Assembly (NCBI RefSeq): GCF_964355755.1 | Contig: NC_092676.1 | Location: 18,396,288-18,460,287 of the forward strand | From: Antedon mediterranea | Taxonomy: Eukaryota > Echinodermata > Crinoidea > Comatulida > Antedonidae | DNA length: 64,000 nucleotides | Reading direction: 5' to 3' | In this document: in pieces, positions 1 through 64,000 of the stretch | Position numbering within the stretch: position 1 is the first letter of the stretch | Layout of the letters: each line of letters begins with the position of its first letter | The notes under the pieces: generated by a model | The model's database searches: none | What the model was told of the DNA's origin: nothing | What the model saw: the letters and a program-made list of their open reading frames with translations, nothing else | Made by a program: the position numbers and the translations under genes

Positions 1-1846
1 TATTAAAGCAAATTAAACAATTGTATTTGTTTATTTGACAAATTTTGCTATAGGCCTATAATTAATAATTTAAGCAGTTTAAGATGCACAATTTACATTG
101 ATAGGCCCACGAACGTGAAAGTATTTCCGTGTTTCATTGATGTAAAATAAGTCAGTTAGCATAGTCTCAGCGGCAATTACATTACATTAGGCCTATAGGC
201 CTACATAAACTAACGTTCGAAAGCGATGTAAATTTATCACGGGCGATATCCCTGAAATAATTTATTACATTTTATCACATGCGTGTTGTAGGCCTACAGT
301 TTGTGTGAATCGTTTATTAGCAAATACACAAGATTATTGTTTATAGGCATATAGATGTAACAATTTTAAATCGTCGGTATGTTTTGTCATTCATTTACTT
401 GCGGGTTATTAGTTACGTCCTTGTAAGTGGGAACCAAGATTTAATAATACATTACTTTTTTCACCATAGTAAACGTTGTTAACAATTTCAATTCATTCTA
501 TCACCAAATAGAGAATCCCAAGAAAATAATTAATGTTGGCTGCTGTTCATGAATGTTCGTTTTAAACCAGAAAAGCATCTAGATACATTAAAGAAACCCA
601 ACAATTATTGAGAAAATTATTCAACAGACGAACAGACTATATGCCGCCATTTTAATTTGTTAAAAACCTATAGCTGCATTTAACGGATTGTAGGTATTTC
701 CTGCGTGTACAGCGGGTTTATTCTGGTTCCTGCCCATAACCTCTGAAAAGGAAAAAAAAATACCATTATCATTTATCATTATCGGGGGAATTGATATAAG
801 CCTACTAAACTTTGTTTTTTTATTTTATTTATTTAACAATTTTATATTACTGATCTATTTATTATATCATATTGTACTTCTATACGCATTGAACAATGGA
901 AATGATGTTTCAACTAATCAGTATTATTATCATCTTTTCAAAATTATTAAATATTTGGCTCATTGATGGTCCGCTAAACAAGAGTGTTCTTGTATAACCT
1001 TGTATAAAAAAACATTGTATAGACATTTTAAAAATGAATACACAAAATTAACAATAATTATATTGTCTACATACAAGTAATGATCAATAACTAACATATG
1101 GAAGCATAACATATAGTCGAGCAATCACGTTATCGATAGGCTATTTAATATTACATGATAATTAAAAAAATAATAATAAAAATATAATTTAAAAATATAA
1201 ATATACCTTGACAAGTACCAAAACCAAGTATGTGAATAACGATGCCTTTATCGTTTTGTTCTTTTCTGTAGTTTTCGTAGAAACACCTGTTAATAGTAAT
1301 ATAGAATAAGTAATAACAATAATGAATGCATTGAGTACAGACTGTACTACAACGTAATACAACTTTCAAGATACGTGTTCACACGAACTCTGAGTCTTTC
1401 TCTCCCCCTAAAACGTTTTTATTTCCGTAATTTTGACACTATGCTTTCCACGATTTGCTTCCGTATTTTTAAAATCTTTTTTTTATTTGGTTGTTTATCC
1501 CGTTTTCTTTTGGTCTTAGTAGTGGTCTTTTTTAAACTTTCTTTTTAGTTTCTTTCATTGATTAATTGGTGTAATAGTCTAATTATGTGCCCATACAATT
1601 TTAATATTCTTCTTTTAATTCTTTTACCTCATTCTTCTTGTTTTGATTGACCTGTTATTATCTATATTATTTTCTTTCACCTAAACAGTTCATTTATTAA
1701 ATTTAGCTTACTGAAGGATACCAATATGCATATTAATTCTAATGACCGTATTATATAATAATAAATGAAAGAAATGACGTAATCATATGAGCATTATTCA
1801 AGATGGTGCTACTGTACTTATATCGACCAACACCTCCCAACACTCG
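1..1846. other. Intergenic AT-rich DNA, no gene seen
   Basis: This stretch is strongly AT-rich with scattered AGGCCTA motifs, for example around 50 and 190-205. I found no coding frame with protein-family resemblance and no splice-bounded exon. The open frame at 1151-1369 on the minus strand is low complexity and unconvincing. Confidence 0.5.
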
Positions 1847-1847
1847 T

Positions 1848-1950
1848 GCTTGGTTCCCAGTAGGACGCAACGCGAGCGTGTTGACCAAATAAATCCATCG
1901 CTTGTGATTGGTTAAATCCTTTACGTTGCATTACGTCGTTGTGTTGCGTC
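1848..1950. mobile_element. Truncated MITE, TTGGTTCCCA family
   Basis: The left terminal inverted repeat (GCTTGGTTCCCAGTAGGACG) and the internal GCAACG-rich part match the other copies at 36442-36653, 59832-59979 and 63292-63469. The right terminus is missing: the copy stops at about 1950, where a retroelement fragment begins. Confidence 0.7.
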
Positions 1951-1956
1951 TATAGA

Positions 1957-2127
1957 ATTGCAATCATTAAACCCACTGATAAAGGTTCTGCCACTGTTGC
2001 TATGGACATCAAATTTTATGAAGAGGATTCCTTAAGACAGCTAAACAATCCTCTTCATTATCGTAAACTTACAACGGATCCCACCCCAGAAATTGCGGAT
2101 AAGGTGGCCAAATTGTTTGATCTTTTT
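1957..2127 (+). pseudogene. Reverse transcriptase fragment, Penelope-like
   Basis: A translated stretch of about 57 codons reads IIKPTDKGSATVAMD and then YEEDSLRQLNNPLHYRKL and DPTPE. Penelope-like elements and their relatives have this order near the start of the reverse transcriptase: a KP-DKG motif, a V-MD motif, then a Y..L..DPT segment. There is no catalytic YxDD core, so only a small 5' piece of the domain survives. The frame runs into AT-rich, LINE-tail-like sequence. The family assignment is from memory of motifs and is moderately sure; a DIRS or LINE origin cannot be excluded. Confidence 0.55.
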
Positions 2128-2129
2128 GT

Positions 2130-2260
2130 TAGGGTTACATGCTTAAAGCACTTGTGCTTATTTTGTATCCCATTCCATTATCTTATTATTTGTATTGTAT
2201 TTGTATATGTTTTTATTTTGATTATGGAATAAAAATGTCGATGAATTGAATTGAAATCTG
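2130..2260 (+). mobile_element. Retroelement 3' tail with ATTGA repeats
   Basis: T-rich sequence ends in AATAAAAATG and then GAATTGAATTGAA. A short (ATTGA)n tail after a poly(A)-like signal is typical of non-LTR retroelement 3' ends. A similar tail lies at 62190-62325. Confidence 0.5.
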
Positions 2261-3669
2261 TTTCTATGATGGTAAAAAAAAACACTTCAGAACGGTAAAA
2301 TTATTCCATTGACTACCAACATTTAAGTCAATATTAACTAAGCTGTTTTTTTAGTTTCATTCCAAAATTGTTTATATCTCTACCAAGCTACCTTTTTTGT
2401 TTTCTACTCTTATTCAGACTCCACCCTGTCTTTTTTGTCTATATCTTAATATATATATTTGTATGTGTCTTAATGCTGTGTGTGATTATAGGCATATTTC
2501 ACAAGAATGTGTATGCGAATTTGGTGTAATTGTTATGTAACCAGCCTTTCAACTAACAATAGATTCTGACTAACAATAGAACAGCAACGCCAAAAACAAA
2601 AGTATCAAAAACCTGTATATTAAAATGAAAATAGTAGCAACTCATGAAAAAAATTAAATTACTTGAGCAAGCACATACTAACATTTTAGCGAAAAGCGAG
2701 CTTGAATAACCGAGATACACTCTGTTGAATATGATAACCTACAACAAAGGATACAAATCCTAATTTTTAAATTCAAGTGGCCATTTGATGACGTCACGTA
2801 ATTTTTTACGCCTAATGTGTACATGAATGCATATCTACAACTCAATGACTACCAGAATTGGGGGTCACCGTGCATTCTGAAAAATTATTTTCATTTTAAA
2901 AATTCCTTATTTTTAACCATTTTTAGCACTTTTGTGCAAATGTGCGCATTTTGTCATTTTTAACCTTCTCGTTATTTTAAGTCGGAATGGACTCAAATTT
3001 GGTGAATGTACTAAGGATTGTGAGTAGAATGTAATTTATACATCAAATTTTATTTTTTACGCTTTCTAGGAATCGCGTGCACAAAAACGTCTTTTTGCGC
3101 AGTCATTTTTTTGAAACACGCAAATAGCCTAATTCATGCTCTAATGATCAAAACTTAATTTTTAGCTTTTTAAATTTTTAACTCGCGATTGCACGCGCAT
3201 GGCCTTACGTGCGCGTGCGTTTTTATTTGCTAATATTTTTACCCTTGACCTGAAGTTTACGTGTAGTGAATTTCATTAATATGTGATAATGAATTATGGA
3301 GATATGATTGATAATGTGATTTCACAAAATGGCGTATAAATGACGTCACGGATTGCGCTGAAAAATTAGTACTAAGTTAAAGTATTTGAAAAACATTGGG
3401 AAATTGTTGTGAATATTGTCATTCAACTTTTTGAGATAATTGACAGACAAAATCTGTAGAGAAAGAAATAAATAATATTGATTTCATACAATAACAATAG
3501 GTAATCATTATAACCCTTGCCTCTTGTACAAAAATGAAGTTTTTTGGACAAGGAGTTCTCGAGAAAAAGCAATTTCAGTTTACTTGTCACATTAAGACTC
3601 TTTACCGGCTTTTGAAAATTAAAATATCTTTTAACACTAGCCGGTCTAAAAATAATATCATTTGTGTTA
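2261..3669. other. Intergenic sequence, no gene seen
   Basis: No coding exon was recognised. Two TGACGTCAC motifs (near 2789 and 3342) match the CRE/ATF consensus, but nothing nearby shows they act as promoters. The minus open frame at 3423-3746 overlaps the start of the Helitron-like repeat and is not supported as a gene. Confidence 0.4.
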
Positions 3670-4022
3670 TCTATATATAAATTTACGTAAGGGCAAAATT
3701 CGGTAAATCGCGCCTTCTTCGAACATTCGGTACTGATTTTAACCACCTGATGTAACTCTGTTTACTAATTAAATTGAGTTAGATAATTAGTTAATGACGA
3801 ATTATATATTAAAACGAATTTAGGTTCAACGTTTTGCCCCAAATAGGAGTGTTTCCAATCGTGGCATACACTGTCTAATGGATGTCCATCCTAAAAAATA
3901 CCCGCACACAATAATACGAGGATGTTTCGCATTTTCCTATCTTCTCCTACGATAATTGTTTTTAATAGCCGAAAACCGGTTGAACAGAATCATAATGTTG
4001 AAGATTTTCTTAAAGAATACTA
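3670..4022 (+). mobile_element. Helitron-like element, 5' part only
   Basis: It begins with TCTATATATAAATTTACG preceded by A and runs about 350 bp parallel to the start of the element at 4469-5805, including the AAAACCGGTTGAACAG segment. The 3' hairpin end is missing. It is therefore a truncated copy lying in direct orientation upstream of a full one. Confidence 0.5.
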
Positions 4023-4468
4023 TTTTGATAGATTTAATATACGTTTATACAAACGTTTTTTCAATCTGTGCTACAGTGGTTGGATATAGTTTTTTTAACG
4101 GATGAGCTAGCGTTTTCAGTCGCCGTCTATATGTACAAAACTTTATTATTGCAGTTAAACCACCCAAGCATGACATGACTGAGTAGCGTTGTAGGCCTAC
4201 GGTACGAAGGATCACATGCCCTAAACGCAAAACAACTTTGGTGGGTACGAACCAATCTAAGTATGAATTGGCTCTAAAAAACAATTGAAAACCATTAGGC
4301 CTACTAATTAAGTTGAGTTAGATAATTAATATTTATTGACGATTAAAGCGAATTTATGATTTGCCCCGAATAGAGGTGGTTTTCATAAATTGTTTTACAT
4401 TATATAAACATAGGCCTACAAATAAACTTTATTACTGACAGTTGCTTCTTACCGTTTGTATTAATTAA

Positions 4469-5805
4469 TCTATATATAAATTTAGTAAGGGCAAAATTCG
4501 GTAAATCGCGCCTTACTTCTAGAATTTGTACTCGATGGTATATAAAGTTGGTTCGTACTTTCGGTACTGATTTTAGCCACCTGATGTAACCCTGTTTACT
4601 AATTAAATTAAGTTAGATAATTAGTTATTGACGATTAAAACGAATTTAGGTTCAACGATTTGCCCCAAATAGGGGTGTTTTCCGATCGTGGTATACACTG
4701 TCTAATGGATGTCCATCTTGAAAAATACCCGATACAAAAATGCGAGGAGGCTTCGCATTTTCCTATCTCCTCCTACGATAATTGTTTTTAATAGCTGAAA
4801 ACCGGTTGAACAGCTAGAGTACACCATCATAATGTTGAAGACAGGCCGATTTTCTTAAAAAAATACTATGTTGATAGATTTAATATATGATTATACAAAT
4901 GTATTGATTTGCGATGAATGGAACATCCCAATCTCTCAGTCTGCCAGAGTTTGGTTTAACACAAGTAGGTAAATTTATGAGCCCTTGGCTTAACACATAC
5001 GGTAGGTAAATATATGGGCCCTTTGAGAATAAACTTGCAATACTTTGACAATACTGTAAATACCCATTAACTATTTTTAGTCCTCATTTGAATCGAACAT
5101 TTCCTACTGTGAATGTTCGTACTGTAGATGTAATATAAAAATATATACAGATAAACTTTATTACTGAGATTGTGGATAGGATCTACTGTTAGATATATAA
5201 ACACATTATTATATACAAATAAACTTTATACTGACAGTTCCTTCTCAACGTTTGTATTAATTAATAATTACCAATAAAATAAACGTCGTAGTGGTGTATC
5301 GTGACATGTACTTTAATATTTCAATCGATTATGACAGTGACAGTTTTAACAAAGTATTAAATCGCAAATGTTTTACTGTATTTAGAGGTATATTATTTAT
5401 AGGCCTATAAAACACAAAAAAAAATATTTCGTTACTGAGTGGATAAAGAATATATTTAAAAATTGTTCTTCTTTGTACCTATCCGCTTTCCCATCCCTCA
5501 ACCCTAATATAAAAAAAACCCATACAAAACACAAATTGGGTTTCTTTAAATGAGTCCAAATCAAAAATTTGGACTCATTTTGTGATAATTTTCTCCTTCG
5601 GAAGTAATTCCCAGAGTGGTAATTTTAGTTGACTACATAAATCATCGTGTCTATTTATTCGTTTCTGTAAACGACAATGTATTATAGTCCTGCGGTACGT
5701 ACATTTTAAATCGCCAGTTTTGTGACGTTGAAATTACTGTGTATTCGAGAACCATCTGTGGGCACGACCTAGATGGTACGCGAGCGAAGCGAGCGTACCA
5801 TTTAG
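4469..5805 (+). mobile_element. Helitron-like non-autonomous element
   Basis: The element starts TCTATATATAAATTT after an A. It ends with a hairpin (stem AGATGGTACG / CGTACCATTT around a GCGAGCGAAGCGAGC-type loop) followed by TTAG and then T. A 5' TC, a 3' hairpin, a CTRR-like end and A^T flanks are Helitron hallmarks. A matching copy lies inverted at 55733-57005 with the canonical CTAG end. The length is about 1.34 kb and no Rep/helicase coding was seen, so it would be non-autonomous. The class is an inference: the hairpin sits closer to the terminus than usual. Confidence 0.55.
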
Positions 5806-6679
5806 TACTGTAAAATTAAACGTCGTAGTGATGTATCGTTATAATGTACTGTACTATTTCAATCGACTATTACGGTGACAGTTTCAACAAAGTATCACAT
5901 CGCAATTTTTAAGGTGTTTAGTGGTATATTATTTGTAAAACATGAAAACAATTTCGTTACTAAATGGATAAAGAATATATTTAAAAAGTATTCCTCTTTA
6001 GAATACGCGGTTCCCGTTTGGGGAACCTGTGTTAACGAATCTCAGAGTAAGCAATTGGAGCCAATTCAACGTACAGTTTTGGAGATTATTTTGCCTGGGG
6101 TCAGCTATGAGTGTGCTAGAACATGTCTGAATATCCCACTCCTGTCAGAAAGGAGCACCCGGCTACGCATGAATTATTTTCAAAAATTAAGATTATCGTC
6201 TCATTAGACGTAAATATCAATTTCCTCTCCCTAAATTAACTAACTTTGGCCTCTTTAATTCCTGGTAGTGTATCCCTGTACACGGGTGCCCCTTTCTGAC
6301 TTGAGTTGTTATTAAGAGTTTTTATTTTGTATTTTTCCGTTTTTAATTTTGTCCTTTTCTAATTGTATTGTATTTTGCTTGATGTATATGTATTTTTCTA
6401 AAAATTACTTATATTTTTATGCATACGATTTATATATTTTTATATATTTATTTTTGTTAAACTTTTTTAATGTATTTTGAAATTGCAATAAACTTTCCTC
6501 GTATCGTATCGTATCTTTTTTTGAGTACATAAATCACCGTGTCCACCATTTATTCGTTTCTGTAAACGAATGTTATTGTCCTGAGGTACGTACATTTGAA
6601 ATTGCCATTTTTTTTAATGCTGACATTACTATGTATTCGAGAAGAGATGGTACGTGAGCGAAGCGAGCGTACCATCTAG
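5806..6679 (+). mobile_element. Second Helitron-like copy, 5'-truncated
   Basis: Directly behind the first copy, the 3' half of the same element is repeated: the AACGTCGTAGTG segment, GGATAAAGAATATATTTAAAAA, and then the terminal hairpin ending CTAG at 6676-6679 followed by T. A LINE 3' fragment (about 5990-6512) splits this copy, so the LINE inserted after the Helitron-like sequence had settled. Confidence 0.5.
5990..6512 (+). pseudogene. Non-LTR retrotransposon 3' end (RT C-terminus)
   Basis: The frame encodes LEYAVPVWGTCVNESQSKQL, then EPIQRTVLEIILPG and a stop at 6205-6207. The YA.PVW...L..IQ+..L.IILPG pattern is the thumb/C-terminal region found in CR1, Jockey and related LINE reverse transcriptases. 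A T-rich 3' UTR follows, with CAATAAAC and then a (TATCG)n tail at about 6495-6512. The 5' part is absent, as expected for a 5'-truncated insertion. Confidence 0.7.
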
Positions 6680-7024
6680 TTTGTGAAATTATTACTAAAC
6701 CAATTTTCTTGAATTCCAATAGGCATGGTCTGTAGGTCGAAGTATATACCTACCTACACCGAAAAATCCAGAATGATAACTTGGGAATTGTAGGCGTTAT
6801 CGTGCTAACAAACATACATACACACAAACATACATACAAAGAAAAAAGTTTGCCAAGTAACAAACGCGTTCGACTGTTTGGTGATGAAGAGATAATAATG
6901 ATTATTATATGAAATTGTTATGAATATGATGATTTAAGAAGATCAATATTGATTGATGACACAGTGGCGACTATGATATTATTGATAACAAAACTATATG
7001 GCTACCTGTAAGTGTGTCTATAAC
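6680..7024. other. Spacer with ACAT-type simple repeat
   Basis: It contains a short (ACATACATACAC)-type microsatellite near 6810-6842. No gene was seen. The 3' UTR of the minus-strand gene that ends at 7025 probably lies here. Confidence 0.4.
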
Positions 7025-8366
7025 TCATCTACTGTACCTGTTAGTTGATTCAAGCAGGTCATCTGAACAAACGGGTCTATGAACAAACGAAGTACAGGTA
7101 AACGTTCGAGTACTGCATTCCGGTTTATTGTTCAGTATCATACATTGTTCATATGTGTCACAGTGATGGCCTGGTTCAAAACATGCATCTTAAACATAGA
7201 ATATAATAGACAAATAAATGTATACGTCGTAAAAATATAATAACGTACGCTAGAGTACTGGTAAGTAGAAAAGTTAGTCAGTCTTTAAAAAAATATTAAC
7301 GCAGTAGTCGATAGTCTGTGATGAGCTCGTATATCATTATTATAAATACTGTATAGAATTGGATATAGTTTATTTGGTAGATAATTGTCTGCGAGAAACA
7401 CGAGAGAATGTACTATCAAATAGATGATATACTGAAGACTACAAGGCCTACACAATACAAGAGCGAAAAGCTGCGATTGTCAGCAGACAAAAATAGAGCT
7501 CACGACCGATATACTCGTTTGGTTGGCCAGTTTTCGCTTCGCAAAAAGTAGTAACTACCACTTCTGCTGAAGCAATAAAGTTTTATATAATTTGTCGCAG
7601 AAATTTAAAAGATGGAAGATGAATACGAATGCGTATAAGCAGACGCATTCAATTCGCGCAAACAAAATCACCTAGTGATAAACAAGCTTTTCCTACCTTC
7701 ACAAATACCCTGATTTGTGTTACCCCTGGGTGCTGTGCAATAGAGCCCCTGTTCACATTCACCGGTCGTACCACATGCGTCTCCTGCTCTTAGACCACAG
7801 AAACAGTAACATTCACCTTCTCTTGAAAGCAACTTTGGAATTTGAGTTCCATTTGTTGGTGGTTTGCAGTGACACACCTACATAAAAACAAATATGATAG
7901 GCCTACCGGTATTCTTTCATTTGAATTAGTTTATTGCCAATTGAGTAGCAACATCAAAGAACATTCCATGCGCAATATTACAAAAAAAAACAAAACTAAA
8001 GGCTTCAGGGGTGCAAATTAAATAAACGCGTTAAAGATGAGATGAGGAAAAATGAACCTACTATCCTGGCTCATTAGGCTACTAGTGCTTTTTGGATTAA
8101 ACCCGACATTTCATCTATCGGCACATCGGCAAAATAATTAATATAAATTTCTAGAGACAAATAAACTTACACTAAATAGACAGTAGGCCTATAAATCTAC
8201 AGGAAACTACGATATAAGCGCAGTAATATAGGCCTACAGAAACGATTGACAAAAATCGTGTAAAGATCGAAACAAAAATACTTACTGGGCATATATCGAA
8301 GGGTTTGGCACCAGTGCAGGCAATTAGACCCAAAACGCACGCGACAAAAAGCGTCCTCATCATCAT
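7025..8366 (-). CDS. Small secreted cysteine-rich protein, IGFBP-like motif
   Basis: Three minus-strand exons are proposed: 8286-8366, 7697-7877 and 7025-7188, joined by GT/AG introns and giving 141 aa. Exon 1 starts MMMRTLFVACVLGLIACTGA, a clear signal peptide, so the product should be secreted. Exon 2 carries ECYCFCGLRAGDACG and then CEQGLYC. The CG....C..GLxC spacing is the hallmark of the N-terminal IGFBP domain, also found in short single-domain binding proteins. Exon 3 adds about six more cysteines ending in a PVCSDD-like stretch that faintly recalls a Kazal fold; this exon is less certain (short polypyrimidine tract). Exons 1 and 2 are solid. The partner and role are unknown. A splice donor near the end of exon 3 could extend the gene. 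Confidence 0.6.
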
Positions 8367-9014
8367 CTTGCCTTTCTATGATTTACATGAAGAAACTGCG
8401 TTTTAGTTGATCGCCAGTCTCAACGATAATGAACAATTTGAAAGTACGTGTAAAGTTGTTCAAACGCTAAACGAACACATGTTGACTTGTAAATAAACAG
8501 TGTTATCGATCACATTATTTCAACATTACATTTCCTTCGGCTATCAGATGATAATTAGCAATTCGATCTGTATTGATGATTAATAACCCGGATGCCAGTG
8601 GCAATTCATCGTACTAAACTTTTCCACGAGATATTAAATCCATTTGCGTTGGGTACGGTAATACGGTACCGTGCGCAAATTTATGATATAATGTTTCTAA
8701 GATAAATTGTGGGAAAACCCTGCGCAACAAAAAAAAAGCACAAAAGAAAACTCTCCAGCGATCCTATCATTTTATTTACAATGCATGTTCCGTTTACATT
8801 TGTTGACGTATTTCTTAAAACATTAATTTTATCGGTTTCGTTTTTGCATTGTAGGTCCTACTTCATTGTACCGTCGTAAACTTTACACAAGAAATTTCTC
8901 TATACTTTGTGCTCGACATAAGCCGAGGGCCCGCGCCGTTTTGAAAACCCATAACAGGCGGGTTTAATAGGTAAGGTATGGTTTAAAAATTATAATGCAA
9001 AATATTCTTCTGTA
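8367..9014. other. Upstream spacer of the secreted-protein gene
   Basis: This is presumably the promoter and 5' UTR side of the minus-strand gene starting at 8366. No obvious TATA-box-to-start arrangement and no coding exon were recognised. Confidence 0.35.
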
Positions 9015-9420
9015 CTTCATTTAGGTCCTAGCGTACCAAAACTCCGCCGCCCAATTTCATTTGTGGTCGCTGCTCCAAAATTGTGGAACTTTTTGCCTTT
9101 GGTGATTCGAATGTTCGATCTCCAAAGCTCAATTGAAGATTCACTTGTTTCGTTCTGTGTCAAATTCGTTATTTGTTTCTTATACATTTTACATGTTATT
9201 GTTTGTTAGGCAGGACAGTCAGATGCAGCTCACATCATTATGACACTTGTGAATAAATAGCTAGCTTGATTTGACAAGTTAGTGAAACAGTGTAGTGATG
9301 TGAGATTCCATTTTCGGACTTTTTGCTGTTGTCAACTAACTTGTCCATTTTTACACTTGTCCTAAACAGCGCATAAAGGCTATTTGTATTTTGCGCTATA
9401 TAAATGTAAAACCATTAACC
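9015..9420 (+). pseudogene. LINE fragment (CR1/L2-like) C-terminus and 3' tail
   Basis: A frame near 9035-9165 reads FVVAAPKLWNFLPLVIRM, matching the AAPKLWNSLP..IR signature at the very end of many CR1/L2-type reverse transcriptase ORFs. Downstream at about 9397 is GCGCTATATAAAT, a common 3' tail of such elements. It is a decayed 5'-truncated copy. Confidence 0.6.
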
Positions 9421-10083
9421 ACTTCAAAATCTAAAATCAACATAGTCCTGATAATATTAGCATTAATTTCCGTATTCCAAAATGTTTGGGATGTCCATCC
9501 CCGAAAAGAAAAACTGGCGACGCCCATGCGGAGTTATGGATTTTATTTTTGAGGTCTAATATTGACGGATATATACGTAAGCAAGTTTCGGAATTGATTT
9601 TTATGTAAGGATACATATTTGCTAAATTGATTACAACGTCATTTCCCCAAACAGGTGTTTGTGACAATAAGGCCAAGTATCTGTATTTTTATTTCCAAAT
9701 AAGGAAATTGTTTGCACAGACAGGATAATGTACAACCTAGGATTAATAGTAAAAAAAGTTGCAACCACAGAATTTGTGTGAACTCTTACATTGTTTTCAT
9801 GTCAAAAAGATGTTTACTGAAATGAGATTACGGATTGCTGCAATGTTAAACCTCACCTAAATTGATTATTTACATTAACAAATAGTTCAGTTGATTTCAT
9901 AAAAAATGCCCTTTCACACCCGGAAGCGCAAAACGAAAACAAGTTTGGTACAGGTAGTAACTGGATCTCGAACTCCATATCTTGTATCACCTCCACTAAA
10001 AACTAGTCTTTTTGATGTTTTTTTCTTAAATTTAATTATTTATATAAATATTACTTTCGTTATATAAATATTACTTCCATTGT
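9421..10083. other. 3' flank of CNOT11, no gene seen
   Basis: This follows the CNOT11 stop codon and probably holds its 3' UTR. No further coding exon was recognised. The minus open frame at 9437-9676 has no family resemblance. Confidence 0.4.
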
Positions 10084-13000
10084 TCAAGATTTTGTTTCAG
10101 TTTTCTTGGCAGAAGTTGTAGGTGTTGGCTGTTGTTCACTGTCTAAGGTCTTTAGTAATCGAAAGAGTCCAGCTGCTTCTCGTATATGACTAAATTCAAT
10201 GCAGAATGCTTGCATCTCAATAAACAAATCCTACCAAATACATGACAAAAATATGTATTACAGAAGCCAATATAGTAGAACTTCTATCAAGGGGACAGAC
10301 ACCTTTGGTTTCTAAAGCAGGTACTTTTAATGGATGTCCTCTGAATAAAGGCCAATTTACACAGACGAGCGGTAACGGTAAGCGGAAAAACCACATAGCT
10401 TGTCCCACGTAGAATCTGTTTTTATCGTGAGCGGAAACCTACCATCGGCCCCGCGTTGTGTGTAAATGATCATAAGGAATAACATAGATTTATAGAGATA
10501 TATATACTTTTATTACTGCTCGTCTGTGTAAATTGGCCTTAAACGTATATTGCCCTTCGTCCCTTTCATATTACAATCATAGACCTTTAAAAGGTCTATG
10601 TTAGAATAAGGATGTCCGCTGAACAGAAGTGTCCCAAAGAATTTAGTTATTTGCCTCCTAAACTTTAATTTGGTCAAATGTTTGATTTGAACTAATTGTA
10701 AGTAAACTTGGTTAATTAATATCTTTAGTCTGCTTAAGTTGACAAGAAAAACATCAATAATCAGGAATTGGTATTAAGAAACTGGAAATTACTGAATTAT
10801 CATAAAAATTATAAAATTAAATACCTTAACATTGATGACTTTATTTCTAATCAAAGACTGAAGAAAAACACAGACCTATAACAGAAATGCTATTGTTATA
10901 TTTTATTGTTCAAAACAAGGATTAAACTCTGTCTACACTATCAAACTAGTTAGTGATATGACATCATCATATATGGGCACATCACATTTTTTGTCACACA
11001 AAGTTTGATAGTGTGGACAGAGCTTCAGTGCATTAAAAGAAAATTGTGGGCATGCAGTGAAGTTGTGATGTGATTTCCCACTCTATTTCTTGACACCGCT
11101 TTTAACCCTTGACCTCAATATGTTAATGAATTGTGGGTGTATACTTATTCACAAACTATTTAGATTTATCAATCAATAAGTATTGAACATTTTAGAAATT
11201 TGAAACTGTTTTTCGAGACAATTTTAAATATTATCAGCTGTGCAAATAAAGACTTCATATTGACAACTTTCACAAATCAATAAAAATCAATCCAGCGAAT
11301 ACAGTATTTCCAAGGGTATTGCAAAATTTCATAAACGTTTTATAATTGTAAATTTATTTTGTGTCAAGGAGAAAGTAATTGGCCAGATGTTTTGCTCTAA
11401 TCTACAAAGGTACCCCCCAGAATGCAACTACCACTCTATTGGCAGAATACCTGTTAAGGCCCATTTACACTAAGGCGATAACGATCTACGATAAAAAGAT
11501 AAATATGCATTTTTCATACCTAAAACAAAAGAATTAAGAAAGTTTTCATCCTAGAACTATAGGATTATCATCTATGCTGCCTTTGATAAAAATAATATTT
11601 CCACACGTCCAATCAAATGACGTCATGATTAGTAAGAGCAATAATATCGTTACAATACAATTATGATTTTATTGTTTTTGACATCATTTGATTGGTTTTT
11701 CAAAAATAATATTTTTATCAAATACAGCATACATGATTATCTTACAGTTCTAGAACAAAAACTTTTCTAATTTCTTTCGTTTCATCTAAGAAAAATTTTT
11801 ATTCATTTATTTATCGTTATCGCCCTAGTGTAAATGGGCCTTTTTTCCATTGGACTGAAATCCAACAGCGCAAGCTCAGTGGTCTAGAGGAATGAATACC
11901 AGGCTGGTGATTCGGAGGTAGTGGATTCAAGTCCCACCGAGAATTTTTTCTTCTCAATAACTTACATAAGAACATTTTGTATCATCAATCGGAATCATTG
12001 CTTTATGCATATTTTATGAAGTATTTAAAAACTTACTAATCGTACTAATCTGTTCTGCATGTACTTGTCACGAATTGTCTCGCATGTTGAGATACAGTTA
12101 GAAATATAAAGGTGTACAAACTCTTGTGGTAATTCAACAGCCTGCAAATTATTAAATGGATGATTAAATATAACCACCATTCTAACATTAATTTATATCT
12201 ATTATAATTTATAATTGAGACATGACACTTTACACAATTTTATGCCAATTTCTCTAGTTATAGTCAGGATGGTTTTGTATTTTTTTCCGCATAATTTTCA
12301 ATTTTATTATCCATGTAGATTACAAAGAGTAATTCATTTTCATACTTTTTTGCTTCTTAACATCAATAGTTGAATGTGAAATAGTAAGGATAATTTCTAG
12401 CCAGCCTAACCACTTCTTGTTGGTATGCAGATACCCTACCATAAGCTCACCAGGACTTTCATATTATAAACCCTCCCACACTTTCAATATAATATTTATT
12501 CGGCAAAAGTTCTTAAAAGTATGTTTTACTTTTTATCATGCCAGGAGCAAGAAATAGGCATGAGCCCAAACAGAAAACTGCTCTTATTACCAATACAGTA
12601 TATAATTAAAATTTGTTTGATACTTTAAAGTTAATTTTAAATAGTCGTTTTTTATTCATATTCCGCATAGCAATTTGACCTCCTGTCATGCTTTGCTGGT
12701 CAGATACAAAACAGAAGACCTAGGCAAGTTTACATCTTTCACTCTCTGCGGGTGAAATCATATATTGCAGGCAACGGTTGTACACTGCATAGTCTGTGGG
12801 AGGTGTTTTATTATCCAATGAGAAGCGTTCTAATATAGACATTTGGTTTGTGTCATTGCAGGGCCTTGCATCATCAAAACTAATTAAAAATACTGTTTCA
12901 ATTTTTACTAACCTACATTTCTACCCCATATACTTAGCTACGACCTTGACTTACATTCGTTAATCTGTTAACTACTTCCATAGAATGCAATGACATTTCC

Positions 13001-16000
13001 ATGTTGACAAGAACCGAGAAATATTCTGTAATCTGATTTGATTGCATCAACTTAAGGAGTACTTCAATTGCAATCAACGGATTATTTTCTACCAAGTTAG
13101 GTAGCTAAAAAAGAGAGAAAAATGCTTGCATTAATACTCTATAGTCAAAGAAAACAAGCTCTAAACAACACAAGCAATACCACCATACCAATTAGATTTA
13201 AATTAAATTAAAATGAATGACGAGACCCACCTTTACTTTTGTTATTACCTTAACTGGAGTTAATCCAATGTGATACACCTGTTTCGGATCCTTCTCTAAC
13301 TCTTGTAAGAGTTGCTGTTGCTGTGGAACCGTCAATGCAACAGAGAAAGCTTTAGTCATCAGACGTTTGACCTCAAGACCAGTTGTGTTACTTACACACA
13401 TTGTTGTGTCCCATGCCAAGTTGATGTCCACATCAACAGGGTTCATCCAGATCAACTAAAACAGGCATAAATATTTTTTTACTCAAAAATGTAACACACT
13501 GGGTGTTCTCCATCTACACTATCAAACTAGTTTGAAAAAAAAAAGTGTGCCCAAAATTGGTAGTGATGTGACATCATCATGTCCATGGGCACATCACATT
13601 TTTTTTGTCACATAAAGTTTGATAGTGTGGACAGAGCTTAAGAGCACCAGTAAGAATAGAACAGAAACATTTCTTACATTACCTTTCAAGACTGTACTCT
13701 ATTTTTCTTTTTTTAAACATAATATTGTACAAAGTGCTCTCTAAAATAAGTGACATTTTGGGGTCTACTGTACACTATGATTATTGTGCAAAATTGAACA
13801 GGGTTTTGTTGATTGTATAAGATATGTTCCCGTACCTCATCTTCACATACATGTAGAGGGGGTGGTAATCGAATAAATTCTGGTTTGAAATATTTCGACA
13901 TTGCTGAATTTGGACCATTACCAAGAATTTCAAGAACATTTTCTGCTTGTTTAAGATCGACATTTGCACTGAAAAATAAAAAAAAAAAAAAAAAATATGT
14001 CATTTGATTTGAAATTGGGATAAGAACTAAATAATAATAATTTAAAAAAAACCCTTTTAAGTAGGCCTAATGAGCAAATAATCAGCAGTTAACCTCTCTT
14101 GGAACACTCTTATAAAGGAGACATTCAAATATCGCTGGTTAACGAACCAGTAACCAGTCAACTGGTTAAACAGACACCACCTATTTTAAAAGGGACACTG
14201 TGGTTTGGTCAAAAAGAATCTGTGATTTTTCTGATTGGTTCAATTTAAAATTATAGCACAATAACCGCAATCAGTTGGTAGCATTATTAAATTATAGTAT
14301 TCATATGCTATTTTAGCACCACAATAAAAGGTCAGAGGTCATTTACCTGGCAACAGGATCAGTCATATTGTAACACAATAAAGGTCAGAGGTCATTTACA
14401 TGACATTAGGATCTCTCAAATTGTAGCACCGCAATAAAAGGTCAGAGGTCATTTACCTGACATCAGGATCACTCATATTGAAGCGCCAAAATAAAAGGTC
14501 AGAGGTTATTTACCCGACATCAGGATCTGGATCGCTCATTATACAGGGCACAGCCACCTTGCTTATAACAGGCAGTTCAGAATGTTTCCTGGCTAATGCC
14601 AACTGCAATTCACTAATGTCTATGACTGGAGCATTTTGGCCAAGGTCCATAGCAACAATCTGTCTTGGAACTTTTTTGAAAAGCTGCAATAAAAATAAAG
14701 GATAAAAAATCAGATTTGGATTCTGTTATCACAGACACTTTTTTTGGGTGGACAGTCGTGATCAAGTGAGGACGACACTAGGTTTTCATTCAAATTGAAT
14801 ACTAGTATTCCTGAGCTCTAATTGGTTGGGCAACAAATGCTACAAATATTATGGAAATATTCTTAACTTAAAGCTCTATTCACAGAGGAAAAACGAAAAT
14901 ATCAATCAGCGCAATGCATGTTGGGATTTATAGCGGGCTGCTTAAATTATTTATTAATATACTTATTTTTCACATTTTTAACCGTTTAAAGATGAAAAAT
15001 GTTATCGAAATAGGACTTTATAGTATCTATTTTACATTAAATTTGGTTTGTTAAATTAGATCTAAAAAACGTAGAGAATGGGACTTAAAAGTGAAATAAA
15101 CACAGTACTTCTCTAGACGGGGAAGTGACATCCAAAATCTGAGAAAGGAAGTATTTTTCTGAATGGTTGATTGGAGTCATTAGATTAAGACCACCGGCTG
15201 CTTCCTCAACGTTACCCTAAAAAGAAACAAAAATATTTTGAATACTTAAACAAAAATTGATGGAAGATAGGTTGGTTAGATTTCTTTTTCTTTTAACTGA
15301 TTTTACATTTTGTTGCCTTACCAGAAGGTGTACAAAAATTGGAGCAAATGGATTTGAGCCTATGGATTCATTACGATACATCTCCCATAGGAGAAACAGA
15401 GCTGTTAAACGTTGTGGTCCAGTTGGAAGGAAGTCAGGGTTGTGTAGCAGCAAAACCTGTAAAAAAAAAGTATAAAAACATTTTGTTTAATATAGGTATG
15501 TGCAGATTCAGGAGGATAGGCTTTCAGATTTTTTAAGCTGGCCAATTAATTTGGGAAACTTTGTCATAAAACTAGGCTTGCTCCAATATCATCACTGTCA
15601 GGGGTGGATCCTACATTATAGATTAGTGGGGGTTGGGTAAAATATTTCATAAATGATAAAAACTATCTGCCAGGTTGCACCTGCCTATCCATAGCGATGC
15701 ATGCAAGATATGAACATTTAAAAAAAAATCAACTGCTGATGGTAAGCTTTGGCTATATACTTACTAACTCTCTATGACTCAAACAAGTACAGTGCAGTGG
15801 TGGTCTTGAAAACCGAAAACTCTCCGCCCACCCCTCCTCCAAAACATTAAGTTCCAGCTCAATACTATTTAATTTGCATTTATTAGACTTAAAAAAACAA
15901 GACATTTTGGACCAACGCAATTGTCTGTATTTGAAGATGCTTAAATGTTAACTGTATTATTCTGGTCCTCAAGAGTAACTGGAAACTGAGGCTCTCCACT

Positions 16001-19000
16001 GACCCACAGCAGCCATCAGTGCAGCGCCTACCAGATCAACACAACGGGAGACGATCCCCTACTCTTTACGAATAGTTTACCAAGTTCTTTAACGTGCACT
16101 ATTAAGTACACAAGACCAACGGCCTTATATCTCATCCAAAGGATGAGGCAATGCGAGTAAAGCATCTTGCCTAAGTATGCAATTAGTATGGTACAGATAA
16201 GCTTGAACCTATGCCTATCAGATGCTAGTCCGATATTATCATTACACCATCACTTTCTGGTATATACTGTACAGCACCCGCCACTATTTCTAGATGGTCT
16301 CCCATCCATAACACCACCGAGCCCAACGTTGCTTAACTTTTTGATGATCTGACGAGAACAGGTGCTATAATATGATTAAAATTCATTACCTTTGATCATG
16401 TGACTTACCAGAAATGTGCCAACCTTAAAATATTCATGTTTTTGAAATGATTCATGAAACCCATTTGCCAAGTTTTCAAATGAGGTATTATTGGAAGACT
16501 CTTCACTCAGGATACTGAAAATAAAATCAAATTACTACAGTTAATAGCTTATCTAGGCTAGGACATCGCTGTGCTCTAGGGAAGCCAATCTACATAATAC
16601 CTTGCACCTACTGTACATAGGCTAGTGATTATGTAATTGTTTATGCGTGATTCTTGCCATATATCAAATTGTGCAAGAATTTTCTTACATAATTTACAAA
16701 AAGACTTTGATACATTTGTGTAATTTACATGGAAGCTAGGCCCACCAGGCTTATTGACAGAAAATGTCAATTTACATCATTTACGAATAATACCTAGGCC
16801 TAATCAATATTTATGGAACGCCGTTTACGCAACATTTCGATGATATAAATTTTATGACTTGATATGTGAATGAAATGCATCGATATGTAATTTTATGACT
16901 TGATATGTGAATGAAATGCGTCGATATGAATTACATGACACTTTTTGAATGAAATGTTTTGGATGAAAAGCTTTGAATTGAATGATTTGAATGAAATGTT
17001 TTGAATGATCACGATTTTTAATCTCAACCTCTAGCCTTAGTACCCTCTTCTCCTCTCTCTCTCACCGCTTTCATCAATATGGAGGATCCTTTACAGCATA
17101 GTATAGGGCAAAAAGCTAACATGGAGAGGTCTGGTACGGAACACGGTCAAGCTACCAAGTGGGAATGACATACGCCACCAATAGTTTGACTTTTCAAAGC
17201 ATTCAATTCATTCAAAACATTTCAATTCAAATCATTTCATTCAAAACTTATCAATTAAAAACATTTCAATTAAAAACATTTCATTCAGAACAAAACATTC
17301 AATTCAAAGCATTTAATTCAAAACAAAACATTCAATTCAAAGCATTCTATTCAAAACATTTCATTCATATTGCGTCTTCAATTCATATCGATCGATGCAT
17401 TTCATTCACATAAAATTTCAAACAAAATTCATATCATCGAAATGTTGTGTAAACGTAACGGTGCAGCCTAGGCCCTTAGTAGTATAATTAGGGAGGTTAG
17501 TAGATGGGGGTGTCACGAAACCTAAGACCACGAAAGCTAAGACCCCCTAAGACCTAAGATCACGAAAGCTAAGACCCAAAACCTAAGATTACAAATATTT
17601 ATCTTTCGCACCTGCCTTGTATTTTAACTCCCAACATTTATTCTGAATACCACACCTTAGAATTGGCACTTTTATGAAAAAGAATCACATAAAAAGTAAC
17701 AAATACATTTTTAAATTGATGATTTTACAGACGTTTTTCTCGCACACAAACTGTTTGCGAATTTCGCATGACTAGCCTACAGTACAGCAGTAGCAGTCGG
17801 CCTCTACCATGTTCAATGTTTTTGTTTCTATGGAACGTCAAAAGAGCAAAAATTATATAGAGGGCTGAAAACTCTGTGGAGTCCATCTACAGTGTGGATG
17901 GAACAATGTAAAATTAAAATTGTAATGATAATAGTATAATCATGCAAGTACGAAGAAATAAATACTGGCAAATAAATTTTAATTTAAAAATCATGATTTG
18001 TTTCGTTTTCTTTCTGTTTTTATACTTGTACTATTATTGTTGCTCTTTTGGCGCTCCATAGAAACAAAAACATTGAGCATGGTAGCTCGAGGAGTTACAG
18101 TATACAAAGAAACATGTCTGTAAAATCATCAATTTAAAGGATTTATTTATTTGTTTTTATGTGTTTCTCCGTCTGAAAGTACTTATAAATCCTAATTTTA
18201 AAGTGTGGTATTCAGGATAAAGTTAGTCAACAAATTTGGAGTCAAAATACAAGAAAGGCAGGTGCGTAAGAAAAACATCCTCTGAACCAACACAATGGAG
18301 TAAATATATACCAACAAACAACCCGTCAAGTTTGTTTGTTGTGAAGAAAAAAATATACATTTACTAAACGGGCGAAAATAATGTGATTTTTATCTATGTT
18401 TTGCGGTAGTATTTAATTATATTTATGGTAATAAATGAAACCTAATGACTAATGTGTTTAAAATTATGTATGGATAAACAAGTATTGTTTTTAAGCTGTA
18501 GTATATCTTAGAATTTGTAATCTTAGGTCTTGGGTCTTAGCTTTTGTGATCTTAGGTCTTAGGGGGTCTTAGCTTTCGTGGTCTTAGGTTTCGTGACACC
18601 CTAGTAGATGGTCTAGGTATAGGCCCTAGGCCTAGCTAGGGTTAGCTAGGCCTAGGCCCCGACCTACCTAGTGTAGCAGGTAGGCCTAGGCTAGCCTATT
18701 GGCGCTAGTTCCGTTTCGCACCTGTTTTTATTTCGACTTCCTTTTGACTCCAAATTGTTAAGCAACTTATTGTGAATACCACACCTTAAAATTGGGCCTT
18801 ATAAGTACTTTTATGAAGAAGAATCACATAAAAAGTAACAAATAAATCATTAATTGATGATTTTACAGACATGTTTCTCGCATACCGTTCGCGAATTTAG
18901 CAGCATACTCGAAGTTCAATTTCGTTTCTATGGAGCGCCAAAAGAGCAACAACAATAGATGGTTAAAAACTCAGTGGAATGCGTCTTCTTTTAATGCATT

Positions 19001-19776
19001 TATTATTGAAATACACGTTTAATTTTAATATATTTTGTCAATAAAAATGCTGTAACATTTTACTGCTAATAATTTGCTGTTTTCAAATAGCAACCAACCC
19101 TAGGCCTAACTAAGAGTAAGAGACTATAGATAGACTAGTAAGACTAGAGGAATATTATTTAGATCAGGTATACCCCTACAGCAGTACATGATGTAATATG
19201 ATGATGAATTTGTCGATTTTCATTCCTAAAAGTTCCTGCAAAAACCATGTACAGTATCAACAGTAATATTTTTGTTGCATTGCCATTGACAAAATATGAT
19301 AAAATTGAACGTAATTTTCACCAATAAATGCATTAAATATACGCAATTTACTGAGTTTTAGCCATCTATTATGATTGCTCTTTTGGCGCTCCATAGAAAC
19401 AACAACATTGAACATGGAGTATGCGAAATTCACAAACCGATGTGCGAGAAACACGTCTGTAAATTCATCAATTTAAAGGATTTATTTTTTACTTTTTGTG
19501 TGATCTCCTTCGTAAAAGTATTTTTGAGGCCTAATTCTAAGGTGTAGTACTCACGATAAAGTTACTTAACCAATTTTGAGTCGAAATAAACGACAGGTGC
19601 GAAACGGAACTAGCGCCGGCCTACTTTAGGGCCGGGCCTAGGTAGGCTAGGCCTAGGCTAGTTTAGTTAGTAATTGAAAACCAAATTACGATTCATAACA
19701 AAGACACTACATGCTCTAATATAAAATGGTAAAATCACCTTAAAATTGTAGTTATTTCTTTTGGTAAAAGAGACAT
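10084..19776 (-). CDS. CNOT11: CCR4-NOT transcription complex subunit 11
   Basis: CNOT11 binds CNOT10 and the N-terminus of CNOT1 in the CCR4-NOT deadenylase, which shortens mRNA poly(A) tails. Eleven coding exons, in order: 19739-19776, 16409-16514, 15322-15456, 15109-15216, 14514-14683, 13836-13968, 13249-13455, 12955-13104, 12037-12141, 10825-10875, 10084-10230. They total 1350 nt (449 aa; human about 510), all in frame with GT/AG borders. Family motifs seen: start [132 protein letters not shown]. The last three lie in the conserved C-terminal helical domain (DUF2363). The glycine-rich N-terminal extension of the human protein is absent. Intron 1 (3.2 kb) is filled by foldback transposons. 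The gene is divergent with NDUFV3. Confidence 0.97.
10347..10542. mobile_element. MITE, AAGGCCAATTTACACAG family
   Basis: Terminal inverted repeats AAGGCCAATTTACACAGACG and CGTCTGTGTAAATTGGCCTT bound about 196 bp in the CNOT11 intron before the last exon. The same family recurs at 47132-47307, and a partial internal match lies at 62438-62540. Confidence 0.8.
10922..11025. mobile_element. MITE, TCTACACTATCAAACT family (copy 1)
   Basis: The left end CTCTGTCTACACTATCAAAC and the right end GTTTGATAGTGTGGACAGAG are inverted copies. The interior has the shared ATGGGCACATCACA block. The copy lies in a CNOT11 intron and is one of six in the window. Confidence 0.85.
11454..11842. mobile_element. Long-TIR MITE, GGCCCATTTACACTA family
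   Basis: The left end AAGGCCCATTTACACTAAGG and the right end CCCTAGTGTAAATGGGCCTT are inverted. Deeper matching also occurs (CGATAAC / GTTATCG, and TTTTTATCAAA blocks), so most of the 389 bp can fold on itself. It resembles the AAGGCCAATTTACACAG family at the tip and may be a relative. Confidence 0.75.
11863..11942 (+). mobile_element. tRNA-like segment, SINE head or tRNA relic
   Basis: It contains AGTGGTCTAGAGG (A-box-like) and GGATTCAAGTCCC (B-box-like) about 35 nt apart, followed by a T-run at 11947. The flanking arms do not pair as an acceptor stem, so an intact tRNA gene is not supported. A tRNA-derived SINE head or pseudo-tRNA is likely. Confidence 0.45.
13507..13640. mobile_element. 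MITE, TCTACACTATCAAACT family (copy 2)
   Basis: Inverted termini CATCTACACTATCAAACTAG and TTTGATAGTGTGGACAGAGC flank the family's GTGCCC/GGGCACATCACA interior, within the CNOT11 intron between exons 6 and 7. Confidence 0.85.
14325..14540. repeat. Tandem repeat copying the CNOT11 exon 5 donor
   Basis: Three or more units of about 60 bp (around 14326, 14381, 14441) and the true exon end (about 14498) share AGGTCAGAGG(T)C/TATTTAC and then CATCAGGATC. On the gene strand each copy reads GATCC(T)GATGTC followed by GTAAATGACC. Each is therefore a duplicated exon 3' end with its donor site. Reading from the true exon through its own donor gives an immediate stop (GGG TAA). Confidence 0.75.
15958..16360 (-). 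mobile_element. SINE copy, antisense
   Basis: Read on the minus strand it holds GGCAAGATGCTTTACTCGCA, CCTCATCCTTTGGATGAGAT, GTTGGTCTTGTG and GAGTAGGGGATCGTCTCCCG in order. These blocks also occur in the copies at 23766-23905 (minus), 29985-30135 (plus) and 58205-58585 (plus). They are typical of the body of tRNA-derived SINEs of marine invertebrates. Confidence 0.6.
16816..17463. mobile_element. Foldback element 1 in CNOT11 intron 1
   Basis: The left arm has GCAACATTTCGATGATAT and GTGAATGAAATGCATCGA; the right arm has the reverse complements near 17380-17445. The arms extend into (ATTCAAA)n-like sequence on the right (17190-17370) and its complement (TTTGAATGAAATG) on the left. A unique core of about 190 bp (16995-17185) has no recognised coding function. 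Confidence 0.7.
17508..18601. mobile_element. Mutator-like long-TIR element in CNOT11 intron 1
   Basis: The ends are GGGTGTCACGAAACCTAAGA and its reverse complement. The inverted repeats match almost perfectly for about 85 bp and are built from CTAAGACC repeats. The element is flanked on both sides by TAGTAGATGG (17498-17507 and 18602-18611), a 10-bp direct repeat. Long TIRs with a 9-10 bp target duplication suggest a non-autonomous Mutator-like element. The interior holds a further inverted pair related to the neighbouring element at 18701-19617. No transposase was seen. Confidence 0.75.
18701..19617. mobile_element. Foldback element 3 in CNOT11 intron 1
   Basis: Termini GGCGCTAGTTCCGTTTCGCA and GTGCGAAACGGAACTAGCGC are inverted. 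The arms extend inward for some 250 bp, including the shared TTTCTATGGAGCGCCAAAAG / CTTTTGGCGCTCCATAGAAA blocks. The same arm sequence occurs inside the element at 17508-18601. It has no coding capacity and ends about 120 bp from CNOT11 exon 1. Confidence 0.75.
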
Positions 19777-20142
19777 TTTAAGAGAAGAATAGCTGCAAAA
19801 ACTTCATCTAGGCCTAGGCTAGGCCCGTTAGAGGCTACTCTGTGTGTATGCGGAGATCGCGACGGCGTGCTGCTTCGATCGATCGTTTGAATTAATTTTA
19901 TCAAAGAAAATGACTATGGAGCGTCGAAAGTGCCTTTATTTAGTGGCATGGTGTAAAACATGCTTTATTTAAAAAAATACTGTTTATTTAAAATAAAGAG
20001 GAAAATACTTTTGGCATTACCGGGATAGAAGTTTCAAATACATGCAGACTTGCAATTTGTGTAGGCATATTGACAAGTTTCAAATACAATCTGTAAATCA
20101 GGCAATACAGGCGTTCCATAACAACAACAAAATAAAATAAAA
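19777..20142. promoter_or_regulatory. Putative bidirectional promoter CNOT11/NDUFV3
   Basis: Only 366 bp separate the divergent start codons of CNOT11 (minus) and the NDUFV3-like gene (plus). No recognisable TATA box sits at the right distance for either gene. The region has a CG-containing patch (GATCGCGACGGCG near 19855). A shared promoter is inferred from geometry alone. Confidence 0.6.
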
Positions 20143-21384
20143 ATGGCTGCGTCGTTCTCGGTTTGCCGTTTGCAACTAAAACAATTATTTGCACTGGTAA
20201 TTGTATGCTATATAAACTATAAATAAGAAGCATATGTCATTTATAGGCGGCATTATTTATATAACCTATTTAATTAAAATGTTTGGTCGTACTTCTTCAT
20301 CTTTTTTCTTCTAGGGCTAGGCCTAGGCTAGTAGTAGTAGGCCTAGGCCTAGCTAGTAGCTAGGCTAGGCTAGGAGGCTAGGCCTAGTAGTACTTGAATT
20401 GAAGGGACCTAGCCCGCCCTAACTAAGGCTAGGTATAGTCTATTCGGCCTAGGCCCTCTAGTAGTGTAGGACAAGGCTAGCAAGCAAGAAGGCTAATAGT
20501 AGGACAGTGAGTCAGGTAGTCAAGTGGTAGGTAGCTTGGCAATGACAGTCCTCTGCCACGTCTAGGCCTGTCTGGCCTGGGGGAATCCGTCTGGGGAACT
20601 GGTATGGATGATTATATATTATTGGTTGGGTATTAATTATCATCCATTTGAAATTACAAGAAGACAAGATGCCGGCACCATTTAGCCTAATTCATTCCTT
20701 GCCTTGATCATAATGTGCGCAATATGATGCTTCTATACGTTATAAGCCCAAGTAGGCTAGCTAGACTTTAATACAAAGGACTGAACTGTAGGAGATCCAA
20801 TTTTTCACAGCGAGTAATTACACATTGGAATAGTTTGCCAACCGAGTCGTCATTTCCAAAACCACTAACACATTTAAAAACCGATTGGATTCGTTAAATG
20901 GGGTTATAAAGGCACACACCGCCTAAACTTTCCCATCCAAACTAAACGAATGGTTTTTTTTTTATAGAAATCTCTACAACTTGTATGCAGAGCATCATAT
21001 TGTACATCAAAACCACCAACTAAACCTAAATCAACTTCCATAGGTTTGTTTGCAACACAACGTTATCAAGTTTTCACAATTTGCATCACAACGTGATCAA
21101 GTTTTCACAATTTGCATGCTTTGCCTTTGAATAGCAAAATCGTTATATTGAATGTCAAACACAGACCTACTCTATCTGCAATCTTTATCAGATCCACTAC
21201 TTAATTTATTATTTTTTACATTGCAGGAAAGCCAAGTGGAGAATCACAAACAACAACCGGCAGTAAATATGAATCAGGGCAATACTACAAACATAATGAA
21301 TTCACTTACTATGATATTGAAGACAAAATGGCCAAGTCTAGGGTAGGCCAACCAGCATCACCAAGAGCTGGAGAACATTGCTGA
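20143..21384 (+). CDS. NDUFV3: NADH dehydrogenase flavoprotein 3-like, short form
   Basis: NDUFV3 is a small supernumerary subunit of mitochondrial complex I that sits at the NDUFV1/NDUFV2 tip of the matrix arm. Three exons: 20143-20196 (MAASFSVCRLQLKQLFAL, basic and hydrophobic like a mitochondrial presequence), 20535-20601 and 21227-21384; 279 nt, 92 aa. The C-terminus reads YYKHNEFTYYDIEDKMAKSR and then QPASPRAGE. It aligns with the conserved vertebrate C-terminus (H...TYTFLDLN...SKFRMPQPSS), which is why I name it. A poly(A) signal follows 200 bp downstream. The short human form is about 108 aa. The exon 2 acceptor has a poor pyrimidine tract, so its exact start is uncertain. The gene is divergent with CNOT11. 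Confidence 0.72.
20308..20480. repeat. GGCCTAG-rich simple sequence
   Basis: A dense cluster of TAGGCCTAGGC and GCTAGGC motifs lies in the first NDUFV3 intron. Similar short clusters occur near 18620-18700, 19625-19665, 34395-34445 and 60773-60792. The function is unknown; it is a compositional hallmark of this genome. Confidence 0.7.
20760..20910 (+). pseudogene. LINE fragment (RT C-terminus)
   Basis: The frame reads NFSQRVITHWNSLPTESS, then LKTDWIR and a stop at about 20898. F.QRVI..WN.LP......LK..LD is the terminal signature of non-LTR retrotransposon ORF2. It lies inside the second NDUFV3 intron. Confidence 0.6.
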
Positions 21385-21583
21385 AGCTAGCTCTTACAGA
21401 CACTTATTAATGAGAGACTACAGTATGAGATTGTTGACTTCTTAGCATACTTATTGATAGTGTGTACTGTTTGTTTATGCATGATAGTCTGCAGTAGTAA
21501 TTATATTCAAATGCAATTATATAACACACAAAAATAACCTATGATTTATTAATCAACTTTACTTTTATTCTGAAATTGCAATC

Positions 21584-21589
21584 AATAAA
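21584..21589 (+). terminator. Poly(A) signal AATAAA for NDUFV3
   Basis: The hexamer AATAAA lies 200 bp after the NDUFV3 stop codon. A second one follows about 20 bp later. It supports a plus-strand gene ending here, tail to tail with CWF19L1. Confidence 0.55.
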
Positions 21590-22138
21590 ATTGTTACAAA
21601 AATAAATGTTTACAAGTACATGTTTATTCGCTGTTCTACTTAATTATATTACATGTCATGCCAGTAGGATTAAAATGTATTCAATAAATTCAAATAGCAA
21701 GTTTGGATTTATCTTTACTTGCTTTTCTTTACTCGACCAAAACTAATGTGCGGTATTAATTTGTTTATAGAGTCAGTTTAGCACCATATTCTCAGTGCTG
21801 TATCTCCACATATGACAATTTTGCCCAGTATCATATGCAACTTCCTTAATACAGCATCTCATTTGTATCACATGTGATGCCTGCATTATGCTTAGGTTAG
21901 GCCTACATATGTTACAGGGGTCATATGTGACAAATTTACAGAAATTGTCTGATACTGGACAAATTTAATACGTACATTGTACTGTACCAAGAATCGGCTA
22001 AGTACAATATAGTATACCAATTACTAAGATCATGTTTAACCTGTATTACATTAACAGTCCTATTTTAAAAATATATGAGAATACAACTGTACAGATGAAG
22101 ATGAAATAATTAAATATTAAACAATAAAACCTGGCAAT

Positions 22139-25100
22139 CTACAAGTTAAAATCAAATTGCTGAAATTGTTTGCGGAACATAGATGCATTTTGTGCTTCCT
22201 CTTCCTTTGATATTGAGCATGCTTTCCAGTTTGCTCGGTCTGGCATATTCAGTAGGGCAGGGCATGCCATAGCTTCTCTGCAAAGAAAACCAAATGAAAT
22301 GTTTAGTGGTGGTACCAAGGGTCTTTTTGGAAGGTTAAGCCCGGGGATGTTGCTCATCTTACCGGGGATGTTGCTCATCCTACAGGGGATGTTGCTCATT
22401 CTAACGAGGAAGTTTCTCATCTTACAGAGGAAGTTGCTACCCCTGACTGGGCATATTGCTTTCTTTGTAGGCACTATAAACATAAGCGGCTGAGCCTTTA
22501 AGACGGTGGAACCGTAATCCATAACCACAACATCGGCAAGGGTTCGGAGCTCACTTGCTCTATGGTTCTGGTGGTAGAACAAGTCTTCTCGGATAAGGAC
22601 AATTTGTATACAAAATGATCAACCTGGTATCTCTCAAGATCTTTTGAGTAGTGGGTTACCCCGGTGTACTACTCCACACACACAGCCACTGTTGTGGACA
22701 GATGAGAGAGCACCTTAATTGGTTGTCCTGACATGACCCTTATGGGAGAAGTATGACATCCCCAGTACCATGAGCATTGATCTATTTGTTGTAATGGCAC
22801 AATACAAGAACTCATACAATTACATCCATTGTGGTTTTGATCCCAATACTCATATTTTCCATTATAGATGCCAATATCTATAGATTCTTTAATAGTGCCC
22901 TCTATGGTTTGACTTATTTTTTAATACATGCATACAACAAACATCTTTACGAAACATATACTATGTAGTACAAACCTTCCAAATTGTAATGGGAAGAACT
23001 TCTTAATACGATGCAACAATTTCTCTCCGCTGTCTAGTTCAATATAAAAGTAAGGTGCTCCCAATGCAACTATCTGAATACGAATACAAATTATTATGTT
23101 AAAATTATAATGGTGCACATTGGTCTAGAGCTTATTTGGTCAATGCTACACATTTACTTGTTTAAGATAACTAACTGTCATTAGAGATTTACGATAACTC
23201 TTTCATAGATAGAATCTATTCAATATATTAAGATAACTAAATGTCATTTACGGTAACTCTTTCATATCACTGATAGAATCTATTCAATATATTTAATCCT
23301 AAGATATAATAATATGCAACAAGTAGTACCACATACAAGATTAATTCAAACAATTTTTCAAGCACAACAATATACAAAACTACTTTTGTATTCGTATACA
23401 TGTCAACAACAGTCAATGTGATAACATATTTAAATATAAGATACAAACCTGTTTCAGATCACTGTGTGTAGGAATCTCATTCAATTCAATATCTTCCTTC
23501 ATACTATATTCCAACAAACTTTCTTTAATATCTAGTTCTTCGTCCTTTGCAATTGGTACCACCTACGAGAGAACAGAAATACTGGTTACAATAGGGAGAC
23601 CAGTTTAATAATTGATTTACTACATATCAGCGTGTTTCTGGAAACATAAATACTGTAATCCTAACCTTCTTTTCACCCTTCAAAATTTCAGAAGTGGCAC
23701 TTTAGGCATGGATTTGATACAACAGACGTGATCGACTATAGGCACTGTCAAAATGTTAAATTTAAATATTCTGGTCCTCGAGCTTAACTGGAAACTGAGG
23801 AAATTCTGATTAGGCCCTCTACGGACCCACAGAAGCAAAAAGTGTGGTGCCTACCAGATTAGCACACCGGGAGACAATCCCCTACTCTTTTTGAATAGTG
23901 TACCAAGTTTTAGCTTTAGCTTTACATCCTATCCATGTGTATCCTTTATTATTTTCGTCTAGTTTCTTTTTGCCAAAAGACAACAGAAGTATGGCGTACA
24001 GTTGTCATTGCCATTTGAAAACAAAGCATTTAGTTGGATCAACCTTGCGAATGACCTCCTTCAGCACAGTCAACCATGCCGATAGAAAATACTGAACCAT
24101 CAATGTCAAAAGAAAACTTTATAAAGTATAACCTGAACATGATATGTATATCTCTATTATACCTTATTCGGCGATGCAGCGATTCAATCATAGTTACCTG
24201 AAGCTGTAAATGCTGCGTCTTGTAATTTCTTTCAAATATAACATAAGACTTATTTTTTGACTTGAAATACCTGTTAATGGCTTTCTTATACTGGTTGATC
24301 TCATCTGTAACGTCCTGAATGCAAAGCAAAAACAGGCGATTACTAACAAGAAAAGTTAACACTCATTTTATTTGCTGGCTGGCTTTTTTCAAAGTTACAA
24401 AGCAATATGAGGATGATATGTAGAGGAAATACTTTTTTATTTGTTTGAGACAATCAGTAAGAGGTTGCGAAAGCAACAAACGCCATAGCATGAATGTGTC
24501 AGCAACCACTAAATATTGTTATTGCTATGGACTGTTTTATATTTAAGTTTGGCATGCATTGGCATGCAGCATCCTCAATATGTACCTCACAAAATGGAAA
24601 TGCACAATCAATAGGGTTCAACCTTGCTTGACTTAAGCTCCGTCTACACTATCAAACTTAATGTGACAAAAATATGTGATGAACCCCTTTGGTGGCGAAG
24701 TGCGCTCTAGAAATCTGCTATATTATTATTATGTGCCCATAAATGGACATGACATGATGTCGTATCACTACCATATTTAAACATCACTACCATATTTGGG
24801 CACATCACACTTTTAGTAGTTTGATAGTGTAGACAGAGCTTTAAATATTTTTTATATTGTGTTACTGTATGAGAAAAGAAAATTTATTTTGATTACTAAA
24901 TTGATAATGGTTACTACTTTTAATTTCTACTATTTAAAAACCAATTATTTCTGCAGCAAGCACATTGAGACTCAACACAACACAAACAAATTGTGTTTAC
25001 AACTCATTACCAATGTCAATACAGTATTATTTGTTGTTAAGTATCATTACTTATTTTAAGTTTAACTACCTGTGGTAGATCAACCTGTGACTGGAAATGA

Positions 25101-28100
25101 CCTATAGGCAAAATCATCACATGATCGGGAATGAGACCACCTTTTGCAAGAGCAACATATGTCTGTAATAAAGAAGAACATAGTGAATTAGGTTTTACAT
25201 TTAATAACAGTGAACATAATTGGTCTTAAGAACTCATTTACCCTTATAATTTGAGTGTCAGTTGACATTGTGTAAACTGCTGCTTGATTTGGGACAGCTT
25301 ACTAAAACATTAGGATTTCTGCAGCCAAAAAATGCACTTATCCTAGTTTTTATTCTAGTTTTTATTTAAACTTTATTTATAGAGGGTAACTCTTCCAGCT
25401 GGACAAATTAATGCCGGTTGATATTCAAGGGCCCTCTTAAATTCAATAAAATACATTACGATACATTACTATTATATAATTATATGTCTTTTTTAATTTG
25501 TCGTTTTTTAATTGTTCATAGTTCATTCAGTAATAAATTTTGCCTGACTAATATCTTAAAACTTACCGTTGTTCCAACACTGACTACTAAATGTTTTTCA
25601 ACTTCTGGGCTTCCAAGACAGAACCAACAAGGACCATTTGCTTTAGCTGTTGATCATAGTATTGTTATTAGGTTTTTATCATATCATGTTTATTTTTCAT
25701 ATAAATTTATTTTGGAATTAAGTGTGTTAATACTGCTTCTAATAACATGTTCTTAGTTTTGATGGATCTATGCTTTTACTACCACATACTAAAACATATT
25801 GTAGAATCAAATGTGACTATAATGAAAGGCTTCCTAATCCATTTCATGTTATATTTAGTTTGTGATTTGAAAACAACTACTGTTCAGAACATTAGTGTAA
25901 CTTTAAGTAAATCTCATCTCTCATTTCAACCACTAAATAAAAAACTTGTGACGTCAAGTGAATGAAACAGATAGTTTATATCAACTGAAAACACTTGGGC
26001 TGGCCCAAACTCACTCTTGGACGGGTTCAAACTATCCCTTGAATATGGAAAGCCAAACCCGCCAAAAATACATAATACATACCATCCACCAATAATTAAT
26101 TCGTACAAAATTCAAACCATCCAATATTATCTCATGCAGTTCAATGAAAACTTAAACCATTCACCTAGTATCTACACCATCCAATACAATGTGTGACCAT
26201 CTACCACTAGCCCAAACGACAATACGCCGAACAAACTACCCATAACACAAACCATCTAAAGAATGTTGAGCCCAGGCAGCAATAATTGAATTAATCTAAC
26301 GTTAATACAAGTATATATTAGCCAACTCATTTATCAACATTTCATGTAGTTCATGAACATTTCAAACAAAGCATCTTAATTTTAGTTCATCGAATTATAA
26401 TTCTAATTCATTGCCTGTTTTATACACCGTTCGTCTGTTCAACAGTTGAAACAACTGTTTTGCACACGATACGCCCGTTCGTGAGTTCAAACCATGATAT
26501 TTGAAGCATCGACTTTCCAAACAGCGATTTTTCGCACCGAACGTATTTTCTTGAGTTAAAGTGGTTGCATTTCAATCACTTGCTTTTGATTGGCCAGTAT
26601 TACACACCGTTCGCTTGTTCGTGATTTCAAACCATGATATTTGAAGCATCGACTTTCCAAATGGCGATTTTTCGCACCGAACGTATTTTCTTGAGTTAAA
26701 GTGGTTGCATTTCAATCACCTACTTTCGATTGGCCAGTATTACACACCATTCGCTTGTTCGTGATTTCATGTGATAACATTTCATTCGACAATTTTTCAA
26801 ACGTTAGTTTTTGACTCCGCTTACGTATATGTCAGTTGATATACTATTTTTTAATTTTCATACTTTCCATAGTCAGTTTTGTACATCATTCGCATTTACG
26901 CATGTAAAGTGTAGATATTCCATTCGACAAGTTTTAAAACGGTAGTTTTTTTTTTATTGTTTAATTGTAACTGTTGGCGCCGATTTTATATTGGGGGGGG
27001 GAGGGGGAGGTGTTCGGTACTGAATTTGAACAGTACACATTTTTAAATATGGTACCTCTACACGTTGGGTTATTTAATGCATGATGAATAACAAAATAAT
27101 TATGATTTAATAACAATACACATGTTTTTATTTAATCCATGATAAATATTCGTAAAATATGTTTATTCGGATATTTATTAATTACGTCTCCACTATAGTC
27201 TATAAAACATAATGAATGTCATTATTTCAAAAAAATAGGCCTACCCCGTAAACAAATGGAAGCTTCTCAACAACAGTTAATTTATGCATCATAGAGAGCA
27301 CAGAGCAGAAAATGGCTCTAGACCGGCCTCATCTAGCAGCCGCCGCACACGCCCGCCGCGTAGGGAGGGGAGAGAGAAGCACGACACCAGCTCTCTCTCT
27401 CCTCTGTCTCTCCCCCACAGGCGGGCGAGGTGGGTGTTATACCCCGGGCCTAGTTGTGGGGCGTAAAATTGTAACAGGCCCACAAGCTAAATTATATTAT
27501 TTCATTCTGTTTTTTTTCCATTATTTAAGTTTGTGATAATGTGTGTAACCAGGGAGATGTAAAATAAATTTATAAATTAGTTTACATCTCCCTGACCTGT
27601 GTGTGTAACGTAGGCCTAGGCCTAAGTAAGTGTCATACAGTCGTAAAGTTGACATTCATCCCCCGCCCCTCAATATTAAATCGGCGCCAACAGTTACAAT
27701 TTAACAATAAAACAATAAATGTGCGAAAAACTACCGTTTAAAACTTGTCGAGTGGAATATCTACACTTTACATGCGTAAATGCGAATGATGTACAAAACT
27801 GACTATGGAAAGTATGAAAATTAAAAAATAGTATATCAACTGACATATACGTAAGCGGAGTCAAAAACTAACGTTTGAAAAATTGTCGAATGAAATGTTA
27901 TCACATGAAATCACGAACAAGCGAACGGTGTGTAATACTGGCCAATCGAAAGTAGGTGATTGAAATGCAACCACTTTAACTCAAGAAAATACGTTCGGTG
28001 CGAAAAATCGCCATTTGGAAAGTCGATGCTTCAAATATCATGGTTTGAAATCACGAACAAGCGAACGGTGTGTAATACTGGCCAATCAAAAGCAAGTGAT

Positions 28101-31100
28101 TGAAATGCAACCACTTTAACTCAAGAAAATACGTTCGGTGCGAAAAATCGCTGTTTGGAAAGTCGATGCTTCAAATATCATGGTTTGAACTCACGAACGG
28201 GCGTATCGTGTGCAAAACAGTTGTTTCAACTGTTGAACAGACGAACGGTGTATAAAACAGGCAATGAATTAGAATTATAATTCGATGAACTAAAATTAAG
28301 ATGCTTTGTTTGAAATGTTCATGAACTACATGAAATGTTGATAAATGAGTTGGCTAATATATACTTGTATTAACGTTAGATTAATTCAATTATTGCTGCC
28401 TGGGCTCAACATTCTTTAGATGGTTTGTGTTATGGGTAGTTTGTTCGGCGTATTGTCGTTTGGGCTAGTGGTAGATGGTCACACATTGTATTGGATGGTG
28501 TAGATACTAGGTGAATGGTTTAAGTTTTCATTGAACTGCATGAGATAATATTGGATGGTTTGAATTTTGTACGAATTAATTATTGGTGGATGGTATGTAT
28601 TATGTATTTTTGGCGGGTTTGGCTTTCCATACTTGAACTAGCCAAACTATTCAAATGGGTTTGTCTAAACTATCCCTTGGACTGACCCAAACCAATTATT
28701 GGGCTGTCCCAAACTTCTTTTCAGCAAAGTTGGATGTTTATAATGCATTTTATATGGGACATTATAAACATCTTGGTTTTGAGATTCAGAGAGTCTGATT
28801 TTGAAAGTGTTGAGTATAAATACATGCACTGATTTAAATAAAACCTGTATGTTTTAAAGTAGCTTACGGTGCTTCTTAACCTTTCTTGGTCCTGATCCAC
28901 CTTGGTGATCTCCTTGCCTCTTTTGACCTTTTTGAGGCTGCTTTGTTGAAAAGAAGTATTGGTTTGACATATCTGTCTCCTGCAAATAATCAAATAACTT
29001 TTTAATACACAAACATTTGGAAAACTTAAGCTCTGTCTACACTTTCAAACTAGTTTGAAAAAGAAAGTATGATGTGCCCAAATTTGGTGGCGATATGCCC
29101 AAATATGGTAGTGATAAAACATCATCATGTCCATATATATATATTGTCACATAAAGGTTGATAGTTTTGACAGAGCTTTACTCTGCAAACTAAATTGTGT
29201 TGCACACAATGTTCTCATTATACCAAACCAAGTACAGTACTTACATTTGATTCTGTTTGCCTTTCTGAAGATGTAGTTGAGAAGGGACATTCTGTGACAT
29301 CTTGTGGCTGAACTATTAGTTCTGCATGAGTAAGTTTGCTCATTGGTACTATATTGAATGCATATAAATACTAGAAAAAAACGTTAAAAACCTATTTTAA
29401 TATTCTGGGTTTCAATTTAATGGCAGGCCACGCGAGTGGCAAGAGAGTAAGCATTATGGTGTAATGGTAAGGATATTTATTTTATTTATTTACTTTATTT
29501 TATTTCAACAATATTTAATGAGGGTGGTCCATCCAGCATCAGCTGATCATTAGGGACCCTCAAACAATACAAACAGTAAATACAAAATAAACTATAAAAA
29601 CACAAAATTAACAAAGATAAAAAAATAAATATATATATATAAATATAAATATACAGTATGCCTACAATGAAAGAAGGAAAAAAAGAAAAAAAATCAGAGA
29701 GAGAGAAACAGGTGTTTTTTCAAAAGAGATTTAAAGGAGGAGAAATTGTAAGAGTTACGAATGCTTAAAGGTAGAGAATTAAAGAAAGGAGGAGTATTGA
29801 AACTAAAAGAAAGTTTAAAGATTTCAAGGTAAGGACGAGTCGTATGTGCCATAAAGGTAACTTTTTATGTTTACTTTTTTCTCTCTGCTTTTTAATTTCT
29901 TATATCTCTTTATTTTTATGTATGTTTGATTGCAAACGTTTGTAATTTCTTTGGATTGTTGGAGTTTTCTTGTGTATTATGTCCATTGTTTGTATCATTA
30001 GGCAAGATACTATAGTCTCATTGCCTCATTCTTTAGATGAGACATAAAGCTGTTGGTCCAGTGTATCTACATTGCACATTTGTATGAAAGAGTCATGGAT
30101 TGTCTCTCAGTGTGCTTGAGATATAACAGATACTACATCAGAGGTTCCAAGTTGAAAAAACTAAATTTCTGTGGGCGTTATTATAAACAGTGCCATGAGT
30201 GTTAATTTTGAAATAACATGTTTGTTTTGCGAACATGTTGTTTTATTTTAGATGAAAAATCTCTAGGCTAGGCCTAGCTATCCTAGGCCTAAATCGTTGA
30301 GTCTGAATTTTTGGATAGACGAGAATCTGGATAAAAAATTCGAGAAAAATCTGAAAAACTTGGGACCTCTGCTACTGTACATACAGTTTCTTATGTTCAG
30401 ATATTCATGACATATTGTTTATTTCAACTGACCTTTTTCTTTGCTATATTTGCAACACTAGCTAAGCTAATAAACCTCGTCACATGTCGTTGCTTGTCTT
30501 TTAAAACCTGGTGATTCCTGTATGGCAACCTTTCATAGTAGACGTCATCTAACCCTGCAAAGTGGTACCTCGGTTGTAAGGCTAGTGCAAGACCTGCAAG
30601 TTTGCTTGATCCTGATTGGTCAGATCCTGGTCCGTCCTAAAAATTGTTATTCAGACAATGAAGCAATTATTGTACATTAGTTATTATACAGTATGGTGTG
30701 ATGCCTACTGTACACATAAACATACTGCCAGTCATGTGATAATCTTTGCAGATTCCACCTATTGTACTTACTGGTTTTATGGCAAACCTCTCAACATTCC
30801 GTGGCCACTGTGACGTTATCAAAACATCAACTCCTTTAAAAGACGAGTTTGAAACTAAGGGCATGGCCAATTCATTGATGTCTTGTTCTGTGAAGGTGTG
30901 TTGTTCTCTTGGACCGGTACCCTCTTGCTCAACCCCGCTAAGGTATGCTACCTGCAGACCCGACATCATGTTCATGACACCTTTCCGACCTAAAAAAAAT
31001 GTTTAAAAAACAAAAGTAATTATTTGTTTTTATTTGATCTATTCAATATAGTCCTAAAACAATTTAAATAATACAACTATTAAAAAATGATTGAAACAAC

Positions 31101-34100
31101 TAATGTATTGTATTGGATGACAGACCTTTATAGTACAACTTGATTCCTTAAACATATGATAACTCTCGGAATATAATTACAGTACAATTTTGATAGTGTG
31201 TAGCATAAACATAAATTGTAATTACATGAAGTATATTGTATATTATATAACACCTATATAAATTCCTGTCATTTGATTGGACGAATGTGGGTCACATGGC
31301 GTGCAATAGTACGCACTATTCAACGATCGTTAAATAGTACTTTTTGAAACATTTTTGTGTACGAAAAAAAAACGTCTAGATGTTATATAAAACAAATAAT
31401 GAATGTTTTGTATTCGTGTAATGGTACAAATAATGGCACTTGGTGAATGATGAAAGGTTATATCAACTCGGCTTTGCCTCGTTGATATAACCTTTCATCA
31501 TTCACCTCGTGCCATTATTTGTACCATTGCACTCATAAACATTCATTATTTGTATATTAAGCTATATCTATACTATCAAACTTTATGTGACAAACAAAAT
31601 GTGATGTGTCCATAATATGGACATGATGATGTCACTACCATATTTGGGCATACTGTATCATTACCATATTTGGGCACATCACACTTCTTTTGTCAAATTA
31701 GTTTAGACAGAGACTTTCTGAAACAGGATGCTCTTTGGGAAAGTCTAAAAATGTCTAGCTTTTTGAAAATATTCATTCAGTTATCAGAATGCATACTTAC
31801 GATATGTCATTCAGTTATTTGTTGCAATTTGGAAAAATAAAAAAAAATACCTTAATGAGAGCTCACTCAAACATGTATTGAAAAACTCGAAAGGTTATTG
31901 GGAGACTTAAGAGGCCTACATTTTCTAGGTGTCCAGGGTTCTAAATTCACTAGAAACCAAGGGTTCAACCTGCTCACATTAAGCATTCTAACCTCAATGG
32001 TTGTAGGCTTAAAAGAGTTTATATGGTAAAAACCCACTGACCTAGATATGTTACATTCTCTGCAATCTCATATCCATTAGGTGATTTTGAAAACATTTCC
32101 CTTTCTTCTGCCTTATTAGCACCAAGTATGTAAGTTGGCATGGGAGCTGTAAAAAAAAAACACAACAAGATAATGTATATGCATAACTCACAACCGTATG
32201 TAATTAAATTTACATTTTGTTCAAATACTCCTCAGTCCCTACAGAGATTAAAATGGAGAAAGTTCATTATTTTAATGTGTATTTTCATATCAATGTGTTA
32301 TCATGGGAGACACGGTAAAGTCATACAGTAGTTGCATACTTACACAAAAGGTGTAAAATGTATGTAATTAGGGGATGATTGGGTTTCGTACGATGAGGCA
32401 CTTAAAAAAAAACAAAATTCCTTTGCTTGAGGACCGTCGTACCCGACTGTGCAAGGAATATTTCCCAAAAAACTGAAAACCCCTAGTCATATCCTGCACA
32501 ACCTACTCTCACCACCTTGCCTTGTTCCATACCAATTGAGATCAGTCACTGAATTTCCTATGCCAAAGTGTAATACCAATAGATCAACTTTATTACACTG
32601 GTATATTTAATGGTTGGTAGTTGCCTTTTCTTTGCACAGTCTGGGTGTAATCCCACCCCTACTTTATTTATGATTTCACAAACAGCCATATCCCCGGGTA
32701 TAGTCCCAGTATTGACTTTTGGTCCGGATGTTGTAAGACTCTATAGCCATTTTTTTTACAAGAAATGCTTACCAACCATTTTTTTTGCTGAATCTTTGTT
32801 TCCCCTGGTATAGTCCCACCCCACAAAGTTGGTCCAATTTCGTGTTCTAGAGGGTGGGACTATACCAGAGTATATACGGTATATATATATTGACTAAAAA
32901 ATGCACAAAATATTCCTTCTTGATGGAAACTAGTCCTGACCACCACATGGTTTAAAGCGGTTCAATGCACCTATTGCATACAATTACCTGTTGCCTGCTT
33001 GCTCTCATATTTCAACCAATTAGTTTTTGATTTCTCTGAACTGTCAAAAAAAGACCCAACACAGAAAAGTGCCTGAAACATAAGAAAATGGATTACTTAT
33101 AGAAAGTACAGTAGTATTTTTTCTTTTCATATCGACCACTATAGTTTTTCCAGGTAGGTTTGGGTCCTTTTTTGGTCTCTTATGCCTTTCTCATAGATTG
33201 GGATAGAACTCTTTGCGCTGAAATATCAGAGTCTAACGAATAAGGTGTACGAACATTAGTTGTGTAGCTTTCTCCTTTTCATCTGGCAATCCACAGAAAG
33301 GGATAAATAAAATATTAAACAAGACTAAATTTATCAAATAAATATGATTATTATGTCCTACAGTACCTCAAATGGTCCAGCTTTTTTATTTACTTTTTCA
33401 ACTCTTTTGAATAACTGATCTAAGTTACCCTCCACATCACCACTTACTAAACTGAAAGGTTAAAAGAAAAATATTTGTAAACTTGAAGGTAATGAGTAGG
33501 CTTATGTATTTGTCTGACAAGCAAGACTTCATGGTCAGAACCAGTTGAATATACTCTAGGCCTTTTTCACAATACGGAAGACATCTTCGATCGATGGCAA
33601 ACAATGCTGTGCAGCGAATAATAACCACTAAAAATAACAGCGTTTTCAGGGGATTTCAGGACAATTAATTTTAAAATCATAACTTACTCCTATTATGGAG
33701 GGTCGTGTAAGAAAAAAAGTTACTGTAAATTAAATGTACTTGGATGAAGATTGGCCTACAATATTATATGATTGAAAAATATAGAAAAATTGTTTTGATC
33801 GACTAAAATACAACAGAAAAAAGACAGTGTATAAAGTGGTATGTCACTATGCTTATTTATATAGTATACACAGTATTTTGCTGATTTTAACTTGTTTCTG
33901 GAAAGAAAAATATATACAAGTTAAAGCATCTTAATAAATAATATTGTCTTCACTTCACATGTCATCATAAAACCCCTACTGTACAGGCGATACCGGGCAA
34001 AGATTAGTATGACCGCAAACAATGTAAACAATTTACACTCTCTGTTGTTTTCAAAAATGATAATTGCATAATAATATATAAAACTACAATTTTTTTTGTA

Positions 34101-34515
34101 ATTTATTTTATATATAGGCCTATTATTCATTATAATTTAATATATATCAACATTGGCAATAATATCAATAAAATCATGTTATTGTAGTTCAAACACCTTT
34201 CCAAAACACAACTTAATAAATATTCAAAAAATGTATATTAACAATCAGTGATTTTGGACTAAAGTGAGACGTTTTTTTAGGGCCACAAGGTAGGTGGGAT
34301 GTTTCGCCCCAAAAGTGGGCCGAATCGTTCCGACCGGAATCGCTAGAGAGAGGGTCACCAGTCCTGGCTAAACACAGTATGAAATGAATTTATTTAGGCC
34401 TAGCCTCCTAGTAGGAATCCTAGGCCTAGGCCCTAGGCTAGGGTAGAATCATTCAAGTCACGGAGATCCCAAGTCACCTCCAAGTCACACACACTTACAT
34501 TTTTACAGGTTCCAT
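22139..34515 (-). CDS. CWF19L1: CWF19-like protein 1 (Drn1 family)
   Basis: CWF19L1/Drn1 associates with post-splicing intron-lariat complexes and helps the debranching enzyme Dbr1. Fourteen exons: 34499-34515, 33367-33451, 32988-33072, 32042-32146, 30772-30989, 30433-30636, 29245-29370, 28868-28979, 25567-25646, 25070-25162, 24198-24314, 23449-23562, 22976-23073, 22139-22277; 1593 nt, 530 aa (human 538). The N-terminal phosphoesterase-like domain has [20 protein letters not shown] and TYILGANK. Residues about 130-205 hold GLQVAYLSG and [13 protein letters not shown]. The CwfJ domain 1 (HIT-like) has [35 protein letters not shown] and [13 protein letters not shown]. CwfJ domain 2 has [26 protein letters not shown] and the end [12 protein letters not shown]. 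The first exon codes for only five and two-thirds codons. Intron 8 (3.2 kb) holds the giant foldback at 26039-28636. Confidence 0.97.
22540..22760 (+). mobile_element. SINE fragment, sense
   Basis: GGTTCGGAGCTCACTTGCTC and then ATGGTTCTGGTGGTAGAACA and GGATAAGGAC match the body of the SINE at 58205-58585. It starts near a B-box-like GGTTCGGAGCTC. It lies just beyond the last CWF19L1 acceptor, within the final intron. Confidence 0.6.
23766..23905 (-). mobile_element. SINE fragment, antisense
   Basis: It shares ATTCTGGTCCTC, ACTGGAAACTGAGG, CCTACCAGAT and GGGAGACAATCCCCTACTCT with the copy at 15958-16360. It lies in a CWF19L1 intron. Confidence 0.6.
24634..24843. mobile_element. MITE, TCTACACTATCAAACT family (copy 3)
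   Basis: Termini AAGCTCCGTCTACACTATCA and TTTGATAGTGTAGACAGAGC are inverted. This is the longest copy, about 210 bp, with an extra internal stretch (GTGGCGAAGTGCGCTCTAG). It lies in a CWF19L1 intron. Confidence 0.85.
26039..28636. mobile_element. Giant foldback element, about 2.6 kb
   Basis: The left arm (26039-27008) and right arm (27656-28636) are reverse complements over nearly their whole length of about 970 bp, with only scattered mismatches. Matching pairs include GCAGCAATAATTGAATTAAT / ATTAATTCAATTATTGCTGC. Each arm carries two direct copies of about 147 bp (left: about 26480-26750) with the CGTTCG and TTGATTGGCCAGTATTACAC blocks. The 650-bp loop is unrelated, partly GC- and CT-rich (27310-27480), with its own hairpin at 27548-27593. 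No transposase frame was seen. The form recalls the TU foldback elements of sea urchins; that link is an inference. It lies in CWF19L1 intron 8. Confidence 0.9.
27548..27593. repeat. Hairpin inside the foldback loop
   Basis: CAGGGAGATGTAAA and TTTACATCTCCCTG are perfect inverted arms separated by about 17 AT-rich bases, and are themselves flanked by GTGTGTAAC on both sides. Confidence 0.75.
29026..29178. mobile_element. MITE, TCTACACTATCAAACT family (copy 4)
   Basis: The left end AAGCTCTGTCTACACTTTCA and the right end TTGATAGTTTTGACAGAGCT are imperfect inverted repeats. The interior GTGCCCAAATTTGG is shared with the family. It lies in a CWF19L1 intron 46 bp upstream of exon 8. Confidence 0.8.
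29480..29860 (-). pseudogene. LINE fragment, antisense
   Basis: On the minus strand a frame reads [20 protein letters not shown] and then LKKHLF, ending at a stop, followed by an A/T-rich tail. This is the end of a non-LTR ORF2 (NSLP..IR....SSFKS.LK.HLF). It lies in the CWF19L1 intron between exons 6 and 7. Confidence 0.6.
29985..30135 (+). mobile_element. SINE fragment, sense
   Basis: TTAGGCAAGATACTATAGTC, CATTGCCTCATTCTTTAGAT and GCTGTTGGTCCAGTGTA match, in sense, the complement of the copy at 15958-16360. Confidence 0.55.
31391..31553. repeat. Large palindrome (hairpin MITE)
   Basis: Arms of about 75 bp, from ACAAATAATGAATG to GGTTATATCAAC, are mirrored by GTTGATATAACC to CATTCATTATTTGT, with a loop of about 13 bp (TCGGCTTTGCCTC). 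It lies in the CWF19L1 intron between exons 4 and 5. Confidence 0.85.
31556..31715. mobile_element. MITE, TCTACACTATCAAACT family (copy 5)
   Basis: Degenerate left end AAGCTATATCTATACTATCA with the family interior (GTGATGTGTCCATAATATGG ... GGGCACATCACACTT) and a decayed right end TAGTTTAGACAGAG. It abuts the palindrome at 31391-31553. Confidence 0.75.
32605..32882. repeat. Dispersed repeat, TAATCCCACCCCTACTTTAT family
   Basis: It shares GTAATCCCACCCCTACTTTA, GATTTCACAAACAGC, CAGTATTGACTTTT, TTGTTTCC and a final GGTGGGA...ACCAGAG with 49908-50162 in the same orientation. Its two ends (TAATCCCACC and GGTGGGACTATACC) are weakly inverted. The class is unknown. Confidence 0.65.
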
Positions 34516-34889
34516 TGCAGTTTGACTAACTAGGCCTAGGAAAAACACATTTTTTTTCAAACGTGGACGTGACTCGCGCCGTATGGACGTGACGTACATA
34601 GAGTTCTTTGACTTCTTTCTGTGAATTTTGTTTGTATTTTTATACTGCTCCGTCAATATCAACGCGTTGCTCATAAACCAAATTGCGTTCACGGTACTTC
34701 GAATGTGAGTGTTTAGAGTGATAAATGACGCATTCTAAAGCAACGAAACGCATATTTACAATTTTTAATTCTTTGCGGTTGCCTTGCGAACGTTATGCTT
34801 TGCCAATTTTTGGAAATGGAGGAAGCACAAGAGGAAGGGCCAACAAACTAAGTTTAGATTTATTAATTTATTTCGTTTCACCATTGAAA
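34516..34889. promoter_or_regulatory. Putative bidirectional promoter CWF19L1/DNAAF3
   Basis: The start codons of CWF19L1 (minus) and DNAAF3 (plus) are 374 bp apart. GTTGCCTTGCGAAC at 34778-34791 resembles the RFX X-box (GTTGCCATGGCAAC; 11 of 14 match), which often drives motile-cilium genes such as DNAAF3. An in-frame ATG at 34725 would lengthen DNAAF3 by 55 residues and place the X-box in coding sequence, so the downstream start is preferred. Confidence 0.5.
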
Positions 34890-37800
34890 ATGACAGACTC
34901 ACTAGGAGCTATTACATGGTGGGGTTTTAGCCCTGCACTTGATTTACAAGATAAAGGTATACGATGTTCGATTTACATTTAACCATAACATATGTTATGT
35001 TTAACCATATTTTTTTTTGTCAAATTGTGAATGCTTTCTAATTTCTTCTTGTTGCACAGCTGCTCTGAGTCCTGGGAAAAATCTTTGTTTTTTTATTGAG
35101 GATAGGCCTAGGCTGCCATCTAATTTTGTTGGTGTAAAGGCTATATTAGCACGATCAACCGTCTTCCTGACATATTGTTTTTTATCTGTAGCTAAGCCTA
35201 CAGTCAGCTGTTTCCTGATTGTGCACCTTTCTTAATTAATTTAATTCTGTTGTGGGTACACATGCTTGCAGTTAACTGTGTCGATATAAAACTTTACATT
35301 ACACATCCAGTCTACCGTGCCTTAACCTAAGCAATAGAAAACAAACAATTACATGCAGAGCCAAGTCATATATAGGCCCTATACACTTTAAAGAAAGAGA
35401 ATTAATTGTAGCTACACACCAACATAAAAGCTTCAACAAGGTTTTTTTCGACATCATCCCTGTAATAATACTAATTTTATTTTATTTTTGTAGATATTGA
35501 AACGGAAGCTAAACATTTAAATTTAGACAATGAGTCGACTACTGAAGCTGTCAACATTTTGCTTGTTGGTGCGGGTGATATACGACACATTCTGGAAACA
35601 ATATCCCGAGCTTATCGCCACACCAACAAACAACTCAATGTGAGTATAAACCCACACATTTAGTTGATTACCGTTTATGAAGAATTCCTGGAATCAAGTA
35701 GTCAATCAATCGTACCATTTTTTAAGCGCCACTCCAACGGTCATTGCTCATAGCGCTGTCAGAAAGAAAAGTTTTTAGACTTCAAACTTTCCAAAGATAT
35801 CAAGTTTCTAAAACAGTATGTAAAGGTATGTTTCAGAGCCTATGCCCAGCAGTACTGAATGTCCGATCTCCCCAGCTATGTTTTCTCCTTGGAATGTGCA
35901 AGAGCATTTATTTGTTCGATCTCAGTTCTCTTTTCCTCAGTAAGCAAGAAGAAGGCAGAGACTAATGGACCTAAAAATAAAGTAGAAGGCTTATTTAAAA
36001 AAAATCCCTATTTTTAATTTTTAGCCAATTGAAATTGAGAAAAATTGAACTTAAGCCATGTCTACACTATCAAAAAATGTGATGTGCCCATATATGGACA
36101 TGATGATGTCATATCACTACCATATTTAGGCATATCACTACCATATTTGGGCACATCACACTTTCTTTGTCAAACTAGTTTGATAGTGTAGACAAAGCTT
36201 TAGAAATAATAATAATATTGTTTACGTTTCAGTTTTACGTTGTTGAAAACAGCTTGGAATTGTTAGCGCGACAACTGCTTCTACTGATGATTGCGTGTGA
36301 AGACAGGAATCGTATGGGACTACAAGAAAAGATGGAGCTATTCTTAGAAGTATTTGGCAATAGCCTAATTCGGCAGCAGACTAACGAATACATAATTGAA
36401 AAGTCTAACTTGCTTATTAAGTATGTTTCAAATTCCTTTTTAAAGCTTGGTTCCCACTAGCGACGCAACGTAACGCAACCTACACAACGTAAGAAAATGC
36501 CCTTCCAATCATTGTGTTTGCCCCCGCCTGCGTGAAATCAAACCTGCGATGTTTGCAGCATTATTGCGTCGTCAGTTCCCACTTGTGATTATGCAATACA
36601 GAACTTTGCGTCAATACGTCGCTGCGTTGCGTCCTAGTGGGAACCACGCTTTAGAGACACATTTGTCCTGAGACAAGTTTCACATTTGTCGTATTCGTTT
36701 CGTGACTTTACCATTGAGTACAGTTTTTCATTTGAGTACTTATTTAACAGAGTATTCTGAGTGCTGATTGCTCTCAACAAAAAAGCTTGCGTTTGTTAAT
36801 GTTTTCTATTCAAAAGATTTTCTGTTGAGCACCATCATTTTACAATCGGCATTTGAATACAAAAAGTACTCAACGAATCTTATGTTTGACTACGATAAAA
36901 TCAAATACGACAAAAAGTCAACATAAACAATATATTTGGAGTTATGTTTATGTTTATAAAATATACTAACCAAAACTGAAAAACAAATTTTTATTGGATG
37001 ATTATATGAATTATTACTCAAAATCATTTTGGTTTTGACCTACATGCAAAAAAATAATTATAATTTATTTTCAGAATGGTCACAGATTTAGACTTCCTCG
37101 CATCTTCGTTCCCGGCACTTGATATTTCTGCTTTGAAGTTCAAGGAAAGAGATCAACTGGAAGCAATTTTCAAGTTTTGGAGAAACCCTGACAACCAAGT
37201 GTTTGATATATCAACTTATTGGTACATTTTAACTTTACGTTTCAAAAGATATAGACTAACTTTTGTCCCGGACTAGATAGTTCTGAACTAAAGTTATATT
37301 CCCTTTCAAGAATACGGGCCCTAAAGTTTGAGAGTCATGTGTTAAAGTATTGCTATAGTTCATTCATTATTCTTCATTAGTGGATATCCATATTTTCATT
37401 TTCAACAGACAACTTATATCCGATTCGCACAAACAACACACATACATAAAAAATATCAAACAATTTGGTTTATATCTCCCAAGATTATACTCTATATTTC
37501 ACACTAGTTTGTTAAGTGTAATGTAAAAACTCAGTAGAAAGATACATGCACATAAGCACAGATACCACATGTTACATCAATGTATTGACTTATTACCAAC
37601 TTATTCCAAGATTTTACAAGTATAAGCACAGAAATGCTTTCACACAATACCTAGTTAATAATAATTTGTTATCAGTACATCACTGTACTTTTTTATAAGA
37701 TTTTTACAGGTATTAAACTGTACTTTTGTCTTGGGTTCTGCCATCTACCTCATATCTAAAGGCAGTTCCTTATCCTGATTCACACAATAGCTTTCACTAA

Positions 37801-40800
37801 ATTTGTAAATTCCTCAATTTTGTCCACAGGGATAATCGAGTACGTAAACATCTTGATCAACGCTATGATTCACGGCGCAATTGTTTTGATTGGGACTACA
37901 ATATGAAACTAAGGGATAGAGGAGCATCAGTTATTAATGCTAAACAGTATGGCGCTTGGAGAGACACTGGAGTGGCGTTTGAAGCCAGGGATGGCAACTA
38001 TGACATTCCAAATAAGACATTGGCATCTGGTTTACTCTTTAAACAGGTACTGAATTTTGGAATTCTTCTCTGACTAGTCTTCAATGATTGTTTCAGTTGT
38101 ATTTCACACAACATATTATACTATATGTAGAAAACTCTGTTATTTACTGTGCTACTATGTTTTTAGGGAGGGGCTACAATGCAACAACGTGGATACTGGG
38201 GTGATATTGTCTGCAGTCCTTACCTTGCATATGGAATTGAAAGTGAAAACAAAGAATTATTCAAGACTCAGAATGGAACACATATTAGGGTTAGTAAGTC
38301 ACAACCATAGAGAAGAAGTCATATTTAATATCAGACACGATTGGGCTGCAGGCCTAAATTGTCTGGTTTTCTGGATGCAGGAGAGATTTTGAGACCTTAC
38401 AGAAAATTATAGTTTTAGCAAAGTTTCCCCCGGAAGGCAGAGAGCAAGTGCACAATGCAATCAATGATAAACAGGTGCTCATGATGCAACTGAGTCAGTA
38501 GTTTAAGTCACTTGTATTCAACTTCATACACAACTGCTTTAGAAACAGAGAAAGTGACATAACATTTGGTAAATTTGTTTATCAGAAAAAGATAAAAGTA
38601 TTTTGAGTCCTTTTTTTCTTAACGAAAAAGCCTGAGCACATTTTAATATAACCATTCTAAAACAACAAAGTACTCAACCAATCTTTATGTTGACTACAAA
38701 AGTTTCCAATAAAATTGTCAACACCATAAATTTTGTTCTAAAACTATATTTCCAGACTGCTGCAGATGTTTCGGAGTTTAACGTTCTATCCCTTCTTTAT
38801 GAACTCTCAAACAAGGAGACGTATGTACCAAAAGAAACAATGGAAGGAAAGAAACAAGATATCCCCTCAGCTACTTTAACAGAAATAACTGAAGAGGAAG
38901 AAGAAACAGAAGATGATGTCAAAGAAAATGGTACTTGCAATGAAGAACAGATTACAGGTGTGTTAATAAGAATAATAAATTAGGTTTACAGAATACAGTA
39001 TGCGCTTAACAATAGAAATAAAAAGCTGAAAACTAAGAGGAAAAAAGAGTGAGTTTCAGAGCAGCCTATAAATGATTGAAGTAGCCTGACAGATAGAGGT
39101 TGGTAAACCGTTCCAAAGGGTGACAGATGCTTAAGAAAAGGAACAAAAAACCATATTAAATGCTTTGTTGACGGATGGATGGAATTAGTGAGTAGAGACT
39201 CTGAACTAGATCGCAGAGGTCTCTTAGGAATATATGGATCAATCAAATTCAAAATAAAAGCAGGCGAGGTATTCACCAGTTTCAACAACCATCGTCTAAA
39301 GTAAAATACAATCAAACTGCATTAAGCTATACATTATAAGTGTAGCTAAAATTGTCTGAAGGTGATTGGCCGATAAAAACTGACAGCTTGCCCATGGCAA
39401 ACCAATTGAAATGCTGTTAACAGGACGAAGGTGAAATAGAGAAATAATTCTCTATAGAGGTCAATGCTAAACTTCAAATACTGTACGCCCCTATAAATTT
39501 TAAGATTTTATCTATTCTCTGTAAAGCCTGTTTTTACACACACATTAGAACTGAATTTTAAATTAATCCCATTTTACTATAAAATTTCCTGAACTGTATG
39601 TATGCATTGCTCAAATTAACCCTGTTGTACTGTATATATAATAAAAACGACCTTGAATGATCCCATTCGAGATTTTGAATAGCCTTGAGCCACAATTGTT
39701 ACACATCTACTGTAAACCTGATGTTTCAAATACTCCATGCTTTGAGCTATGCTAACATCAGTCTGACATAACGCTAGGCTATTCATTACTTTATCAACAT
39801 TGGCAACCTTTGTACCATTTCTTTAAGCCATTAATTAGTGTATTCTTTTTTTTGCAGATAACATATTATTGGAAAATGTCAAAATCTTTTTCCTTCCCCT
39901 TGGCTCAGCAGCTGAAATTCATAAAAAGAGTAAATACAAGAAATTGTTCAACCTGGTCTATTTCTCAAATAGGTAAAGAATTTTAAATAAAGAAAAGTGC
40001 CGATTATTTGAATTTATGAATCATGGAGGTAACCAGTTATGGATCCAAGGCTGGGGGACTAATATTATTATATTATTAGTTTTTCCTGAAGATTATTACG
40101 GAGATTTGATTCCATTGTTATGTAATTGCCACTAAAAATTACGATTGTTGATTTGCTGTGCAATATATGAGAGTTTCATTTCCGGCCAATTAAAGATGCC
40201 ATTTACTGTATCATGAAATGGGGTGTTATTAACCACAATTTGCTTTCCACAACCCCCACAATGAGGGCCTGTGGCTCATGTACTTAGTGGTCTTGTCTGC
40301 CTCCCCTCCCCTAATTTAACATGCTGGATCCGCCCCTGGTAACTAAATACTACACCATTTTGAGCTAATATTCTTTACCACAAACGTTTCCGGCATATAT
40401 ACATTCACATACGTCGTCCTACCAACTTTACAATATCAAACAGTTTGTTAAATCACCTAGCCAGCTAGTTTCTTTTTTATTCCGTCCATGCTGTAGCATA
40501 TATGACTGTTTTACGTTTAGCGTAGCAATCTTTATTCTTTTTTATAGCATGGTTCATAACATTAATGAATCGTTAAAGACAATAATGGCAGATGGAGCAA
40601 AGGTAGTCCTTGAGACCGCTAAGTTTATGTTGGAGTTAACCGAAGAGCAGTACATGCAATATGTAAATAAAGTAACAGCAATGGTTAAGAATATTGGATG
40701 CAAGGTATGGAATGAATTATAGGTACAATAAACAGTGGACCCCGCTCTTTGGGTCATCCTTTTTTCAGGGGACATTCTCCAGTGAGACAAAACGGGGGGA

Positions 40801-41160
40801 AATGTTTTGATACTATGCCCAAATTCTATTCAAGGGACACTGCTTAAGGATATACTTTATTGGGTTGTGAAGGTGTCCCTTACTGTAGTACCAGACAGCA
40901 GTTATGAGGTTGGACATGTATTGTTATAATAATAAAGCTTATTCTACAAACGGTATTCCCCCTCCATTATTTTTCTTGTGACAAAAGTAAAGTAGGTAAT
41001 AGGAATTCTACTGTATTTTGATACATTACGTTTGCCTAGGTTTGCAATTATTAGTTCAGTATGTGCCATTAATTTATTTGTTTTGTCATTTCAGCCTTCT
41101 CCTAAAAGTGATGCAAAAAATGACAACTTTGCCACATTCACATTCTTAGGAAACGAATGA
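34890..41160 (+). CDS. DNAAF3: Dynein axonemal assembly factor 3
   Basis: DNAAF3 acts in the cytoplasm in the folding and pre-assembly of outer and inner dynein arms for motile cilia. Ten exons: 34890-34956, 35494-35639, 36233-36420, 37075-37221, 37830-38046, 38167-38289, 38756-38957, 39858-39972, 40548-40704, 41095-41160; 1428 nt, 475 aa (human about 541), all in frame. Motifs: GAITWWGFSPALDLQ at the start, VNILLVGAGDIRHIL (Rossmann/methyltransferase-like strand and loop), FYVVENSLELLARQLLLL, MGLQEKMELFLEVFGN, LKFKERDQLEAIFKFW, WDYNMKLRDRGASVI, WRDTGVAFEARDGNYDIPNK, RGYWGDIVCSPYLAYGIE and VKIFFLPLGSAAEIHKKSKY. A Glu-rich linker sits at the exon 7 end. The human C-terminal disordered tail is much shorter here. 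The start was chosen by alignment to the family's SWWG start. Confidence 0.97.
36053..36202. mobile_element. MITE, TCTACACTATCAAACT family (copy 6)
   Basis: Left end AAGCCATGTCTACACTATCA and right end TTTGATAGTGTAGACAAAGC are inverted. It lies 30 bp before the acceptor of DNAAF3 exon 3. Confidence 0.85.
36442..36653. mobile_element. MITE, TTGGTTCCCA family (full copy)
   Basis: Termini AAAGCTTGGTTCCCACTAGC and CTAGTGGGAACCACGCTTTA are inverted. The interior is rich in GCAACG/CGTTGCG. It begins about 20 bp after the donor of DNAAF3 exon 3. Confidence 0.85.
38985..39345 (-). pseudogene. LINE fragment, antisense, long residual frame
   Basis: A minus frame (38986-39315) reads YIPKRPLRSSSESLLT and then HLSPFGTVYQPL. 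The P.RSSS..LL....FG segment is the usual lead-in to the C-terminus of CR1/L2-like reverse transcriptases; the following WN.LP part is out of frame. It lies in DNAAF3 intron 7. Confidence 0.5.
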
Positions 41161-41360
41161 GGTTTTCCAGTCAAACTCTATCAATAATGAAAGAATATCC
41201 ACAAAATATATTTCAACATCATGATTTAGGGGTGCGTGAACCAGAAATTAGCGCATTCCAACATTCTGTGGTGTATTCTATGAATTTTCTTGGCTGAATA
41301 TTGATACAGAATCATGCATTTTATGATGGGTATGAAATTGGAATTTCCTCATGGGGCATT

Positions 41361-42168
41361 CAGTGAAGTATAGAGCCCTCGAGTTGGCAAGCATGGGACG
41401 GCATCTACTGAAGCATAGAACCCTTGAGTTGGCAAGCATGGGACTGCATCCACTGAAGCATAGAACCCTCGAGTTGGCAAGCATGGGACGGCATCTGATG
41501 AAGCATAGAACCCGCGAGTTGGCAAGCATGGGACGGCATCTACAGTACTGAAGCATAGAACCCTCGAGTTGGCAAGCATGGGACGGCATCTACTGAAGCA
41601 TAGAACCCTCGAGTTGGCAAGCATGGGACGGCATCTGATGAAGCATAGAACCCGCGAGTTGGCAAGCATGGGACGGCATCTACAGTACTGAAGCATAGAA
41701 CCCTCAAGTTGGCAAGCATGGGACTGCATCTACTGAAGCATAAACCCTCAAGTTGGCAAGCATGGGACTACATCTACTAAAGCACAGAACCCTCAAGTTG
41801 GCAAGCATGGGACTGCATCTACTGAAGCATAGAGCCCTCAAGTTGGCAAGCATGGGACTGCATCTACTAAAGCATAGAACCCTAGAGTTGGCAAGCATGA
41901 GACTGCATCTACTAAAGCATAGAACCCTAGAGTTGGCAAGCATGGGACTGCATCTACTGAAGCATAGAGCCCTCAAGTTGGCAAGCATGAGACTGCATCT
42001 ACTAAAGCACAGAACCCTCAAGTTGGCAAGCATGGGACTGCATCTACTGAAGCATAGAGCCCTCAAGTTGGCAAGCATGGGACTGCATCTACTAAAGCAT
42101 AGAACCCTAGAGTTGCCAAGCATGGGACTACATCCACTGAAGCATAGAACCCTCAAGTTGGCAAGCAT
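41361..42168. repeat. 45-bp minisatellite, about 18 copies
   Basis: A 45-bp unit containing GAGTTGGCAAGCATGGGAC and GCATCTACTGAAGCATAGA is repeated about 18 times, with a few units 6 bp longer (extra TACAGT at about 41540 and 41680). Because 45 is a multiple of three, long frames appear on both strands (for example 41753-42202 plus and 41704-42210 minus); these are repeat artefacts. It starts 200 bp after the DNAAF3 stop and ends before the first AATAAA, so it is probably in the DNAAF3 3' UTR. Confidence 0.95.
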
Positions 42169-42292
42169 GGCTGATGAGACAAGAAGCAGAATAAGTTTAT
42201 GATGGATCAAATGAACAATTGAAGCAATTCAATCAAAACTGGACACACCTTTAAGGTTCTTTCACACCTGCTCTGGTCCGGCGGCTCCGGCA

Positions 42293-42298
42293 AATAAA
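42293..42298 (+). terminator. Poly(A) signal candidate for DNAAF3
   Basis: This is the first AATAAA after the DNAAF3 stop codon that I found, 1.13 kb downstream and beyond the minisatellite. A second lies at about 42537. Confidence 0.45.
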
Positions 42299-44715
42299 AT
42301 TGAACGTCAATGTTTCGTTTTCAGGACACTCCATGTGGCTGTGTGCCAATCGATTGGTCTGTGACACACCCTGAGACTGGCCTATGACATCCCTTAGAAT
42401 GGCATGTGGCTCTGACACGCCCTTGATTATTTCTGTAAATTCTAAATTTTAAAATACATTTTGAATATTAAAGAATTTGGTTTTGGAAGAGTTGACAAAA
42501 ATTGTACAGAATTGTGTACAGAATCAATTGTCGGTCAATAAAATGATATTTTTCAAAATTGTTGTGTAATTGAAAAATATGAATTCTTAAAAAACTACCA
42601 CTGTGCAAAAATCTAACTCAAAAAAACAGGTTGAGGTTTATGTAGTTAAGAAATTGTATTCTTAAAAACAAAAAGATCCCTACCCTAGATGTTTTTGAAT
42701 TTCAGGTCGATTAATTTTGGCAGATTTAAAACAATGGTTTCGGCCTAATAATTGAATATTAAATTAAATACAACATGTAATATAATATGTGTTTAATAAG
42801 ATTTTTTATTTAAAATTATCATTTATTCACAATGTTTTACCAGGCTGTAATTATATGTACTAACATTAAAAAAAAAAAAAAAAAACTTTTACGTGTTATA
42901 CTATGCGTCAATAAGCATAACAAGTAAAACGCAACTGAGACTGATTGATGATGTTTAAATGCAAAAATAATAGCCGACTTATATTGCCTGATGCATGTTT
43001 ACAATTAGGTGCAGAATAACCGATGATACGTCTATTTATCAGGCTATAGATATACACTAGAACTGTTTTGTCTTGTCTCTTTGTATTTAATAGAATGAGA
43101 AAACACTCTTAAATCTTTGTTAAATGACCAATTTGACAGGTTTTATGCCAAGGTTTCTGATATTTTAAAATTCAATGAAGTCCCAATAGACTTACACATT
43201 ATATCATCTTCAATTCTGCATGGTTAATTTACACCGCGACAATGACTGAAAGATTTTCAGTGTAGGCAATAAACAGTAAAATAAATTGTTGTGTTTGAGA
43301 AATGATAACACAGATTCTTTACAACATTTTGAGTGCTAGAGAAGACGATAAGAATAATTTTATAAATGCAATTGAAATGATCAAGTAAAGAAATAAACGA
43401 ATGCTTTTGATAGAAATAGAGTGGGGTTAAAATAATAGTTTGGTTCTATGCTTTAAAATAACTTAATTTTGTCACCATTCTTTTAGTAGGCCTACCTTGT
43501 ATCTCCACATAATATAATTTGACCGGGCACAATATCACTTTTTATGTTTATTGTATTTTTAAAATATTGTATTTTTTTTAATTGGAAAAATATATTGGAA
43601 ATATTTTTCCAATAAAATATAAACAAATATCTATTTTCAGGCCTCAACAAAGTTTCAGGGAAAATAGAGATACAAGGTTTTAAAAGCAATGCTAAACAAA
43701 ATCTTTAATGGAAAATTTTAACGTATTGCGGAAAATATTAAGGAATGTGTAAACATAAAAAGAAAGACAAAAATCTAATTAGGGAAGACCGGTTATATTT
43801 CCATTTTTATATTAAGAAAATGTAAATAACTTGGCAAGTTAACAGATTTGAAGGCTAAATTTAATGAGCTTTTTTTTTTATAGAAAAGTCATATAATTAT
43901 ATTTTAACAGTTTATGAACATATGGCAAACCAAGAAATGTCTTTTTGTTCTTTTTACAGATTTCCAAATTTGTTATAAATTAAAAAAAATTTTCTATGAA
44001 TATTATATGTCTCTGCGTCTTAAATTGTAAAATAATGTTTCTACTTTCATTGTGGTCCCGAAATGGAGTTTTGTCTTTTATAACAGTAGACTATATTGTT
44101 TGTTCCATTTTTTTTAAAGCAATTGTTTTGCTTCAAACTTTTATATTGCTAAGGAAGCGATTGTAATGAGCCATTTCTTCCCCTTTCAAACATGGCAGTT
44201 TGAAGAACAAATATGAATTCCAATTTACAATCAACAATACACTACTTTATTTGTTATAACATAGCTTTAGAATTTCATTTCTAGATGTCCTAATAATTAA
44301 AGGTTATAGGTCAGAAAATCAGGAATATTGAGGTAGGGGGTTGTAATTTGATGCAATTAGTCTATAACTTGACAGAGATATTAAATGCATGCTTCATTTG
44401 AATGTATTGATCATTGTAATACAGTACAGTATGCTGCACCGTTATACAACAATATTAGCATCACTGCTATACGATATTAGTATAAACAACCAATCCCATT
44501 GTCCTTTTTAATACCAATATTACTGTAACGTTACAATTATGTTATAGAGCGATATTAAAAAATAGACAACACCTGCATAAACCAATATTAATTATGGATA
44601 CAAAATGGTATAATGGATACAAAATGGTATAATGGATTGTGGGTGTGAGAAGGAGACTGACAAGGGGAGCTTTCTACAAAGCAGTAGTATACTACAGGTA
44701 TATCAAAATATGTTG

Positions 44716-44998
44716 GACGCTTGATTACCGATCGTGAGGTCGTGGTTCGAATCTAAATCTCGCCGCATTGCTTGTTTCCTTAGGCAAGGCACTTACATTT
44801 GCCTCTCCCCCCACCCAGGTGTATTAAATGGGTGCCCAGTTACATCAAGACACAACTTTGCGCTGATTACTATCTGCATTATGGAAGTATGTTTCCATGT
44901 GTTTTATCCAAAAAATTACCGGGGTAATAATGCTTGTAAAATGCCTTGAGCATGATTTCTAATAATAAAGGTGCTGTATAACTGTGGTATTATTAACA
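44716..44998 (+). mobile_element. tRNA-derived SINE
   Basis: The B box GTGGTTCGAATCT lies at about 44742-44754, after a degenerate A-box region (TGGACGCTTGATTACCG). Then come CCTTAGGCAAGGCACTTACA, CCACCCAGGTGTATTAAATG, GGTGCCC, CCTTGAGCATGA and a 3' end AATAAAGGTGCTGTATAACT. This module order is that of a composite metazoan SINE with a LINE-type tail. Confidence 0.75.
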
Positions 44999-46611
44999 AA
45001 ACGAGAGGTCATTTGACGTTGCAAGTGCCGTATTTCAACCATAGGGCGTAATGGTTATTTTAGAGCACTATAGGAAAAATTTGTAATGATTGTTGAGGCC
45101 TGAATGTGTCCTCGTAATATGGTTCTAATGTATTTTAAAATATATTTATCAATAAAAGTTAAATTTACTTATTAAAAACGTTGGCGACACTAAGATTTAG
45201 GAGAATGCATATGTTCTTTACAGGGAATGCACATTTGGACCTTTTTTGTCTTTTGAGATATTCATGCATCATCTGATTTCCAGTAAATTAAATATATTGT
45301 CACTAAAAACGATGTAGGCCTACACTTTATGTTTTAACATATTCTGTCTAGGCCAAATTGATTTTGGATGCCCGAATTGGTCGGCTCTGAAAGTATATTT
45401 CTATCCAAATAAACAAACAATTTAGAAATACATAATATGGGTATTAAATGGCCACTTTCACTATTTACTGAAACCAGTGTAGTAACTTTAAAATACATAC
45501 AATGTTTACAATCATTTTGCTTTTTAGCCGTTATATTTATTTTAAAGACATAAATCATAGGATAAAAATCAAAATCATTTTTGTTTCAAAAAAAATTACT
45601 TTTATGATATTATTTCCCATCATATTTATTATTACATATTTGACAATAATATCAAAATATATGGTGGTATTTCGTCTAATTATAATCAAAATTAACAATA
45701 ATGATACATAGATTCACAGGCATACTTCTTCTAGCTTGGCCTATATTCTTACCAAAATAATATTAAAATACTTGCTGATAGAGAAATAGTTCATTAATTT
45801 ATATATTTTAACTTATCTCCTTGCTACTTATAAGGTTAAAGTAGAAATAGTACAAACATCGATTATGTAATATATTCACACAAAAAAATATTAGAGGATA
45901 GGAAGAAGGTACTATTGTTTTTACAGGTCACTAATAACATATTATGCTACTGGATTGACTTTTTACATCTGTTGTATACTATACTGTGGGACGCGAATCC
46001 AGATAGTTACTTCTTGATGATGTTGGTATAAAAATAAACAATATCTATAATAATAAATGTATTATTAAAAATATTAGACTTTAGAATTTAATTGATTCTG
46101 TGTGAAGTTGATCAAAATTATATTGTGGTAAAATTATAAAGGCTAAATGCATTCATGACATTAACTTTGAATAGTTTTTCTTAAAATTTGGATTAGGTAG
46201 TACAGTAACTATCCAACTACCATACATTTTTTACCAGGGCTAATATTTCTGGTTTTCTAGAAAGTATTCTGAATGTGTTGCTAGTGGTTAATAAAAATGT
46301 TATGGACCTTTTAGACCTCAAGAAAAGTTCGGCTTTGGGAAAATTTCCAGTTTTGAGAGAGTTTGGCATTGGGAGAATTGTTTCTGGTTAAAGTTACAGT
46401 ACAAGACCGATGTTTCTGAAGGTGATTTGTGCAGAAAATTATACAGGGTCAATGATTTCACATCCCTAAACATTGTTGTTGTTAATTGTACACCCAGACA
46501 TAACAAAGTGTAGAAAACTTGATAGCATAGTATCACATAGGGTAGAGCAATATGCAGCCAACAGATGTAAAATGTCAAGTTCTTAATAAAGGAAGTATAA
46601 AGACAAGTACA

Positions 46612-46725
46612 CAGTGGCGTAACGGCTATGAGTGCTCACTGGGGAAGCATGAGCAGTCCAATGCATTTACCCACTCCCTAAAGAGTGCTAAACCAAGGGC
46701 CTTTACCCACTGCGTTATGCCACTG
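46612..46725. mobile_element. Short TIR element, CAGTGGCGTAACG ends
   Basis: The 114-bp segment starts CAGTGGCGTAACGG and ends CGTTATGCCACTG. The tip resembles the CAGTGGCG termini of some cut-and-paste DNA transposon families, but no clear target duplication was seen. Confidence 0.6.
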
Positions 46726-47131
46726 CAGGTATTTGACAGTTTAATGGGGAAAAACATTATTATTATTTAAAGCCCTATTCGCATTCAATTTAATCAATAC
46801 CATAGGGTTACTTTGGTCAAATCATATTCTCTCCTTTGGATGCCTTGCCTTGTGACCGTACTTCAACTCGAATCCTCAGCTCTCAAACTCCCATTGCACA
46901 GAACTCTAAACATATTCTTATTTAACTAAGCTGTAGTTGAATATGGTTGTTTAAAAGTAGAAGGCCCAATTTGTTCAACTGGCATGATCTCAAGTTCTAG
47001 CCGAGTCAAGTTGACATCTGGTTGCGAGAGTGACATATTCTTAACTTGACTTGTATGACTAATCTTTTTATTTATTTTATTTATGTTTCTTCTTATAACT
47101 TGTGTTAAACACTGCACATTAGAACCGTATT

Positions 47132-47307
47132 AAGGCCAATTTACACAGACGAGCGGTAAGAATAATAAAAATATAGAATCTGTTATTCTTTATTACCATT
47201 GACACACAACGCGGTGTGGACAGGCAGTTTCCGCTCAGGATAGATACAGAATCTTTGTAGGACAAGAGGTCTTACGCTTACCGCTCGTCTATATAAATTG
47301 GCCTTTA
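47132..47307. mobile_element. MITE, AAGGCCAATTTACACAG family (copy 2)
   Basis: Left end AAGGCCAATTTACACAGACG and right end CGTCTATATAAATTGGCCTT are inverted. The interior ACCGCTC and CAACGCGG blocks match the copy at 10347-10542. Confidence 0.8.
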
Positions 47308-48069
47308 ATCGAACACCATCGGGACGCAACAAAGTGTTGGCCATAGTCCTTACACATAAATTTCCATTTGTTTGTTGGGAAAGTGTCCCTTATATCGCCT
47401 TCTCTCAATAGAGGGATTCTACTGTAGCATATTCTGACTGATCACAATCAAACATTCACCAGTAAAGTCATCTGGCAGCCAATAATTAATTAAAGATCCT
47501 GTTAATTAGTTTACTCATCGATAACTTTCCAATTAAATAAACATATTTGCATGATTCTATTCATAGCATTCAATAAAATGCCCCACAAACTCACGACCTT
47601 TATAATCTTTTTGTACCAAAAAAAACCCATTAATAAGTAGAATATATATATATATATATAATACTTGAGACTCGTGGGCTGCAATAATAAAACTCAATGT
47701 TTGAAAAAACATAAAACTAGATTATTATTAAGAAAAACAATTTGTAATACTGTATCTTTTGCTGAAAATGTTATAGTTCATCATTAATAGTATTGATTAT
47801 ATATTTATGTTTTTCAGAAATTTTGCATGTTTTACTGAGATTTTACAAGTGAAATTGAAAGGAAAATAATGGGGTATGGGATAATAGCAAAAACATTGTC
47901 ACCAAAATAAGTTGTTAAAAATTATTCTTAAATAGTACCACATGTTACAAATGGGTATGTTTAGACTCAAAGCTTAGGTAGTTCATATATGCAGCGTACA
48001 CATTTTTGTGTCATTACTAGGGTGCAGATTATCATTAGATAGCTGATACAACCTAGGGGTTCATAATTG

Positions 48070-48163
48070 AGCAGTAGAGGCTGGAGAAGTAGAGGCTGGA
48101 GAAGTAGAGGCTGGAGCAGTAGAGGCTGGAGCAGTAGAGGCTGGAGCAGTAGAGGCTAGATCA
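48070..48163. repeat. 15-bp minisatellite, about 6 copies
   Basis: The unit AGTAGAGGCTGGAGC (with A or C at the last base) is repeated about six times. It may lie in the Ras 3' UTR or downstream of it. Confidence 0.9.
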
Positions 48164-49239
48164 GTAATATTAATGCCAGCCAATGATCTCTTTTAGACCC
48201 TTTTATTGATTTTACTGGACAGGAAGTTTTGTATCAATCACTACAATAAGACCTACATTTTACGTAAAGTAGAGGACAAGATAAAAAAAATTAAATTGAC
48301 CTCCAAACATGTAGATCCTATAGGTAAGGCTGCAGTAATGTGACCTTACACCTAGGCCTAAAAACATACAAACTGTTAATGAATGGAAATAAAATAGTAA
48401 AATAAAGTATGAAATTACAAAGTAACGACGACGCCATAGGTCATTTTATGTGTACGTAAAATCCAGGGAACTTAAAATCATGGTACGTAAAATGTAAGGT
48501 CTACTGTATTATTTCGGTGTCAAATATATGATTGTGGGACGTATTTGTTTTATCTTGTCAAAGACTGTGTTTCCGCAGCCAAAAATGCTTTAATCAGGTA
48601 ATTAATTAAAAAATAAAGTGCGCATTATCAGTCAATTTGTCCTTCTGGTTAAAGGTTAAAAATTATCACATTTATCCGATAATTACCAAATAATTTTTTT
48701 GAGCCTAATAAGTTAAACCCCGTTTCCACAGGCAGTTTATCGGTTAATTTTTGGCTGCTGAAACACAGCTAATTAAAGACTCTCTTCAATTACGATGCTT
48801 AGTATACAAGCATTATACAAACAACTATGAAGTTTTTGAAATGGAACAAACGTGTATATAAAGGGATGTGTACTGTACCCCAATCCAATCTACCCTCTGG
48901 TGTACATCAATTTGCTTCAATTGGGAATTACAGTATCTTAATACAATATTCTTATAATTTAGCTTAAATAAAACCTTGCAGGCAGGATTATACTGTTGAA
49001 GTCAAACTTGTTGAATAATTGTATGTTTTTTAAACAAAATGTTGTAATCCTTTTACAATCGACGATCGCTTCATTCATGTCATTCTCCTTTCCGAGAAGT
49101 TTACAGTATATACATGTATTACATGACAGCATGACATCAACACTCTGTACAGGTTTCAGAAAATTATTTACAGTATAAATTTGATATCCGAATGCCCCGT
49201 ATAATTATTTCCCCCAATGTCTCCTTCATCCGCCAATGC

Positions 49240-52200
49240 TTAAAACAAACAACACCTCGGCCGCCCTTTAGTTTTCTTGTTCTTTATTACGTTTCTTTTC
49301 TCTTTCTGAAAAAAAAAATTTAACAAAAAACGCATGAAGTAATAATAATACTTTCAATTTTTTCTTTATCATTTTGTGTATTGGAACATATAACGGTACA
49401 AGCTCTTAATACTTTATTTTTACTTTCCATTTTTTCTTCAACACTTTGTGCAATGTATTGGAATATATATAACTTTGTAAGCTATTTCATAAATTTTACT
49501 CTTGGGAGTTTTCAACATTAGTGAACCTAAATCAAAGAACACTTTCTGCAACATGTTTTCAGACGTAGCGGAATTTAACAAATTTCACTTAGTACTTTTA
49601 GTAATGGACGATGCAGTAAATCTTATAAAATCAATGTTTGAAATAAAAACTTTGAAAGAGTTGACATAGAAATCAGTATAAATTTTTGTTGCAAAGTATG
49701 ACATTTTCTTTGAATATGGGTTCAATAGATACTATATGGATAATGGTCACACATTTATGCATTTTATACACACATAATTAGTGACATACAAGAATCCTGA
49801 CGCCCTTCATTCGGTTCAACGCAAAAGCAAAGATGTACCAACATGATTTACCTATATATCCCCATGTAAAACAATGTTGTGCATCATAAATGCAAAAACT
49901 CAATTACCGTATACCCTCAGGTATAATCACACTTCGGGTCTAATCCCACCCCTACTTTATGTCTGATTTCACAAACAGCTATAGTCACAGTATTGACTTT
50001 TTTTTCTGGATGTAGGCTTCTCTCTAGCCAGTTCAGATGAGTTTTAATGCTTACCAATCATTTTTCTCTTGTTTCCTCAGCTATGGTCACACAACCATAG
50101 TCACTCTCCCCTCCCCCAACCCACCAGTTTCATGTTCTTGGGAGGTGGGATTAAACCAGAGCTCTGTCATTTCAACACAAAGATTAGGGTATATTTTTCA
50201 CTACAAAAAACTTATTTGCATATTTATACTTACATCTTTTCTAATTTCACGAACTAGCGTATAAAAGGCTTCATCCTATAAAAAAAAAATGTTGAGTATT
50301 AAGTAACAAGATTTGTATTTGTCTTTAAAGAAATGATTCTAATGTTCCAGAAGTAATACCTAAAGTTGGCTATGTAATAACAGTGCATAATGTGAAGAGA
50401 TAGAGATTAATTCATGATAACACTTACAACGCCTTGTCTTGTCTTAGCTGATGTTTCTATGTATGGTATTGCGAATGTCTTCGCTAATAGTCCAGCATTC
50501 TTCTGGTCTACATTTCGGTTTGGAAGATCGATCTTATTACCAACCACTGTAAGAAATATATTACATTTAGCACGTGTACCCTTTTTTAAAGAAAACTAAA
50601 TTAACATGCGACATCCAGCAGAATTAGTTAAGAAATAATCTAATGTAATATCTTAATAATATCCCTTATCACCATAATGATGTAGAGGCCAATACACTGA
50701 GTTCAATATTCATCAATGATCATCAATATTGTTAATTTGGTGTTTATACTGCTATGTATCACAGCTTAATTTCTGTAAACTAATAATGATTAATTTAATA
50801 ATTAATATTAAACTTATTTTCAAGAAAATGTTGTAGGTGCAATCGAAGTTTGTTTCTTGCAGGTTTCTTTCTGTGTGGGGAATGGCCTTAAATACAGTAA
50901 GTCTAGGAGTCTCTCAGAATTATAAGTCAACCAATTATAATGTATGGAGGGATTCCCATTAGAGTAATCATACATTGAACCTGGAGATAAAGATATCTAC
51001 TTCATTAATTTAATAATTAATATTAAACTTATTTTCAAGAAAATGTTGTACTGTAGGTGCAACCCAAGTTCGTTTTGCAGGTTTTTTCTGTGTGGGGAAT
51101 GGCCTTCCAAGTACAGTAAGTCTAGGAGTCTCTCAGAATTATAAGTCAACCAATTATAATGTATGGAGGAATTCCCATTAGAGTCATACATTTGAACCTG
51201 GAGATAAAGATATCTACTGCAAAGATATTTAGACAACCTTATTCCTAACAACCGTATGAAAAAAGTGACAAACTTGGTTAATGAAAATGTGAATTAAATC
51301 TATCGTTTGATCTACGGCAAGATCGGTATTACACGTTCTATATTATCTTAATTGCCCAATCAATGTCAGTGAATAATGAGACTTTGTGTAGTGAGTAATA
51401 AAGCATAACAAGTTGAATGATAATTATGATGAATCTAGCTGGCACTTACAGGTCAATATGTGTTACTAAAATACCTCATATTCAGGGACTACAGTATTGC
51501 ATAGATATAGTATGGTAATAGTGACCACTGTAATACCTGTTTATATGCAGAGACTATTGCATGGATATAGTAAGGTAATAACTAATAGTGACCACAAATA
51601 CGGATATGGATGCATGGTGGATACAGTACAGTAGTTGTTACCACTGAAATACCTGTTTATGGAATATGCAGGGACTATTGCATGGATGTATAGTAGTTGT
51701 TACCACTGAAATACCTGTTTATGGAATATGCAGGGACTATTGCATGGATGTATAGTAGTTGTTACCACTGAAATACCTGTTTATGGAATATGCAGGGACT
51801 ATTGCATGGATGTATAGTAGTTGTTACCACTGAAATACCTGTTTATGGAATATGCAGGGACTATTGCATGGATGTATAGTAGTTGTTACCACTGAAATAC
51901 CTGTTTATGGAATATGCAGGGACTATTGCATGGATGTATAGTAGTTGTTACCACTTAAATACCTGTTTATGGAATATGCAGGGACTATTGCATGGATGTA
52001 TAGTAGTTGTTACCACTGAAATACCTGTTTATGGATATGCAGTAGTTGTGAACACTGAAATATCTCTCTATGGATATATGCAGGGACTAATTGCATGAAT
52101 ATAAATAGTACAGTAGTGTAGTATTAAACAAAATGGTGTTACTGCAATAAATTCCTTTGACATGGTCCCTTACTTGTTTTATGTATATTATTATTAAACT

Positions 52201-55200
52201 AACTATTTGAAAATTAAAAAATACTTACAAACCATGGGAACTTCCTCAGAATCTTTTACCCGTTGTATCTGATCTCGATACGAGTGAATATCTTCAAATG
52301 ATTTTTCGTTATTGACAGCGTAAACACATAGAAATCCTTCACCCGTCCTCATGTATTGGTCCCTCATTGCACTATAAATAAATTAATATTTTAATTACCG
52401 TACTGACAATACTAATAATTAAAGACAAGACTCTCATTTTCAGTTTTCTTATCTGAATAGTAAAACTGAAAAAATGGCAATTTAGAAGACACAAAAAGGA
52501 AAGGTTGTCAATGTGAAACTGAAAACTAAAAGGAATTTATTTTCAATACAACAAAAAATTAATTACATCAAGTATAAATGAACAACAAAAGTTGTATGGA
52601 AGAAGATAACTTGAAGTTATAGCCACCATAAAACAAAGTTAACAAAACATGATATTAAGGTAAAAAGATACAGTACAGAATGTTTATTTTAAGATTATCC
52701 AAGAACTTGTTTAATAAATAAGGGCCTCAATGAACAACAAAACGACGCCTAATAGATGATGAACGATATGTTTCTTGGTACATAATTGTTAAAATGTTAA
52801 AAGAAAATCTTGTATAATTATGATGATGTTGTTCAGAAGATTTAAAAAAAAGTTATATCGACTTTTGAATGAATAAAACTGAAAAGAACTACTGCTTTTT
52901 GCAAGCGCTTATGTCAATAACGTGTGTGGTTATCATATGGTTCGTGTAACCAAATTAAACATTTTCAGTTGCATTTAGTTTCTTTCAGTTTCAGAAAAAG
53001 TAGAACATGTTCAATCCAACGTGAGATAAATACCAGTACTATGGAAATATTGACAAACTACTGAAAACTAAATTTTAATTTGGCTTAAAATCCTGGTAAA
53101 ATACTATAATTATTGACAAATCAACAACCCACACATGTAATGCTTTCCTTCCAGGTTTTCCAAAGTGACAGTATTATTATTATTTGTTATTTTTAAAAAC
53201 GTCTTTCCAAAGATGATCAAAGCACTTTACAGAGTAATAATTAACAGAATCAACAACATACAAAATATATTTAAATGTGCTATAAACAATAGCATTGTCG
53301 CCTTTTCATTTTCTTGACGTATTAATTTATTGACTACACTGTCAAGTCAGAACATCATTCTGCGCATGCTCAGAAACATCTGCACATGCTCAGAACAACT
53401 GTTTGATGCGATGAGTAAACCTAATTGAAATTTTTTGAATTACCGAAATTTGTTTACCAAGACTACAGTACTGTATCTGTACTAAAATGAATTTATATCA
53501 TGTTGACGTATCTACAGTCAGTAGATATTATTTTAAAACTTTTGGTAAATTTTTAGAGTAAATACCGTAATAAAGGTTTTGGGTTTCATTTATTTTTTAC
53601 ATTTGATTAAAAAGCATATTTTCTTTATTAGAAGAAATAACTTGGAAATAAGTTACAATGGACAGACATTTCAAATGCACACAAAGAAATCTCACTATTA
53701 TAAAACTATATTGTGAACAATGAGTAATTCAGCATCTAGCAAGGACAAATCTATTTATAGAAATGACATCATTGTACAGCATCTGTATATTTAGACATGA
53801 TGAATGTTTTTAATACACAGTAGTCATCAGCATTATTAGTAGCCTGCAGTGGTGATGATACAAGTTTATTTTAAAATATGATTTACATTTTCCCAGGGCC
53901 TGAAATTCACACCAGCAAACTAGTAATTTGCTATAAAGCATTATATTTGTTTATAATTTCTAGCTAGTCATGTTTGTAATTTTTTAATTTAGGCTATGAA
54001 ATTTCATTTTCTACAGTGCAGTATTTGGGATGATTTCTGAGAACTTCTTTCGCAAACTGTAGTGTTATTTATCAAGTAAAAATTCTGATTTAAGTACTTT
54101 CCATGAATCTATATCAATAATTACATAATTTGCTAATGTTGCCATTTTATGACAAACTCATTAATTTATTATATAGACTTTAAACTTGGACGGGTAATAA
54201 AACTGTTAATGTCTCTCCTAAATACCATTTCTCAGGAGCAAAATACAAACACAGATGATCAACTGGACCGTATACTAATAATATTCTAGATATAATCTTT
54301 GTCAATGATTGATGCAGAAATAATACTAAACTGACTATACAGTAGTATATTATATTACATAGCCTATGTAAATACGCGAACGTGATTGGTTGAAACTGCA
54401 TCACATGACTACCGCTGCGAGGATCGTAAATCGTATATATCCTCGAGAACGATGATATTGACTGTGTAATTTTCGCGTAATTATCGTGTCCCCTGTCATT
54501 AAACATATAGATTCTCGAGTACGATGATATTGACTGTGTAATTTTCGTGTGCAACACTCGAGTTTGCCGATAAATAAACAAAAGTCATCTACTCGATCTT
54601 GAACTCGGGTGGAATTGTCACTCCATCGCAAGACAACGTCTCATCCGCTTGGCCACGGAATTTGCTTGAAGAAATTAATCTTCTAAACTATTTAAGCTAT
54701 GCATACATAGCGCCCTCATTTGTTATAAGTCCACCCTAAATGTGATGAAACACCGTTTGTGATTGGTCAATACTCACGGTAGTAACCTAGTAACTAGTAC
54801 GCGCTGAACATCCGGTGATTCGGCTCCTCGAAGATCGAGAGAAGACGAATTGTTTATTCGGCCTACCTGATTATAATATTATTATTAATAGGCTTATTGA
54901 TGGAAATTCTTCTGTTAATTTAAACGACCTAGGCCTAAGTGAATATTTTATTGCCAAGGAATCATTAATTAGTAATTATCTGTATATTATTCTTCGCAAG
55001 GTAAGGTGTCTAGGCAGGCTTGTTTTAAATACAATACAACTACTATAGGAGGCCTAGCCTAGCTTCACCCAACCCAGCAGACTTGTTCTTGGCTATATAA
55101 TATAACAGATATTGCCTTTTATATCGGTTAAATATAAGATTTGACATCCCCTCGGGAATGATATTAAGTTCTCGGGGAATATATATTTCCCTCAGCTGGC

Positions 55201-58200
55201 GCTTCGGGAAATATATATTCCCTCGAACTTAATATCATTCCCTCGGGGATGTCAAATCTTATATTTAACCTCTAAGCAGTCAATATCTGTATAATACTAT
55301 ACTGTATGTGTATGTTCACTCCCACCTCTTAAGCATTATTTTATAGATATACAGGTTTAAAGATAGTAAAATGGAAAGGGCAGATTTAATAATACTGCAA
55401 GTGTACAGCATGCAAACCAGGCATAGAGTATAGTTTATGATATAATGTGCAAAATCAATAATCTTTTTTCGTAAAATTTAGAATAATTTGAGTGGCAAAT
55501 GGAAATAAAGATCTTAATTTGGAACTACTGTACTGTCAACACAGTGCTACTACTATGCCTCATACTGACATAGGCATAGGCATACTGACACATGTACTGT
55601 ACATGTGTCAGTATGCCTATAAATGTATGAGGCATAGTAGCACTGTGTTGACAGTACAGTAGTTCCAAATTAAGATCTTTATTTCTATGAATAAAGATTA
55701 TTGATTTTGCACATTATATAAATTATACACTACTAGATGGCACGCTCGCTTCGCTCGCGTACCATCTAGGTCGTGCCCACAGATGGTTCTCGAATACACA
55801 GTATTTTCCAGCGAGAAAAAAATGGAGATTTCAAATGTACGTACTGCAGGACTATAATACATTGTCGTTTACAGAAACGAATAAATATACACGATGATTT
55901 ATGTAGTCAGCTAAAATTAGCACCCTGGGAATTACTTCCGAGAGAAAGAAACAAAATGAGTCAAATTTTTTTATTTGGACTCATTTAAACAAACCCAATT
56001 TGTGTTTTGTATGTAACATTAAGGGTTGAGGGATGGGGGAAGAAGATAGGTACAAAGAGGAAACATTTTAAAATATATTCTTATCCACTCAGTAACAAAA
56101 TATTGTTTTTAATGTTTTATAGGCCTATAAATAATATACCACTAAATACAGTAAAACGTTTACGATTTAATACTTTGTTAAAACTCTCACTGTCATAGTC
56201 GATTGAAATAGTAAAGTACATGTAACGATACACCACTACGTACGTACGTTTATATATTTTTAAATTATTAATTAATACAAACGTTGAGAAGCAACTGTCA
56301 GTAATAACGTTTATTTATTTGTATATTATATGTTTATAATCTAACAGTAGGGCCTACCCACACTCACAGTAATAAAGTTTATTTGTATATTTGTTTATAT
56401 TATATCTAACAGTACCAACACTCACAGTAAGATATTTGCGATTCAAATTGCGATCAAAAGTGCATTGCAATACTATTTATGTTTATTCTCCAAGGGGGCC
56501 CATAAATCTAAATCTATACCTCTATGGTTAAACCAAATAATTTGGAATGTTCCATTCATCACAAATCAATACATGTGTAAAAACGTATATTACATGTATC
56601 AAAATAGCATTTTTTAAAGAAAATCGGCCTGTTTTCAACATTATGATGCTGTACTCGAACTGTTCAACCGGTTTTCAGCTAATAAAAACAATTATCGTAG
56701 GAGGAGATAGGAAAATGCGAAGTGTCCTCGTATTATTGTGTGCGGGTATTTTTCAAATTGACATCCATTAGACAGTGTATACCACGATCGAAAAACACCC
56801 CTATTTGGGGCAAATCGTTGAACCTAAATTCGTTCCAATCGTCAATAACTAATTATCGAACTCAATTTAATTAGTAGACAGGGTTACATCAGGTGGTTAA
56901 AATTAGTACCGAAAGTACGAACCAACTTTATATACCATCGAGTAAACATTCTAGAAATAACGCACGATTTACCGATTTTTGCCCTTACGTAAATTTATAT
57001 ATAGATACTGTATGCTTGGTTTGCATCAGTATACAAACAGTATTATTACACATTTACACATACAGTACAGTAGCTGTGCCAGGTGGAGTAGTCAGAACTA
57101 TATTTAAACAAGAAATATTTCTTACAAAAAACGCCGCTTGACATTTTAAAATTAATCATTGTTCTTTTGATTAATTTATGAATAATTATTAAAAAGATGT
57201 CCTTTAATCGCAAAGATACATACAAATCACAGATACGGTAGTTATTTAATTATGAATCACATGCCCATTTTTTCACTAGTTAATTGTATACAGAGCATTT
57301 GAAAGAAGACATGTGTACCTTTCCAACAATGTATTATTTTCCAACAAATATTAATCTACTAATTCAAACTACTGTAAGTCAATTTTGAACTTTAATGTGC
57401 TGTAGCCTGTTTGTGTGTGACTTTAACCTGCACTGTAGGCATGCAACTGAATACCCTCTAGAGACAACGTGACTTCAAGGTGGTAAATTCTTCCACAATC
57501 TGTTGATTCGCATCAACCAATCAAAAGGCAAGAATCCAAAATCGTTCAACAGTGAGCCCTCATAGACTCTCTTTTCCCAGACGTTTTTTGGGTACAGCAG
57601 CTGGGACCTACAAATTATAGTCGAGTTTGCAAATTCAAATTCTCAAAACTGTCAGCCTTACAGTAGATACTAAAGCTACCGCTATGAAACAGCTTATTAA
57701 TGAATATGTCCTCATGGGACATAGCTGGCTAGACCAGTGGCACGAAAAAATGTATTCAACAAGTAGTCAACCAAGGGCTTGCATTAGCAACACATTACAG
57801 TATGTGTCCACAGCATATATAGTAGTAGGAATACTCTACAATAATACAATACAAATCTAACTTATTTCCAAATTAAACTAAACTACAGTAATAAAAAAGA
57901 AACACACAAAAAAATCTTCTACTAATTTTAGTTATGATTAAATTTGTTACTATAATTGTATAGTATGAAATAATTCTACTGTAAGGGGTTTAGGGACTTA
58001 GGAAAAGATGAATTTCATAAATACAATATTTTTTTTTTCCGATTGTAATTATTAAGAAGGAAAGTCATTGCCTCTTGAGTGTAATCAATACAGCAACAAT
58101 AATTAAACTTGGGCAATTCTTCTTATTAATAATAATGAATAGATGCCATCAGGACAGTTCTCATTTAAAATTTAATTAAATTTTGGCTGTGTCCTGGCCA

Positions 58201-61200
58201 AACAATAAAAATATATGGCCGAGCGGTTAAGACAGCATAAACTGTCTTTAGCCTTTATAGCAAGGGTTCGAGTCTCACTCGCTTCATGGTTCTGGTGTAG
58301 AACAAGTTAGTCTTCTAGGATAAGGACTATAAACAGTTACACAAAACGTTTGGGTGGACCTACAGTACAGTACTATATCTTGCGAGACGAGTAGGGGATT
58401 GCCCTGGTGTGTTACTGTAGCAGCTCACACAGCTTCTGTTGCGGACAGAAGAAGTACAGTAGTGCTGTATTTGGCAGCACAGACATGAGGGAAGAAGAAT
58501 GCTGTTGAAAGGTGTAACATAAAGTTCACAGCGCCATGATCACTTTCGTTGCAGATATGGCACTATATAAATCTCCATCATTATACCAACATCTACTGTA
58601 AAAACACATTTATTTATGTGTACAGTATCTGTATTCTTTCGGACAATGATACTCTCAGTCTCAACTTGTTTCTAAGATAAATCTGCTAATTCTGGAACAG
58701 AGGCTAGGCATTGCCCAATACTAGTCCCTCTTGAAAAAAACTCATTTTAAAACTTGTTTAGGTCATGTTTTAAAACCAGTCTTTAAGACATCTTTCATCC
58801 TATTTGTTTAAGAAAATATTACTTTAATTTGTAGGAATGATGTCCTACATATACCTGTGTCTAAATTTAAAAAATTCTTTATTGACAGCATCCCTTTCTT
58901 TCACAAGGGTCTGAATCTAATAAATTGATGGATCAGAATTTTTTCAAGTTTGATCTGAGAATTATATTGTTTAAAAATTCATATGCTTGCCATTTGCAAT
59001 ATCTGTATAACTTAACATTAGATAATGTAAATAACTGCAAAAAAAAAATTATCTTCCTCCAGTAGTTTTAGAATACACCTGTTGTTTGTTATTATCCCGT
59101 CCTTGAGATAACACCTGTTATCATCCCATTCAAACAAAAATTGCCATACTTTTGCGAAGTACAGTCAACTATGCACTTCCTCAAACAACCTCATCAAGCT
59201 CCACACGCCCAAATTCTCAAACCAAAACTGGATGTTTTTGTCCAACCCAAAAGTGCACAGTTTTTGGGACAACTGAGCGGGTGATTAACGATGTTTACAA
59301 ACAACACATCTACCGGAAGATCTGAGAGGAAGGATGTAGATTACAGTAATATTTATATTGAATTTAAAAGATGTTACCAGATGTTTTGCACAAAACTAAA
59401 CAAATATTAATTTGTACAGCTAACAAATATTAATTTGTACAGCTATCAAATAAGAATTCCAGATAAATACACTCGAAAACTAGCTCTAAAGGAAGATAAC
59501 AAAAGAGTAAAGAGACACGTTGGAAGACCGAAGAAAATATGGACAAAAATGATGCAGGATTTCTAAAATGTACAGTACTATACTAATTATACAAGATGGT
59601 TTTAAAATGTACCACTTTACAGTAGATACAAGCTGCCCATGATGGGAATAAATGGCACGAAATAGTAGAATATGCAACTAAAATTTAGTGTAAAGATACA
59701 TAAACCATTTGAAATTTACGTCTAATGGTTGAATAACTGGGAAGGTGACGTACAGTATTACCATTCCTGTTACATTGTTAACTCATTCCATGGATATAAT
59801 TGTGCAAAAAGTCTTCTGGGATTATGAATCTAAAGCTTGGTTCCCACTAGCAACGCAACACAAGGACGTAACGCAACGCAAGTGAATTGCTAACTGTCTA
59901 TAACTTCGCTTGTCATTGGTTAAAACGCTTGTGTTGCGTTTACGTCCTTGCGTTACGTTCTAGTGGAAACCAAGCTTAATGGTTCGGTAAACAAAAGCCA
60001 GTTGTGTGCACTTCCAGTACATCTTTGAGTTGAGGATGAGTAGGTGTTTACTAGTTTAGACGACAACATAGTAAAGATGGTTGGTGGTATGTACAGTAGG
60101 CTTGACTAGTGATCAAGATTCTGTCCATGCATGCCTATATTCCTAGACTCTCTGTAAATCAATTACTTATGTTAGTGCATCCTTGCCATTTACCTGTATT
60201 CTTCTTGACCAGCAGTGTCCAATATATCAAGTAAACAGGTCTCGCCGTCTATCACAACTTGTTTTCTATATGAATCCTCTGTAAACAAATAATATATTGT
60301 CAAACATTTAATTTGCTGGTATGAAAATAACCTATTTTCGTTTTCTAACACCCTGTTCAGACCCATGGCGTTAGACCGTTTTAGCGTACGACGCTAAAAG
60401 AATGTGTGTCTGAATAGTTGGGGATTAGCGTACAACGCGTCGTACAACGGTTGTAGCGTTGTAGTGGAAAACGGTTGATAGAACCGTTTTAGCGTACGAC
60501 GCTACTGTAAGTCAACGTTGTATCCAATCAGAACGTTTCCTGTTATGACGCGAAACAAGGTTTGACCTAGGCTGACATCTTGTATCGTCAATGTGTGAGA
60601 TGGATTTCAATAACAAAAAGGCCAGAATAAATAAGGCCTAACTACACTACAAATACAACTGTTACAAAGGCTACAAACTATTATCATTTGATTACCATTA
60701 TATTTTCTAACAAATGACATAAATACATGCACCTTGTATTTAAACATAGGGACTACGATCCCATCCGCTTTTAGGCCTAGCTAGGCCTAGAGCCATTTAC
60801 GCATTTCATTTAAGCTAAAAACTAGCGTGGGACATCAAGTCACTCATTCATACAAGGCAGACTAGACTGGACAAGTTTAATGCTGAAAACCCCCTAACTC
60901 CTAAAAAAATCAGTAAACAAACAAGGGGAGCTGTGTCCCTTTTATTAGCAAGTTAAGGGTTATTTTCAACCGACTGGACCAAAGAATATATATATCTTTG
61001 ACTGGACTGGATAGACTAATCACAATCATATTTTTCTTCATCATTACGATACGAGGCCTGCTTTATTTTCGTAACGCAAGAGCCTGGGGAGAATGTTTTT
61101 AACTACAAAATAAAAACAATAGAAACAGAAATTTGGCTTTACTATATTTTTCTTAAATAAATGCTGAGGTATGTTTTATTTACGGCAAATTTTGTCATAA

Positions 61201-61980
61201 TTGTAGGGCTGAGATCTAGGCCTATATACAGTGGAAATAATGATGAAAACACGTGGGTAAAAGCACATGAATATGCAACTAGAAACAACCTGGATGACGT
61301 ACTTCCGTTGTAACGATAATCGTACGCTATGGGTCTGAACACCTCGTTTTTTTCTCTGCGGTTTGTAACGTGACCTTGATAGTAACGTTGTACGCTAAAA
61401 CGGTCTAACGCCATGGGTCTGAACAGGGCCTAAGTTTGTATCTCATTTACTACTTCTGGGATCAAAATCGATATCCGTACCATACAAAAAAATAATACCA
61501 AAGGCAAAGTCTTACTTATCATATACCCCAGTCAAATGACCACTATACACTTCAGTTCAATGCCCACTATATCCCAGTCCAATGACAAACTACGCTCTAG
61601 TTCAATGACCACTCTACCCCAGTACAATGACCACACACTGTACACTCCAGTCCAATGATCACTACTACTGTACACCTCAATCCAATGACCAACTACACTC
61701 ATTCAGACCACGATACTCAGTCTCAGTGACCGGTGAACTCATAACCCCCTATCTTAAATAGTAATGCGTATTATAGTCTGATTGTTCAAATATTGAGAAT
61801 GTGTAAAATGGAGCTTTTGACATGTTTTACACATTAATATTTGGTCAAACCTAGAGGCATGTTTAAAATAGGTTATTTTGTTCTAATCCTGGTTTTATTC
61901 ATCAGGCTATTACCAATAACTAACATTTATTTAAAAAGGCACAATTCTTACCAATGGTTGGATCATATTCATCAACAAAA
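49240..61980 (-). CDS. KRAS: Ras GTPase, K-Ras-type, first exon off window
   Basis: Small GTPase relaying receptor signals to Raf/MAPK and PI3K at the plasma membrane. Exons seen: 61952-61980 (29 nt, F28-I36, FVDEYDPTI), 60194-60278 (E37 to S65, DTAGQEEY with Gln61), 52229-52371 ([18 protein letters not shown]), 50428-50546 (GNKIDL = NKx[11 protein letters not shown]), 50234-50275 ([14 protein letters not shown]) and 49240-49305 (tail). With the missing codons 1-27 (P-loop exon, right of 64000) the protein would be 187 aa. The tail is polybasic ([10 protein letters not shown]) and ends CCLF, a CAAX box with Phe last, as in TC21 (CVIF); no separate upstream cysteine is present. The G domain is almost identical to vertebrate Ras up to residue 110. 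H-, K- and N-Ras cannot be told apart in an invertebrate; the polybasic tail suggests K-Ras4B-like targeting. Confidence 0.95.
49908..50162. repeat. Dispersed repeat, second TAATCCCACCCCTACTTTAT copy
   Basis: It matches 32605-32882 in direct orientation (CTAATCCCACCCCTACTTTA, GATTTCACAAACAGCTATAG, GGAGGTGGGATTAAACCAGA). It lies in the last Ras intron, about 70 bp from exon 6 (numbered from the missing first exon as exon 1). Confidence 0.65.
50790..51221. repeat. Tandem duplication of about 210 bp
   Basis: The segment from TTAATAATTAATATTAAACT to GGAGATAAAGATATCTACT occurs at about 50790-51000 and again at about 51006-51221, with small indels (for example ACTGTAGG against GTAGG). It lies in the Ras intron between exons 4 and 5. 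Confidence 0.85.
51500..52090. repeat. 62-bp minisatellite
   Basis: A 62-bp unit with GTTACCACTGAAATACCTG, TTTATGGAATATGCAGGGAC and TATTGCATGGATGTATAGTA is repeated about seven times almost perfectly (51625-52050), with degenerate units on both sides. It lies in the same Ras intron, about 140 bp from exon 4. Confidence 0.95.
54440..54550. repeat. Local duplication, GATGATATTGACTGTGTAAT
   Basis: About 40 bp (CTCGAGAACGATGATATTG...GTAATTTTCG) occur twice, at about 54441-54476 and 54512-54547. They create the repeated peptide KITQSISS in the minus open frame at 54180-54581, which is otherwise unsupported. Confidence 0.7.
54794..55000 (+). other. Unassigned exon-like open frame
   Basis: A plus-strand frame free of stops from 54794 ends at a good splice donor (CGCAAG|GTAAGG at 55000/55001). 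It reads [20 protein letters not shown], then [20 protein letters not shown] and [19 protein letters not shown]. The composition looks protein-like. There is no in-frame ATG, I do not recognise the family, and no partner exon was found. It could be an internal or alternative exon of a nested gene, or chance. Confidence 0.25.
55103..55293. repeat. Giant hairpin with CCCTCGGGG repeats
   Basis: Arms from GGTTAAATATAAGATTTGAC inward to GGGAATATATATTTCCC are mirrored by GTCAAATCTTATATTTAACC. Outer CAGATATTG / CAATATCTG pairs extend it to about 190 bp. The centre is CAGCTGGCGCTTC. Confidence 0.85.
55446..55722. repeat. Giant palindrome, about 275 bp
   Basis: TGTGCAAAATCAATAATC ... AAAGATCTTAATTTGGAACT ... 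CAACACAGTGCTACTA is mirrored by TAGTAGCACTGTGTTG ... AGTTCCAAATTAAGATCTTT ... GATTATTGATTTTGCACA. The centre is ACATGTACTGTACATGT. It directly abuts the Helitron-like end at 55733. Confidence 0.9.
55733..57005 (-). mobile_element. Helitron-like element, inverted copy
   Basis: On the minus strand it starts TCTATATATAAATTTACG after A and ends with the hairpin CTAGATGGTACG...CGTGCCATCTAG followed by T. It shares most of its length with 4469-5805. Its plus-strand frame at 55773-55988 ([18 protein letters not shown]) lies over the element's 3' part. The 4469-5805 copy also keeps an interrupted version of this frame, so it may be a relic of a captured exon. Confidence 0.6.
58205..58585 (+). mobile_element. 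tRNA(Leu/Ser)-type SINE, nearly complete
   Basis: Head: ATATGGCCGAGCGGTTAAGA (A box TGGCCGAGCGG) and GGGTTCGAGTCTCACTC (B box) about 50 nt apart, as in Leu/Ser tRNAs. Body: ATGGTTCTGGTGTAGAACAA and GAGTAGGGGATTGCCCTGGT. Tail: GCACTATATAAATC. Internal RNA polymerase III promoter boxes look intact. Truncated relatives lie at 15958, 22540, 23766 and 29985. Confidence 0.8.
59505..59690 (+). pseudogene. LINE fragment (GRPKKxW C-terminal motif)
   Basis: The frame reads [15 protein letters not shown], and later in another frame [19 protein letters not shown]...W...M..D....A.DR..W...V is the end of several non-LTR reverse transcriptase ORFs. It is frameshifted and 5'-truncated. Confidence 0.5.
59832..59979. 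mobile_element. MITE, TTGGTTCCCA family (copy 3)
   Basis: Left end AAGCTTGGTTCCCACTAGCA and right end CTAGTGGAAACCAAGCTTAA are inverted. It is a short copy, about 148 bp. Confidence 0.85.
60349..61430. mobile_element. 1.08-kb TIR element with TAA duplication
   Basis: The ends CCCTGTTCAGACCCATGGCG and CGCCATGGGTCTGAACAGGG are inverted, and matching continues through GTTAGACCGTTTTAGCGTAC for about 38 bp. TAA flanks both sides (60346-60348, 61431-61433). A 3-bp TAA/TTA duplication is typical of PIF/Harbinger. The GTTTTAGCGTACGACGCTA motif recurs inside the left end. No transposase was seen. It lies in Ras intron 2. Confidence 0.8.
61530..61715. repeat. Degenerate tandem repeat, CCAGTCCAATGACCACTA
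   Basis: About seven diverged units of 20-30 bp with the core CAGT(C/T)CAATGACCACT. It lies in Ras intron 2. Confidence 0.75.
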
Positions 61981-62189
61981 CTGCAAGAAAAAGAAAGATA
62001 AAATACAATAAGAAGATTGTATGAATGTTACTATTTGTTTGCAAATCTCAATCTTTTCATCTTACGTGTCCTTAAGATGTAACCTACAGTATATTATTAC
62101 ACTTTTATTAATTATTATAATAACTATAAAGTATAACAATACTCATAATAACAATAATTACAATAATTAAAAATAACTACTACAGTAGT

Positions 62190-62325
62190 AATGACTATAA
62201 TTTTTATGTGTTTAAATTTTAAGTGTAAATATGTATAATTATGTTTGTATGATGTTGTATGTTTAAGCGGATATTAGCCCTTGATGGCATTTGCAGCAAT
62301 AAAGAAATTGAATTGAATTGAATTC
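62190..62325 (+). mobile_element. LINE 3' tail with ATTGA repeats
   Basis: A GT/T-rich 3' UTR-like stretch ends CAGCAATAAAGAAATTGAAT followed by two or three TTGAA repeats. It has the same architecture as 2130-2260. Confidence 0.55.
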
Positions 62326-62437
62326 CATAGTCAGTCTTGTATTTAGTAGAATTATAATTCCACAAAAGGAGCAAACCTGCCATGAGTGCAGCTGGGCTAG
62401 TAAAAACCAATTTAACAGCATTTCTGGCAAGTCGTGT

Positions 62438-62540
62438 GCTTATCCCACATAGAATCTCTCCTGTACCGGTTTCGGCTCAACCTCCGGTACGATTCATGTT
62501 TTGTGTAAATGGTCATCAGAAATAACATTCTATTCTATTC
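62438..62540. mobile_element. MITE fragment, AAGGCCAATTTACACAG family interior
   Basis: CTTATCCCACATAGAATCT and TTTTGTGTAAATGGTCATCA followed by GAAATAACAT match the interior of the copy at 10347-10542 (CTTGTCCCACGTAGAATCT, GTGTGTAAATGATCATAAGG). The termini are lost. Confidence 0.5.
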
Positions 62541-63291
62541 ATACGATTCAATATTTGCATTTTGTATCCATGTTAGTTTTGTATTAATTATTATAATAAC
62601 TATTTAATTATTATTAAATATTTACAGATTTAATTAAAATACAGCAATCTACAATACATAATACTATCACTCAGTAAAAAGTAAATTACCACAGCACATA
62701 CTACAGTAAATTATGTAAATAAAACTTTAAATAAATAACTAAACAAGTGAACAAAGAAGATAAAAACCGACCTTATAAATTTATAAGACCTGTACTACAC
62801 TAATGTTGTACTACAACCAGTCAAAAAATGAATACTGTATAATAAATTATAACTCGAGAATAAAATAAATGCAGAATATCATTTGTTTTTTAAGTACCTA
62901 TCTATTGCTATTTTGTTTTGGTTCAATGAAAAGATTTTTTTTTTTTTTTGGCCGAAAGAGAAAACATTTTTGCCAACGCCAACGGTGCCAGTCAAATGGC
63001 CAGTATACAGAAAAAGATTGTTTAGCAAAAGCAGTTAAAATTTAAGTGAAAAACCAGTATTACATTCTAAACCATACTGTAATCAAGAAGTTTAATTACA
63101 TCAATCAACACAATTCACAAATAGCAATTTTGAAATATTTTAAACAGGACCACCTATGAAGTAATTTCTACAGAAATGGATCACCCAATTATATGTATAG
63201 TAATAGGTATACTATGATTGTACAGTATACCCTATTTTGAAGATATGTTGCATACAATAGTTAGTATTACACTTAAGAATAAACATAAAAA

Positions 63292-63469
63292 TTGGTTCCC
63301 ACTTGGATGCAATGCAACGTATGCAACGTTTAGCGAGTTGACCAATCACAAGTGACACATTTGGGTGTTGTAATTTGCGTAAACTTTACTTGCGTTGCAT
63401 GTACGTACCGTACAAATGTGCTTACCGTACATCCAGGTTGTGTTGCATCCTAGTGGGAACCAAGCTTTA
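63292..63469. mobile_element. MITE, TTGGTTCCCA family (copy 4)
   Basis: Left end ATTGGTTCCCACTTGGATGC and right end CATCCTAGTGGGAACCAAGC are inverted, about 178 bp, with the GCAATGCAACG interior of the family. Confidence 0.85.
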
Positions 63470-64000
63470 AAATCAATAATTTTGTCGGACACTGTACACA
63501 TAAGTTTTACTAATTAATAGACTATAATAATTCATGATTATTTAAAGACTAATTAAATCCGTTCTATAAACCAAATTCATCAACTGATAATGAAACCATA
63601 CAGTAGGACATCCATAGATTGCTGGTTGAATTGCAAGGATTGCAGCAAGGCAGCTTATCCAGGGGCCTAAGTGATGCTTTTCCAGGACAGTAAAAATGCT
63701 CTTTTAAATAGCTAAATAATACTGTATAATATTCAGTGATAATAAGACAGAATCTGAGATAAATGCCATAAAACAACCTATCCTGTGGTTGGAATTAGAC
63801 CCATAGGTTTAATATATGTGTACTGTTCTGTGCGTTTAAACTACTGTATAGTAACACTGTAGACTTACGGTACTAAATACTAATACATTTGAGTAAAATG
63901 GGGAGTTTTTTATCATTTATTTTGTTAAAGAATTTAATATTATAACACAACAGTACCTTTGATTTGTTTTAATAATTAATACAAATATATACAAATATTA

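Follow-up and report, generated by a model that had tools for sequence, protein, structure and literature searches.

The palindrome at positions 26044-28631 of the window (the whole 64,000-nucleotide stretch of Antedon mediterranea DNA analysed here) is a non-autonomous copy, shortened by internal deletion, of an IS3EU/GingerRoot-superfamily DNA transposon with terminal inverted repeats (TIRs) of ~970 bp, recently inserted in an intron of a CWF19L1-like gene, a reading to which we assign a probability of about 0.96. Assignment to IS3EU/GingerRoot was made by comparing the termini, the target site duplication (TSD) and the transposase domain with published descriptions. IS3EU elements are described as having TA..TA termini, 6-bp TSDs, an integrase-like DDE transposase and non-autonomous derivatives (PMC10045372, PMC12730594), with the termini given as TAYGG..CCRTA (PMC12730594); published trees do not separate IS481EU from IS3EU/GingerRoot. 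The TATGG..CCATA ends, 6-bp TSD and rva_4 transposase found here thus place the element in this superfamily rather than among TU-type foldbacks. This recent intronic copy, a non-autonomous IS3EU element with long TIRs, is of a type already known; it differs from the described members in that its TIRs reach ~970 bp and contain arrays of 140-bp repeats. An odd 2.6-kb palindrome is in this way classified as a recent insertion, with likely autonomous partners found in the same genome.

The 2588-bp element is flanked by perfect 6-bp copies of CTTGAA at 26038-26043 and 28632-28637. Repeat finding and self-BLAST placed the left TIR (961 bp, plus strand, starting TATGGAAAGCC) at 26044-27004 and the right TIR (972 bp, minus strand, finishing GGCTTTCCATA) at 27660-28631, with 97.8% identity over the whole arms by self-BLAST. 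Direct comparison of the outer arms, 26044-26938 and 27737-28631 (895 nt each), gave 2 mismatches, and the inner extensions, 26946-27004 and 27660-27718, were 88% complementary by repeat finding. The loop separating the arms (27005-27659, ~655 bp) consists of ~60 bp of left-TIR-internal and ~600 bp of right-TIR-internal sequence of a large element. An earlier note on this DNA had described two inverted arms of about 970 bp with few differences around a loop of about 650 bp, in agreement with these measurements; the ends it gave to the foldback, 26039 and 28636, take in most of the TSD and were adjusted to those of the element proper. It had also reported internal direct repeats of about 147 bp rich in CGTTCG, of which the repeats and motifs were recovered but with a period of 140 bp: the left-arm tandem array (26463-26769, plus strand) holds 2.2 copies with CACCGWWCG-type motifs and the right-arm array (27906-28198, minus strand) holds 2.1 copies, the units being 92-96% alike and containing CGTTCG/CGAACG motifs.

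Relatives of the element are spread through the genome. A terminal 462-bp query gave dozens of matches across 354 Mb, and 76 termini were found genome-wide at ≤3 mismatches in a 30-bp terminal pattern (reversed-pattern control, 0). For TSD counting, 25 complete copies were excised from the genome; 24 of these have an exact 6-bp TSD, unrelated in sequence among copies, the sole exception being copy C1_30.63. The termini TATGGAAA..TTTCCATA are identical among complete copies, with TATGG..CCATA ends at all those examined. Three copies sit in other repeats, whose uninterrupted relatives have one copy of the 6-bp target and no element. No paralogous empty site was found in the genome for the window insertion, whose flanks are single-copy there. 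Being multicopy and bounded by TSDs, the foldback cannot have arisen by chance.

Three large copies, C1 (11.6 kb), C4 (13.1 kb) and C5 (10.7 kb), share the arms of the window copy and encode a transposase matching Pfam rva_4 (PF24764, E=1.8e-65) and, far more weakly, rve (E=1e-4), in which the catalytic residues have D-36 residues-E spacing (DD36E). Compared with PDB sequences, the transposase core had no more than sub-threshold matches to retroviral integrase. In alignment, the window copy corresponds to positions 1-1022 and 10078-11630 of the C1 large copy, which is most simply explained by a single internal deletion of ~9.05 kb relative to the large element, with its junction near 27063-27065; siblings of the window copy have additional loop indels. 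The C1 and C5 large copies are identical over the 819 nt of transposase exon stretches compared and, when the exon for the C-lobe of a neighbouring HECT gene (see below) is included, differ at 0 of 1065 nt, against 36 of 8508 sites in the remaining sequence; this contrast suggests constraint, though not strongly. In the C5 large copy (C5:9453838-9464497), which keeps the transposase, the HECT N-lobe exons are missing. Among other rva_4 families, five 9.9-kb regions were searched for a pair of TAY ends with a 6-bp TSD, and none was found.

The window copy differs from its nearest sibling (C5_12.41) by 2 substitutions in 2586 sites, another pair (C4_1.90 and C6_10.84) differs at 0 of 2959 sites, and eight subfamily members are 0-18 substitutions apart over ~2.3-3.0 kb. 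The first two comparisons point to a very recent burst. Several siblings, inserted at different loci, have the same differences between left and right arms, for example at arm position 705, so arm identity was mostly inherited from a founder copy; the sequences indicate that arms are carried along at transposition and not remade at each insertion. Left-right differences average 2.7 in the window subfamily and number 6 in the C1 and C4 large copies, and in these the two arms resemble each other more than either resembles its counterpart in other lineages (10-17.5 differences), which argues that gene conversion or a comparable process homogenised the arms of some founder lineages; the C5 large copy has 15 such differences and another subfamily 12. 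The earlier proposal that near identity of the arms reflects recent insertion or ongoing gene conversion is therefore retained as to recency, from the sibling comparison, and revised as to conversion, homogenisation being ancestral and the identity inherited.

Kinship to the sea urchin TU foldbacks, suggested in the earlier note, would make this a classical TU/FB-type foldback transposon, related to Mutator or P elements and with TSDs of 8-10 bp. The architecture fits: the window element has the long TIRs with internal tandem repeats by which foldbacks are recognised, and foldbacks such as FB, TU, Tetris and Galileo have in common very long TIRs, tandem repeats within them and a middle that varies (PMC4079207). 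Known foldbacks, however, have mostly Mutator-type relationships, with TSDs of 8-10 bp in Tetris (PMC4079207), whereas 24 of 25 copies here have a 6-bp TSD, and the transposase encoded by the corresponding large copies is of the rva_4 integrase type. The termini, the length of the TSD and the transposase thus place the element in IS3EU/GingerRoot, and we consider a TU/FB origin very improbable. According to a proposal cited in PMC4079207, different transposon lineages have repeatedly given rise to foldback structure; the window family is a clear case in which the lineage was IS3EU instead of Mutator or P. Polinton/Maverick elements, of which the palindrome might be a member or fragment, likewise have a 6-bp TSD, long TIRs and an integrase-type core, but the window family ends in TA..TA and its core fits rva_4 much more closely than rve. 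Polinton/Maverick elements are marked by protein-primed DNA polymerase B and capsid genes; the subset of frames scanned from the 11.6-13.1-kb copies gave no match to a polymerase or capsid, and the longest open frame found among those scanned in the 13.1-kb copy was 195 aa; hardly any weight is left for this option. Near-identical inverted arms are a known problem in assembly and prone to misassembly, and a palindrome can be imagined to arise by local duplication and inversion without transposition. Yet >20 loci show this structure, differing in flanks, TSDs and private mutations, and the genome contains three exact empty sites. As general explanations, chance, local inversion and an assembly fault confined to one locus are excluded by the TSDs at 24 of 25 copies together with these empty sites, and an artefact is scarcely credible.

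The host intron (25647-28867, minus strand, GT..AG, phase 1) is 3221 bp long, of which the element and one TSD copy make up 2594 bp; before insertion it would have been about 627 bp. Its flanking exons, one encoding ..QYFF..KVKKH and the next matching CwfJ_C_1, join in frame across the intron from 28867 to 25647, which bears out the placement of the foldback inside a CWF19L1 intron; the match of the downstream exons to CwfJ_C_1 is consistent with CWF19L1 as the host gene. Also upheld, as a prediction, was the very long double-stranded intron RNA: the computed fold has an MFE of -1877 kcal/mol, against -584 kcal/mol for a shuffled copy. Such a transcript, with its predicted near-perfect stem of ~900 bp, might have been adopted by the host, the hairpin regulating expression of the CWF19L1-like gene via editing, small RNAs or splicing. 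Against this stand the extreme youth of the copy and the fact that the stable hairpin follows from the long TIRs of the element, which are seen family-wide, making it a by-product; adoption is unlikely.

For the IS3EU/GingerRoot copy proposed here, a course of events can be outlined. The DD36E transposase of the 10.7-13.1-kb copies would bind the TATGG..CCATA ends in trans, and probably the 140-bp subterminal repeats as well. Insertion by a 6-bp staggered cut would have produced the CTTGAA duplication, the element landing recently in the intron of the CWF19L1-like gene, where its presence is presumably neutral. Extra transposase sites are held in the arm tandem repeats of Galileo, as cited in PMC4079207, and by likeness to these the 140-bp repeats, which form subterminal arrays, are plausibly transposase sites too. 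In one sibling (C8_7.48) exactly 140 bp have been lost from one arm.

The window copy itself is ordinary; the HECT gene of its larger relatives is worth a look. On the strand opposite the transposase, in tail-to-tail orientation, the large copies hold a gene for a HECT-type E3 ubiquitin ligase, of which the exon with the catalytic-cysteine region (C-lobe) matches PF00632 (E=8e-9) and the N-lobe exons, searched alone, gave only a weak match to AREL1. The pairing is systematic: of the 49 HECT clusters in the genome, 21 have an rva_4 cluster within 8 kb, and in 20 of these pairs the orientation is tail-to-tail (for example C4:14267857-14269945, C8:19944197-19946144 and C9:15661611-15663551), where about 0.14 pairs would be expected by chance. 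The 20 loci are not independent events, since part of them are copies of the same family, and several diverged families are included. The literature searched, of partial coverage and with Repbase outside it, contained no report of HECT in IS3EU and nothing relevant on HECT with DNA transposons; HECT is not taken up in the coelacanth paper. Fungal TET-bearing IS3EU members contain TET/JBP and alpha-kinase genes (PMC12730594), whereas the large copies here have HECT tail-to-tail with the transposase. We raise, tentatively, the possibility that the IS3EU transposons of this animal form a lineage that systematically carries a HECT accessory gene, which might adjust how stable the transposase or host restriction factors are, and that spreads mainly as long-TIR foldbacks whose arms are periodically homogenised. 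If general, the association would be a new accessory function in a superfamily that has been little studied, much as its fungal members have TET/JBP and alpha-kinase genes.

Three further loci were recorded. At C2:4892303-4896729 a left half-element (positions 1-1254) adjoins a complete inverted copy (C2:4892603); no TSD can be made out among the flanks gcgata, atagaga and acgttg, and simple nesting of one insertion in another therefore does not account for the arrangement. A 7.1-kb copy at C8:953101-960198 has matching termini and TSD, and its arms pair with each other only piecewise; it has probably been rearranged or invaded. Within the window, positions 29017-29189 hold a small MITE-like inverted repeat, AAGCTCTGTCTACACT.., and the transposon copy at C2:13466947 has inserted into a similar repeat.
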